The notes under the pieces are model-generated. The model made no database searches, was not told the origin of the DNA, and saw nothing but the letters and a program-made list of their open reading frames with translations. A program made the translations under genes and the position numbers. This document shows positions 1 through 64,000 of a DNA stretch of 64,000 nucleotides, piece by piece. The stretch's first letter is position 1, and each line of letters begins with the position of its first letter. This DNA comes from Rhea pennata (Eukaryota; Chordata; Aves; Rheiformes; Rheidae), in assembly GCF_028389875.1 (NCBI RefSeq), contig NC_084682.1, positions 6,706,001 to 6,770,000 on the forward strand, read 5' to 3'.

Positions 1-1479
1 TAAAAGAACACCCTGCTGTCTTTATAGGAAAACTATGGGACAACTGAAACCTGAGTTTTAATTATTTCTTCATTTGTAGTGTTACAAAATGTAACAGGAA
101 TTAATGTATTACCAGATATCCTTCCAGGCATCATTCCCTGCTTTCCAATCGCTAGAAAGTGACTTAAGTTCTGGACTTTATGATTTCTACCCTAAGAAAT
201 GATGATGGATTGATAACCAATGGAAGAAGGGAAACTTAGTCATGATATTAAAAGGGGAAATCAACACAGAGTTCACAGCAAGGAAAAATAAACTTCAAAA
301 AGGGCTCAGGCAAAGGGAAGTAAAAAAGGATTGCCATTATTTATTTATCTACCATGACATGGCTTGCGATTTTACACAGTTATTTGTAAGTAAAATAACA
401 GGAACCAGTGTCTCTTTGATGATGGCCAGGGAACAACTTGGAAGCACTGAATGATCAGAGGCATATTCATAATGCATTGCAATAACTACTGGGAGTACAC
501 AATTCAGATCTTAGGTGGTATGTTAAGACTGAACAGACTTGTGCTATGGTGATGCTACCCAGAGAACATCCAGTTACACCTTAGATTTTTTATTCATGCA
601 AAACTTCATAGACCTTAAGAATTCTGCCTGACTGGATTTAATTCCTAGTGCTCATGGCTGAAGATAACAAACACAGACTGAATCAAAACCCACAAAATCT
701 TTCAATTCCAGAAATGTCTTTTGCCTTGCACTTCCAACTGAGATTGCTGGCAACAAAAGATAAGTTACCAGGAGAATTCTCTAGGAACAAGACACATGGA
801 GGGATAACAAGGAAAGGAGGCCTGGAAGCTAATACTGTCATCTGCTCTTTCCATTGCAGCTAAACAGTAGTCCAAAAGGTCTGGAAAAAGAAAGCCCTAA
901 ATGATAGCACTGTTCATGTGGCTTATTTAAAGAAGGAACAGCTTAAATGATATAATTAGCCCATTACATAAGCTGAGCTAAGAACTTTAAGCTAATATAA
1001 TACAGAACTTTACTCAGTAAAATGCCATTATCAGTAACAACAAAAACAGATAGGAGCAAAATACAAAAACAGACAAGAACCAGATCAAATGCTGACTTTG
1101 TTCAAGATAAAATTCAAATGAAGTTAAGAGTGCACTGTACTTTACATGGGAGGAAAAGGAGAAGAAATCAGATCTGAAAAATTAAGCATAATTTTTGGAG
1201 AAAAATCATAAGAAATGCATTTTATCACTATAGCACTTAGGACCTCTAGAGTACTTAGCAAAATTAAATGTTAAGGAGACACTGTAAACTCATTTTGGGG
1301 AAGCAGAGCAGAATATTGGGAGACACTTTTCTTGACATAGCAAGTGACATTGGCTAACTAAACTGAAATATTTTATGCAATTATTCAAATTTTTTGTAAT
1401 AAGCACTGTGCAAGATGATATAAAACACAGACGGTGCAATACACATATGGCGCCAGTAATATGTGAAAATTAAAAGGAT
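1..1479. other. AT-rich stretch beyond the 3' end of NIPSNAP2; no gene seen
   Basis: I see only short chance open frames here, without splice context or a recognisable family. Minus-strand AATAAA hexamers also occur near positions 345 and 588, so longer NIPSNAP2 3' UTR forms could reach into this stretch. No repeat family was recognised. Confidence 0.5.
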
Positions 1480-1485
1480 TTTATT
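1480..1485 (-). terminator. NIPSNAP2: Likely NIPSNAP2 polyadenylation signal
   Basis: The minus strand reads AATAAA here. It is the first such hexamer downstream of the NIPSNAP2 stop codon at 2608 and would give a 3' UTR of about 1.1 kb. The assignment rests on position and motif only; hexamers further left are alternatives. Confidence 0.5.
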
Positions 1486-2607
1486 AACTGATACGTTATT
1501 TCTGAAAACTCATCGAAATGTACAAACTGGACATTCAGTAATTGATTTGTACATTCTGTATGTTACACTGACTCTTGCAGCCACTTTGAAGAATATTACT
1601 TTCACTTACAAGATGTTCACATCATTGTAGACATTAACAGTGTTGATATATTCTAGTCTAAAAGTGAAATCAAAACAGAACTGGACATAATGGTACACTG
1701 CTTTATGCCAATCCTATTGACTCAACATGCGCCGGTTTCACACATCAATTCATAAGTACTTACTGTATAGTTAGTGAAACACCTGACCAAGCATATGTCT
1801 GAAGGCATGATTGCTTATTAAATAAAACCCCTTTTCCTAGACTTCTATGCTCTTTTTAGTGATACATGTGTTTAACTGAACTCAAATGCCTGTAGAATGT
1901 TCAGACAATTTGTTGTCAATCACTTTGAACACCATGAGTCATACTTCCAAAAAGTCTGTAAATAATTTCACAAAATTAATTCCAGATGTAGATATCTAGA
2001 CAAATGTCCAGGCTTCAGAGTCCTTGCAAAACGGAATGCACTATTCTCTGTCCATAAACTATCCCCTGACCGGCAGTATTATCCTCAATTAATAACTGCC
2101 TACTTTTAAGTTCAGAGCTACTTACCAATTTCAGTCCCACTAAAACAGCTAGGTGTTATTTCAGAATTACAGAGACATCGTAGCTGCCTGGGGCATTAGA
2201 GCTCCTATTTTCAGAACTCCCCTTTCTGCTTGTTTAATCTGCAGTCAATGTAATGTTGCATGAAGGCCATAGCAACTGTTATGTTTCCTTCCTTCGCTGT
2301 TATTGAACAGTGGGCATTTACAATCACAAGACACTAAGTACTGTATATTTAACCTGAGAAGCCTGTCTCACAAAGGAACTTGCGTATGTCTTTGAATGTG
2401 TTTATAGTTAAACAACCTTTAAATTGCAGTCCTACATTTCTTTTCTAAGAGTACAAGGTCATTAGATTCTGAAGAAAAGAGGTCTCTTTTATAAGCTCAG
2501 TACAGTACTTTTATATTTCTGACTATGATATACAATGTATACCATAAATTAATTTAAGACAAATACTTGTCACTTTAATCTATGCAGGCACAAGTAAATC
2601 AATGATG

Positions 2608-5600
2608 TTACTGAAGTGGAGAAATCTTCAATGGTATCATGATTCTGGACTCCATTTCCTGAATTAGGGGCACTGAAAAAAATTGAGATAGGGTTTAATT
2701 TCATTAATAAAGATCATAAGTAGTTCTATACACTCAGACTAAACAGGTATTATTGTCTTCAGATCACTCTCCTAGCTACAGCATGCCAAACCTTCAGTAA
2801 CCATCGACAATCCCTTAACTGTATACTGAACAGTGATCTTTTTAATATAATCTGCTTTGATGCTTTGAACAAAAACAGCTTTTGAAGACAAATATTTCTA
2901 TTACTTCTCACCATAGTTAAAGCTATCTTACAATTATTCTGGTACATTTCCTTTGCAATCTACCCTATTTAACCAAAATCTGAAACTTTTAGCATACTTT
3001 TGTGACAGTTCTGTTACAAGAGTCATCTTTGATCTCAAAGATCTTCTGGCTCCTAGCTCCAAAGTCTGATTTGCCTTTTCAAAGGTAAGTATTTAACAAA
3101 GTTTCAGTATTTTATGAAATATTAGAGGTAAAAAAAAATAATATGAAAATAATATAAATTTCAATATGTACTGCCTATATTTTTGGATACAAACTTAAAT
3201 ATTTCACAGATCTGTTTCCTTACAGGACAAGCGTTTTTATAAACATTTACTATTAATGTAGCACTTTCTTTTAGCTACGAGGTAAGCTCTCTAACATTGT
3301 ACAGTCAATTGCAAAGTTCGCTTTACAGTGAAATGTCTCTCCTTTCCCTTACAGTAGCAAAACTGACACACAGACAAACACCATATACAAAACTTTTTTA
3401 TCATTGTGTGCAATGTACTGAGGAACAAAAACAATGGCATGCATAAAAGTCTGCCTCTATCATTCCAGTTAAGTTAACGTTACCTGTGTAATAGACTAGT
3501 TCATCCCAGCCAGGTTTATGCCAGGCAGCGTTCCTTATGTCTTCTCTGGTTTGGAGATCTTTGTAAGCTAGTGAGGGAAAATGACAAGCACAAAGTTTGT
3601 AAATAACTCTTTTTCCTTTGATGCATGAAGAGTATCCTTAAAAGCATTGTAATACACAATACACAATTGGGAGACGAAAACATTGGAAAGGAAAAAAGTC
3701 AGTTGTTCTTCTCCATAAAAAGGAAAACTCCAAAACCAACACCAATGGAAGGAACTGAGAAAGAGAGAAAAACATACTTTGCAGACGCTACACTATGTAA
3801 GTACTGCATGGCTGGAACATTTTGGGGGGTGGGCAAAGAGCCATCAAACAGTGCTCTATGAAGCACTATCTGGATTTCTGAGGAAATTAGCAAAAACCAT
3901 TAAGAGTCACAATATCAATAAACTAATGCATCTACTGATTATAAGGTTTTTTAAGTATGACAGTGGATACAAAGGGCAGTATGAGGAAGCCTAAACATGG
4001 GGGCAGGAGGTGCATTAGAAACAGGTAAGACAAATAATGCCACAGAATATAGTTCTATATAGGAGGCGTCAGATTCTTAGTGCTGGAACCTAATATTCTG
4101 AGTTCTTGAGATCTGGAGATAATGTATGTTTTCCCTAAATAAATACTGGGCAATGAGCTCCTTCAAGCTGAAAATATCCTAATGTGTGGAAAGCAGCTGC
4201 ATGTTGGTGGAGCCTAACATGAACAGAAAATCAAACCAGCATAATGTACTAATGTCAATAAATACTTGACTTTCTTCTTGTAAGCGTGGTATGTGCGATG
4301 CTTGAAACTAATCTGTAAGAAGCTGATTTCAACATGAATGTGGCCAGAAAAAAGAGATGGCAGGACATAAGTTGTCAGGCTTATGTTTTTGAAAGCAAAC
4401 AATAAGTAGTCTCTAATAAGAAAGGGCTGTGAGAAACAATTGATGGAAATAGTATAAGACAAGAAATGCTCATTTTTGTTTGCTTCAATTTAGAAAATAA
4501 AGTTGCCTACACAAAAATAAAGAAAATCAACATTGTTGATGCCAAAAAACAATTAAGACGTTTCTTTGCCTTTTGTAAGAATCTTGTTTCCCAGGCAAAA
4601 CCAACAGTCTCTTAGGGGTTGACTCAGCAAGAAAAAAGCAGGGAATGCAAACAAATTTACCCCAAAGGTGATGAACCATATACAGCTGTCCAATCTGTGA
4701 GAAAAATCCTCCAACTGCTTCATTATTATCCTGCCGAAAACGAATTGCACGAGCCCTACAAAAGATCAAAGCAACTCTTAAAAAAACAGCAGATTTCTCA
4801 GAAGGAAATAGGTGATGACTGATAGGAAAGCAGAGTTTAAAAGAAGCATGAATGTTAAACAGCACTTGCAGTACACTTCAGCAACTAAAAATGTGAAAAA
4901 CCCACAACACATTGATTTGTTATCTGTTATTGCACTGAGCAATTAAAATGTATCTATACATCTTGTTAGAATGGGTTAATTGGAGGCCTACTGTTTCATT
5001 AGCCTGTATGTTAATAATTTGTTTCTTCAACATTAGAGCCAGTATATTGATAATTGCTGGAACAGTGTAAAGTGGCAGAATGTTTTTATAAGAGGTTCTT
5101 CCAAAACTGATCTTTGAGTTTCAGCATATCATCCTCACCACATTCATTTACCACAGATTTCATGGTAGTGGAATGCAGCGTTTTTATTCACATGCACCTT
5201 TGTTACGCAGCTGTACTATGCAAAACTCCATGATTTGTTGTATAACTATCTCTTAACTATGAATCTGTTGCACCTTCTAAAATAGAACTACTAGCACTGT
5301 AGATATAAAAATCCAATTTACTGGCAAATTACTACAATTAAATAAATTATATTGATGACAATTACATGTCTAAAAATCCAAGTCCTCACACTTGTGAAAA
5401 TAATTAAAAATATTCCAAATGATTTAAGTATCAATCATCAGGCCTACAAGGATTTACAGAATGTAAACTGAAAGAAACTTACACTGGTTTTAAACAAGAC
5501 ACAATCAGAAGCATATACTGAAGAGAAGACCATCTTAAATGCTTTTAACCTATATATTAAAATACAAATGTGATGCTCAATACTTTCCAAGAAAGTTTGA

Positions 5601-8600
5601 CATTTAAAGATGAAAAGACCTAAGATTTAAGCCATTTAAACTAAAAGTCAGCCAGCTTCCAGCAGTGAGGAAGCGGTGAAAGATCAATATAGTCTTAAGG
5701 AATTAACTGTCTCTCTCTGATGAGCAGTGCTTTCTAGTGAAAGCAAAGATTACCAAGGTTTCTGCTACATCACATCAAACTTAAAAGGGTTATGTAAAAG
5801 AAAGCCAGACCACAGAGCACACAGCATTGTCTGTACACAGATTCCTCTTTCCTTGCTCAAGGAAGATATTGAAGGCCAATTATTTTACAAGTTATGTAAG
5901 AACAGCAGCAGGCCATTAATCAGGTGACTGAAACGCTTTGGTACCATTCTGTCACTTCCACCTTATAGATTTTTAAATATACATCTCTCAAATAAGAGAG
6001 CACAAGCGATAAAACAACACTTACCAGTAATTTCCCCACTCAATCATTGTTCCAGGCTACAAAAACAAAACAGACATAAAATTGTAGTTGAAAGAAAGTT
6101 AAAATATTTGGACAGTTTTCACAACGTTTACTTATGGAAAACACCATTTATTAACAAAATCACTTCCTTCAAAAGATAAGTTAATTACTGTGTTTATTTA
6201 CTATAGTACTTCTTAGTCATTCTGCCTGAAGTTTATCTCAGATCAAAACACAAGGTATTCAGCCCTTCACAGGTGATATTCAGTATCTTGTTGGAGCCTG
6301 CCTTCATATTTCATTGCCACACATCGAGAGCATCAGCAACTCTGCCATCAAATTTGGTAAGAACCAGATTTTTAAGATGAGATCTGTTTTCCATCTACAT
6401 TGTACAAACATGCTTTGAATATTTTACAACAGTGTATTGCCTGTAAAATAAAAATAAAAATGAAAATTGAAACTTACTCTAAGTTGATAGGATCTTAGTT
6501 CATAAATGTTGGGCCCCTCCCTGGGAACAGGTTCATTCCAGAAACTAAACTCCAACAATAATTGATTCCTCCGAGAGAGAAGCATGTTACCTCTTTCTTT
6601 GCGAAACTCTGTGAATTCCTTAAAAATAATGTGATTAATGTCAAACTTTATATTAGGTATCAACAATAAACAATACTATACCATACAGCAGTTCAGATTT
6701 TTCAGTGCTATTTCAGGGCTTTGGACATCCAATTCCTTTAAATTTTAAAGGCATCCAGATTTCCCTAGCATCCTTGAAAATTTCAACTGGCACCCTTACA
6801 TTGCAGATGAGAATCTGCAAGTATTTCATAAAATATTCATATATTAAACCTCAGCCTTTCTGAATGGGAATAATCCCTTTTCCAAACAGGCAGAGTATCT
6901 ACAGTTGCACAGCAAGTGATGAGATACAGCAAAAAGAGGTGTCCAAAAGTCCAATTTTTTGCTCTGACTACTCTACGTTCTCTTCTAAGTAAATCAGCTA
7001 CTTCTAGCAAAAGCTTCAAAAAAATCTCTGCATTTTACCTTATTTTGCCGGAGTTTACTCATGACCTCATTGAGAGCTGGATAGCCTCCCTCATACCTCC
7101 ACAGATGAACTAAAACAGAAAAAGGAAGCTTCTTTAAAAATGCTGAAATGTATGGAATATCACAGTATAAAAGGCTCTTCATAATACAGAATCATACAAA
7201 AACAGAAGTTTGGTAACAGGTTCAAAAATGAATTTTCATTAAAGAAAGCACTTCACCTTTGTACATTATAATTAATGGAATCATTTGCTTTTTGACAAAG
7301 GTTCTCTCAGAAAATTTTGCAATTTATTCTAACAGGAAGATTTCTGAAAGTAACTTTTGTTGCCATGCTAGTAAGATATGTCGACTTCACATGATTGTAC
7401 TTGAAACTGAGATGCAATTTAAGAGGGTGACTTAATTCCAAAGATGTGTTTTATACCAATTTCACGTGAGAGCAACAGACTGGTAGAATTTTTAGTTCAG
7501 TAAACTACTCAAGTAAAAAGAGTGTAACATAATTTCTGAGAGACATGAAAAAAATAACGCAAATGTTATTTTTACCTAAACATGAAATTAAAGAAGGCAA
7601 ACCAGAAGATACATAAGCATACTACAATTTTTTTATTTGCTAGGATTTTCCCCACCAAGCAATTTCAAAATAGGCACCTCCTTTTGATAGGCTTTTCAAA
7701 GCATTCTCGATAACAAGATTTATTTACAAGCTCTTAATAAAGCAAAGCAACAATATTTCATCTTCAAATCTCCTTCTTTCCTTTCCTTGAAGACTCTCAA
7801 AAGCTATTTCCTCTCATATAAAGAAGTTAATGCTGTCTTGTGCTTTTTCCAAGAGAGCAAACTGGAGACTAATGCAAGGCACTTCATTATCAGAACAGAT
7901 TCATCCAGTGTGCCTGCAGCTGCTGTCTAATCCCCAAGACAAATTTGATATATTCAGCTACTATTAACCCAGCCTAGGCACAAATACTGAACAAGTCAAA
8001 CCCCCTTAATGTGTATTATTACACTGCTAGAACTGTTGCTACAACATTATCAAGGCAGGCTATCAATGCAGTTACAGATACAGTCTGTGTTAATAAATTA
8101 TGAAAACAATGAAAGAGGCTTGGCTAAGATATTTTAATTTCAATTGCCTTCATTCCCCAATTTCCCTCCAACTTTTAAGAACTGTTTCTCAATGTTCCAT
8201 TTCTCTGCTGTTATTTCCTCACATTTTTTTCAGCATCAATATTGCAACATACTATGAATGCAGCAGACATTAATGTGTACATGAGTATATTCTTCAATAG
8301 TGAAGTAACAACCTTGATGTCAGCCAAGCTCTAACAACAGAGCTTCTTCTACAGAACAAATATCAGTACTTCACTCAATATTTGTGGCTTCGCTATCCTA
8401 CAGCTTCTCACAGCCTTAGAATTTTTTCAGGTTTTCTATCTACACTAGACACTTTGTAGTTACCTCTGTAGCAGCTATTCGATAATTTCTAGTTCAACGT
8501 ATTTTCACTGTATGTGATTAGGCAGTATCCTTTTATGAACGCGAACAGAAATACTTGACTTTCCACCAGTAATGGCTTTAATTATTCCAAGGTTACAGTG

Positions 8601-11600
8601 CAATCACTTTTTCAGATGGTAGGCATGATTTGCATTTCATTATCATAGAGCAATTATAGCGTGAAAGTCTGAGTAAAGTTTTTATAGTGGCTGATATGAG
8701 TTAAAATGTCTTTGTAAGCCTTTGCCTTTGACCTAAATATTCAGGAACACAATCTGTGCCTATAAAATATTATAGGAATAAATTTTACATGTGTTTCCAA
8801 AAACTGTTAATCTATCACAAGCAAGACATGAAAGTGTATTAACAGTAGGACAGATTTTAGGAATTAATACTTTCGCTGTCAAACCGAACAAGACAAAAAG
8901 CAAACACTATAAATGTTAAAATATTACCGGTAACTGGTGCACGCACATCCTCACTGTATACATTGCTAAAGGTTTACTAGCAACAGAGATGATTTAAAGA
9001 GAAGAAACCTGCCAAGCACACGTTTCACTTGCATGGTTTTACATTCTGTTGTACTTCTATCTCCTACCAGCCTGATCTTGCTCTCCGTACCACGTGTTCC
9101 AAGTCCCCACCAGTGCACATGGGTAGTGTTTTTCTTCATGAATCTTTGGCAGCACCTCTTGACTTGAAAACAAGGAATACAGACACTATGTTGCATTTCC
9201 TTCAGGGAGGCTACAGTTGATATGTATAACAAATCACCACAGGTTCATCATTATGGTATGAAAATTCACAAGTTCTACTTTCAGAAGAGAAGCTGAAATA
9301 CACAAATCTGCTATACAAGGGAAAAGATAGCTTTAACACTATGTAAAATTAATGCAAGTGCGACCATTTCTTAGATTGTATGACAAATACACAGCCTGGC
9401 ACAGTTCTTTTGATGCAATAAATTACATGATGTCACCTAAAAGGTATCTGATGCATAAGAAAAATAAATATTGGATGTGTCACTTAGAGGAAGTGTAACC
9501 TATCTACACTGCTTTACAAAAATGTTTTCTGTATCAAGACAGGTAAAATACACAAAAGTAGAAAAAGACAGTACTTTGTACCAGTTCCAATGCTATTAAT
9601 TCTGTTGTGCCAAATGAAAAAAAAAAAGTATTTTGATGGACATGAATATGATAAAATGATGACTGTACTTTGTAGTATACAGCCTTGCTGCTTTTTACCA
9701 GTTCAAAACGCAGACCTAGTTTGAAGCAGCCCGTTAAAAGAATACAGTGAAACTGTCCTAAAAATATCACAAACACAAAATTTCTGTATGACTATTTTTA
9801 AATCTTTTCTAGCATTTTTTCGAACTTTAAAGGTGACCTACATTAACATTAGGAAATTAAGGTTTACCAGTTGCTGATTTAGTTAAGACAGCTTTCACTG
9901 CACTGTACTTTGATAAATAAGCCTGTTCCTCTGGTTGAACTTTGCCTTTTAATATTTTTCCCTTGATTATTACTACTCTTAATCATTTTGGCTCATAGGC
10001 AAAGAGTCTTTGTATCATATTAAATAATAAGTAGGCTGGTCCTGTGCTTGGGAATCAAAAGATACGAATTTTCCTCTTGGTTCTGCCACTAACTTTCTAG
10101 ATGACCTTGAGCAAATCTCATTACCAATTTGTACCTCAACATTTCGCTACGCAGTGAAATAATACAATAGAATGACTCTCCAAGGATGTTTCCAGTCACC
10201 ATGAGGTCATTTTTGCAAAGCATAATGAGATCCTAGAAAAGCAGCCTTAACAATAATGCTAAATTATTACTACAGTAATCCTAAAATATAATTTGCTGTA
10301 AATTATAAAAAAAACACAGATACCTGATCATTCACAGACATGAACATCACTGTTATACCTTTTAAAAATAACTGGTTCCTACTACTTCAGAAGGGGATCC
10401 TTACCTCCATTGATTCAGGAATTACTTTCATAATAGTCTTTGTTACATTATTTCTTTATTAATACATGACAGCCAATTCTTATCCTGCTTTCATGCAAAA
10501 TAATGAGTTTACCTCCTCATGTTTAATTTAGTGAGAGGAATGAGAGAAGTTTAGAGATGCTTCAATCTCTTTTACTCCTTGAGCTCCACTCTTATATTTT
10601 CTCCTTCTCTGGAATACTTTGGTTTGGAACAAATAAATCAAATCCCACGTATTTCACCTGACTGCTGTCAGCAGTCTCTTTCTCTATTATTGTCTTTTCC
10701 CTTGAAAATAAGAGCCTCTGCTCTCAGCATTTCAGTAGTTCACAAGACACTGTTGAAAAGTCCTTCCCTGTTTTGTGTAATTGGACGTGTTTATACTAAG
10801 CCTTTACACAGAAAGCCAACTGAATACTAATTGCACTTCTCTGTGTATGCATTTTTTAAACATGAAAGTTAAAAATAACTTGATTTTGAAAATAACTCTA
10901 GAGAATTTTCTAAATTTATACTAGTAAGGAATATAATATTGGTTATCCATCCCCATTTCAAAGTTGAGCATATTAAGGCAAAGAGATGTTAGACTACCTG
11001 CTTATGGCTGAGCCAGTAACAGTGTTGAGAACATAAATGAGGAGGTGTGAACTTCTTCCCCACCCTCCAGCCAAACTGGTGTTCTAGTCAACACACCACA
11101 CTTAAAAATTGGTTGCAGTAGGATATCATTATGCTAGGAATATTAAACTGACAAGATAAACAGCAGTGCTTTCTCACTGACAGTGATTAGGTACAAATGA
11201 AGCCCACTGCATTTCCAAAATTAAGCATTCAGTTCTTTAAAACGGCAGCTGTTTGGCTCTAAAGGAGTAATTGCATTGCTAAATTAGGACTGATATTTCA
11301 GTAATCTGGTCTTTAAGTTAGTAAACTTAAAATGTTACTATTCATACATTTTCATAGAATTTTAAAAAACTGTAACTTTTTTGGAAACCCCATATAACAC
11401 CGTTCCCTTTGAAGGGTATCACCCCAATGCAAAGATCCTATCCAGTGATTTGCATACCTCTTTAAGAGTAGATCTCAGTAACATAACTTTGTAGAAAGAA
11501 GATCTGGGTGAGCTGAGTAAAAGTCAAATCCAGGGTTGTTAAAATCTCTTCCAAATTCTACTTTTATTTACTACTGGCATACAGTCTTACTTACAAATGA

Positions 11601-14600
11601 CCTACCCCTTTCCTGTATGCAGACAACCTCCCCCTCCCCGCAACAAATCAGTTGGAGTGGGGCATGCTAGCACATCAGCATCTACTCACAAGGAGCAGCA
11701 ACTGACAGACAACTAAGGGACGGGAGAAAGGTGTTCAGCAAACTCCACCTACAAAAAGCATCACCTCAAGTTGCAGCTTGGGAAAATGGCACATCCAAGA
11801 GGGAAGAGAGAGGGTAAACCAAATAAAATATCTATATAGCTTTGCCATCTCTCTTCAAGAACAAAACTATTTACCATCGTAGTCTGTAAATAAAGGCAGA
11901 ATTTTTCCACCTCCCCTCTGAACAATTATGCTATCCGTCAATTTTTGGAACAGCTTGTGATCAAATCAACATGTCTAAAACGTGAAAAAGTAATATGCAC
12001 ACTTACCAAAGCTTGTTGTAGGCATCTAGACATTCTGGTTTTACATTGTGAACTGAAACAACGACATAAGATGAGAAATGCAATAACAGAATAAAGAAAT
12101 GAAAATGTTAAATATAAAAAGATCACTCACTCTGTAGTTTATATAGACTGCTGGTCTCCTTTTTGGCTAGAAGGTTGGAGTGAGCATCTTTCCTTGGATC
12201 AACTTTGCGAACAAACAGCGATTTTAACCAACTGTCTTCACGAGGTCTGTTAGCTGATGATACCAGCCCCCTACACATTAACAAGTACATTACACTGTCA
12301 CTGAAGGTGTCTTGAAAAGGTCCGCAATGCAGGAAAGATGGGCAAGATCAAGTTTAATACAAACAGAGTCATAACATATAGTTACATATAGGGCTGCTGC
12401 TAAACCTTTCTATTGATCCACTTCCTAGCAAGGTAAAGGCAGTTCTTTTCCCACTGAGATTTACCCTTTAGAAACCTTTTCAGTAAAGTTAACCATACAC
12501 TATGCGCTTTCATTCTTTGTGAGCTTGCCAGGGAATGGATGGATGGCTGCTTTTTGCTGCCTATTTATTTTCTTTTTAATCAAGTGTTTCTGCTCAAGGA
12601 AGCTGGATCTGTCTTGATGTAAACAGATGAGTGAAAAAGAGCAAAAAGTGTGCATAACGAAAGATTTGTACAGTGCAAATAGGAAAGTACCATATGTTTC
12701 TATGTTTACTTAAATATAGTTCTGGAAAGGAAAAGTTAAATAAGGCATCTTTCAAGAGAAAAAAATATAACCAAAGCCTAATTTGGGAAAAATTATGAAT
12801 GTCAGGAAACAAACAGCCTGCTAATATTTTAATTCCAATTTGTGGCAATTGTACTGTGTAGAGATACAGATCCATTTTCTTTGTACAATATTCAGTTTCC
12901 CCTACTGTGAAACAGGATTTCACTTACTTTTTTTCTTTTTTAATCTATTCTTTATGCAGTTTCTGCAAGTATACTTTCAAAGTAATACCACTTCCCTCTA
13001 AACCACAGAGCAGCCCAAACATTACAATTGATAACTGTGGTCTCTAACCATGTTAGAGGAATTATTCTTCCTTTTTTCAATTGGAGGAAATCCCTGGAAT
13101 TACTAGAAGTTGTCTAGACCAACAAGAAGGCTGGTATATTAAATTAATTCTCTATAATGCTTGACAGGGGACCCCAAACTCAAATGTTCCTTCTCTTTCG
13201 TTAAAAAAACATTGCCTTCTATTTGCCTCTTTTTTGGTTTAGGGATTCTGCTGAACCTCTGAAATTCTAAAAATATGGCATCAGAGTTTGAGGTTTAAAC
13301 CTATGCCTCAGAAGTCAACTCTTCACCCTTACCTTCTGCTTAGGAGATCCAGAACACAGGTATTAATCTCCAGCTATAAAGCTGTCCTTCATATTATCAA
13401 AAGGTTGAGACAACCATTCAAGGTGGGGGGTGCGAGGAAAATAGAAAATCTCTCAGCTTCCTTTTAGAAAAATACCTTTATGAACATGCCTATCTACATT
13501 ATATAAAAATAGTTCACTTTAACCATGTGTTGTAACAGGCAGTCTTTCAGTCCTGATGTCTGGAAATAATATAATAAACTAGTTTACATTGAAAAAGCAG
13601 TATGGAAGAAAGAAAAGATACTTGATAGTAAAGAAATTAAAAGAACCAAAAAACCAAACACAGCTGAGATGACCTTCAAGGTTAAGAAATAATTGGTAAA
13701 TATCCTATTGGTCAATTTATTGAAAATGAAATTTGCTTTGGCCCCAGACAAACCTACAGGCATGCTACTATGCTGAATGCTAAGAGGTCTCTCCTGAATA
13801 CAAGCATTTAAAAGGGTATTCTGTGATGAGGATATTGCCAGAATGGAGGGTGTGCAGTCGCTTGGAGTAGACACATCTCTGATCTGAAGCCGGGGAAGAA
13901 GAGGGGCCAGGTGACTGTGGAGTTGGGTTGTCACAACTGCATCAGAGATCGCAGGAACACATGCTGCCCCAGCTGATGCCACGTTGGGGAGAGGATAAAG
14001 CTCACCTCATAAACTATGTACAATAAAGAACAGTAACAGTTGAAGTTCTTTAAAACAGACATACAGCATGCCTGTTCTGGGGTGCTAGGGTCTTATTTTT
14101 AATCACTTTATCCTTTGAGAAGTCCTACACTAATGCTAAATTCACTTTTTTCAACTGCCTGTTGTAAGCATCATCCACAAATTTGTGCATCTTTATGCAA
14201 ACAAAACAGCACATTCCATCATCCAAAAGACTTACTTTTAACTAACTTCTTGCCATTAGGCCCCAGAATACTATAAGACATGTTCCAAGCAGACCAGATA
14301 CTGGATGCAAACTACGTGAATGTCGCTAACGTAAATACAAACATATGCACAGAATGAAGGTAGACAAGCTATATGGAATTAACTGCTTATTAAATGCAAC
14401 TAATTAATAATTGCATTTTGCAATTTTTTTATTTTCTTGGGAACAATGCTTATTGGAAGAGCCTTCACAAAATCTTCTAAAATACTGCTAGACTTTGCTA
14501 GGAGGTTCTTACCCTACAAATGTTCAACTATGAGCTTAGCTTTTATTATGTACATGAGTTGTTTTCAGAATCAGGCCCTGTAGTTGCACCTAATCAAATG

Positions 14601-16559
14601 GTTGAAACAGCATGTTTTTGAAAATGGAGCAGAGAAACAGCAAATGATTGGAGAAAGAAGTCCACATTTCAAAAAAGTTATTGTCAGCTCCTCTGTGTCA
14701 TTTCAAAATGTAGAGGAAAAAGTCAATATTTAATTACTAGAAAAAAAAATGTAAAGTTAAAAGCATTTTAAATAGTTGTTCCATTATTATGTTCTGTTGG
14801 CGTTTTCAGCTATTGAAAGATTAATATCATGACTTTGAAAACCTAAGCTTATCCTTTTTCTGCTTTTAATTCCTGTGGACTACTGACAGACTGATCCATT
14901 CCTTTTAAGCTTCACCCCTAGAACCTAGCACAATGCCACAAAGATCCGTTTGTAAATACAAAACAGGAACACTTAATAGTTTGCTTATGTTAGACTAAAA
15001 ATGCTGGTGAAAACATTTCTATCCCACTTAACTTCTGCTTTAGCACAAAATATAACTTGGGTGGAGAGGGAGGTATCAGGTCAAATACTTAGATTTTGTA
15101 CTATCCTATGCCTGCCTGGAAGAAAAAAAACTTGTCTATAAACTGACAGTTTTTTATTTGTTGTCTAGATAATTGTCAAAGTTTATTTCAAAGAAAAATA
15201 CCTGTACACATAAAATCTCCTAATGTTTACTCTAAACAACTCCTTCCCTTCCCACCCCAACAGCTGCTTCCAGAGCTCATCCCTTTAGCCTTGCACAGGG
15301 GCTGCTGCCCATTCTGAGGCTTGAGACAGCAGCTTCCCTTGTTTTAAAAAGAGGGAGAAAAAATGGGTATAGCTCCATCCCAGCTTGGGCACTCCTGTGC
15401 TTCCAACACGCGAAGAACATAATGCACATCTGCTTCCCCTACACCCAAGGGCCACGTGTATACATTTGTGCCCAGACACTTGGGAATTCTGGATGTGTAT
15501 GTTTATGCCCTTGCCACCCTAGAGGCATGCATGTGTCTGACTTCTCATACGCTGTACGCATGGGTGTGTGAACATCTGCTCGCATGCCCTGACACCTAGG
15601 GGACGTACGCACGGGCGCACACACACGCACCAACACCTGAAGGTATGAAGTATGCACATATAGATATGCAGCCTGACGTGCAAGCAGCTGCATGCAAGTG
15701 CTTGCACCCCAACACCAGAGACGCATACGTGGGTGTGCACATGTGCACGGCTGCACCCCCCGACCCAAGAAACACACCTCACAGCTTTACACACAAGGGT
15801 AAGAGCGCTGTGACTTGACAGCTGTGCACCCTGAAACCACAGGGGTGTTGGTGTGTGCGGCCACTCACCCGCCTCCGAGGGATACGTAAGTGAGGAACAG
15901 ACGCGTCCCCCACCGCTCCATGGGGCAGGGGCGCAGGGCTGCGGTGCAACCTGCCGCTGTGGGTTCACACCCCGACCTCCGCGGGCGCTGCGGGGTGCAG
16001 GGCCACGCAGCCCAGCCCCAGCGGACAGGTGCTGCAGGGTCGCACGGGCAGGGCGCACACGCTGACAGCAGGGGAAGGCCCGGGGGGCAGGACGGCGGCA
16101 CGTCCCGACGGCAGCGGGCATGCGGCTGTGCCCGCGCCCGGACCACGCGGGCGATGTGCGGGCGGGGCGGCCTGCGCCCCGGTGGGGGGGGGAAGGGGGC
16201 GGCCTGCACCCCGCGGCGGCGGCGGCGCGGCCTTGCCGAGGGGCCGGGGACCGACCTTGCGGCCCGTGACCTTGAGGGAGAGGCGGCGCGGGCAGCGCTG
16301 TCCCCGCCGCCGCGCCAGCGCTGCCCGCCCGCCCGCGGGGCGCCATTTCCAGTCAGGCCCGGGGGGGGGGGGGGGGGAAGGGGGGGCGCGGGGAGCAGGG
16401 GGAGCGCCGCGCGGCGGGCCGAGCGCACACGCGGGCGGCTGCCGCCTCCCGCCGCCCCCGGCCCGGGGCTCACCTGAGCGCCAGGCCGCCGCCGGGCGGG
16501 AGGCGCGGCCCGGCGCCGGCTCCCGCCAGGCTCCGCCGCAGCAGCACTCGCGCCGCCAT
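2608..16559 (-). CDS. NIPSNAP2: NIPSNAP2 (protein NipSnap homolog 2), complete, 10 coding exons
   Basis: Coding exons in transcription order: 16559-16474, 12270-12131, 12052-12007, 9162-9068, 7109-7039, 6618-6478, 6056-6025, 4755-4661, 3567-3484, 2672-2608. Joined they give 855 nt, or 284 residues (about 286 in human), with matching phases and GT-AG borders throughout. The start [17 protein letters not shown] is arginine-rich without acidic residues, as expected of a mitochondrial presequence. The body holds family blocks such as [53 protein letters not shown] and [20 protein letters not shown], and it ends [17 protein letters not shown]1/2 are mitochondrial matrix-associated proteins that can appear on the surface of damaged mitochondria and recruit autophagy receptors; this is family knowledge. 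NIPSNAP2 is favoured over NIPSNAP1 by the neighbouring MRPS17. Exon 1 is GC-rich; the other exons lie in AT-rich DNA. Introns hold MIR-like relics and no other gene. Confidence 0.96.
10035..10180 (+). repeat. MIR/CORE-SINE-like relic in a NIPSNAP2 intron
   Basis: It carries the ordered phrases typical of MIR: TTCTGCCACTAACTT, then GATGACCTTGAGCAAATC, then a CCTCA-like block and GTGAAATAATA. The copy is diverged and 5'-truncated, and it lies in the intron between exons 3 and 4. The match is to my memory of the consensus. Confidence 0.65.
10925..11035 (+). repeat. Possible second MIR-type relic
   Basis: The order ATCCCCATTTCA, AAGGCAAAGAGATGTTA and GGCTGAGCCAGTAACAG resembles the 'cccattttacagatgagg ... 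gaggcacagagaggtta ... gcagagc' portion of MIR-family SINEs. It is strongly diverged, so this is tentative. Confidence 0.4.
15480..15775. repeat. Alternating purine-pyrimidine tract, decayed minisatellite-like
   Basis: Irregular CACGCA, TGCATG and GTGTGTG words recur over about 300 bp, including GCGCACACACACGCAC and GTGCACATGTGCAC. Such alternation favours left-handed Z-DNA. The tract lies in intron 1 of NIPSNAP2 just downstream of its CpG island. Open frames across it are rich in Cys, His and Val and look like artefacts of the repeat. Confidence 0.5.
16361..16386 (+). repeat. G-run (17 G, then AA and more G) in NIPSNAP2 intron 1
   Basis: Seventeen G in a row are followed by AA and another G stretch. 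It lies about 90 bp downstream of the NIPSNAP2 exon 1 donor, so the nascent transcript would carry a C-run and the non-template side could form a G-quadruplex or i-motif. Run length is prone to sequencing error. Confidence 0.7.
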
Positions 16560-16562
16560 CTT
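16552..16562 (-). promoter_or_regulatory. NIPSNAP2: YY1-type motif over the NIPSNAP2 start codon
   Basis: The minus strand reads AAGATGGCGGC, the classic YY1 element that also contains the initiator ATG. YY1 sites at start codons are common in housekeeping and mitochondrial genes and imply a short 5' UTR. Binding itself is inferred. Confidence 0.6.
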
Positions 16563-16593
16563 GCTCCGGCCGCCTCCCTCCGCCGCCTGGCTT

Positions 16594-16617
16594 GGGGGGG
16601 GGGGGGGTGGGGGGGAG
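16594..16617 (+). repeat. G-run just upstream of the NIPSNAP2 start
   Basis: Fourteen G, one T and a further G stretch lie about 35 bp upstream of the NIPSNAP2 ATG, in the 5' UTR or core promoter. The transcript strand would be C-rich. It is a possible G-quadruplex/i-motif site and a likely spot for length variation. Confidence 0.65.
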
Positions 16618-16706
16618 GCGCTGCGCGGCCGCCCGCCGCCGGGGGGCGCTGCGCCGCCGCGAGCAGCGGGTGTCTCCGGCCCCGCCCCCCGGCGCGGGCG
16701 CACCGC

Positions 16707-16718
16707 TGCGCATGCGCG
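16707..16718. promoter_or_regulatory. NIPSNAP2: NRF1-type site upstream of NIPSNAP2
   Basis: TGCGCATGCGCG is an essentially perfect palindromic NRF1 motif, about 150 bp upstream of the NIPSNAP2 start codon. NRF1 drives many nuclear genes for mitochondrial proteins, so the site fits the gene. Occupancy is inferred. Confidence 0.6.
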
Positions 16719-16870
16719 GCGCCGCGGCCCGCCCGGGCCCCGCGCCGAGGCGAGACGTCGCCGCGCTGCGCGGTCCCGCTCCCCCGCAGCAGGCCGGGCC
16801 GCCGCCGGGCCGCCTCCCTCCGCTGCTCCCCACGGTTCTAACCCCCCGGCACAACACGCGTAAGGCACCC

Positions 16871-19469
16871 CTCCCGCCTTCGGGAAGGCTGGAGCATTCT
16901 TCAGCACTACTCGGGCTGGAAGAGAGCAACGCTCCCGGGTGCCCAAAGCAGCCGGCGTTTTCCCTTGCCCACCCGGCACGCAAGGGCACTGCCACCTCTG
17001 AAATCCTTCAGCTATAGTATCCAACCCCGTTGAAATTACCGGTTTAAACTCACTCCCGAACTTGCAGAAAGTTTTCACAAGCTAAAAAGATACACTAAGG
17101 GTGATGTCCCGTGCAAACCACTTACCAAGAAAGATTCCAGATGATGTTTTCTGAATCACATGCAAAAACTAGTTTCTTACTCCTCAAATTTTCACCCACA
17201 TACAGTTGAACTGTTCCCTCTTAACCTGTTCCTGCCAGAGTAGTACTTAGCTTAGCTAAACGAGGTGGTGTGCTAATAATCGCTAATAATCAAATCATCA
17301 AATAACACAAACTTTCTTAAACTAAGCACTTTTGAAAGACATTACTAAAGGAACAATTAACACAGCAAGTAAGTTTATGAACAAGCCTTAAGTTTCTACA
17401 TAGCGCATCTAAATGAGGTTTATAAAATTTCATTATGCAAATCCCACTGTCAGTCATTATCAGCACACACTGCAAGATGAATGGACACATGCAGTGTTCA
17501 CATCAGTAAAATACAAAAATCTGTGGTGCATCTTTCAAGACCTTTTTAAGACTGACATTTAAAAATTTACTGCATGTGTATTTAATCACATTTTGATTTG
17601 AAGGCATGTTAAGATCACAATTAGAGGTAGCTAAAAGTTATTAATCAAGAAGAAAACTCCTGTATTTTGTGTTCCTTAGTTAACAGGACACTCACTTGTA
17701 AGTACTGTTCAGATTCCTTTACTGACTGCCTGGATGCAATTTAAATTTGTATTTTCTGCTGCCCAGGGCAGTGCTCTAGCCTAGAACTGATTTCTCTCAA
17801 TCTTTATTAGGGATGAAATTCCACATGGTGGATTCACTTGAACAGCAGGAGTCCAGATTTTCTTCCATTTCAATGAGGGCCTTAATCAGCCAGCTAAAGT
17901 TACAAAACAAACAATTTACATAAACTTAAACCATTTCAAAGGCAGTTCGATAAGAGTTACCTGAAGTCATACACTTAAGATGTCTCAAAGCTGAAGACCA
18001 AGTTCACATTATTAAGTAGATAAGTTTCCATCAAGGTCTTACACCTCAGCTTATTGATCTCACTGAGAAATATGGTAGATATTAGTTGAGGACTGTGAGA
18101 AAAATAGTCTACCATCCAAAAAGGTAATATTTTGGTTCAGAAACACTGAAGCTTCCTTATCTCATTCTTCCTAGTCCAAATTATCTGAGTTCAATCTGAC
18201 TTTGCCAGCAGTTTGGGGACAGCCGAAATTGCCATTTTGGGCATGTGAAGGAAACCAAAATAATTTACAGTACGCTAGGACAGTGATAAAGAACTTATAG
18301 CTTACACGTAGAGTGGTTCAGTTTCAAAAAAACTGAAATACTTCAAGTCATCAGCAGAAGAATTCTGTTCAGAAATTCTTTGTTCAGCTTATCTTGAGCA
18401 AAGAGCAATGACATAGGCAAGCACACACCTCTTCACACAGGATTCCTCAAAGCTTTGATATACCCACTCTCTTCCATTCAGGAGGGTGGTATTCCATCCC
18501 TGCAAATGCTGTGTTTTGATGCAAATTCCCTTTAGATCTAAATACAAAACCAAAGTTAGCTACAAAAGGCTACTGTAACAGTAGCATACTCTCAGTTTAT
18601 GTCTGGGAAGACAGGACACATGATCCCCAGAGCTGTAGGAGGATAAAGTAGTATCTAATCATGAATTTCTATGGCCTTCCTGTTTTACATTACAGCATTC
18701 AGCAAATCAGTACCAGTCTATCTCCCCATGTGTTGCTTTAACTAGTTCTTCTGATGAGACTAAGTATAAGCATATTTACTTTCATTTTTTTAGCTTTATA
18801 TTCTCATCACCTTCTACTTCTTGCTGGCAGTTCAAAGTTCCATCTCCCCCCAAACTGAATACTTTGGGCAAGTTACTCAGCTGCAAAGCAAGCATTTTTT
18901 TCTGAAATAAGAACATTTATCCAGCAGTTTGAGAGCTAATAGCCCTAAAGAAAGTTCTTAATTTTCCAGCCCTCACTGGGGCAGCTTAGCAAATTCGATA
19001 TAGATTTCTTCCTGCAAAGGGAACTATGCCAAGCTACCCAAAGTTTATAACAGCAGTAAAGTGAGAATATTTAAAGGCAAGTGATTGTGTTTTTCTTAAA
19101 AATACAGCCATATGGTTTAAATGACTAGGAGGAAGTAAGGACACACATAGGTAGCTGGCTTTAAATTTTTTACACTTCCTTTCAAAAGTTTTAATAGCAT
19201 TGTTTTAAGTATAAGCCTATGGACAAAAAAAAAAGATTGTCTGCCGTAGAGAACAATCAAATTCAGACCCTCCCCTTCCCCACAACTTAAACATTATATA
19301 GTTATATTCTTCTAAGTGAACAGCTGGCTTCTGAGACTATTAAGAGCTCCGGCAAAACTACATGCAAGAAGTAGTAGTGTTAACAACTGACACTTTCTCC
19401 ATGTTTTCATTTAGAAACTTGAGGTGCTCAATCTATAACGTCCAGTTTTGGAAGCAACTATGTTTACTA
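16871..19469. other. Spacer between MRPS17 and NIPSNAP2; no gene seen
   Basis: This is mostly AT-rich sequence between the MRPS17 polyadenylation signal and the NIPSNAP2 CpG island, both genes reading leftward. I found no convincing exon, RNA gene or recognisable repeat. Confidence 0.5.
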
Positions 19470-19475
19470 TTTATT
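19470..19475 (-). terminator. MRPS17: MRPS17 polyadenylation signal
   Basis: AATAAA on the minus strand about 100 bases past the MRPS17 stop codon gives a short 3' UTR, as expected for a small housekeeping gene. It is the first such hexamer downstream of the stop. Confidence 0.65.
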
Positions 19476-19574
19476 GTGACTCCAAAGATCATTGAAACAT
19501 TTTACATATGACAACAGGGCCCCAGACACCACTCACAGATCAGCTGAAAAGCCCCCCACATAAATGTTTTCTTT

Positions 19575-21313
<1,739 letters not shown>

Positions 21314-22139
21314 TTAGATATGATCATCCAGTGCCTGGTAACAAGCAAGCAGATATGTTATTTTCACACACACACAAATCAGTATCAAAGTTACAATTTT
21401 CATTTCAAACTAAGAATTTAATCATATTTTTTGGGGGGGGGGGAATAAAAAGGCTGGATACAAACAGTTCAAACTTTCAAATACTGCACTACTTCAGTCT
21501 TGCAGTAATGGTATTATGAGAAGGGATATGAATATACTGCTATTACGAGGAAAAGTTACTTCAGCATGGCAATGACAATGGAAATAATAGTTTAAGATCT
21601 TTTTCCATATGGTCCACAAGATTTGTTTAAACCACAATGACTTTGTCACATACAAAAGACAAACATTTAGCTGCTGAAGTTTGTACAAATTGAACTCACA
21701 CTCCAACAGTTGGTGTTATACATCAGCTCCTAGTGCAACTAGAGTTAACCAGACTGCAAAATGAAAGGGATTCGTAAAGCAGTCTATACTGACTTTGAAA
21801 AGTCACTTGCTTGTGTGCATACCACAACTACTAGTTTAGACACTGAAACCTAAATTAATGAAATATTCAATTTCTCTGATCTAACATTTATGCAACCACT
21901 TTTGAGTTAGCTCCTCCTATACAAAGAATTACAATAGTACTCTACTAATTTTGCCTAAAAAGGCAGTTTCCTCTATCAGCCTTGCAAGATTCGCAGTCAA
22001 AAGGAGGGATCTGGAAGCGCCCTCGCACTAGGGCTAATGGACAGCGGAGGGGCGAAGCGGCGGCCGCGAAGCGCCGGGGTCCAGCACCTTCAGGAAAGGG
22101 AAACCAAACAGGTCCGGGGCCTCCGCAGCCCTCTCCTCC

Positions 22140-22233
22140 CCCCGGCCCCGGCCCCGGCCCCGGCCCCGGCCCCGGCCCCGGCCCCGGCCCCGGCCCCGGC
22201 CCCGGCCCCGGCCCCGGCCCCGGCCCCGGCCCC
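22140..22233 (-). repeat. Perfect GGGGCC hexanucleotide repeat, about 15.7 copies
   Basis: Ninety-four bases of uninterrupted CCCCGG units on the plus strand read as GGGGCC units on the MRPS17 sense strand. The tract begins about seven bases inside the probable MRPS17 intron 1, after a GTGAGAG donor at 22239-22233. All frames through it are open, giving Gly-Arg, Gly-Pro or Ala-Pro runs depending on strand and frame. The motif, strand and intron 1 position match the human C9orf72 repeat; the gene is unrelated. The copy number in the source animal may differ from the assembly. Confidence 0.95.
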
Positions 22234-22239
22234 TCTCAC

Positions 22240-22300
22240 CGCCGCCGCGGCGCCTCACGGGCCTTAGCGAGCCGGAGGCGGAAGGGGCGGAGCCTCGGGC
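22240..22300 (-). other. MRPS17: Candidate non-coding first exon of MRPS17
   Basis: The minus strand ends in a good donor (GCGGCG then GTGAGAG), fitting the acceptor at 21335 just before the coding start. The right edge is a guess, since the transcription start cannot be read from sequence. No in-frame ATG is required here because the MRPS17 ATG lies in the next exon. Confidence 0.45.
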
Positions 22301-22320
22301 GGAAGGGCCGCGCGGCGGAG

Positions 22321-22361
22321 GGGCGGTGTCATGGCGGGGAAGGGGGCGGTGTCATGGCGGG
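22321..22361 (+). promoter_or_regulatory. Two direct copies of an 18-bp CATGGCGG-containing element
   Basis: GGGCGGTGTCATGGCGGG occurs exactly at 22321-22338 and again at 22344-22361, a 23-bp period, or just over two helical turns. Each copy joins a GC box (GGGCGG) to a YY1-like core (CCGCCAT on the other strand). It probably marks the core promoter of the rightward gene; a role is inferred. Confidence 0.6.
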
Positions 22362-23635
22362 AGGGTTTAAAGGCGCAGGCAGCCGCCTACGGTCGGGGCT
22401 GCTGCTGCGTCCCCTGCCCGCGTGGGGGGGGCGCGGGGGAGGCGTGGGGGCGCCTTGCCACCCGCGTCTCGTCCCCCCGTGGGCGGGCGGCGGCGCTTCT
22501 CCCCACAGCGGGCTGAGGGGCCCTGACTGGGCCCGCAGCTGGGGCCCGGGGCACACTGGGCCCCTTCCCTCAGGCCTCGCCCGAGCCTGCGGGGCGGCCG
22601 TGGCGCGCGTGGTGCGGTGCCTTCCCCCCCTTCCCCGTGCCGGTAACGGGTGCGAGCGCCGTGGGGCCCTCTCGCGGGGCAGCCCGCGGGGGGGGAGCCG
22701 CTTTTGCGCCTCGAATGAGGAAGGGGGTAAAGCTGTGGGGAAAGGTGACTTTTTTGTGGGTGGCTGTGTGTTTTCACAGGAATTCGTGCTCTTCTGCCCA
22801 CAGTTAGATCAAGGATGTGTAAATGGGCTAAATCTGGGGGGATTTCATGTGAACCTACTGAAATTATAGCGTGTCAGAAATGGGAGGAGAACAGGCCTGT
22901 TGTCCTTGCTTACCCACCCTCTGGTAGAAATTCGGTTTAAATCTGTGTCTAAAATCAGCACCTAGGGAAATCTCTGGGTTGAATAATGGCAATAAGGGCC
23001 TTGGCTCGGCCATTGCACTCAAGCTAATGTGCTGCTAGCAGCTCCTGGAGGGTGCTGTTGCACTTTGCGCCTGTGACTTCAGCCTGGGGCTAGCTTTACA
23101 TCTTTTTAACTTGTTTTCACTCACCTTTTTTTTTCACTTGCAAATATTTTGGTGCTGCCCGTTTTTCAGGCTCGTTTTCTTTAGGCGTTACTGTCCCATT
23201 GTCTGTCACCACAGGAAGAAGGCAGGTAGGAATTGTGTTTATTTAATAGGACAACACTGCAATTTTGCTATTTGAGGTGACTGGGTACGATGAGAACAAA
23301 CTATTTGTATTGCTGGACACACTGTTGAAACAGTTTATCAAATACTGCCAAAGAGATTGTTTGAGAGTTCATTATCAGTTCTTAGAAATATGCAAGTCAG
23401 GGGTCGTGGTCTTGTTCCTGAAACCTGCGCTTCTTTTAGCGTCTTGCTGCTTGAATTGCAGTGGAGAGAAGTTGGGAGGAGTCTTGCCGGCACAGGCAGG
23501 AAACGGTTAAGAGTCCTTCGTATCACCTGGGGAAGCAATTCTTTGATTTTTCAGAGGGCGCTAACATGCTGTGGTTCATAGGAAACAAAGGAAAGGGGAT
23601 CAACTATAAAAGTTGTTCTTGAATTTTATTTTCAG

Positions 23636-23741
23636 TGGCAGAACTTGTGAGGGGTGAACGTTGATGTCTGCTGAGAAATATGGAATTTTGGATCAAAAGA
23701 GATTTTATTTTCCTATGCTGGTTCAGAAAAGGATCTGGGAA
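23636..23741 (+). other. NF2L: Candidate 5' exon of the merlin-like gene, possibly coding
   Basis: A good acceptor (TTTTATTTTCAG) and a consensus donor (GAA then GTAAGT) bound 106 bases. If joined to the exon at 28588, an ATG at 23680, with A at -3 and G at +4, reads in frame with the merlin-like protein. It would add 29 residues starting MEFWIKRDFIF. A second ATG upstream in another frame would make a short upstream frame. It could instead be plain 5' UTR or not an exon at all. Confidence 0.4.
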
Positions 23742-25963
23742 GTAAGTCTGATTCCAACTGGTGACTTTAGGTAACTTCTTCTTAGTTTGAGAGGTAAGAA
23801 AAAATATTTATATCGCTGACCCATTTTAAAACAATGAATTAATTGCTTCAGTTGTTATTTAGGCAGGGCAGGGAACACAGGCAGAAGTATGAGTCAATGA
23901 CTGTAAACAAGCTTACTTTTCTCCTTTATTGTCTGTATTAAGTTTAGTTGCATTAACTTCTGAGTTTAAGTATAGAAACTCAGGAGATAAAAGAAACATG
24001 ACAAGGAAGGGGATCTTAGGAGTAGGAGTTACATTAAATATTTCAGTGATGAAAGGACTTTCAAATTGTAGCAGTGTCTCTGCTAATGTACTTTGTACTT
24101 GATGCATCATGTATCTGCTGTTGGTGCCACTTAAAGTGCTTCCTAAACCTTGTTTCATTAAACCACGCTGCACCCACAGGATTTATACGTTTCGGCTCAG
24201 GTAAGGACTCTTCTGGTGGGTGGACTGCCCCTGTGCGTGTACTGAACATTAACCTGGAAAGATAGACTGCTTTGGGGGCTATTAGAGAAGGGACTTTCAA
24301 TTTCCACCACTTTCTAGCCTGTCCACTGCTAGGACTAAGGTTCACCTTAAAAAGTGATGCTGGCTTTGTGCATGTGTGTCAGAGTTAGAGCAGAGGTGCT
24401 TTTTTTCACTTGAGTTCGGCTCACTGAAGTGTGACTGGATGGTAGTGCCTCATGCACAATTGTTACTGAAAGTAAGTGTCCTATAGAGGAAAACATTTAT
24501 ATCCTATGCAGAACTCTGCGAACCATCAATTTACCTTGGAAATACTAAACTGAAAACAAATCATACTCTCGCTCTTGGGAAGGCTAATTACAGCTTGCTA
24601 GTCAAGGTATTTCTCAGTGTCTCAGCATCTGTGATGTACTGAAATCTGGAGGACTTATGGAGCTAGTGGGGGGTGCTGTTTTCATTTTCTTTCAGATTAT
24701 ACTTTCAAGTTAACAGTAGAAGTAAGTGATATCTAGTATGTGTTGTTTCCCAATTCGATAAGCTGTATGGTGCAGTGGTGTAGTACTGCTGCCCATCTAG
24801 TGCTGTTATGTAGATAAGCATCAGTCTTGGCAAGAAATGCCTTGCCAGTTCTTCTTGCTGTTGCCCGATGTTCCTGGGTTCCCTTGTACCCCCACATTTT
24901 GCTCTGATGCTGGTTTCCCCTTGTCAGGAAGGGCGCAGATTGTAATCCAGTAGGAGCTGGAGAATGTTAGTTCTTTCATCTAATGCGGACACACAGAGAG
25001 GCAGTCTTAGTACTGTACAGTTCCTGCAGGTTACATTCCTCATTTCTGCATTCTGATTACCCCATTGAGTAAAGCTCTTATCTGTCTCTTAGTTTTCATT
25101 AGGTGCTGAGGAAGCTGTGGACATTCACAGCTTCTAAACTATCAAGTCCCAGATTCTGGCTGCACAGGAATCTCTTTTCACCCCACCCTGTTTTGGATTA
25201 ACATGTTATTTAGTAAGGTTATGATAACGTGCTGTGAGCTATTCCATTTTGCTGCCTCTGGATCTTGAGCTTATAGCCCTCTGGCAACTGCATAAATAAA
25301 TCACGAACTCAATCACAGAACCTGTATCTTGAAACAAGTTGCATATGATTCACAGTTCAAAGCTGTTGTTATTAGCAAGAGATCTTGATAGTGTATCACT
25401 TTGCATTTAAATCAAAGATTGCAAACCTGAATTGCCTTATTCTGCAAGAATGTTCTTATTTGAAAAGTTATTTTTCTAAATATTTATGTGCTTTTGCTTA
25501 TGTTATCAGTAGCTGGCATTCATTTAAACTCAGTGAGAATCTTTTTTATTTCTCTCCTAGTATTGCTGATTAAAATGGAGTATACCTTTCTTGGGAAAAT
25601 ATAATATTTGAAAATGTGTTTTTACTGTGAGACAGAATGTACTTTTCCATGGAATGGAAATTCTGGAAAGGAAAAAAAAAGTGCTATTGGCAATCTTGAA
25701 CAAATTATATTGTCATTTCAACTGTGTTATACAGAGGGGGAAAAACTTCAAAGTAAAAATGAAGGGCTTTAGAGTTTTTTGTACCCATTTTCTCAAAATG
25801 ACATTCTCTTGAAATAGTTCAGTTTTATCTGTTCAGCATTTTCCAAAACTCTTTGAGAGCATTCTATACTGTCCCTAACTCTAAGTTCTTGTATAATTGA
25901 ATTGGCTAGTTCAAATTACATATTAAGAATAAACTCTGAACCTTTTTCCTTTTTGTCTTCAGC

Positions 25964-25983
25964 TTTTTTTTTTTTTTTTTTTT
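25964..25983. repeat. Poly-T tract
   Basis: A pure T run of about 19 bases follows a CTTCAGC word. It lies between the CpG island and the first merlin-like coding exon. No SINE body was recognised beside it. Confidence 0.7.
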
Positions 25984-26739
25984 CCTCTGAGGAGAACTAA
26001 TAGAAAGGTTTGTATCCAGTATTTCATAGTGGTTCATACTTTTAATACCTTAACTGCTGTATCCAATGGCACACTCTCTTTCAGTAACACTGCAGATATT
26101 GAGGAAAACTGGACAGGAAAGGCCTTTGGAATGTAATAGGTGAAAAATAATTTTACCATCAGCTTTGCAGCTTGCAGATCAGAGACTAAAAATTTATTGG
26201 AATAATTATGCTGCTGTTTTGGATACCTTCACGTGATACTCTGACACTCAAGGTTATTGCAATTACATTACACCATGCTACTATGGTGACTTGGATGCTT
26301 TCAAAATATTCATTTTCCTTTAATTTAAAATACCTTACGCAAATATGTGAATATTTAAATATATAAAAATGAGTATAGCATATACCGATAGAAAGGACCT
26401 GAGCTCTACTAAGCCATATGCCCTGAAATAGTCTCTAAATTATAGAGAAAAGGCACTCTGACGAGATCTGTGTTTTGCACTTCCCTAAAAATGTTTCCCA
26501 AAGACAAGGGGGTACTCTGGCAGTGAAGGTACTTGGTAGTGCTCTGGATATGTCTCCCTGAATCAAATTTTGCTAGGGTCTCAGAAGGGTCCTGGTGCAG
26601 GAGCAGGTACCCTCACATCATTCCTGATAGAGGTTTGTCTAACTCGTTCAGAAAGATGGAAACTGCATCCTCAGCTTTTTCCAGCATCGTAGTATCTTAT
26701 TGATAGGATTTTTTCTCAATATGTAACCTTGCTGCAGTT

Positions 26740-27090
26740 TAAGCCTGTTATTTCTTGACCTGACTGTTGTGGTCATAGAGAGTGGACATTATCTTCATGT
26801 CTCATCATGCTTGTTCCTTCTCTATACTAACCAGTTCTTTCATTTTACCTCACAGACTGGGGTTTTTTAGCCCTTGAATCTCTCCTTTGGACTCACTCCA
26901 GTTAGCCCATTATCTTTCTGGAAGTGTGTTGCCCCAAACTGGACACAAGACTTCAGCAGAAGCTTTACCAGGGACTACTGGAGGGAGCGGACATCTGGCT
27001 GGTCTCAGTGCTGTCAGAAAGATGACTTTTCTCCTGAGCTTCTCCGTCTCACTGTGAATTGTCTCAAATATTTGTTCTGATACCCATGTG
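26740..27090 (-). repeat. Old CR1 LINE fragment, antisense
   Basis: Plus-strand phrases TGGACTCACTCCAGTTAGCC, GAAGTGTGTTGCCCCAAACT and GGACACAAGACTTCAGCAGA match the reversed CR1 3' region ('tggactcgctccag ... gaagtgtggtgcccagaactggacacagtactccag'). The copy is decayed and lies upstream of the first merlin-like coding exon. Confidence 0.7.
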
Positions 27091-28612
27091 ATTTGGTAAC
27101 TAACTCATATGTTCTCTGCCTCAACTTCCCTACAAGTCAAAAATTCATACACATTTTTTCTCTTAGGTATTTGGGGTTTTTAGATGAGGGGGCAAATGCA
27201 AAGTAAGTGGAAAATACTCAGTATGCTTATGTGCCATTTTAAGACTCAGTGGAAGAAAGACAAGATATTTTATAAAATCTTGAAAGATTTGGACAAGTGG
27301 AACTTTTCAATTTAAACTGGAACTTTTATTTTGGGGTTTCTTAAGAAGAGATTGGAAGTCTGCCATGTTATAGTAGCTTTATTTTGTAGGAAACCAAGAA
27401 TGCCTTAGTCTCCTTGTAGCCTTTATAGCTCACTGATATTAACTAGGCTGTGCAAATCTGAACTATTAATTTTATGAAAGAAAAACAAGAAAATTTTACA
27501 GCTTTATTTCCTATGCTCAAAAGTAAACATCTGAGAAGTGCGTAGTGCAAATTCACAGTACATCATTTAGCCCTAGCTTGCAGTGTTTGATTTGACTGGT
27601 ATCCTCAAAACCCTCTGGCAATGGAACAAATGTGTTTTCATGCATTTTATTTTTGAAGGCATGCGGTCAATTGCATTTTAAAATATAAACTTTTTGAAGG
27701 AATATTTGGTAGGCCTATGAAGAACTTAATTTCACATTACAAGAAGTCCACTGGAAAAATCAGCTTTTTAAAATAGCTTTCATCATTGTGAGCTAGTATG
27801 CTCAAGACAGCAGCATAAACTTTGCTTAATTTCACTAGCATTTGTATTATTGTAGGGAGTTAAGATCCTATGATGTGGATAAATGCAACAGATTAGTTGC
27901 TCAGGGCGTCATAACTGATGGAAAAGGGTTGACGTAAGGATGATACCATATTTTTTTGCTATATAATGCAGCTGTCTGCCATATGTTTTACAAACGGTGC
28001 TTCCACTGATGCATTTGTTGCAGAGAGACTGCAGGAGGAATTTTGCTTGGATATGGGAAGGGGATGAGGAATGCCATGTTTATGTTGCCGTGACTCAAAA
28101 TCCAAGTGTTACCTATGTGAAACTGTGCCTATTTATCTGTTACAGAGTTTCAGAGCAAGACACTGCTGAATTGCATGGATGTTGATTGTATGGATCACAA
28201 GGGCTGGATTGGAGGATCCCTAGATGTCCTCAGGCGTAGTGAGAGGCAGACCCCTGGATCTTGCAATATAAGGTCTGAATGAAACTCATTCTAGTACTGT
28301 GGAATTCCAGTGCTTATACAGATATGAGACAAAAAACAAGAATTATTTTTTGGAACAACTGTTTTTAAAGAGTAGATCCCCATGCTAAACTATATATATA
28401 TATAAAAAAAATTTTAGATCCTTTTTTGTTTATGGTCAGAGCATCTTTTTGGATGCTCTAACATGTATAAAGACAGCTCATAGTGAAGGATGACTTTATA
28501 CAAGTTTGGACTTATCCTACCTTAGAACTTAGCCAAGAAAATGTTGTTATATTTCCAGCCCTAAATGTAAGACGTGTTCAATTTCAGGTGTGGCTATCAT
28601 AAGCTAAAAAAT

Positions 28613-31600
28613 ATGTCTATCCGAGGCCTGAAGAAGAAACAACCGAAGACTTTTAAAGTCAAAATCGTAACAGTGGATGCTGAAATGGAGTTCAGTTGTG
28701 AGGTAAGAGTCCTCAGCAGAATGCTAGAAAGAGATGGAGACTGCCCTTTGTATTAGCAAGATATAAGAGATATTCCAAAGATATTTCAAAATTCTGTAAA
28801 AAGCCACAGGTGGAGTTGAGGTGCTAGACAGTAGTTGTGAATAAAGGAATGGAATCACTAAAGGCTGAAGAGAGTAGTGGGTTAGGGGAGCAATTCCTTG
28901 CTCTGCTCGCTAACTTCCATATTTAGCTACAAAGTCTGTGAAAAATATCACTTCAGTTTGGTAGTACTAGCCTAAGTTATGTGAAGGCAGTACACTATTA
29001 GTGCCCCCCCCCCCAAAAAAAAAAAAGCCTGCATCTATCTTGGAATGGGTAAAAGTTTAAATTCTGTTTGCCTTAAAATCGATCCATTATTTTTATAAAA
29101 ATGTGTCACACTATCACAGCACGTGATGCAGGGCTTCTTGTTTGTAAGTGTGCCTATTTCCACGTCGGTTTTTTAAGTGGCACGATTCTTAAGACACCCT
29201 CAATGAGGAAAATCTTATCAGAATTCATTGAAATATGTTGCTTGTAAAGTAATTTACCAAATGATACTTCCATGATTTCCATGGGAAATTTCTTCAAATA
29301 TGAGTTTACCATTTGTAAACTCCAGTTTATTTCTTCAGCTAGAATGACTCTGGTTTTCTCTGAGCTGAGGAGAAAAATGATCCATGTGAATGGAGAAGCT
29401 AGCTCCTCTTCTATTAGTTATGGCTATCTAGTAAATTAGGTAGAGAAATCATGTCTGCAGAAAAATGTGGAAGAATACAAACATACCAACTGATCAATTG
29501 CTAAATGATTTGGGCTGTTCAGGAGACAGAGCTGTGTGGCTGATGAATTCCTGATCATTCAACAGAAGCAAAAAGATGTATTATTTTGAGAAAAGGAGCT
29601 GGAAAACTGAGGTCCAGTGAGACTGACAGCTTTAATGAGAGATGACTATCTCGTGAGGGGTTTAGTATTTCATTAAGTCCTGCAGCGACAGAATGTTAGT
29701 CATAGGCAGTGCATTTCTGTTCCTTATTGATCTAGAATACCTGAAGGCAGAGTCATGAAAATAACGGATTTGGAAATACGTTTTTGATATATTCCTTCCT
29801 GTGTTATCCCTCACTTCTCAAATATTGCTGTTTTCCTGAGATGATTTCCTACTTCCCATCCAAATACTGCCTAGAAATTCATTTTTTTGCTATTAAGTTT
29901 CTCAGTGGCTGCCCATGCGATTAGACAAAATCATGTTTTAACACGTAGCCAAATAGAAGAAACAGATGTGCAACCTCTTCTATGAAAAATGAGACATAGT
30001 GTGTGTGTGTGTGTGTGAAATTCAGGACCTTTAATCAAAATCTGTTCTCTATGGAGCTGAGCTAGTAAATTACTCTCATTCTGTATCTACCCCATCAGAT
30101 TAGATCACTATTTTTTTTTCTGGATACAAAAAAATCCTGACTGTACTGTACACTAAATTTTGCTTCTAGAAGACAGACTCCTGTTCATTTAAATCAAAGT
30201 AGCATAAAGGCTTGGCTTAACACCAGTAAAATAACTGAGGTATGCAAAAGATGGATTTGCTTTATGATCGTTTGACACTTTTACTGTGCCCTGGCACTCC
30301 TTTAATTTCCCCAGGCCTCCTCTCCAGTCTTTCCAATTTGTATAGGCTGTTGAATAAGACTTTACAAATATTAATAAAGCCTTGCCACATACTTAGGAGA
30401 TTATGATCCTGATTCCCTGTGCTTGTGAAAGTGCTTGATGCTGTGGTAAATGACTACAGCTGCTTTGTGAATGTGAGTGTGGAGGAGAGGAAGAAGAGAC
30501 AGAACACCATAATTACTGCTCCTTTGCTGTAGACAATGGTGGGTATATTTCACTGAAAAGCTAAAGGTGAGATAAAGTAGTTCGCAGAGAAAGGCAAATG
30601 GTAGCCTGCTTTCCTTGCCTAAAATGTAGCAAATTCAAGACAAAATCCATTTTTGCTTACTTTCTTCTAGATGAAGTGGAAAGGAAAGGACTTGTTTGAT
30701 CTGGTGTGCCGAGCACTTGGTTTAAGAGAGACTTGGTTCTTTGGATTGCAGTACACAATAAAAGGAATGTGCACCTGGTTAAAGATGGACAAAAAGGTAT
30801 AGAAAATGAAGCGTGTGTGGGGAACACAACCTGGCAATTTCTACTTCTAAAAGAGTTGCTTTTTTTGGCTCAGGAGCTAAAGGAAGGTGTGTTAAATGAC
30901 AACCCATAATTCTAGATGGTATCTCTTTTAAGGCTAAAGAATTTCATTGTTATACTGTCTGACTCTTTGTATAACATTTGGCCTGGAGTGTCACACTGAT
31001 CACTGTTATATGGGCTAATTGTTTTTACATTAAAGCTAAACATTTGCCCTTCCTACTAATATTTGAAGAGGCTGCTTTAAGTGGATTATCAGCTGCTTTC
31101 TGATTTTTCTCTAGAATATTATTTGGAGACATTTCTGTATTTTTCTTGCTGATTTTATTTTTATTTAAATAGGTTTTAGATCAAGAAATCCCCAAAGAAG
31201 ATCCCATTAGCTTTCACTTTTTGGCTAAATTCTACCCAGAGAAGGTAGAAGAGGAACTGTTACAGGAGATTACCCAGCATTTATTCTTCCTTCAGGTCAG
31301 GAACAGCTTTTTTTAACCACGAGTTCCTTATGTGTTCATCCTACTCCTTTTGTATTGCCTTTGATCTTGTTGACAGATGTTAGTCTCAGAATGACTCTGT
31401 CCACTTTAGCCATGTGAGATGTCCCTGTAAATATCTCATTTTCTAAAATACAAACATCTCTCCTGAATACTGTGGTTTTATGTGATATTAAATTGAATGT
31501 TGTTTTTGTTCTCTTGATTGCTTTACTTGCTGTGTTTGTGCTAGGAATAGCAGTCAAATTGGTGGGACCTGTAGCTTCATGTTTGCTCCTAACAGTCTAT

Positions 31601-34600
31601 ATTAAAAAAATATATCCATGCAAAGTTAGCACTGCTTGAAGAACCTTCTCTTCTGAAGCTAGTGGAAGAAGAAAAAAGTAGCAAAAATGAGTATTTTTGG
31701 AGATTTTTTTAAATTTTTTTAATTTTTTAATGCATTTTATGCCCTGGGCCTGACATTGATCAAAAGAACAGATCTGTTAAGCCAATTCATTCTGGGTTCC
31801 TCTTCAAATCTGAAACATTTTTAAGTAAAAAAAAAAAAACAAAAAAAAAAAAAAAAAAAAACTCCCCAAAACCCCCCAAATTTTGCTCTGCTTCATTAAT
31901 TTAACATTTGAAACTGGGAATGGAATCCTCTTCTCCCTGTATCTGTAATTTGTTATATCTAGGCACTTAAAATATGTTTTCAAAGCTTGTTGGGATGGCA
32001 TGGTACAGCTTTTACAAATTCTACAGTGATTTAGCACATAATTATGAAAGACAGGAGCACTGATTATTAGGTTACTTGAGTACAGGTGGATATGCAGAGG
32101 GACATTAATTTGCCAAGGTTCCCATTTTTTACTCAGGTTTGGAGTATGAGTCACGGAGATGAGTCAGCAAGGCTGGTCATAATCCATTTTGAATTTTGGG
32201 ACAAGACTTTATATAGGTTTGGAACTACTCTCCCACTTTAAATCAAACAGTACTTCTTGTTGTGTTGTATTTCTGTGCGCTAACAGTTCTTCTCCATAGC
32301 CACGCTCGTTACCGATCCTGTGAGACAACACAGTGCAGTATTTGTGGGAGCTAGTTTCATGCTCGGAGGACAAGAAATTTCAGATTGATTTAATTTATTC
32401 TTTCCTTTATTTCTACTGTTGCCCAGACATGAAGGCTTTTTCCTCATATAATTAGAACACTGTGATCTACTTCTATCTTTTTGTATTTGTCACCAGCATT
32501 GTATTTTCTGAGGTCTATGAAAATTTCTGTCTTATGTTAGATTTTAGGTCATCAGTGTACCACTTCAGGGTTAACATAATGTGATGTAGGTGAGTTTGTT
32601 TGTTTTTAACGCCAAACTTCCTGGGTCATCAGTCTGGCCTCAGGCAGGTTCACTTACCCCAACTGTATTTTTTCTGCTAAACTTTACATATTTGCTCTTA
32701 TTAGCTGTTTGTCTGATAACTGGACTAGCAGCAAATGTCTGTAATTTTTCTGAAGCAATTTAAATGAGACTGCATTTCTCAAGGTTTCTGCCCTAATTGA
32801 TCCAGTGCTGAGATGTGTAAAAGTGAAGCTATCATTGCATCAGCCTGAAGAGTTTTCCTGAGCCTTGGACAGCTGTTACCTGCTCTGGCCTCAGCTAAGT
32901 TGGACGAAGAGAGGTCTTGAGAGTGTCACTGTTCTCTTAGACCTGCTGGTAAAATCTCTTGTGTAACCATTCCCTAACCCAGTTCTGTCAAAATGTACAG
33001 GATTAAAAAAGACCTGTTATTAGATGGATGAGCTATGTGCAGGAGTGACTACTCAAGCAATTATGGTGGCAGTTGTGAAGGTGGAGAAGACGGAAGGAAC
33101 AGTGATAAGCAGCTGGGGACAATAGTTTTTCCCATATCAGCTGCAGCTGGAACAGGACCTGTGACTGCAGCCTAGCCCTGAAAACTCTGAAGCTCCTAAA
33201 AATAGTCCATGTGGTTACTGGGAGATCTTGCTGTGTATGACTGTAGAAGGCACGATCACTAGGAGACAAGGACTCAACCTGTCCTTCAGGAATCTGCATT
33301 TTGGATTGTAGGGATAAAAGATCATGTAGTTTGGTGTCTGTCCTGAAACATAGGTGTGTTCATCTAGTAAGTTCCAAAGGGGGTTGCAGATGGTCCCTTG
33401 TTGGTCAGCTGCCTGTTCCAACATCCATGCTAATCCAGCTTCTTTCTTGAGTTGCTGCAGAATCCTCTGCAAGTTGCAGCTTTCTGAGGGGTTACTTCTT
33501 TCTGGTAGTTTTCAGCAGTACATGTCTGTGCAAGCATACTGGATATATGGAGGAAAATTGGTCTGCATCTGTAAATGAGCACAATGAATACACTCATTCC
33601 CTGAGGAGGATGTTAGTGAAGTAATGAGAAAATGCTGTTGTTCCAAGGGTTAATATATGAGCTAGAACTTCATCCAGAACCCTTAACCACTTGGCAATTT
33701 GTTTCTTAAGCTAATTTTGGAAAGGAATGAGAGGGGCAGAACTCTTCCTCATCTTTCTTTTAATCCTGTTTTTTTGCCTTTGCTTTTCTTTTCTCCTTGA
33801 ACCTGCCTTGACTGGCAGATACACAATTAGCAAATTCTTCTCATTCCACAGTTGAAAAACAAGACAGAAACAAATTTGAACTTGCCAAGTTTCCTGACTA
33901 TAAGGACTTAAGATCACACCTGGATACTAATAGGAAAAACATGTACAGACATCTGGATGCTTACAGTTTTCAGTTCTACTGACTATTCAGACCTTTACAT
34001 ATTAATGTGGCATACCAGCTTTTTGCCAAACATGAATAAACTTAAGACTAAAGCTAATTTTTTTTTTCTGTTTAAAGATTAAATAATTTTCTCTTTTATA
34101 AAGGAGCATAAGAAAACATCCTTATAAGATTTTATTTAAAAACTCAGGCACATATATATGGGATTTATCTTAAGTTTTTCCTCAATTCTGAAAGATATCA
34201 TTTGTACCATGGAATATGAAAGCTGCAGCTTTCCAATTTGGAAGAAAAATCTTTTCATTTTTTCCATTTTACAGCTTAGTTTTCCCTACACTACAACTCA
34301 AGTTCATATACTGTGCTCACCAGAGGCTAAATTTAAAAGAAAAACTCTTTCGGTTCATTTCAGTTCACAGTGCCTACAGTTCCAACTTGTATTTGTAGAT
34401 AGTTCAGCATTATCTCAAGTAATTTCTTTCTTCCATTTTGAAAATGTTTAAGACTGCATTATGCAAATCTTTCTTATCTTGTGCTTGTTAATAGGCTAAA
34501 TTCATTATATTTGAGGCAAGTTGTGAATATGATTTAGTGGGGTTTTTCTTCTTTCCTCTTAGTTTTTTGAGGTAGAAAACCCAGCAGGTATAAAGTCAAG

Positions 34601-37600
34601 CAACCTCTTATACTATTACACCTCTAATCACGGTAGCACCAGAGATTATTAAAGTTAAATGGTAAAGAGTCTTTTAACTTCTTTTATTCTCTGCTTTTGT
34701 TTTTAAGCCTCTACATTTTTTGTTGTACTTGGACCACAATATTTGAATAGATTCAGTGCTCTATTAGGCAGTTTCCCTTTGTGGGCTCTCCTTCATTCTC
34801 CAATACTGCAACACTGGCTTGTGAACATTGCAGGTCTGTTCTCATTGAGGGTTTACTTTCTGGACAGCTTGTAAACATCCTAATGTTTTCATCATAATGT
34901 CTCTATCCTTGGAGATATTCAAAACTCAGCTGGACAGGGCCCTGAGCAACCTGATCGGGTTGGACCTGCTTTGACTGGATGATCTCCAGTGGTTCCTTCC
35001 AGAAATTCAGTATTTTACATGTTGTAAAGGTAACTGTTTTTCAACAAAACTGCATTTTTTTTTTGTTGTATAGGCTTTTAGTACCCTTCTAAGTAGTAGG
35101 TCAGATCACTGTTTTGTGTAGCCTGTTTAGCACCATTGAATACAAGAGATTATGGTGATTTGCAGTAGCTAAGGAGCTCACCTGCCTTTTTTTAATGTTG
35201 AAGGCAAAATTGCTATAGTTTCATTCTGGGGTATGAGTTGGTAATAAGAGGGAGCATGAGAAAGGGTGTTTCACTATATTTGTTTGAAGGTAGTATGAAA
35301 AAAAAACCCTAATGATAAGACTAAAAGTTTTTCCTGATTTATGGAAAAGACATGTTTTTATTCTAAGCTGGAAATAATTTGGTTGAGAATGTAACAACTG
35401 ATTGTTGTCTTTTCACTGAGTTGTCTTACTGAAATTAAAATATTTCTTTAGCTTTCGTGCTTATTTCCAGAACTATAATTTACAATCAGAATTTAGTATA
35501 ACAGGTCTGTTTACATCCTTTAGCAGCATACAGAAGCCAGAAAATGCAGGTAAGTTTGTTTTGCCAAACTGGAATAAAGATTCTTTCACTGAGAGCTAGA
35601 ATGAAGCCTCTGCTCTCTGCAAGGAGCATTTACAAGAAAGTACTTGCAGTAGTTTTTAGATAACATCTGATAATATTTTGCACTTATAAATCACCTTTAT
35701 TCAAGGTGCAGTGCAAACATTAGGAAAACCTAGCTATCATAAATTAGACATGAAGGGCTATTTCAAAGCAAGGAGAAAAGAAAAACAGTGAAATGAAGTG
35801 CAGACAATAAAATTCATCTTCTGTAGCACATTCTTTTTCAGGATTCCGTATTTAAGAGTAGGGAGATAGCTGACTGGCATTTTTATGAACCTAAATTAAG
35901 ATATTTTAGCTTTCAAAATTTTGGCTTTTCATTCAATATAACCTTAAGTAAAGATTTTCTGTGTATAAATGCTGCTTTATTGTTGCTGTTATTAACTCCT
36001 GATGACGATTGCCAAGTCATTAGTTTGGGCATGTCCAGTTTCATTTCAAGCCTGACATAAGTCCTGACTTTGAGCTCCTTCTGTAACTTGCTCCCATTTA
36101 TTTCTTGATTTTTAGGTTAAGAAACAGATACTGGATGAGGAAATTTATTGTTCTCCAGAGGCAACAGTTTTACTGGCTTCTTATGCTGTTCAGGCCAAGG
36201 TTTGTGAATAATGGTACTCTTTACTTTTTTTAAATACATTTGCATTGTGTTAAGTAAAATGTGCAAAAGTGCTAAACTTTGTTAAAGAAATAGGTCATCT
36301 AGGAAGGTATAGGTACAGGCGTTAATAAGCATTGCATGCCATTATGAGCCACTGCAAGGATTCTGAGAAGAAGCTTGCTTGCTGTTTTACACAGTTCTGG
36401 AGACCTCTTTGGACCTAACCTTTTCATGAGGTTTCTCCTGGTTAATTTTCCTGTTCTGAAAAATGTCCTTGCGTACAGCAGGTGCTGATACCTTGAGCTC
36501 ACACTTAGCTGCCTAACTCATGGTAGGACATAATGATTTAGGTATCTGTCAGGATAAAGTGAACTGATTGTCACCTGGAGCCAAACTCATACAACAGCTG
36601 AAGGCAAACACAAGCTCTTGGCAGGGATGGCCATCTGCAGCAGGCCTGCTGCAATAGAGGTAGATGAGCTTACATCCCTGAACTTAGCCCATAGCTCAGA
36701 GGGTGTGAAATGTCAGGAACTGGCATGAAACAAAAGCTATGCAGCCAGGAAGTTCTTCAGCATTCTACATCTAGTAAGCTGAAGTATCTTTTCTTTTCTT
36801 GGGACAGTATGGTGACTACGATCCGAATTTTCATGAGCCAGGCTTTCTAGCCCATGATGAACTTTTACCCAAAAGGGTAAGTCTTTGTTATGTATAAAAA
36901 CAAATCTTTGAATCAACTCTTTAATGCATCACAGATACTGCTGTGGGATTAACCAGAGCATTAGAAACTTTGTGTTTGCCCTGAACTTGGCAAAATGCTG
37001 TGAACTGCATTGCTATATTTACATTCACTGAGAGAGGCAGCACATGTATTTGTATGTTCAAGGCAAAACAAACTTCTTCCCTTCTCTGTAGGTCCTCAGG
37101 CAGTATCAGTTGACGGCAGAGATGTGGGAAGAAAAGATTACTGCTTGGTATGCTGAGCACAGGGGTATTGCCAGGTATTGATATGATCTCATTCTTTGAA
37201 AATCCCATATATTTCAATAACCATTTTTTTTTGCTGTCTTCAGTAAAATTTGGCTTTTGTAAGTGAGGAAAGAGACACTGGGCTCCAAGTCATGCTTCTA
37301 ATAGGTTCCTTTATTTCTAAGTTGGGGGGGCACACTCCTCATTCTGGGTACAAAGTGTCGTCTTGTGTAGGGCACCAAGTGCTTGTAAGTTGGACTTGCT
37401 TTGAAGTGGGCAGAGAAGCTGAGGGCTTGTGCTGAAGTTCATGACCTAGCCTATCTAGAATAGGGAGTCCTGTCCTGGCAGATTCTTGGTATGCCAGCAG
37501 AAAAGTTCCTGAGCACTAGGCTGACATTGTTAGTGCTAAGAGATTAGTCTTTTAAGGGAATCAGTTAAGTACCTGGAGTTGCTGGTGTCTGCCCTGAACT

Positions 37601-40600
37601 TTCTAGAACTGTATCAGGCTTTTCTAACCCTAGAACAAAGGAGGAATCTGATTATTTTATACCTTATGAAAGTCATGGCTCAGCAAGGTGTCAGTGCACT
37701 TAGCAAGGAACCAAAACAGTAGACATGGCATAGCAGTTCCAGGACTATGAATTTAGTGCCTTCCCATGCGGACATTCAGCTACTTCTAACACATTCAGCA
37801 TGCCTGGAAATTCAACTAAAGAAGTAGGAGTTGTTGGCACCCAGAGGCAGCCTTTCCCAATCCTTCAGTTTGTCTTTGGCTGTTGTAGATGCTTCTTAGC
37901 TCTATGTTTTCTGAATATTTTCCTCAAGACCTGCTGGTGTCTTGCTTTGGAGGGAGAGCAACAGTGAGTGGAGAGGTTCTCACCTTTTGGAATCTGCCCA
38001 AACCACTGTTTAGAACTTGTTCAAGATTTATTTCTCAATGAACTCTACTTCCTAAAGAAAGTCTTCTATGATGTGAAGAAAAGGGGAGAGGAGGTTTCCA
38101 AGAGATGGTAATGATGGGGTGGCAAACCTAACCCACAAGGATAAGATTGGACTGGAATTTTAATGAAGATTGCACTATACATGATTCATGAGATCAAAAT
38201 AGGCAAAGATTTACTGTTTTTTTTTTCTGTAGAGGTGCTGTTTCTATCACCCTGCTTACGTTGTTGAGAGCAAGGCAGCAAAATTAAAGAAAGTGCCAAG
38301 AACTATATTGTCTGTTCTTTTCTAAGTGGGGAATGTAGAATCGGCTAGGAGGGGAAAGGTTGGATAAAAATTTCCGAGTGTAATCACATTATTATTCTCT
38401 AGGGATGAGGCTGAGATGAACTACCTGAAAATTGCCCAAGATTTGGAAATGTATGGTGTCAATTACTTTCCCATTGCTGTAAGTGTTTTCTTTTAGCAAT
38501 TTGCAACTGCTGTTGAGTATGATAGTGTCATTTTAAATTCCTCTAGGGAGCTTAGAGCTGGGACTCCTGGGTTCTGCTTTTCTCTGCCACTAGCAGGCTG
38601 TGTAACGATCACCCTGACACAGTTTACTTGCCTGCTAAATGAGTTAGTGAATAAAACAGTAATCTAAAATCTGTCAAAGCTCTTGGGTGGCTCTGGGTAT
38701 GTAATAGCAGGAAGGGAGAGAAACAGTTTGAGCTGTTTCAATCAACCTAGAGGACTAGATCTGTTAGCTGGCAGTGACCACGTTGGTACTTCTGTAGAAC
38801 AGATTATGAATGTTCTAAAAATACAAATACATATCAATATCTTAAAATAACTGGTTCTTTTCAGTGGTTCAGTGTCACTGTGAATACTCTTTACTGACAC
38901 CTGCTGTGTGCTTTTTTGTTTAGCAAAATAAAAACCATACAGATCTCTTACTTGGAGTTGATGCCAAAGGTATTCATATCTACAGCATTAATAACAGGTT
39001 CTCTCCGAATAAGTCATTTGAGTGGAGCGCTATCAGAAACATTTCCTATAGTGAGAAAGAGGTATGATAGATCTAATATATTTTTTTATATGCAAAGGGT
39101 GTGGACCTGGGATTCTTGGAACAGGCTGATAGCTGTCTCTGTTTAAACAGTTTGGGGGGGAAAAAAACCTAGGGAGGTTTGTTACCAAACTAAAACTGGC
39201 AGACCTGCCTTTCAGATGTGCTGTATAACCTCAGTTTACGTAGGAGCCAAAGGCTGCTCTGAATTTTCCATACTTGTGCCATCTACTGTTCTGATTTCTT
39301 CCCTGCTGCTTGACCTCTACTAAGAGATCAATGCACTTGTTTTGCAGAAGATCTATGTTGCAAACACCACTATGGCTGGCTTCAGTCATCTCAGCAGGGA
39401 TTAGATGGTCCGTAAGAACTTCAGTTTCATTTGCAGAAGCTATATTTGTAGATGATGTTTGAAGTACACTGGCAAGAGATATGCAGAGGGACATCTCTGG
39501 TTTTATGTCTGAATTCTACAAGTTTTATCAGTGCATGATTTCAGTCTTCAGCACAGCCCCACTATTACATAAATTTCACTCTGATTTCAGAGCCCATCTT
39601 CTACTCGTAAAAAGTAGAGCAGGGAGTTGGTGAAGTTGTGAGCCCTTTCAGATGAAAGGGATGTGGCTACATGGAAGGCTATAATCAGAAAAACAAAACC
39701 AGAAAAATGTTGGTACTGGAATACCTGGAAACTAGCAACCAAAGGACAGCACAGCCTGTTCCTTTCTTTCTGTGGGTCTTAAACAAATAATAAACCCAGC
39801 CAACCAAAGCCCCCTTGAGAGTTAGATTTACTGTCCAGAGTTAAATGTACATATATTGAATCAGGCAGGGCAATCTACAGGAGCGTTCTACCTTCAAATG
39901 GTTTTCTTTCCTTACATAACATTAAGCTTCCCTGCTGGTCAGTGAATAAACTGCTTTAATTCACAATTGGGAAGTTGGACAGCCCTGTATTAAAACTCTG
40001 CTGTTTTCAAAGACATTCACAGCCCTGCTTCTTGCCAGACAAACACATTCAACTGATTGTTGCCTACTGGGTGAAATGAGCTACAGTATGTTATGATGTT
40101 GATGCCTCAGATGGCCTGAAATTATATATTGCATTGCAAATGAATTATAAGAATAGAGTGCTAACCTGTGAGTCTTAAAGAAAGCTATTTTTTATTATGC
40201 AGCTGAACTGAGCTCAGCATAAGAAGTGAAACACTGAGCATTGACCTGGCAGTATGCAAGCCCTTCATGTCCTCTAAAAACATCTTGGGAGATAGGACTG
40301 AAAATTTGAGAAAATGGGAACTCCATGAGGCTATCTGATAGGAAGAGACACGAATGCTTTGGGCCTTTATGATGCATTTTATTTGCACCTGACATTATTT
40401 GAATTCAGAGAGGTATTTAACATCTCCCTGACTTTAAGAATATGACATCTTCTGGGGATTAATAATGTATTCTGCTTTCCTAAAAACCAGTGACTGTTCC
40501 AGTGTTCTCAGTAGTTTCCAGTGTACAGGTGGTAATATGAAAACCACCACCCAAACTGCTACCAGGTGTGGGTCTGTGGGAAGCATTGTCTTCTGACTTG

Positions 40601-43600
40601 GCCTACTACAAAAGCAGATGAGGAATGTCTGTAATAGAGAACAGCCCTGGTTCTGATTCTCTTGGGCAAAACACTTCTGCCTCGCTCTATCCATATATCT
40701 AATATAGGTTTGTAATTTCCTGGAGAGATGCAGAGAAGGACTAAAATTTGCATTAGTATTAATACTTTAATCTTTATTTTTCCTACTTTTTCCTGTGCTT
40801 CATTTCTTTTTTTTTCCTCTTGTCTGTACAGTTAACTATTAAACCTCTTGACAAAAAAGCAGAAGTCTTCAAATTCTTTTCCTCACAACTCAAAGTAAAC
40901 AAATTGGTAAGTGTGCTGCTTTCCTCCTTTAAAACAGAGCCTTTTAATACTGAGTGATATGTGAGTAAGGACTCTTGTTTGCCTGTGAAGCCTGTGTAGA
41001 GGCTGGGAACCCTGAGTTTCAACGTGTTTCCCTGTTCTGTCTGGGAAATCAGGGAGCACTTGTTTGTCCTACCCTGTTTGGGTAGATGATGAGTGGAAAG
41101 TGAGAGGTGAAAGAAGGCTGAAGTTGCAAAGAGATCTGAATTTTCTTTGCGGTCTGAAAGGTTGGGAGGTGGCATCATATGGAAAGGTGCGAAGTCACTG
41201 CGGCATCTGCCTGTCTGACTGTGGGTTCCTAACTAGGTACCACTTCCTGTTTTCCAAGAGAAGCAACAGGAAGGGATGTAATCGACTGAAGTGTATCATC
41301 ACTAACTGCTTCCTAACCCCACCGCTGGGGTTGGGTCATTTTTCAGTGTGCTTGTAGAGGGACCATTGGAGGTGACTGTTCTCATAACTACCTCCTGTGT
41401 ATTTCTAGCCTAAATCAATTGCCTTTCCTTTTCCAGGAAATTAGAACCAGAGAAGGGTGAAGGACAAAGAATCCCTCTTCCTATTAGGAACTTTTCTAAA
41501 CCATTACATACCTGGCTATGAGCCTGCCCTGAGTGTTGCTCTTTTCAGAAGGCAAAGAACTGCCAGCACTTGTGCTGAAGTCAGTGTCAGCTTTTGTCCT
41601 GTGAGACCTCCATGGGGCTCATAGCCCTCTGACTGGAGTACAAGTGTATCTCAGTCGTGTTTGGTTTGTTTTTCCCATGCAGATTTTGCAGCTGTGCATT
41701 GGAAACCATGACCTGTTTATGAGGAGAAGAAAAGTGGACTCAATAGAGATCCAGCAAATGAAAGCACAGGCCAGAGAAGAAAAAGCTAGAAAAAAGGTAG
41801 ACCTCTGCTCCTCTGCTGCTGAAAATACTGTTTATTATTCCAGCTGGTGCTCTTGCTGTCCATGCATTCATCAATACGTGTATGGGAGGTGAGAAAGTGC
41901 AGCAGGAGCATGTGTGGGAACAACTTGTGTGTGTTTGTAGCATCCGAGAAAATAAGTGAAGTTTGTGATCGCTTCTTCAGTTCCACTTCAGTTCAGTTCC
42001 ACAAAGATCTGGGGTACATGGCAGACCAATCCAGGTCTTTTCCCCAACAGTCTGAAATAACTAGTGTTACTAGTTAGTGGAGTTCAGTGCTGTTGAGAGC
42101 AGGTTGCTTCAGCATTGTCTCTGGTGGACTTCAGTCTACCAGTCAGAGAGCAGTCAGTTCCTCATTACTTGTTTGCTGTGAGTCCACTTGGCTGCCTCAG
42201 GATTCTGCTGCAAACTCACAAACTTTGTATTGCTCATTCTCTTTCCAGATGGAGAATCAAAGGTTGGCCAGGGAAAAGCAGCTCCGAGAAGAAGCTGAGC
42301 GAGCCAAAGAGGAGCTGGAAAGGCGTCTTTTCCAGCTGGAAGATGAAGCCAGGCAAGCCAATGAGGCCCTGGTGAGTAGCATACTAGTCTGAATGTTCCT
42401 GTGTTTGAAGGGCTGTCTTGGTTTAGAAGGTTTTTTTTCTTATGGCTCCCATAAGACAGCAGAAGCTGTGGTTTAGGTGAGGCAGGAGAGTTTTTACCAA
42501 GTGGGAGGGGGACATGTTGGAATACCTGGGAGAAGTCTGGTCTGCCTAGCCTCCATTTGCTGTGAACTGTTCTGTTTTCCCTGTATTTGGTTCACAGTGC
42601 TTTCCTCAGGCAAAGAGGAAGGAATGCATGCAGCATTAGGAGCTGAAGTTGGGAGAAAGGGCATGGTGCATATGGCCCTGACAGCTGAAGGGGGCAACTT
42701 TTGTCAGCATTTGGTTAATGTCTTTATTCAACACTGAACCAAATGTCTCTCCTTGCTTTATAGAGGTAAGAGGCAGGAAGGAAGATAGGCAATTCAGGAG
42801 CAGAGGGGAAAGGACAGATCCTATAATTATGTTTACTTTGATTTTTATTTTAAAGATTAACATTTTTATCCCTTGATCTCCTGGGGAAAGATGTCATCAT
42901 CTTGACTGCAGGAGTGATTTTATAAATGCTAGACAGAACATCTAAGAAGAACTGTTTGCTCTTAGCTCCGATCCCAGGAAGCAGCAGAGTTGCTGGCTGA
43001 GAAAGCTCAGATTGCAGAAGAAGAGGCCAAATTGCTTGCCCAGAATGCTGCAGAGGCTGAGCAAGAGCGACAGAGGCTGGAGATCACAGCTCTGAAAACC
43101 AAGGAAGAGAAACGCCTGATGGAACAAAAGATGAGGGAGGCAGAGCTGATAGCAGTGAAGCTGGTGAAGGAATCTGACCGGAGGTTGGATTTGCTTGGGT
43201 GGGATTATCTGGGCCCTACTGAGATGCCTGAGTGGAGAAGGTGCTGCTCTTTGCAGAGCTCAGCCCAGGAGGGAAGGATTTTTCCCAAGCAATGCTTTGG
43301 AGTGGCTACATTTTCTTGTGTATTGTTTGTTGCACCTTGTACTGGTGGTTGTGATTCAGATCAATAAGAGTTTACAGAAGATCTGACAGTTTCAGAGATT
43401 TTTGTCATTAATGATCCACAAATACTGTGCTGAAGCATTTTCTATTTAGCATTATCAAAAGAGCACTGACTACCTAGCTAGCTAAGTTTAACAGTCTCTG
43501 TACACTGGGAATTGAGACTTTCATTAGTGCCAAGGTGTGTTTTCTTACAGACTTTTAAAATCATTGAGAAGCATAAACCACGTATGCTCCTATGGAATAT

Positions 43601-45936
43601 AAGATATGTATAGACATATCTGTATGTGGGAGTTTGCATGTTCTGTAACTGTTGCCTAAAGATGCTGAGCAGACCAGTGTCAACACAGGATGTTTAACCT
43701 TGCTATTGAGAGCCTTTTGTTTGTTTTAGGATACTGCCAAAAAACTTGCCAAAGTAAAGAGCAGATATATTGTGCCTCTCCCCTTCTCAGGGAGGATCTC
43801 TGATAGCCTGGGGAATCTATATCAGCGGGATATATCCAAGCCCATGGAAATTAGGTGTAGGAAAAAAACATTAATTCAGCCAGTTCATGCAGGATTGTCC
43901 TTGAGAATGTGTTGTGCTGTGTCCAGTTTTTTTCCCCCATGTGATCATCCTACCACAAATGTTATTGGGGAGGAGAATCAGAGTAATGGACTTTGTTTTC
44001 CAGAAACTAGTGGGGTACATAGCTCAAATCCATGTGTTGCTTTATGCTCAAAATCCACCATCCATATCAGGATATTTGTCTTACAGAGCCAAGGAAGCAG
44101 AGCATCTGAAGCAAGACCTGCATGAAGCCAGAGAGGCTGAACGGAAAGCAAAGCAGAAACTCTTAGACATAACCAGGCTTAATTATCCTGTAAGTTTCTG
44201 TTCTGGTGGGCATCACTTCATCTCAAGGAATAACTGTCTGTTGTGTTTTTTTTTTTTTTTGTTTTTTTTTTTTTTTTTTTTGATCTGTAGCCCCAGTCAG
44301 ACTAGGTAGTGGCATTCCTCAATCTGTGAAACAAATACACCTATTGAGACCAAATGGTGCTTGAGCATGGTGTAACCAGTTTGGAAATTGTATATGTTCA
44401 TGTCAGTGCATCAGAACCATAAAGAGAATGGTTTAAATAAACAACAAAACAACAAAGCAAAAACAAACAAAAAACCCCAAACCCACACAGACTGGGACTA
44501 GTATCAGGATTTAGGGGGCAGGGATTGTTTTCCCAGCATTTGTGGCTTGTACTGACTCCATGTGACTGTTCCAGTGGGGCAATGTTTTGTGGGGGGGGGG
44601 GGTTGTATTGAACCAGCTGTGTTAGCCTGGCATGTGAAGAGCCCATGAGTCTGCTCAGGCAAAAGAGAAAGCTGTCTCCAGCAAGAAGGGGATGTCAAGG
44701 CTGCTGCTTCAACTACCTCTTCTACTCTACTTCTGCTAGGAATAGATGTCCATTCTCTGCAATAGATAAGGAACGTTGCAGCCAGGATATTTCTCTACTT
44801 TTGGATCTATGAGTCGTGGACTTCAGCTGTTCATCTGGGGGCACTCAGAGGGGGAGGGCTGCAGTAGCCTCTGTGCAGCTCAGAATCCATGGGGACCTTA
44901 TGAAATGGCTCAGCATTGCCGTTCTTGCAGAAGCTGGGGAAGTAACCAAAAAACCAAGCAATCAAATCATTGTCAGTGCTTGTGTTGCTTCTTTCAGCAC
45001 ATGGTCAAGTACCCACAATACTCACCAACTGACAGCCGAGATACCAACTTTGAAAAAGGGTCCATAAAGCTGGATTTGAAAGACATCGACCTCAAGAGAC
45101 TGTCCTTTGAGATAGAAAGAGAGAGGTATCAGTATGCTCATGGTATAAATAAATGGGAATATGTTAATATTGGGAAGTACAGAAAATCTCTGGGATTTGC
45201 AGTTTACCCTTCTAACAATTCAGGATGGCCTCCTACTTGTACATGTGGCTGGAGGCCTTCTACTGAGCTGATGCAGTTTGTGTAAGACTAGCTCTTTGCA
45301 CCCTCTATAATGCTCTCTAAGACAAAAAGTGTCTGGACTTGTTGTGGCTTGATGCCACAAGAATGCATTTTCTCTGTGCAAAGTGCTATGCTTGAGTAAT
45401 AGCATATGAGAGCATAGAAGCTTCCCTCTGGTGTTGAGGGACAGTATTGCTTTGCTGGTCTAGAAGGCAATTCTTGGTAAAGACTTGGAAAGTGTGTGAA
45501 TACTGAGGGATGGGGCAGCAAATCCTTTTTTCTAGCGGGCCAGGGGAAGTCAGGTCAACAGGTGTCAGATTTGATTTTTTTTTTTTTTCCCCTCCTGTCA
45601 AAACGGCAAAATGAAGCAAAGAATTATCTCTCTCCTCCTTCCCTGCATACCTGTTCTTGAGCTCTGTCATGTTAACAAGCTTTTTTTTTTTTTTTTTGTC
45701 TCCAATGTGTGGACTGCAGGTTAGACTACATAGAAAAAAGCAAAAAATTTGAAGATCGCTTGAAAGAACTGAAGTCTGAAATTCATGCTTTGAAATTAGA
45801 AGAAAAACAGTCTGGGCTTTACTGTCATTGGAATGAAGTACTGGGATCCTTGGATCGCTCCTTAGGAAATGTGTGTACCCTAAACACAGGTTTTAGATAT
45901 AGAAGCAAAATCAGAAAATGCAAGTTGATTGTATAA
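28613..45936 (+). CDS. NF2L: NF2/merlin-like FERM protein (15 coding exons, 588 aa model)
   Basis: Exons: 28613-28702, 30671-30796, 31173-31295, 36116-36199, 36808-36876, 37092-37174, 38403-38478, 38924-39061, 40832-40906, 41683-41796, 42249-42371, 42966-43183, 44087-44189, 44998-45125, 45720-45936. Phases agree across all joins. The start [20 protein letters not shown] aligns with human merlin from Met9. FERM lobes fill about residues 12-305 ([35 protein letters not shown]), followed by a Glu/Arg-rich coiled coil to about 470. The [10 protein letters not shown] motif puts a Ser at 510, equal to merlin Ser518 with an exact 8-residue offset. Words such as [14 protein letters not shown] separate it from ezrin, radixin and moesin. 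Merlin links membrane proteins to the cortex and restrains growth through the Hippo pathway. The tail after residue 545 lacks merlin's FFEEL end. The symbol is descriptive: this is a paralogue, not NF2 itself. Confidence 0.88.
29004..29026 (+). repeat. C-run followed by A-run
   Basis: Eleven C followed by twelve A in the first intron of the merlin-like coding region. It is simple sequence, prone to length error, with no mobile element body recognised next to it. Confidence 0.7.
29999..30017 (+). repeat. (GT)n microsatellite
   Basis: About nine and a half uninterrupted GT units in an intron of the merlin-like gene. It is a likely polymorphic marker and nothing more is seen. Confidence 0.8.
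31827..31861 (+). repeat. Poly-A tract (A13 C A21)
   Basis: Two A runs separated by one C, followed by CCCCAAAACCCCCC words, in the intron between coding exons 3 and 4 of the merlin-like gene. It could be the tail of an old retroposed copy, but no body was recognised upstream. Confidence 0.6.
34905..35016 (+). repeat. CR1 LINE 3' end, sense
   Basis: The phrases TCCTTGGAGATATTCAAAAC, AGCTGGACAGGGCCCTGAGC, GGTTGGACCTGCTTTGACTG and GATGATCTCCAGTGGTTCCT follow the CR1 3' consensus in order. The usual terminal ATTCTGTG octamer repeat is degraded. It sits in the long intron between coding exons 3 and 4 of the merlin-like gene. Confidence 0.85.
38540..38705 (+). repeat. MIR/CORE-SINE-like relic in a merlin-like intron
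   Basis: The order GCTGGGACTCCTGGGTTCTG, TCTCTGCCACTAGCAGGCTG, TGTGTAACGATCACC, a run to GCCTGCTAAATG and then GTCAAAGCTCTTGGG matches MIR-family layout. The copy lies shortly after coding exon 7. Confidence 0.65.
44249..44281. repeat. Poly-T tract with one interrupting G
   Basis: A T run of over 30 bases with a single G, about 60 bases downstream of the donor of coding exon 13 (44189). Simple sequence; the exact length is unreliable. Confidence 0.65.
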
Positions 45937-45942
45937 AATAAA
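45937..45942 (+). terminator. NF2L: AATAAA directly abutting the merlin-like stop codon
   Basis: The TAA stop at 45934-45936 is followed without a gap by AATAAA. If used, the 3' UTR would be only some 20-40 bases. T/G-rich sequence follows around 45970-46000. It supports the exon at 45720 as a terminal exon, although splicing onward remains possible. Confidence 0.5.
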
Positions 45943-46569
45943 GTGTCAGATTCTATTTGCAGCATGAACCATAAATGTTCTGAATATGTATGCTGAACGT
46001 AATTGCTATATTTCAGTTTAATGCAGATTCTTCAGTACTTTTGATAGTAGAATATTACAAGAGGCAATGAAAGCTTGCATGAAAATCTGGGAAGCTTTTC
46101 CAGGGTGGGATATGAGTATCACAAGCAAAATAATCATATTTTGCAGATCATGAAGTCATAGTAAGGGTTCAAGGTCTCAGAACAAACTAAGTATTTGTAA
46201 CTTAATATACTTAAATGTAGCTTCTCCTAGTTTACTTTGCGTTATTATGCATGTGTTTTGGGGTTGCTATTTATCTGTTGCAACAATCTTGTTCTCTTCA
46301 GGAGTGAAGAACTAAAACAGATTTTGTTTGTAAGCTTCTTGTTGTTCTTTATAAACATTCCAGCCTGTGCAAGAATAGGATTGACTTTGGTTTTCAAGAC
46401 TGCTCCACATCTAGCTAAAATGGCTATGAATTGTTTTAGAAACAGAAGGGAAGCTTGGAAAAAAGATGAAGAAAAACTTCATTCTTTGGCTATGCATCTA
46501 ATATTCTTTTTGACTTAATGTTGATGTAGTGAGAGTATTTAAGTTTCCATGTGTTCTGTTCTCTTAAAG

Positions 46570-46779
46570 ACCCCGTCATGGATGAAAACCTTTGAAAGTA
46601 GAGATTCATTGGATGTAAATCTTCAAAGACCTTTCCCTGCTTACTCGTTAAATACTACAAGCAGCTGGCCTTGTACCAACAAAATTCAACACACAGTGCC
46701 AGTGGAAAAGTCATCTTTTCAATCAAATTCCTTGATTGCTAACAGTGTGGGCACAGGAACCAGAAAACAGATTGTAAAG
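46570..46779 (+). other. NF2L: Candidate alternative tail exon of the merlin-like gene
   Basis: A 210-nt stretch is bounded by an acceptor (CTGTTCTCTTAAAG) and a donor (AAG then GTAATG). It is fully open and phase 0 at both ends, reading TPSWMKTFESRDSLDVNLQ at its start and ending GTGTRKQIVK. It could be joined in frame from a weak donor inside the previous exon (AAT/GTGTGT at 45870, or GAA/GTACTG at 45837). It does not resemble the known merlin C-terminus. If unspliced it stops at 46818. Any further exon was not found. Confidence 0.4.
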
Positions 46780-49700
46780 GTAATGAGATTCATAAGTAAA
46801 TTTCCAAATGTTGACTAAAAGTTCGGAGTTCAAAGAAGTGAAGAATGGCTGGCCTTAGGGAAGTGTTTTGTCCAGCTCTATCACAGCCTCTCAAATGCCA
46901 AACAAGCATAGCTGTTAGACAAGTTTGGAGACGATGCACTGGATCACCATCCAGGGCTGTTTAGAACTTAAGGCCACCTGTTTTTTTGTTTCTTTTTTTT
47001 CACTTATGATCTAAGTTGCAATGCAAAGCTGTAAGCCTCACAATATTAAACAGGTGCCCATGTGTAGTAGAAAGATTTGTGTTAAATTATTTGTATCAAC
47101 TAGGCTTGGAAAGGAGAATGTACTGTCGATATCAAGAGCTTAAAACAAACTGTGCCTAACTTCTCATTTTAAGGTAACAAGTGCATAGATTTCCTAGATT
47201 TTGTACAGTTCAATTCTAAAGTAATGTGTGATTCCTGTCAGTGAATCCTACAGAGCTAGTAAACTGGGGCTTTTTTTTTTTTTAAAAAATCTACTTTTAA
47301 ACTTCACTAGTTACAGTGGAGAATCAAGTATGTATTTGAGAAGGATTGCAAGGATATGCAGCTCTTGAACAGTTAGAAGGAAATTAACTTTTTCTAGGCA
47401 GTGGTGATTGTGCAAGGTATTAAGTATAAAGGAAGCTTGATGTACTTTTTGCTATTCTATACGAACAGAATGGAGCTATCCTCCTTATCTGTATCACAAG
47501 GGTTTTCAGGAGCAGTTAGAGGCTCTAGGATGTAACTTTCAAGACTGGAACCTTCAGGGCTCAGAACTATAAGGGACTGAGCTCAGTGCAGCAGCAGGTG
47601 AAAAAACAGCTCTTCCTAGTGCAGGTAACAGAAGCAACTGTTTTAAGACCAACGTTATCCAGATAGCAGAGGTAAGACAATTTTTTTTTTCAAGAAGGAG
47701 AAAAAAAATCCTCAAGCTATTGCAGGGTGTCTGGCAAAAGACCCAGAATCAGAGGTAGAGGAAGAACTGGACAAAAGGGACTCCTTTTAGGTAGGAGTTA
47801 GGATGGAACTGATTTTTTCCTATTTGATTTGCACATAGGTTCAGCAGCATGACTCGGATGTGATCTACATTTGAAGCCTCTTGTTTCCTTACCAGACTGG
47901 TAGAACCTGGTGACAATCTGTTTGGCTGCTGCAAGGTGCACCTGTATGAGGACACTTGCACAACGTTGTGTGCTGGCAGGCAATGGCATAAAATGGTGTG
48001 TGGTTCTGTAGTTAGTGTGTTGCTATTCAGCTTTGAAACTGGCAGCGTGAGCTGGAAGCCCTACAACTGCCAGGGTAAAATAGCTAGTCTTTGGGTATAG
48101 CTGCAAAGAAACCACCCTGGAAGAGCATTGTGTTTACTTTTTATGCACTTTTGGAGAAATACTTTGTACTTAACTAAACCCTCCTCTCCCCCAGTATCTT
48201 TTCATGCTGACTATCAGTACAGTACAGTACTTGTGTAGAAAGGAGGCTAGGCAGCTAGTGTCTGGGGGAGATATTTGGGATGAGGAAAAGAAAATTCATA
48301 TATGAGCCTGGTGCTTATCCACACAATAGATGAATTCAGTTTTCAGCCCTTTCCGTGGGGCATGACTCACAGAGCTGTTGAACGTTTTAGTGTTTATCTG
48401 CCAAATATTTTCCTTTTCCTCCCAAAACGTTTTTCTAATCACCTAATTGATTTGCATTTCCCTGCGAGAAATCTCAGCTTGTAATTCCAGGCATAGAGGT
48501 GGACATCTTCAAATACGTCTCATATTCCTGGGGGAATCCTTTGTTTGGAATGCACAGCTTCTGTTTCTTTCTACAGTTTCTGTCAGTATCAAACACTCTG
48601 TTGCTTGCTGCTCCAGTGAACTTTGCATACATTAACTTGTTTCCCAGTTCTGCGCAACACAGCTCCCAAATTAGACAAAGACAAAAGATGCTATTAGTGT
48701 CTGCTAAAGTTTGACTTGTTTCTGAGAGGTGCATGCAAGAAAATGTCTGCCTCTTTAGTGAAACCTACCTGCGTGTTCTGGTTTTGTGTTAATTGTCTTT
48801 CACCAATAAATAGTCAGTCTGAGGACTTCTGGGGAAGTAGATGATACATGGCTGTAGCTACAGTAGTAGCACAGTTGAGCGTGTGAGTTGTGATGTAAAA
48901 ATGGATGTTAATATTCTTAAGCATCTAGTCCTAAAAGCGAAGATTAACGAAGATTAAAAAAATACATTTAATAAAAAGCTTCAATTTCTACATGCTAGTA
49001 GCTGCTTTGAGCTGAATAGCGTGTCAATACTGAAACAACATTAACAAGGCAAGTTTTGAACAAATGTGCGAATCTCCTGGGTACACATCTGCAACACTCT
49101 GAGAACACATTGTGGGAGAGCATCTGTAGCCAGCTCAGTCCTTGGACTTTTAACTGTCATGATAGTTAGGTGGCAAGATGCACATTACAGCTATTTGCTA
49201 TACTGTCTTGTTTTGTTATCCCAGCCTTGAGAGTACTTGCTACCTCTGGTAGGCAGAAGGAGGGGAGTGTTAATTCTGTTCATGGCTCTTTTTCTGCTAT
49301 ATGACAGATTTGCAGAAAATTGACTATTCCATGCATGATTTCTGATCTGTCTGGGAAAGGCCTTTTGTGTGAGATGGAGACAAAGAGGGAAGAGGCTCAG
49401 TGCTGGGCTGGTTGCATTGACCAGAGCTTGACAGTGGTGAGGTAAGAAATGGTCCTAGAGGGGAAAAAAGCACACAGTAGCTCTGAAACTGGCATCCTCA
49501 GATTTTGAGGGAGGGAGGACAGATGTGCTGGGTTCTCCCTGTGTTCTCTTCCTGTTCCTTCTTTGTTGGTCTTGCCATAAATAACCAAGCTTGTGCCCTT
49601 ATTCTGCTGCATGTGCTGGGGCTTCCCCTCACTGTCACATCTGAGCTGAGTCATGAGCAGTGTAGAGAAGAGAATTGCTCCACATTCATATTCAATTGAT

Positions 49701-50689
49701 TCATTTCCTTGGCCTCAATTGGGAAAATCTTGTATGTCACAATGAAAACCAGAAGAGGCCCTCTTCTGTAGGGACATGCTGCTGTGAGCTTCACCATGAA
49801 GCCTGTCTGCACAAGCTGCCTTTGCCTTGCTGGTTCAGAGGGGTTCTTGCTCTGCATTGCTCTCCTGCAGCAGAGGACAATGCTCCTATTATATCCCTGA
49901 TAGGTGGTGTTTGAAAGGTAACATGAAGGTGGGAGGCATTGGGATCTGCTGGAGAAATGCTTGTGGAACCTCAGGTGCACTGGGCTGTTGCTGGGAGGGA
50001 GCCTGCAGAGAAGTGCACCCAGGAATTAGGTTGCTTAATTCTAAAATAAATATTTGTAGCAATTATTTTCTGTAAGTCATTTCTTCTGATACGCTTGTTC
50101 TTTCAGTACTTGCACAATTAACTACTTTTCTCCTTAGCACAGCTGCACTGCCTGTTTTAAGAATGTGATGCTTTACCTGAAGTAAATGTGAGAAGCATGA
50201 GCCCTGAATTCCCCCCAAAGCAAGAAAGAGAACACATTATTCCAATCAATAACTGCAAGATATGTCATCCTAAAGAGCATGGTATTTATGTGAGGGTGCT
50301 CTCAGCCTCTTTGAATGTTTGAGGCCCAAGTACACTGGCTGTGGCGAAGGCCTGTGGGCTTGCAGGCAGCAGTCAGCAGATGGTGCTGCAATGCAGCTTT
50401 GCTCTGCAAGTCTGGCTGTGCTCCACAGCAGCTCGGAAAGGCTTAGCTGGGAAACCTGGGGTTACTCTTTGAGAATCTCTACTGATTTATGTGCTCTCAC
50501 ACTAGCCTCAGCTTGCTGATATTCTCTTCCTGGAGTTTAACCTGACACAATTTTTGATGGGGATTCAACATGTGTAAACTCCATAGTCTGAGAAGTGATT
50601 ATTACACAAACAGCTTAGTCCCATGGGTATGAGCTTGCTCTCTGTGTTACAGAGGGAGCCTGTAATAGTCCTGACACATCATTGTCATC

Positions 50690-50960
50690 ACCAGACTGAA
50701 AATAGCCCTCGGAGTGGATTTCATCAATGGCTGCCAGAAGCAATAAGACCCTACAGGTCTGGTGCTATTTGATATTTTCATTAATGCCATTTGAATCAAG
50801 CACAGGCCTGTTAAATTTGCAGAGGATGATGGGACGGTAGGGTGTAGTCTAAAGAGAAGATAAGGGAGGCCTGAAAACAGTCTGCAACTACGTAAACTGC
50901 TACTACGAAGCAGAAAGGCCAAATTCCTCCTGTGTGTCCATACGGGATAAGTTCTGATGT
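50690..50960 (+). repeat. Old CR1 LINE fragment, sense
   Basis: GATATTTTCATTAATGCC, AAATTTGCAGAGGATGATGG and AGTCTGCAACTACGTAAACT follow the CR1 3' part of ORF2 and its trailer ('aacatcttcatcaatgac ... aagtttgcagatgacacc ... ctacaactacctgaaa'). It is heavily decayed. Confidence 0.6.
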
Positions 50961-53900
50961 TCTAGTATCAGGCTGTAGCAAAAATCGGAAGACAAAACAT
51001 TGCAGCAGCGAGGAAGTACTGGTAGATGGTCTGGAAAGGGAGGAAGTCTGCCATGGGGTGACACAGTGAGTGCTGATCTTTGGGGGGGGGGAAGTTGAAC
51101 TCTTCCCCTGCCCCAGTTTCTATGTTTCTCTGAAAAAACACTTGCTCTAACTCAGAGAGGCTCTCCCTCCCCTCCTAAACGCCTTAGAGGGCAACTGCAT
51201 TTTCTTGCTCAGCCAGCTACTCCTGATCTGAGTTGTAGGAGTGAGCAAAGGGAGTTTAATTTGTTAGGCTTTGCCCGCCAGACCCAGCGTCACAGAACCA
51301 GAGCTGTATCCAGCTCCTGGCTCATAGGCTAAAGCATTGCTATGCACCCAGTGCTGCCTCTCTGCCTGCCCTTGTCCCAGGGTCTGATCCTCTAAGACTA
51401 CCACGCAGAGGCATCTCAGCATCCTCAGAGCAGCATCTCCACTCTAGGGCCCTGCCTGCTGGAGATGAGCTGGTCCTTGTTCACGTGGCCTGCATCTAGG
51501 ATTAACCCTGACCGCGGAGATGGGTGCTGCGGTGCGGGTGATTGACTCCTGAGTCATCTGCTCCCTTGACCTTTTCCTCCCTGTACTGCTGTTTCTGAGG
51601 AGCCCAGTCACCAGCGGTGTGATGAGTTCACATCCTTCCTTTGCTGCTCGTGGCTGTAGAATTGCTCTCGAGCAAGCTGCCTCCTCCTCTTCCTTGCAAG
51701 TGTGCTGCTGTGCTGGCATCTCATTTCAGTGGCCAACATCTTATTGCTACCTTGCTTCTCTCTTGCCCTGTGCACTCTGAGCCAGGAGGGTCCAGTGTTG
51801 TCTCTTGTGGCCGGGCTTTTTATTCTCTGTCACTGGCAGTAGCCACCAACTTCTGCAAGAACATCCCTGGCACTCCTGTACAAACTTAAGGAGGCAAAGG
51901 GGCATGAGGCATGCTAGCCCTGCGTGCACCCCTAAGTCGCCCTTACCGTGTGAGCTCCCAGCCTGCCCCTCTTAGTGATGGGGACTGTGGTGGAGACAGC
52001 ACTGGTGTGGAGACAACTGGAATATGTTACTGGTGCAAAAATCACAGATAAGATGGCAGCGGGAACCCAGACAGCCCAAAATCTAGGCTCTTAGACCAGT
52101 GTTGTATTGCGGTGGCCCAGCTTCTCACATAGGTGCTTGGTGATCTCAGGACACAAAACTCATGAAAGTGGGACCTTGCAGACTGGGGTCTGCTGTGCAC
52201 ATACTTCCCCAGGGGCCCGGGGTTGGAGCGCACAGGATGGGATAATACTACCCTAGAAAAAAAACGCATTTTTGCCTTTGTGGGCAGCAATTTCAGGAGT
52301 GTCTCTGATTCTAAACTCACAAAAAGAGAGCTGGAGCCCACCTCGAATCTGGAGAAATAGCTCTGTTAGGCAGAGGGTCTTGCCCTGTTAAAACAGTAGG
52401 ATCATACCCTGGCAGGAGGCTTCCAGGAAGGAGCTGTCTTTTAAGGTTTACAATGTTGCCTGTGGTTGCTATTGCTCTAGGCTTGGCCACAAGAGCAAAA
52501 CTCAGATGTGATAGCTTCTTATCTGCCAGGCCGTAAACCTCTGTGCCTGGAGACTCACGGAAGTAAAAATCAGCTGGAAAGCATAAGAGCTTATCCAAAG
52601 ACAGAGGCTTCGTGACTGAGCTGAGCAGGGGGATGCTGTGGCTGCTGGGGTTCATGGGCTGGGGCAGATAGACACGCGAGCCCCAGAAGGACTGTTAAAT
52701 AATCTTGCCTAAAGTGTGATTCAGTCCTGCACCCTGTGGTGGAAAGGAGCAAGAGGAAAGGACAGAAACTGGCCCCAGAAATAGTATTGTACCAGTAAAT
52801 TCAGAAGGGAGATTCTAGAAAAAAAGAGGAAGTTAATAGAAAAAGCCTGAAAATTTCAAACAATCTTATAAAATTCTTTTGACTTAGCAGAGAGGCTGCC
52901 CAGGAGGTTCTGAGGGGGTTGCAGGAGGTGAGCAGAACCAGGTATGCAGTGGAAAACGAAAAGAGAGGAATAAAACCATCCAGTGGACCTAGAGGAGATC
53001 TGATGCAATCATGTGTTGCTGCAAAGGTGACCCTGCTCCCAGGAAGCTAGCCGCGAGGATGGTGAGCCCACAAAACAAAATGCCTGTCTTATGGCAGCAG
53101 GAGCTGCAAATGGTCATGAGTATTTAGGGGGCAGAAGTGACTGGACTGCAGGAGGCCCTACCTTAGCCCTGTACCCCTGGAGCAGGGAAAAGAGGAGCTG
53201 TTAGATATGGGAGTGTGCGCAGAGGATATTCTGGAGGAAATCTGTAAGAAAAAGAGGTCTTATTCAGTCATTCTAAGCCAAACAGTTAAACTGAGTGGGC
53301 CAGAAGGATTTCAGAGTGAAACAGTTAATTGCTCACCAAAACCCCACAACCACTGAAACCACCTCCAGTCCTGGAGGGGAACAAGTGAATCAAGCAATTG
53401 CCCTGGGAACAGTAGAGCAGGCAGCTGCCTTCTGCCCGGGTCAAATGCGTTTGTACAGCATTGTGGAATATTTCATTCCAAAAGAGCATTAGTGACACGT
53501 TTTAAAACAGGACTCTAAAATGTCTCTGTGAACAGGCTGTTTTCAAGACAAACCAGCCCAAATTCAGAAGGAAATCACATCTTTAAGCTGGCAGGCTTCT
53601 TAGGCTTGCTGGTTGGACAGTAGGACTAAAGTCCATCTTAACAGCAGTTGTTTTCTATCTGCCCTACTTGGTCTGGAAGCCTGAATAAGAAACCTACTGC
53701 TTTCTTGTGGAAATCCTATTTCCCACCTATTTGTATTCACAACCAGTTTTTAGCTATATATCCTTATACCAGCAGTGACCATTAGCTGAAATAGCTCTTT
53801 CCCACTCTTAGTTTTCATCTCCATGTTGTATACACATTGATAAGTCACGGCCCCTCTCATTTTCCTAATCCCCACAAAGCCGGGCTCTTTGCTGCTGCCT

Positions 53901-54124
53901 CCTCTCGCATTGTATGACGCTGGGGTCTCATCACAACCCTGTGATTTGTAGCACAGGTCTTCCTCTGCCCCAGACATTTCTAGCTGATGGACTCCCACAG
54001 TACAATGACTCTTCTTGTTATCTGTTGTCCCCAGTGGTACTATCTGCACTACTGGGTCAAATCTCTTCTTCAGTCCTCCATTACTCCAGTCCTCAAGGTC
54101 ATTATAACCTGTGTGTGATATTCC

Positions 54125-54525
54125 AGGCTCTTCTAGATTGATGATAGCATCTCATTTTGCATCATCAGCGAATTTCCTTTGCATTCTCTTACTTTTTGTG
54201 CCAAGATCGTTAATGTAAATGTTAAGCCAAATCATTTTTTGAGGCAGAAACTCAAAGAACTGTGCTGGTAGACTCCCCTCAGTCTCACACTTCCCCTTTC
54301 AGCTGAAGCAATTACCATGCCTCTTTCAGGCAGCTCTTCACCCACTTTACATTTCATATGCCAGTCACATTTTCTCCAGCTTAGCTAATAATTTACAGTG
54401 TGGCACCATTTCAAGTGTCTTACTGAAGCCCATACAAGTGAGATCTACTCCATTTCCTTGGTTGCAAATATCTGTGAACTTATAAAAGGAAGCTATTAGG
54501 TTATTGCTGGCCTGCATCAGGACCA
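54125..54525 (-). repeat. CR1 LINE fragment, antisense
   Basis: Reading the plus strand, CATCATCAGCGAATTTCC, GATCGTTAATGTAAATGTTA, CTTCACCCACTTTACATTTC, GTCTTACTGAAGCCCATACA and AGGAAGCTATTAGGTTATTG follow the reversed CR1 ORF2 3' region in order. It is the best-preserved antisense copy in the window and is clearly diverged. Confidence 0.78.
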
Positions 54526-54827
54526 ATATTGCATGATGTACTGTGGGTGTTCTGTACTTTGTGTGATGCCCTGAGGGTCTGGAGAGGGGGGTTTAGTGGG
54601 GGGCAAATGACTGTAAAACACAAGATCATTTAAATTAATCAGAATTGGAGAAGACTAGAGTTTAACTAAGTTAGATGACTGTGCAACATGCTAGCAGATG
54701 ACATTCACTGTTGGCAAATGCACTCAGGAGTCATTTGAAATACTAATTTATATTTCTAGGATCAAATGAATTACAGCTACTAGGGAAGGAAGGTGGCCTG
54801 GGGTAATGTTTTAAATCGAGTTTAAGC

Positions 54828-54965
54828 CAGATTTTAAAGTTATCTGAGCTCCTGGGTATTTGGCCCATGTGACTTGGAAGTCGCTGTTTCATTCCTCTTC
54901 AGTGACATTCAAGTCTCCTAAATGCCATTTGCTTTGGAAAATGAGACTTAGCATCTCCTGATCTT
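54828..54965. repeat. Possible ancient dispersed repeat of uncertain family
   Basis: Words such as CCAGATTTTAAAGTTATCTG, GAGCTCCTGGGTATTTGG, AAGTCTCCTAAATGCC and GGAAAATGAGACTTAG resemble an old sauropsid repeat built of 'ttttcaaaggt ... aggtgcctaa ... attttcaaaatgac' phrases. I cannot name the family with confidence. Confidence 0.3.
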
Positions 54966-55972
54966 TGACACTGCAAATCCAAGGATTAAGCAGAATATTG
55001 GCGGACATGAAGGATGGGACAGAAACTAGTTCTCCAAATGCCATAATGTTTTCATAGAAACCAGCCGGATGATATCCTCCAGGTGCCACATTCACCTCTG
55101 ATCATTTTGACTCAGAGAAGGATAGAGGTGACACAGAAGACTTTGAGCTAGGTGATAAAAGTATTTAGCGACTTAGAGATGAAAGATGGAAAAGAGTGGG
55201 GCAAATCAGATGAAGAGAGCTTAAAAATAAACATTCAGCATTGATTATTTACCCTTGCTTGCAGGAGAAGAACAAAGGAACATCCATGTGATTTAAAGAC
55301 AGAATCCATCCATTTAAAGGGAGAAACCATTTACTAGAGAGAAATATTTTGACACAAGACATAATTAGCATGTGAAACTTTGGCAGAAGGTCTCACCAAA
55401 GGCAAAAAGTGGAGGAGAAGAAAGACACAAGCAATTGCATGGCTATGAGATAACTCCAGTTAAGTAAGTTTAGATATTTTTTAAAATTATTTTTAGCCTG
55501 TCTTTATGGAAATAGGGCTTATGCAATCTGCTGTCTGGTGCAGGAAGTAATGATTGTGTCTACAAACTCTCAGTTGAAATCACTGCAAGCAAGCAACGTT
55601 TTTTTAAGGTTCTAATGAAGTGTTCACATGGACAGGCACAGATTTTGGCAGAGGCAGTAGCTGAAGCCTGCCAGCTCTGCCAAACTATGCAAAAGAGCTG
55701 CAAGTCAGTACACTTGGGAGACTAGAGTCTGTGCACCCTCATAAAGCCAAAGCAAGCCCTCATGAGAATTAGCCCCCAGGGATTTCTTCCAACTGAGGGC
55801 TGGGTGGAGACAGGGCTGCAGGTGCAAGTTATGAGGCTTGGGAGAGAAATGGCAGGATCTGGATGTGTGATGTAGGTGCTGACTGGGGGGGCTGGGACAT
55901 AGCAAAGTGGGGTTCACAGTGTAATGAGAGGATGCCCACAGGCAGAGTGGAGAATACTGGCAAATGAACTTC

Positions 55973-55978
<6 letters not shown>

Positions 55979-56011
<33 letters not shown>
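55979..56011. repeat. Poly-T tract, about 32 bases
   Basis: A pure T run ending in TTGCTG. It may be the tail of an antisense retroposed element, but no body was recognised to its left or right. Confidence 0.7.
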
Positions 56012-56016
<5 letters not shown>

Positions 56017-57359
56017 GCCTTGTGCTCTGAACCCTATTGTAGCTGGAGGGATACAGTCATACTGGCTGTGGGAAGCAGGGTTCTTCTCATGCAATTTTTT
56101 AAAAATTTATTTATTCTATTTTTTTAAGTGATGTATCTCCTTGTCTTAAGGAGTAGGGGATGCTTGTGGCTGGGGACTTGGAGTTGATGTGGAGAATCTG
56201 GGGGACAAAGTCTCAGTGGAAGATTCAGCAGCTATGAAGATGGTATAGGGACTGTTGGGGGAAGCCAAGGTTGCAGCGCTGTTTGAGAGCGATGTTTCTC
56301 AGGAGTGGTCTCCAAGCCCCTCAGACATGGAGCTGAAGGTAACCTGCTCTGTGTGTTCCCATGGTTTGGTAACTGTGCTGGCTGGATGGGTGGTGTCAGA
56401 CACATCTGTCTGCAGGGTGAATTCACTCTTCTTTTGTTGGACCTCACCTGATGCTTTTCCATAGATGGGGGGGTATTGCCTGCAAAGGGTGATTGCCCAT
56501 GAATGCCTGCACATACGGGCATACTGCAGTCTCCTGCATGGGGAAGAGGTTATTTTTTATTCCTTCTGCAATCTTACCTTCTCTTTAATTGTAAAAGTCA
56601 CTCAAGTGGAGGGAAAACAGCTCTATCATTGGCTCAGGATCACAGGAAGATTCCTGCCTTTGGCTATGTGTCTTTTTGTGAGACGTGGCTCAGGATCCGT
56701 TCAGGGTGTTAGGACGATCAGGGATCAGTATTAAAAAGATATCAGTGAGGCTTGGTGCAGGAATTCATCCAGAATGTTGAATTGTCCCATTAAACAATGT
56801 ACGCGAGGATCAGCAATAGTTCATGGTAGGGCCAGACTGTTTGGTCAGCTTTTCCCTCACAACCTCCAGCCACAGGACCCCTTTGCATATTTTTTATCAA
56901 TGACGAGTGTCACTTCCCAGGGGGTTGTTGCACAATGCCCTGTGTCTTTCATTTCTTTCTGCTTGTGGTTTCCTCTTCCTCTATTTCTGTGCTTCCTTCT
57001 GTCTCGTACTGGCATATGGCAAAGGAAGAGGGGCAGTTGTGATCCCTTTAGCATGGCAAAATGCAGGGCCCGTGTGTCTGTCAATAACTCCCAAATAATA
57101 TGCTAACAGTATCCCTCTACCCTGACCCTCAGTAAGAATCACAGGCTGCTTCCTGCTCATTCACTTCCTGCTCAGCAGGAATTTGCCCTCAGGGTAAAAT
57201 CCTGGCAGTTGGGGAGAATTTCCTAAAGTTGGCTGCTGCCTTAGGTGATTATGTCTCTGCTTTCCTTAGTGAGCTTGGGGATCAGAAGCAATACTGTCCT
57301 CTTCATGATGACCAAGGGCATCCTTCATCTTCTCTTTCAGTCTGAATGAGCCCTGTGAC

Positions 57360-57480
57360 ACTGTCTGTCCTCCCGATCTAGACTTGGGGCATCCTTGTTG
57401 CTCTTCTCCAGTTTATCACCTCTTTTTGAGATGTGAAGCCCAAAGAGGCAAGTTCTTTACCAGCTGCAGCCAGAACGAGA
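57360..57480 (-). repeat. Possible CR1 LINE fragment, antisense
   Basis: TTGTTGCTCTTCTCCAG, TTTTTGAGATGTGAAGCCC and CAGCTGCAGCCAGAACGAG are reminiscent of the reversed CR1 3' region ('ttgttgcccttctctgg ... tttgaagtgtggtgccc ... cagctgaggcc'). It is too decayed to be sure. Confidence 0.45.
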
Positions 57481-60171
57481 GGGACCTTTCCTGTGGCAGC
57501 ATTGTACTTGCAACTGAGGTCTGCTCTGACTGCGTGTCATTCCTGCTCTTGTTGGCTGCCTTCATGGTGCAGCACTTGGCATGGCAGATTGGCAGGGACA
57601 TGCTTTGCCTTGTCCCCTTCTGCTTTGTCAGCTGCATGCTGTCGGTAATGACAGTCCCTCTGCTCTTTTAACCATGTTCACAGACCCTGGAGGTAATGTT
57701 TTTAGACCACAATTCATTTGTTTGCATGGGAGAATCATGCAGAGCAGTACCGAAAGCCTTGGATAATGCAAGCCTATTACCATGTTTGCTCATCTCTGGC
57801 TTTCTGGTGTATCTCCCACCCAATGTGAGTTGTGTTAATCACCAATGATTCAGAGATGGCCACGAGCTGTTTCAGAAGGGTGCTAGGGCAATCTTTGGGG
57901 CCTGCTTGTTTCACCACACCTGCCTTGTCTACCTTTTCCTTCCCCCTTTTTAATTCCCTGTTCTCACCCGTGCTGCTTACAGGAGTACTGAAAGCTTCAC
58001 TGGGAAGTGCTTCTCATAAAAAGGCAATTCCCCCCCCATACACCTTTTGAATAACTCCTGTGTTTCTCTACTAGATTAGAAAATCGTCTGCTTACTGAGG
58101 TCTTCTACTGCAGGCAAATTAAAATCCTAAGTCATTTCTTCACTCTCCCTTTATTTCAGTTCCTTATATTTAATTCCTTAAACACACTTGAACACAAACT
58201 ATCTACTTTTACTGAGCTGCAATTTGTTGCAATTCATTGAAATATCCTCCTCCATTCTAGTTAGAATGGAAAGTATTTCATCAGCATCCCGTAAACTGTC
58301 CCATCCGGCTCTGCTGTAAATGGAGAACTGAAAGCTCAGCCAACTGCTTCTGCAACAAAGAGGAAATATTTTTGCATTTCCATCAAAAAATAATCCTTGC
58401 AACTGTGAGAGTTTCTGTGATTCCTACCAAATGACAAGTTTTCCTCTGGTTACAGCTAAAGCCAGTGCTCATTGCCCATCACATTTTTTGCTGTGACAAT
58501 TGCTTATCTTGCATCCTTTGGTTTCTAGTATCTGTGGGGGCATGGGATATTTCTTACCACTGTCCTGGCGTTTGCTGTTTTATGTTGCTGCTCTCCTGGC
58601 CATCCTTCGCTGGGCAGTTAGTTATCAGGCCTCCTATTTACCTGGAAAATTGTGGAGCCTCATGCAGGCTTTCTACATAAACAACAGGGTGATTTTACTT
58701 TTTCAAGGCAGGAAACACTGCCTCTGATTCTCTGTGCATAGAGTAATGCTAGTCATAGTGACTTCTCCATAAATTGCTTTGGGGTTGGATAGATGAAAAT
58801 TGTGTCTCCGCTGGCATGCACTGAGGGACATTAAAAGTCCATCATGTTTCTGCCCGATGGACAATGAGGCAGGAGCAGAGCTGAGCCCACGGATGAGGAA
58901 GTGGCATGAGCAGGATCGCAGTTCTTGGACAGCTACATCCGAGTGGTGGTTTCGCTGTGTCAGATATTCGCTTTCTTCCAAAAAAAGGAACAGCTTCAGT
59001 TTGAGGAATTCCCAATCCTCTTTTCTTTCTGCTTGGGCAGGCGAAGGATCCCCCTGCCAGCCATGGAGCCAGCATCACCCACCGCCACTGGTCAGCCCCC
59101 GCTGTGTGTCCTGTGTCTCGGTTCTCTTGCCTGAACTCAGCTCGACTCTTGCTCACGACTGCTCTCCCCGGAGGTATCCCTCGTTGGCATTTGGGTAGCT
59201 CAGCATCTTGCAGTGAACCCCAAGAATAATTGCTTGCGGCCTTAATTGTGACAGCCTATTGCGTACTGGTGTGCTCCCTCATGCTTCTCTGCTGGACTAA
59301 ACCAGTTGAACTGGGAGCTTCAAGTTTCCCAGACTTGTGATCCTCCTTGCTGCTGCAGATCTCACTTCTGAAGCTGAGCTGAGTATTGTAGCTCTGGCCT
59401 TGTTGGTTCCTAAGGGAACAAAAGCATCAGGTGCCTTAGACAGTCTTATCTGTACATACCAGAAGGAGATTTGCTTTTTTTCCTCAAGTGTCATCCTAAG
59501 GTTTACTCATGTTCAGGCTGCATCACTTACAACCTCCAGCCTTGCCTGCTGCTGCCACTCCCATTTTATCCTTGTGGTGACTAAATTTTTCCCCAATGCA
59601 ACTGACTCTGTCCTCTTGCTTTTTGGGTGATCAGCCCATTTGCATGTGGCTGGTGGCTCCATTCCTGCCCTGAGCATTTGGAGCCTTCTCGTGTCAGACC
59701 CGTAGCAGAGCCAGGAGTCCATTTGAGGAGACTGGGTCCTATTGCTGGGCAGACAAAAGCAACTCTGGTGAGGGAGATGTCAGAACGAGGTGTTCGGAGG
59801 GCAGAGGTCCCTGCTGGAGGTGATGGTGGTGCAGCATTGGAGGTGGCATAAGTGCTGAATCCCACCCAACCCAACACCTGGAACAGGTCTTGGTGGGAGA
59901 GACTGGGTTTGCAAGCAGAGATTTGTAAAAACACATGAGATTTTTGCTGGCTTACGTCCTAAACCTGAGCTTTGTATGCAGAGAATGGCACTGACAAAAG
60001 AAAAAAAAATAAAACACCCTCAGGCAGGTCTTCAGTCTTCTGAGGAATCGAGCCCTTTCCTTCTGCTTTTCTCTATTCAGAGACGTTTGACTGGTAAGAG
60101 TATATGATGGCTTGAACAGAAATAGTTAAATCAAAGAGAGTAGAAGGGAGTTGGAGGGGTCACCTCTCTCC

Positions 60172-60195
60172 GTACCATCGTACCATCGTACCATC
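60172..60195 (+). repeat. Three perfect copies of an 8-bp unit (GTACCATC)
   Basis: Short tandem repeat in intergenic DNA. Nothing around it suggests a function. Confidence 0.8.
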
Positions 60196-61763
60196 GCTCT
60201 GAGGCCACATCAGTGCTGGCTAGCTCCTCTTGAAGGTCTCCAATGAGATGTTCACACCTATTGTCACCTCTCCCCTTTTGTTCTTGTGAAAAGAAACAAT
60301 CACGATCATTTGTCACAGCCCTACATCTCATATCAAATAAGTGTTATCTCTGAGGGACGCGTCCTTTAGATGTGGACCTTTTGGCAGAGGAAAAGCTCTC
60401 CAGCGAAAAGGACTTTGCAGGCAATATGAGGTTTATCCCCGCATATGAAATGGGGGAGTGCAAGTAGGGAGCATCGCCCCTGCCCTGCCGTGGGGATGAG
60501 GATGGGCACAGCTATTACTCAGCAGCTGAGTAAGCCAAACCTTTCCCTTGAATCATGCGTGGCGGGCGTTAGTCATGACCGAGGGATGGTCAGAGGGCAG
60601 GCGCTGGGAGGCAGGGAGGTTGTGTGGTGCCCCAGAGCTTGGCCCCAGAGCTTTTGTGGTACCCATGGGGCAATGGCAGGGCAAGTGCAGAAAAAAAAAA
60701 AAAAAAAGAGGGAGGAAGTTGCAAGTTTTTCATCTCTTTCTTACCAATGGGGCCTTTGGGAATTACTCTCGGGGAGAGCAGATGCAGCCCCTTTTCAGTC
60801 ACGCTATAATCGCCTTGATGTTTCATCGGCAAGGCTGCAAAGAGCTGATCTCAGCAGGCTCCAGCAAACCTTGTCCTCCATGCAGCTCCTACTCTTAGGG
60901 CTCTGTTCTCTTCTCTTCCATCAATGTATTTTCTTCCAGTTCCAGTCTCTGAACAGAATTAGCCCCCAGAAGCAGTTATGCCCACTTGGGGAGAAGTGGG
61001 CAAGCCAGAACAGCTGTAGAGTAGTTGTCAGGAGGCTGCAGACCAAAACAAAATGAAAGTCTGGAGGTAAAGAGGTGGAAATCCTCTGTTCAGGCCCAGG
61101 AAGAGGAGGGTGGCAGGACAGGCTGCAGCCTGAACCCACCAGGACAACAGAGGAGTCCAGTGTTTCCAGGGCATTCAGTCCTTGACTTCTCTACAAGGTT
61201 TCCAGCATGAAAATATGCCAAGGACAAATGTGAGACCCCCAGGGAATCTACCAGGTCTTCCCAACCTGGTCCCTCCTTTACCTTTCCTTTCCTAGATGAA
61301 CAACAGAGTATCACCGTTGTGGAGATGAATGCATATGCAATACATATTTTATAGATAATTCAGTACCACAACTCTAACAGACACACTGTAGCGAGGCAAG
61401 TCCCTGCGCAGGAGGTTGGTGGAGGCACTTCGTGGTCGCCCGCTTTGGATTTCCACCACGGAAAGCGGGCGGGAAGCTCTCCAAGCCGCGCCGGGTCTCG
61501 GCCGGCCGCGGAGGCCGGTGGCTTTCGTTGCAGCAGTGGCGCGGGCAGGGCGAAGGGCTGGTGTGCGGGCCTGGGGCTCTGGCTGGTGCCTCCGGGCAGG
61601 AAAACGGAATCCGAAAGTGGCAGAGCTGGGGCCGGCGCTTCCCCTTTTGCGGCTTCCTCGCATCTTGCAGCTCAGCAAAACGGGGCTCATCCCGACACAG
61701 CTTCCCCGGTACGATGTGCTCATTTTCTTTCTTTGAAACCTTGGGCCCGCCCAGCGGCTCCAC

Positions 61764-61769
61764 TATAAG
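61764..61769 (+). promoter_or_regulatory. TATA box of the chemokine gene
   Basis: CACTATAAGAGGGGG lies about 100 bases upstream of the chemokine ATG, placing the start of transcription near 61795 and giving a 5' UTR of about 75 bases. A TATA promoter fits an inducible cytokine gene. A GAAA-rich word on the minus strand near 61726-61740 faintly resembles an IRF element; I saw no clear NF-kB site. Confidence 0.6.
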
Positions 61770-61868
61770 AGGGGGCAGCGGCCTGGCTCCGAGCACGAGC
61801 ACGGGGCGGAGGAGAGCAGCCCGGCGGCACCAGTCCCCCTCTTGCAAGTCCCGAGCCCCAGCAGCACC

Positions 61869-62605
61869 ATGAAGGTCTTGGTGGCCGCCCTGGCTGCTCT
61901 CCTGCTCGCCGCCCTCTGCTCCCCGGCCGAGGCCCATCTTGGTGAGTCGGCAGCTGCTCCCCGCTCGCGGCCGGGGCTGGGGCCGGGGCGGGCGATGCCC
62001 TGCCGGGGGTGCCGGGGCCGGGCGCACGGGAGAGCCCCTTCGCTGACGGCGGGGATGCCGGTGGCGCGGGGAGGGCCGGGAGCGGGCGACGGCCACGGCG
62101 CGGACGTCGGGCTGGGGTCGGGCGTGCGCGGGGTGTGCGCGGGGAGGGACGCGGGCTGGGACCGCGCGCCGCCGAGGGGCGGGCACCCCGGCCCGCGGCC
62201 AGCAAGGTGTCGGGGCTGGCCGGGGCGCTCAGCCCCTCCCGCCTCCCTCCCAGACGGCGTCCCCACGTCCTGCTGCTTCAGCTACCAGCTCCGACCCATC
62301 CCGCGGGGCCTCATCGCCTCCGCCTACGTCTCCAACAGCAACTGCACTCAGCCGGGAGTGATGTGAGTACCGGGGGGCCGCCGCCGCCCCGGGACCCTCC
62401 GCGGGCGCTCGGCCGGGAGCGGGGCCGGGAGCCGCGGTGGGGCCGGGGCACGGGGCCGGGGCGCCCGCGTCCCGCCGGCAAAGCCCGCTCACGGCCCTTT
62501 GCTCCCCGCAGCTTCGTCACCAAGAAGCAGCGGGAGATCTGCGCCGACCCCCAGGCCGCCTGGGTCCGGGCGCACCTCAAACACTTCCAGGCGAAGCAGA
62601 ACTGA
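61869..62605 (+). CDS. CC chemokine, MIP/CCL5-like group, complete (3 exons)
   Basis: Exons 61869-61941, 62254-62362 and 62512-62605 give 91 residues with the phase 1/phase 2 intron pattern standard for CC chemokines. Residues 1-22 form a signal peptide (MKVLVAALAALLLAALC, then SPAEA). The mature part has the adjacent-cysteine motif PTSCCFSYQLRPIPRG and two further cysteines (NSNCTQPGV and REICADP), so both disulfides can form. KKQR in the 40s loop is a BBXB motif of the kind that binds heparan sulfate in CCL5. NCT is an N-glycosylation sequon that uses the third cysteine position. The tail ends HLKHFQAKQN. CC chemokines are secreted ligands of leukocyte CCR receptors. I cannot match it to a single mammalian chemokine, so no symbol is given. 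Confidence 0.95.
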
Positions 62606-62885
62606 CCCGGCCGCGACGGCGTCCCGGGGCGGCCGGCGGCCCCCGCCGCGGCGCCCGGCCGGCCCCCGCGCTCGCACCGCCCCGCACCGCCCCGCACCGC
62701 TAAAACTGTGTCTTTCTGGCATGGAGCCTTTTATTCTATTTAAGTTATTTGTGGTTAACTTAAGTTAAATATTTTTGCAAAAAAGAAAAAAGAGAAAATG
62801 CAAAAAGAGTTTTCCTAATTTAAGTAATTTAAAAGGTGGGAAGCTGCCTGTGGGTGAGGGTTCGGGCAGTCGGCCCTGCTGCCCC

Positions 62886-62891
62886 AATAAA
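62886..62891 (+). terminator. Chemokine polyadenylation signal
   Basis: AATAAA about 280 bases after the stop codon, at the end of an AT-rich 3' UTR inside otherwise GC-rich DNA, with TG-rich sequence (GTGAGTGTCTGTGTG) just downstream. The UTR includes TTAAATATTTTTGC but no clear ATTTA cluster. Confidence 0.8.
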
Positions 62892-63017
62892 ACGTTTGGG
62901 TTACAAAGCGCCGTGAGTGTCTGTGTGAAACCGCCGCCGGAGCGCCGGCCCGGGGACGGGGCGGGGGGGACCCGGGCGCCCCGGGCTCGCCGCCTTCCTC
63001 CCCGCGGCTCCCGGGCC

Positions 63018-63238
63018 CAGCGCCGGAGGGGTGCGGGCAGCCTGGGGCGGCCCCGTGGGGCAGCTCCGTCTCTCGGGGCGCCGGGGCCGGCCCCACTGTG
63101 ATGCGCGCCGGCGTCGCGCGCCGCGGGGCCGCCGGAGCGCCGGCGGCTGTGGCCAGCCGCGGGAGGCGAGCCGTGCCCGGCGCCAACGCCGCCGTCCCGC
63201 GGGGCCGCCCCGGGGCTGCCCGCACCCCTCCGGCGCTG
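63018..63238. repeat. GC-rich inverted repeat with 43-bp arms, ahead of the PHD-finger gene
   Basis: The left arm 63018-63060 and the right arm 63196-63238 are reverse complements over about 43 bp. The outer 25 are perfect (CAGCGCCGGAGGGGTGCGGG and on) and a few mismatches lie further in. The spacer is 135 bp and itself GC-rich. The right arm ends 16 bases before the start codon at 63255, so the structure may fall in the promoter or 5' UTR. Confidence 0.75.
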
Positions 63239-63254
63239 CTCCGGGTCTGCCGAG

Positions 63255-63705
63255 ATGAAGCGTCCGGCCCCGGAGGAGGAAGGTGAGCGCGGAGCACCCC
63301 GACGGGGGATTTCGGAGGGAGCGGGGGAGCTGGGTCCGGCTTTGCAGACGCAGCGCGCCGGGAGCATCGCCCGCCCTCGCGGCGGCCTCGCGGCCCCGGC
63401 GCGGTGCTGACAGCGCCGCCGTCCCCGCCGGCAGCGTGCGGGCTGTGCCAGCGGGCCGACCGCGACCCCGAGGTCTTTGGGCAGACGTGCCGGCAGGACG
63501 GGCTGTGCGTCCACGAAAACTGCCTGGTGAGTGCGCGGGGCTCGGCGCCCGGCCCGCGCCCGCAGCCCTCCCCGGGGACACACGGCCTCTTTCCCTCCCG
63601 CAGTACCAGGCCAGCGGGCTGAGCCAGAGAGGAGCCGACGGCGAGGGCTTCTACGGCTTCCTCTTCCCCGACATCCGCCGGGAGCTGAAGCGGGCGGCCC
63701 GGAAG
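63255..63705 (+). CDS. PHF7/G2E3-like extended PHD-finger protein, 5' part only
   Basis: Three exons are visible: 63255-63282, 63435-63526 and 63604-63705, giving 74 residues before the gene leaves the window. After MKRPAPEEE comes ACGLCQRADRDPEVFGQTC, a zinc-binding CxxC followed by LCVHENCL (HxxC). Exon 3 reads YQASGLSQRGADGEGFYGF and FPDIRRELKRAARK. The QRG...GFYGFL..DIRRE motif is the signature of the extended PHD module in PHF7 and G2E3, where it leads into a second CxxC block. PHF7 reads histone marks and is a RING-type ubiquitin ligase in germ cells; G2E3 is a HECT-like ligase. Which subfamily this is depends on exons outside the window. The start ATG is the first in frame after the inverted repeat; an upstream start is not excluded. 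Confidence 0.85.
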
Positions 63706-64000
63706 GTGAGGCCGGGCGCCCGCAGCCCCGGGGCCTTCCCCCAGCTCGGCGCCTCCTGCTCTGCAGCAGCCCGCGGGCACCCGGGGGTGCTCCGGCCGGG
63801 GGCGGCTGGCTGCAGCCGGACCCTCGCGTGGCCAGAGAGACCCGTTTCTGCACGAAGCGGGCATCCGGAGGGAAAAACGATCGGACCGGTTCCCTTTGCC
63901 GTTACGGTTTTCACGCCCGAGGTTTTATGCTCAGCATCCCCGGGGTGGCAAAGACGCTCGGCGGAGGCGGCAGCCGGGCTGCCCGCGGCGCTGACGCCGG

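What the first reader, a model, noticed from the sequence alone, without database searches (positions are those of the whole stretch)
22140..22233. C9orf72-type GGGGCC repeat at the start of MRPS17 intron 1
About 15.7 uninterrupted GGGGCC units lie on the sense strand of MRPS17, some seven bases past a likely 5' splice site and inside a CpG-island promoter. Motif, strand and intron 1 position all match the human C9orf72 repeat, whose expansion causes ALS/FTD, yet the host gene is a mitoribosomal protein. The tract can form G-quadruplexes and R-loops, and its frames are open for dipeptide (GR, GP, AP) translation. It may be length-variable between individuals.
Basis: partly seen in the sequence, partly recalled or inferred. 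Interest (0 to 1): 0.8.

Follow-up and report, generated by a model that had tools for sequence, protein, structure and literature searches.

The report
ALS-type repeat abutting MRPS17 splice site
In a bird-like genome, the six-letter DNA repeat that causes human ALS when it expands sits directly behind the first splice site of a mitochondrial ribosome gene, and it turns out to be one of several long repeats of this kind placed at the start of a first intron.

Summary
Window 22140-22233 is a perfect (CCCCGG)15.7 tract, GGGGCC on the MRPS17 strand. The MRPS17 model holds: best donor GCG|GTGAGA at 22240|22239, intron 1 ending at 21335, 137-aa protein matching mitoribosomal uS17m. The array fills intron 1 positions +7 to +100, in a CpG island.

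It is not unique: the genome holds 1061 GGGGCC runs of 3 or more units, 23 of 10 or more, 10 of 13 or more; this one is fifth longest. New here: ranks 1, 2, 4, 5 and 6 of those ten begin at +5 to +17 of what reads as a first intron, sense strand: LSM2, an unnamed gene, GLMP, MRPS17, RPS23. Genome-wide, GTGAG lies within 30 nt upstream of the G-rich strand at 69 loci, against 25 for the opposite orientation, 11 downstream and 17 for a same-composition control.

Best reading: a microsatellite grown from the G-quadruplex-prone start of intron 1, bounded by the donor, transcribed and spliced out. Expansion, RAN translation and selected function are untested.

The parts
22140..22233 (-). Perfect GGGGCC array, 15.7 units, intron 1 positions +7 to +100 of MRPS17
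22234..22242 (-). 5' splice site GCG|GTGAGA; last exon base 22240, first intron base 22239 (predicted)
   Evidence: no RNA evidence
21335..22239 (-). MRPS17 intron 1, 905 nt, ending ...GCTTGTTACCAG (predicted)
21188..21334 (-). MRPS17 exon 2; start codon at 21310-21308
   Evidence: the spliced frame matches uS17m
19575..19865 (-). MRPS17 exon 3, coding part to the stop codon; AATAAA at 19475 beyond it
22000..22799 (.). CpG island holding the array and the presumed MRPS17 promoter; the non-coding exon 1 would lie just right of 22240, its start unknown

Best explanation
A G-rich, G-quadruplex-capable microsatellite at the very 5' end of MRPS17 intron 1. The start of first introns is known to be rich in G-quadruplex motifs on the non-template strand; slippage on such a seed grew a GGGGCC array, and purifying selection on the splice donor set its left edge at +7. 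It is transcribed into pre-mRNA and removed with intron 1. It belongs to a genome-wide class, since the longest GGGGCC arrays of this genome are concentrated behind first-intron donors. Shown: the array, the coding exons, the genome-wide orientation, position and length bias. Inferred: origin by slippage, the donor as boundary, use of the donor, splicing out, and at most a mild effect on transcription or on intron-1 splicing.
For: Array at +7..+100 behind the best local donor. Five of the ten longest arrays start at +5, +6, +7, +7 and +17 of an intron on the sense strand; in LSM2, GLMP and RPS23 the reading frame continues across the junction and the exon-2 translations match the known proteins. 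GTGAG within 30 nt upstream of (GGGGCC)3: 69 loci; opposite orientation 25; downstream 11; GAGTG control 17, of which 10 are loci already among the 69; binomial p 6e-6 for 69:25. Starts at +5..+20 in 56 of 69 sense and 13 of 25 antisense loci, p 0.008. Exon-side consensus: -1 G at 51 of 71 and -2 A at 24 of 71 sense sites, above the -8..-4 background. Long arrays are over-represented: 7 of 23 with 10 or more units against 62 of 1038 shorter, p 0.0004. Published context: quadruplex motifs at the 5' end of intron 1 on the non-template strand (PMC3630100, passages) and downstream of 5' splice sites in Chordata (PMC12581993, passages).
Against: Most arrays are not at donors: 69 of about 1061 runs have GTGAG within 30 nt upstream, and by a 6-bit donor score only 8 of the 23 longest do. 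One of the seven GTGAG cases among the 23 (C27:1403749) has a poor exon side, 3.8 bits. Antisense GTGAG sites also look partly like donors (-1 G 16 of 25, -2 A 10 of 25), so the strand preference is about 2.8-fold, not absolute. A generic (GGGGC)3 array shows only a weak, non-significant bias, 32 versus 20 loci, p 0.13. No RNA, no read data and no second species were available.
Confidence: 0.7

Rival explanations
1. The array is a selected element: G-runs directly behind the donor bind hnRNP H/F-type factors or form quadruplexes that pause polymerase, so that array length tunes first-intron splicing or early transcription of housekeeping genes.
For: Recurrence behind the first donor in LSM2, RPS23, MRPS17, GLMP and one unnamed gene and the excess of long arrays at GTGAG. 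Allowing quadruplexes lowers the model energy of the 160-nt RNA from -102 to -187 kcal/mol. In human C9orf72, longer repeats go with more unspliced intron 1 within the normal range too (PMC8031855, passages). The hnRNP H/F role is recalled.
Against: Tolerance behind a constrained donor predicts the same pattern; there is no cross-species or population evidence. Ordinary base-pair folding is not better than shuffles (195 of 200 shuffles fold at least as well).
Confidence: 0.13
2. The MRPS17 transcript starts at or left of the array, or uses another donor, so that the array is promoter or 5'UTR rather than intron.
For: The start site is unknown. The only proof of the donor is its score; exon 1 is non-coding, so no reading frame supports the junction, unlike LSM2, GLMP and RPS23.
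Against: It is the best donor between 22700 and 21340, in a CpG island, and other arrays abut donors in the same way.
Confidence: 0.11
3. A C9orf72-like unstable locus: the array can expand, be translated into dipeptides and harm the animal.
For: Same motif, strand and intron number as the human repeat.
Against: 15.7 units is within the human normal range (PMC5822839, passages). The GA and GP frames are stopped just upstream and no ATG or CTG precedes the array in any sense frame as far as scanned. Many arrays of similar length coexist in the assembly.
Confidence: 0.03
4. The length or purity of the array is an assembly artefact.
For: GC-rich quadruplex-forming avian repeats are hard to sequence and assemble (PMC6792250, passages). 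No reads are available here.
Against: No N in the 10-kb stretches around the ten longest arrays, and 23 arrays grade from 10 to 20 units instead of one odd case.
Confidence: 0.03

Closest known systems
Human C9orf72 intron-1 GGGGCC repeat, normal allele
   Same: GGGGCC on the sense strand, in intron 1 and a CpG-rich promoter region, copy number within 3-30 (PMC5822839, passages)
   Different: Human repeat lies 241 bp into intron 1, this one at +7; other gene; no evidence of expansion. The C9orf72 orthologue of this genome has no tandem GGGGCC in the 19.8 kb examined
G-quadruplex motifs at the 5' end of first introns (Eddy and Maizels 2008, not held; seen through PMC3630100, passages)
   Same: Position at the very start of intron 1, G-rich non-template strand
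   Different: Those are mostly short motifs by my recollection; here a 94-bp perfect tandem array that stops where the donor begins
Quadruplex-capable tandem repeats in introns of GC-rich avian genes (PMC6792250, passages)
   Same: Tandem G-rich repeats in introns of bird genes
   Different: Other motifs and genes (leptin, TNF-alpha); no donor-abutting pattern in the passages seen
NOP56 intron-1 repeat of SCA36 (table in PMC3630100, passages)
   Same: GC-rich repeat in intron 1
   Different: Different motif and gene; disease expansion

Membership tests
C9orf72-type GGGGCC intronic repeat | Tandem GGGGCC on the sense strand | tested here: met
C9orf72-type GGGGCC intronic repeat | Located in intron 1 | tested here: inconclusive
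   Best donor and acceptor place it in intron 1, but there is no RNA evidence
C9orf72-type GGGGCC intronic repeat | Host gene is C9orf72 | tested here: not met
   Host gene is MRPS17; the C9orf72 orthologue is on C61 and shows only four single GGGGCC units in 19.8 kb
C9orf72-type GGGGCC intronic repeat | Pathogenic expansion to hundreds of units or more | tested here: not met
   15.7 units in the assembly; other alleles not testable
C9orf72-type GGGGCC intronic repeat | Dipeptide (RAN) translation | not testable with these tools
   Frame reading only: stops upstream in GA and GP, no ATG or CTG upstream
5'-end intron-1 G-quadruplex motif | Runs of three or more G on the non-template strand at the start of intron 1 | tested here: met
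   Array at +7..+100; G4Hunter-type score 1.90 over the first 120 intron bases
5'-end intron-1 G-quadruplex motif | Forms a quadruplex in the cell | not testable with these tools
   Only a model energy

The most novel reading that the evidence does not exclude
In this bird-like lineage, long GGGGCC arrays anchored 4-16 bases behind the first splice donor are a recurring regulatory architecture of RNA-processing and ribosomal genes (LSM2, RPS23, MRPS17) and of GLMP, in which array length tunes first-intron splicing or promoter-proximal transcription; the human C9orf72 repeat would be a stray example of the same process.
Probability: 0.12. Interest if true: 0.8.

Novelty: new variant of a known kind. 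Interest (0 to 1): 0.5.

Why it matters
How GGGGCC repeats arise in intron 1, and how their length affects the nearby donor, is an open question in C9orf72 biology. A genome with at least five natural, non-expanded GGGGCC arrays directly behind what read as first-intron donors offers a natural experiment: copy number, splicing efficiency and R-loops can be compared between genes, individuals and species without disease. It also warns that a GGGGCC array in intron 1 is not by itself a disease-type locus.

Tried and rejected
Rejected: that the array is unique or special to this gene. Rejected, within the 19.8 kb examined: that this genome's C9orf72 carries a tandem GGGGCC repeat (four single units). 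Rejected: that all sense dipeptide frames are open upstream. Led nowhere: Rfam at gathering threshold, 0 matches; tRNA scan, 0; base-pair folding, no better than shuffles; papers holding both GGGGCC and MRPS17, 0. The (GGGGC)3 comparison gave 32 sense and 20 antisense loci, not significant. The plus-strand transcript expected at the other side of the CpG island was not identified.

Limits of the counts. Loci were counted by me from the printed matches. The 1061 is the difference between 2310 matches of (GGGGCC)3 and 1249 of (GGGGCC)4; it counts each uninterrupted stretch, so a broken-up array counts more than once. GTGAG is only one donor form, so counts based on it miss LSM2 and GLMP. The donor matrix is a textbook consensus recalled by me. 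Of the 23 longest arrays, 10 were read with long flanks (and the window), 9 with 35 bases upstream and 4 only between donor and array plus 8 bases.

Full report
What is there. Window 22140-22233 is a perfect 94-bp tandem array, CCCCGG on the plus and GGGGCC on the minus strand, 15.7 units, uninterrupted. None of 100 shuffles of the window gave even two adjacent units. It lies in a CpG island of about 22000-22799.

The gene. On the minus strand exon 2 (21334-21188, ATG at 21310) and exon 3 (19865 to a stop ending at 19575) give a 137-aa protein (the first join was one base short and was mended in 64). Its best solved relative is uS17m/MRPS17 of entry 3j9m, E 8.8e-62; exon 3 alone hits Pfam Ribosomal_S17. 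The best donor between 22700 and 21340 is GCG|GTGAGA at 22240|22239. With the intron ending at 21335, intron 1 is 905 nt and the array fills +7 to +100. Exon 1 would be non-coding and its start is unknown. There was no RNA evidence.

The genome. The window is part of an assembly of 1.269 Gb in 180 contigs; contigs seen range from 217 Mb to 25 kb. I take it for a bird; this is inference from size, contig lengths and gene order recalled from chicken, not a test. (GGGGCC)3 matches 2310 times and (GGGGCC)4 1249 times, so there are 1061 runs of 3 or more units. There are 23 arrays of 10 or more units and 10 of 13 or more. In base pairs these ten are 122, 106, 97, 95, 94 (this one), 91, 88, 84, 84 and 83.

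The pattern. The ten longest arrays were read with their flanks. Five start directly behind a donor on the GGGGCC strand. LSM2: exon ending in the ATG, donor GTCAGT, array +7..+128 of a 277-nt intron. Unnamed C27 gene: exon ending GAG, donor GTGAGC, array +6..+111 of 356 nt, next exon with an ATG. GLMP: donor GTGCGG, array +5..+99 of 354 nt. MRPS17: +7..+100 of 905 nt. RPS23: ATGG|GTGAGC, array +17..+107 of 182 nt. The names LSM2, RPS23 and GLMP rest on matches of their exon-2 translations to solved proteins, E 1.1e-9, 1.5e-33 and 6.1e-9. These are the introns behind the start codon or behind a short leader; further upstream exons were not excluded. The other five: C26, C11, C1 and C10 have no donor of 6 bits within 36 nt upstream, and C3 has none on the sense strand but a GAG|GTGAGC 32 nt off in the opposite orientation.

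Genome-wide test. GTGAG within 30 nt upstream of (GGGGCC)3 gives 100 matches at 69 loci, with 9 matches for the reversed pattern. With the array in the other orientation there are 39 matches at 25 loci, 7 for the reversed pattern. GTGAG downstream gives 16 matches at 11 loci; its reversed pattern, which amounts to GAGTG upstream, gives 29 matches. GAGTG upstream searched directly gives 26 matches at 17 loci, 10 of them loci already among the 69. Binomial p is 6e-6 for 69:25, 2e-11 for 69:11 and 1e-8 for 69:17. Array starts lie at +5..+20 in 56 of 69 sense and 13 of 25 antisense loci, Fisher p 0.008. At 71 sense GTGAG sites (two loci have two) -1 is G in 51 and -2 is A in 24, against 161 and 47 of 355 at positions -8 to -4. 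The 25 antisense sites also look partly like donors (-1 G 16, -2 A 10), so donors with the C-rich orientation exist too.

Length. 7 of 23 arrays of 10 or more units have GTGAG within 30 nt upstream against 62 of 1038 shorter ones, p 0.0004; for 13 or more units 3 of 10 against 66 of 1051, p 0.02. By donor score instead, 8 of the 23 have a sense donor of 6 bits or more in the upstream stretch read: five of the seven GTGAG cases outside and inside the top ten plus LSM2 and GLMP are among them as listed, while the GTGAG of C27:1403749 scores 3.8; C61:61304760 (ATG|GTGCGG, 5.8) and C29 (4.5) fall below the line. A generic (GGGGC)3 array shows a weaker bias, 32 versus 20 loci, p 0.13.

How it most likely works. 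Reviews report G4 motifs at the very 5' end of intron 1 on the non-template strand in nearly half of human genes (PMC3630100, passages, citing Eddy and Maizels 2008, which is not held) and, across Chordata, a 4.2-fold non-template enrichment of G4 motifs (one of two methods; 2.1-fold by the other) in the intron downstream of 5' splice sites (PMC12581993, passages). A GGGGCC seed there can grow by slippage; the donor cannot be overwritten, so the array ends near +6. This predicts the sense bias, the concentration at +5..+20 and long arrays that abut donors. Growth and boundary are inferred. The RNA has a far lower model energy when quadruplexes are allowed, -187 against -102 kcal/mol; ordinary pairing is not exceptional.

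Relation to C9orf72. Same motif, strand and intron number; copy number within the human normal range of 3-30; but the human repeat lies 241 bp into intron 1 (PMC5822839, passages). This genome's C9orf72 orthologue is on C61. The 19.8 kb that hold its first matched exon and run upstream contain four single GGGGCC units and no tandem pair, although a CpG-rich kilobase lies about 1-2 kb upstream of that exon. In people longer repeats, also within the normal range, go with more intron-1 RNA, and expanded alleles with cryptic donors; the authors suggest an effect on adjacent donors (PMC8031855, passages). In this genome the arrays abut the donor itself, so that idea can be tested on them. Dipeptide translation is not favoured: stops at 22257 (GA, with only a GTG between) and 22238 (GP), and no ATG or CTG upstream in GR as far as scanned.

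Novelty. In ten searches of the open-licence library (listings only), plus passages of seven papers, I saw no description of GGGGCC arrays anchored at first donors in birds; most subscription papers are not held. The kind is known (quadruplex motifs at the 5' end of intron 1; GGGGCC intron-1 repeat). The long tandem, donor-abutting form recurring in several housekeeping genes is what I call a new variant. Whether it is selected or merely tolerated is open; I favour tolerated.

Noticed in passing
G000 C46, L050 (array at 4922-5043 of its reverse complement): The longest GGGGCC array of this genome, 20.3 units, begins at +7 behind ATG|GTCAGT of LSM2, a spliceosome and mRNA-decay protein.
   Followed up: partly
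G000 C61, L051 about 4978-5160: RPS23: the array is half of a 182-nt intron, so length changes there could matter most for splicing.
   Followed up: partly
window 21271-21327, minus strand: MRPS17 exon 2 holds an upstream ATG (21327) whose 18-codon frame overlaps the main start at 21310 and ends at 21271: a possible overlapping uORF.
   Followed up: no
window 62411-62462: Imperfect GGCCGG repeat, 8.5 copies, 71% matches, next to a chemokine-like ORF (IL8 family 19.8 bits, below the cut-off of 21.3).
   Followed up: no
window 42966-43367 (+), 16470-17081 (-) and 6424-6675 (-): Plus strand: an ezrin/radixin/moesin helical segment, merlin-like (PF20492, 37.8 bits, cut-off 40). Minus strand: ORFs that resemble NIPSNAP2 exons; that name is recalled and no Pfam family matched.
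   Followed up: no
G000 C1:63300465-63300558: A 12-unit array with two successive CAG|GTGAG on the sense side and a GTGAG on the other side in the opposite orientation.
   Followed up: no
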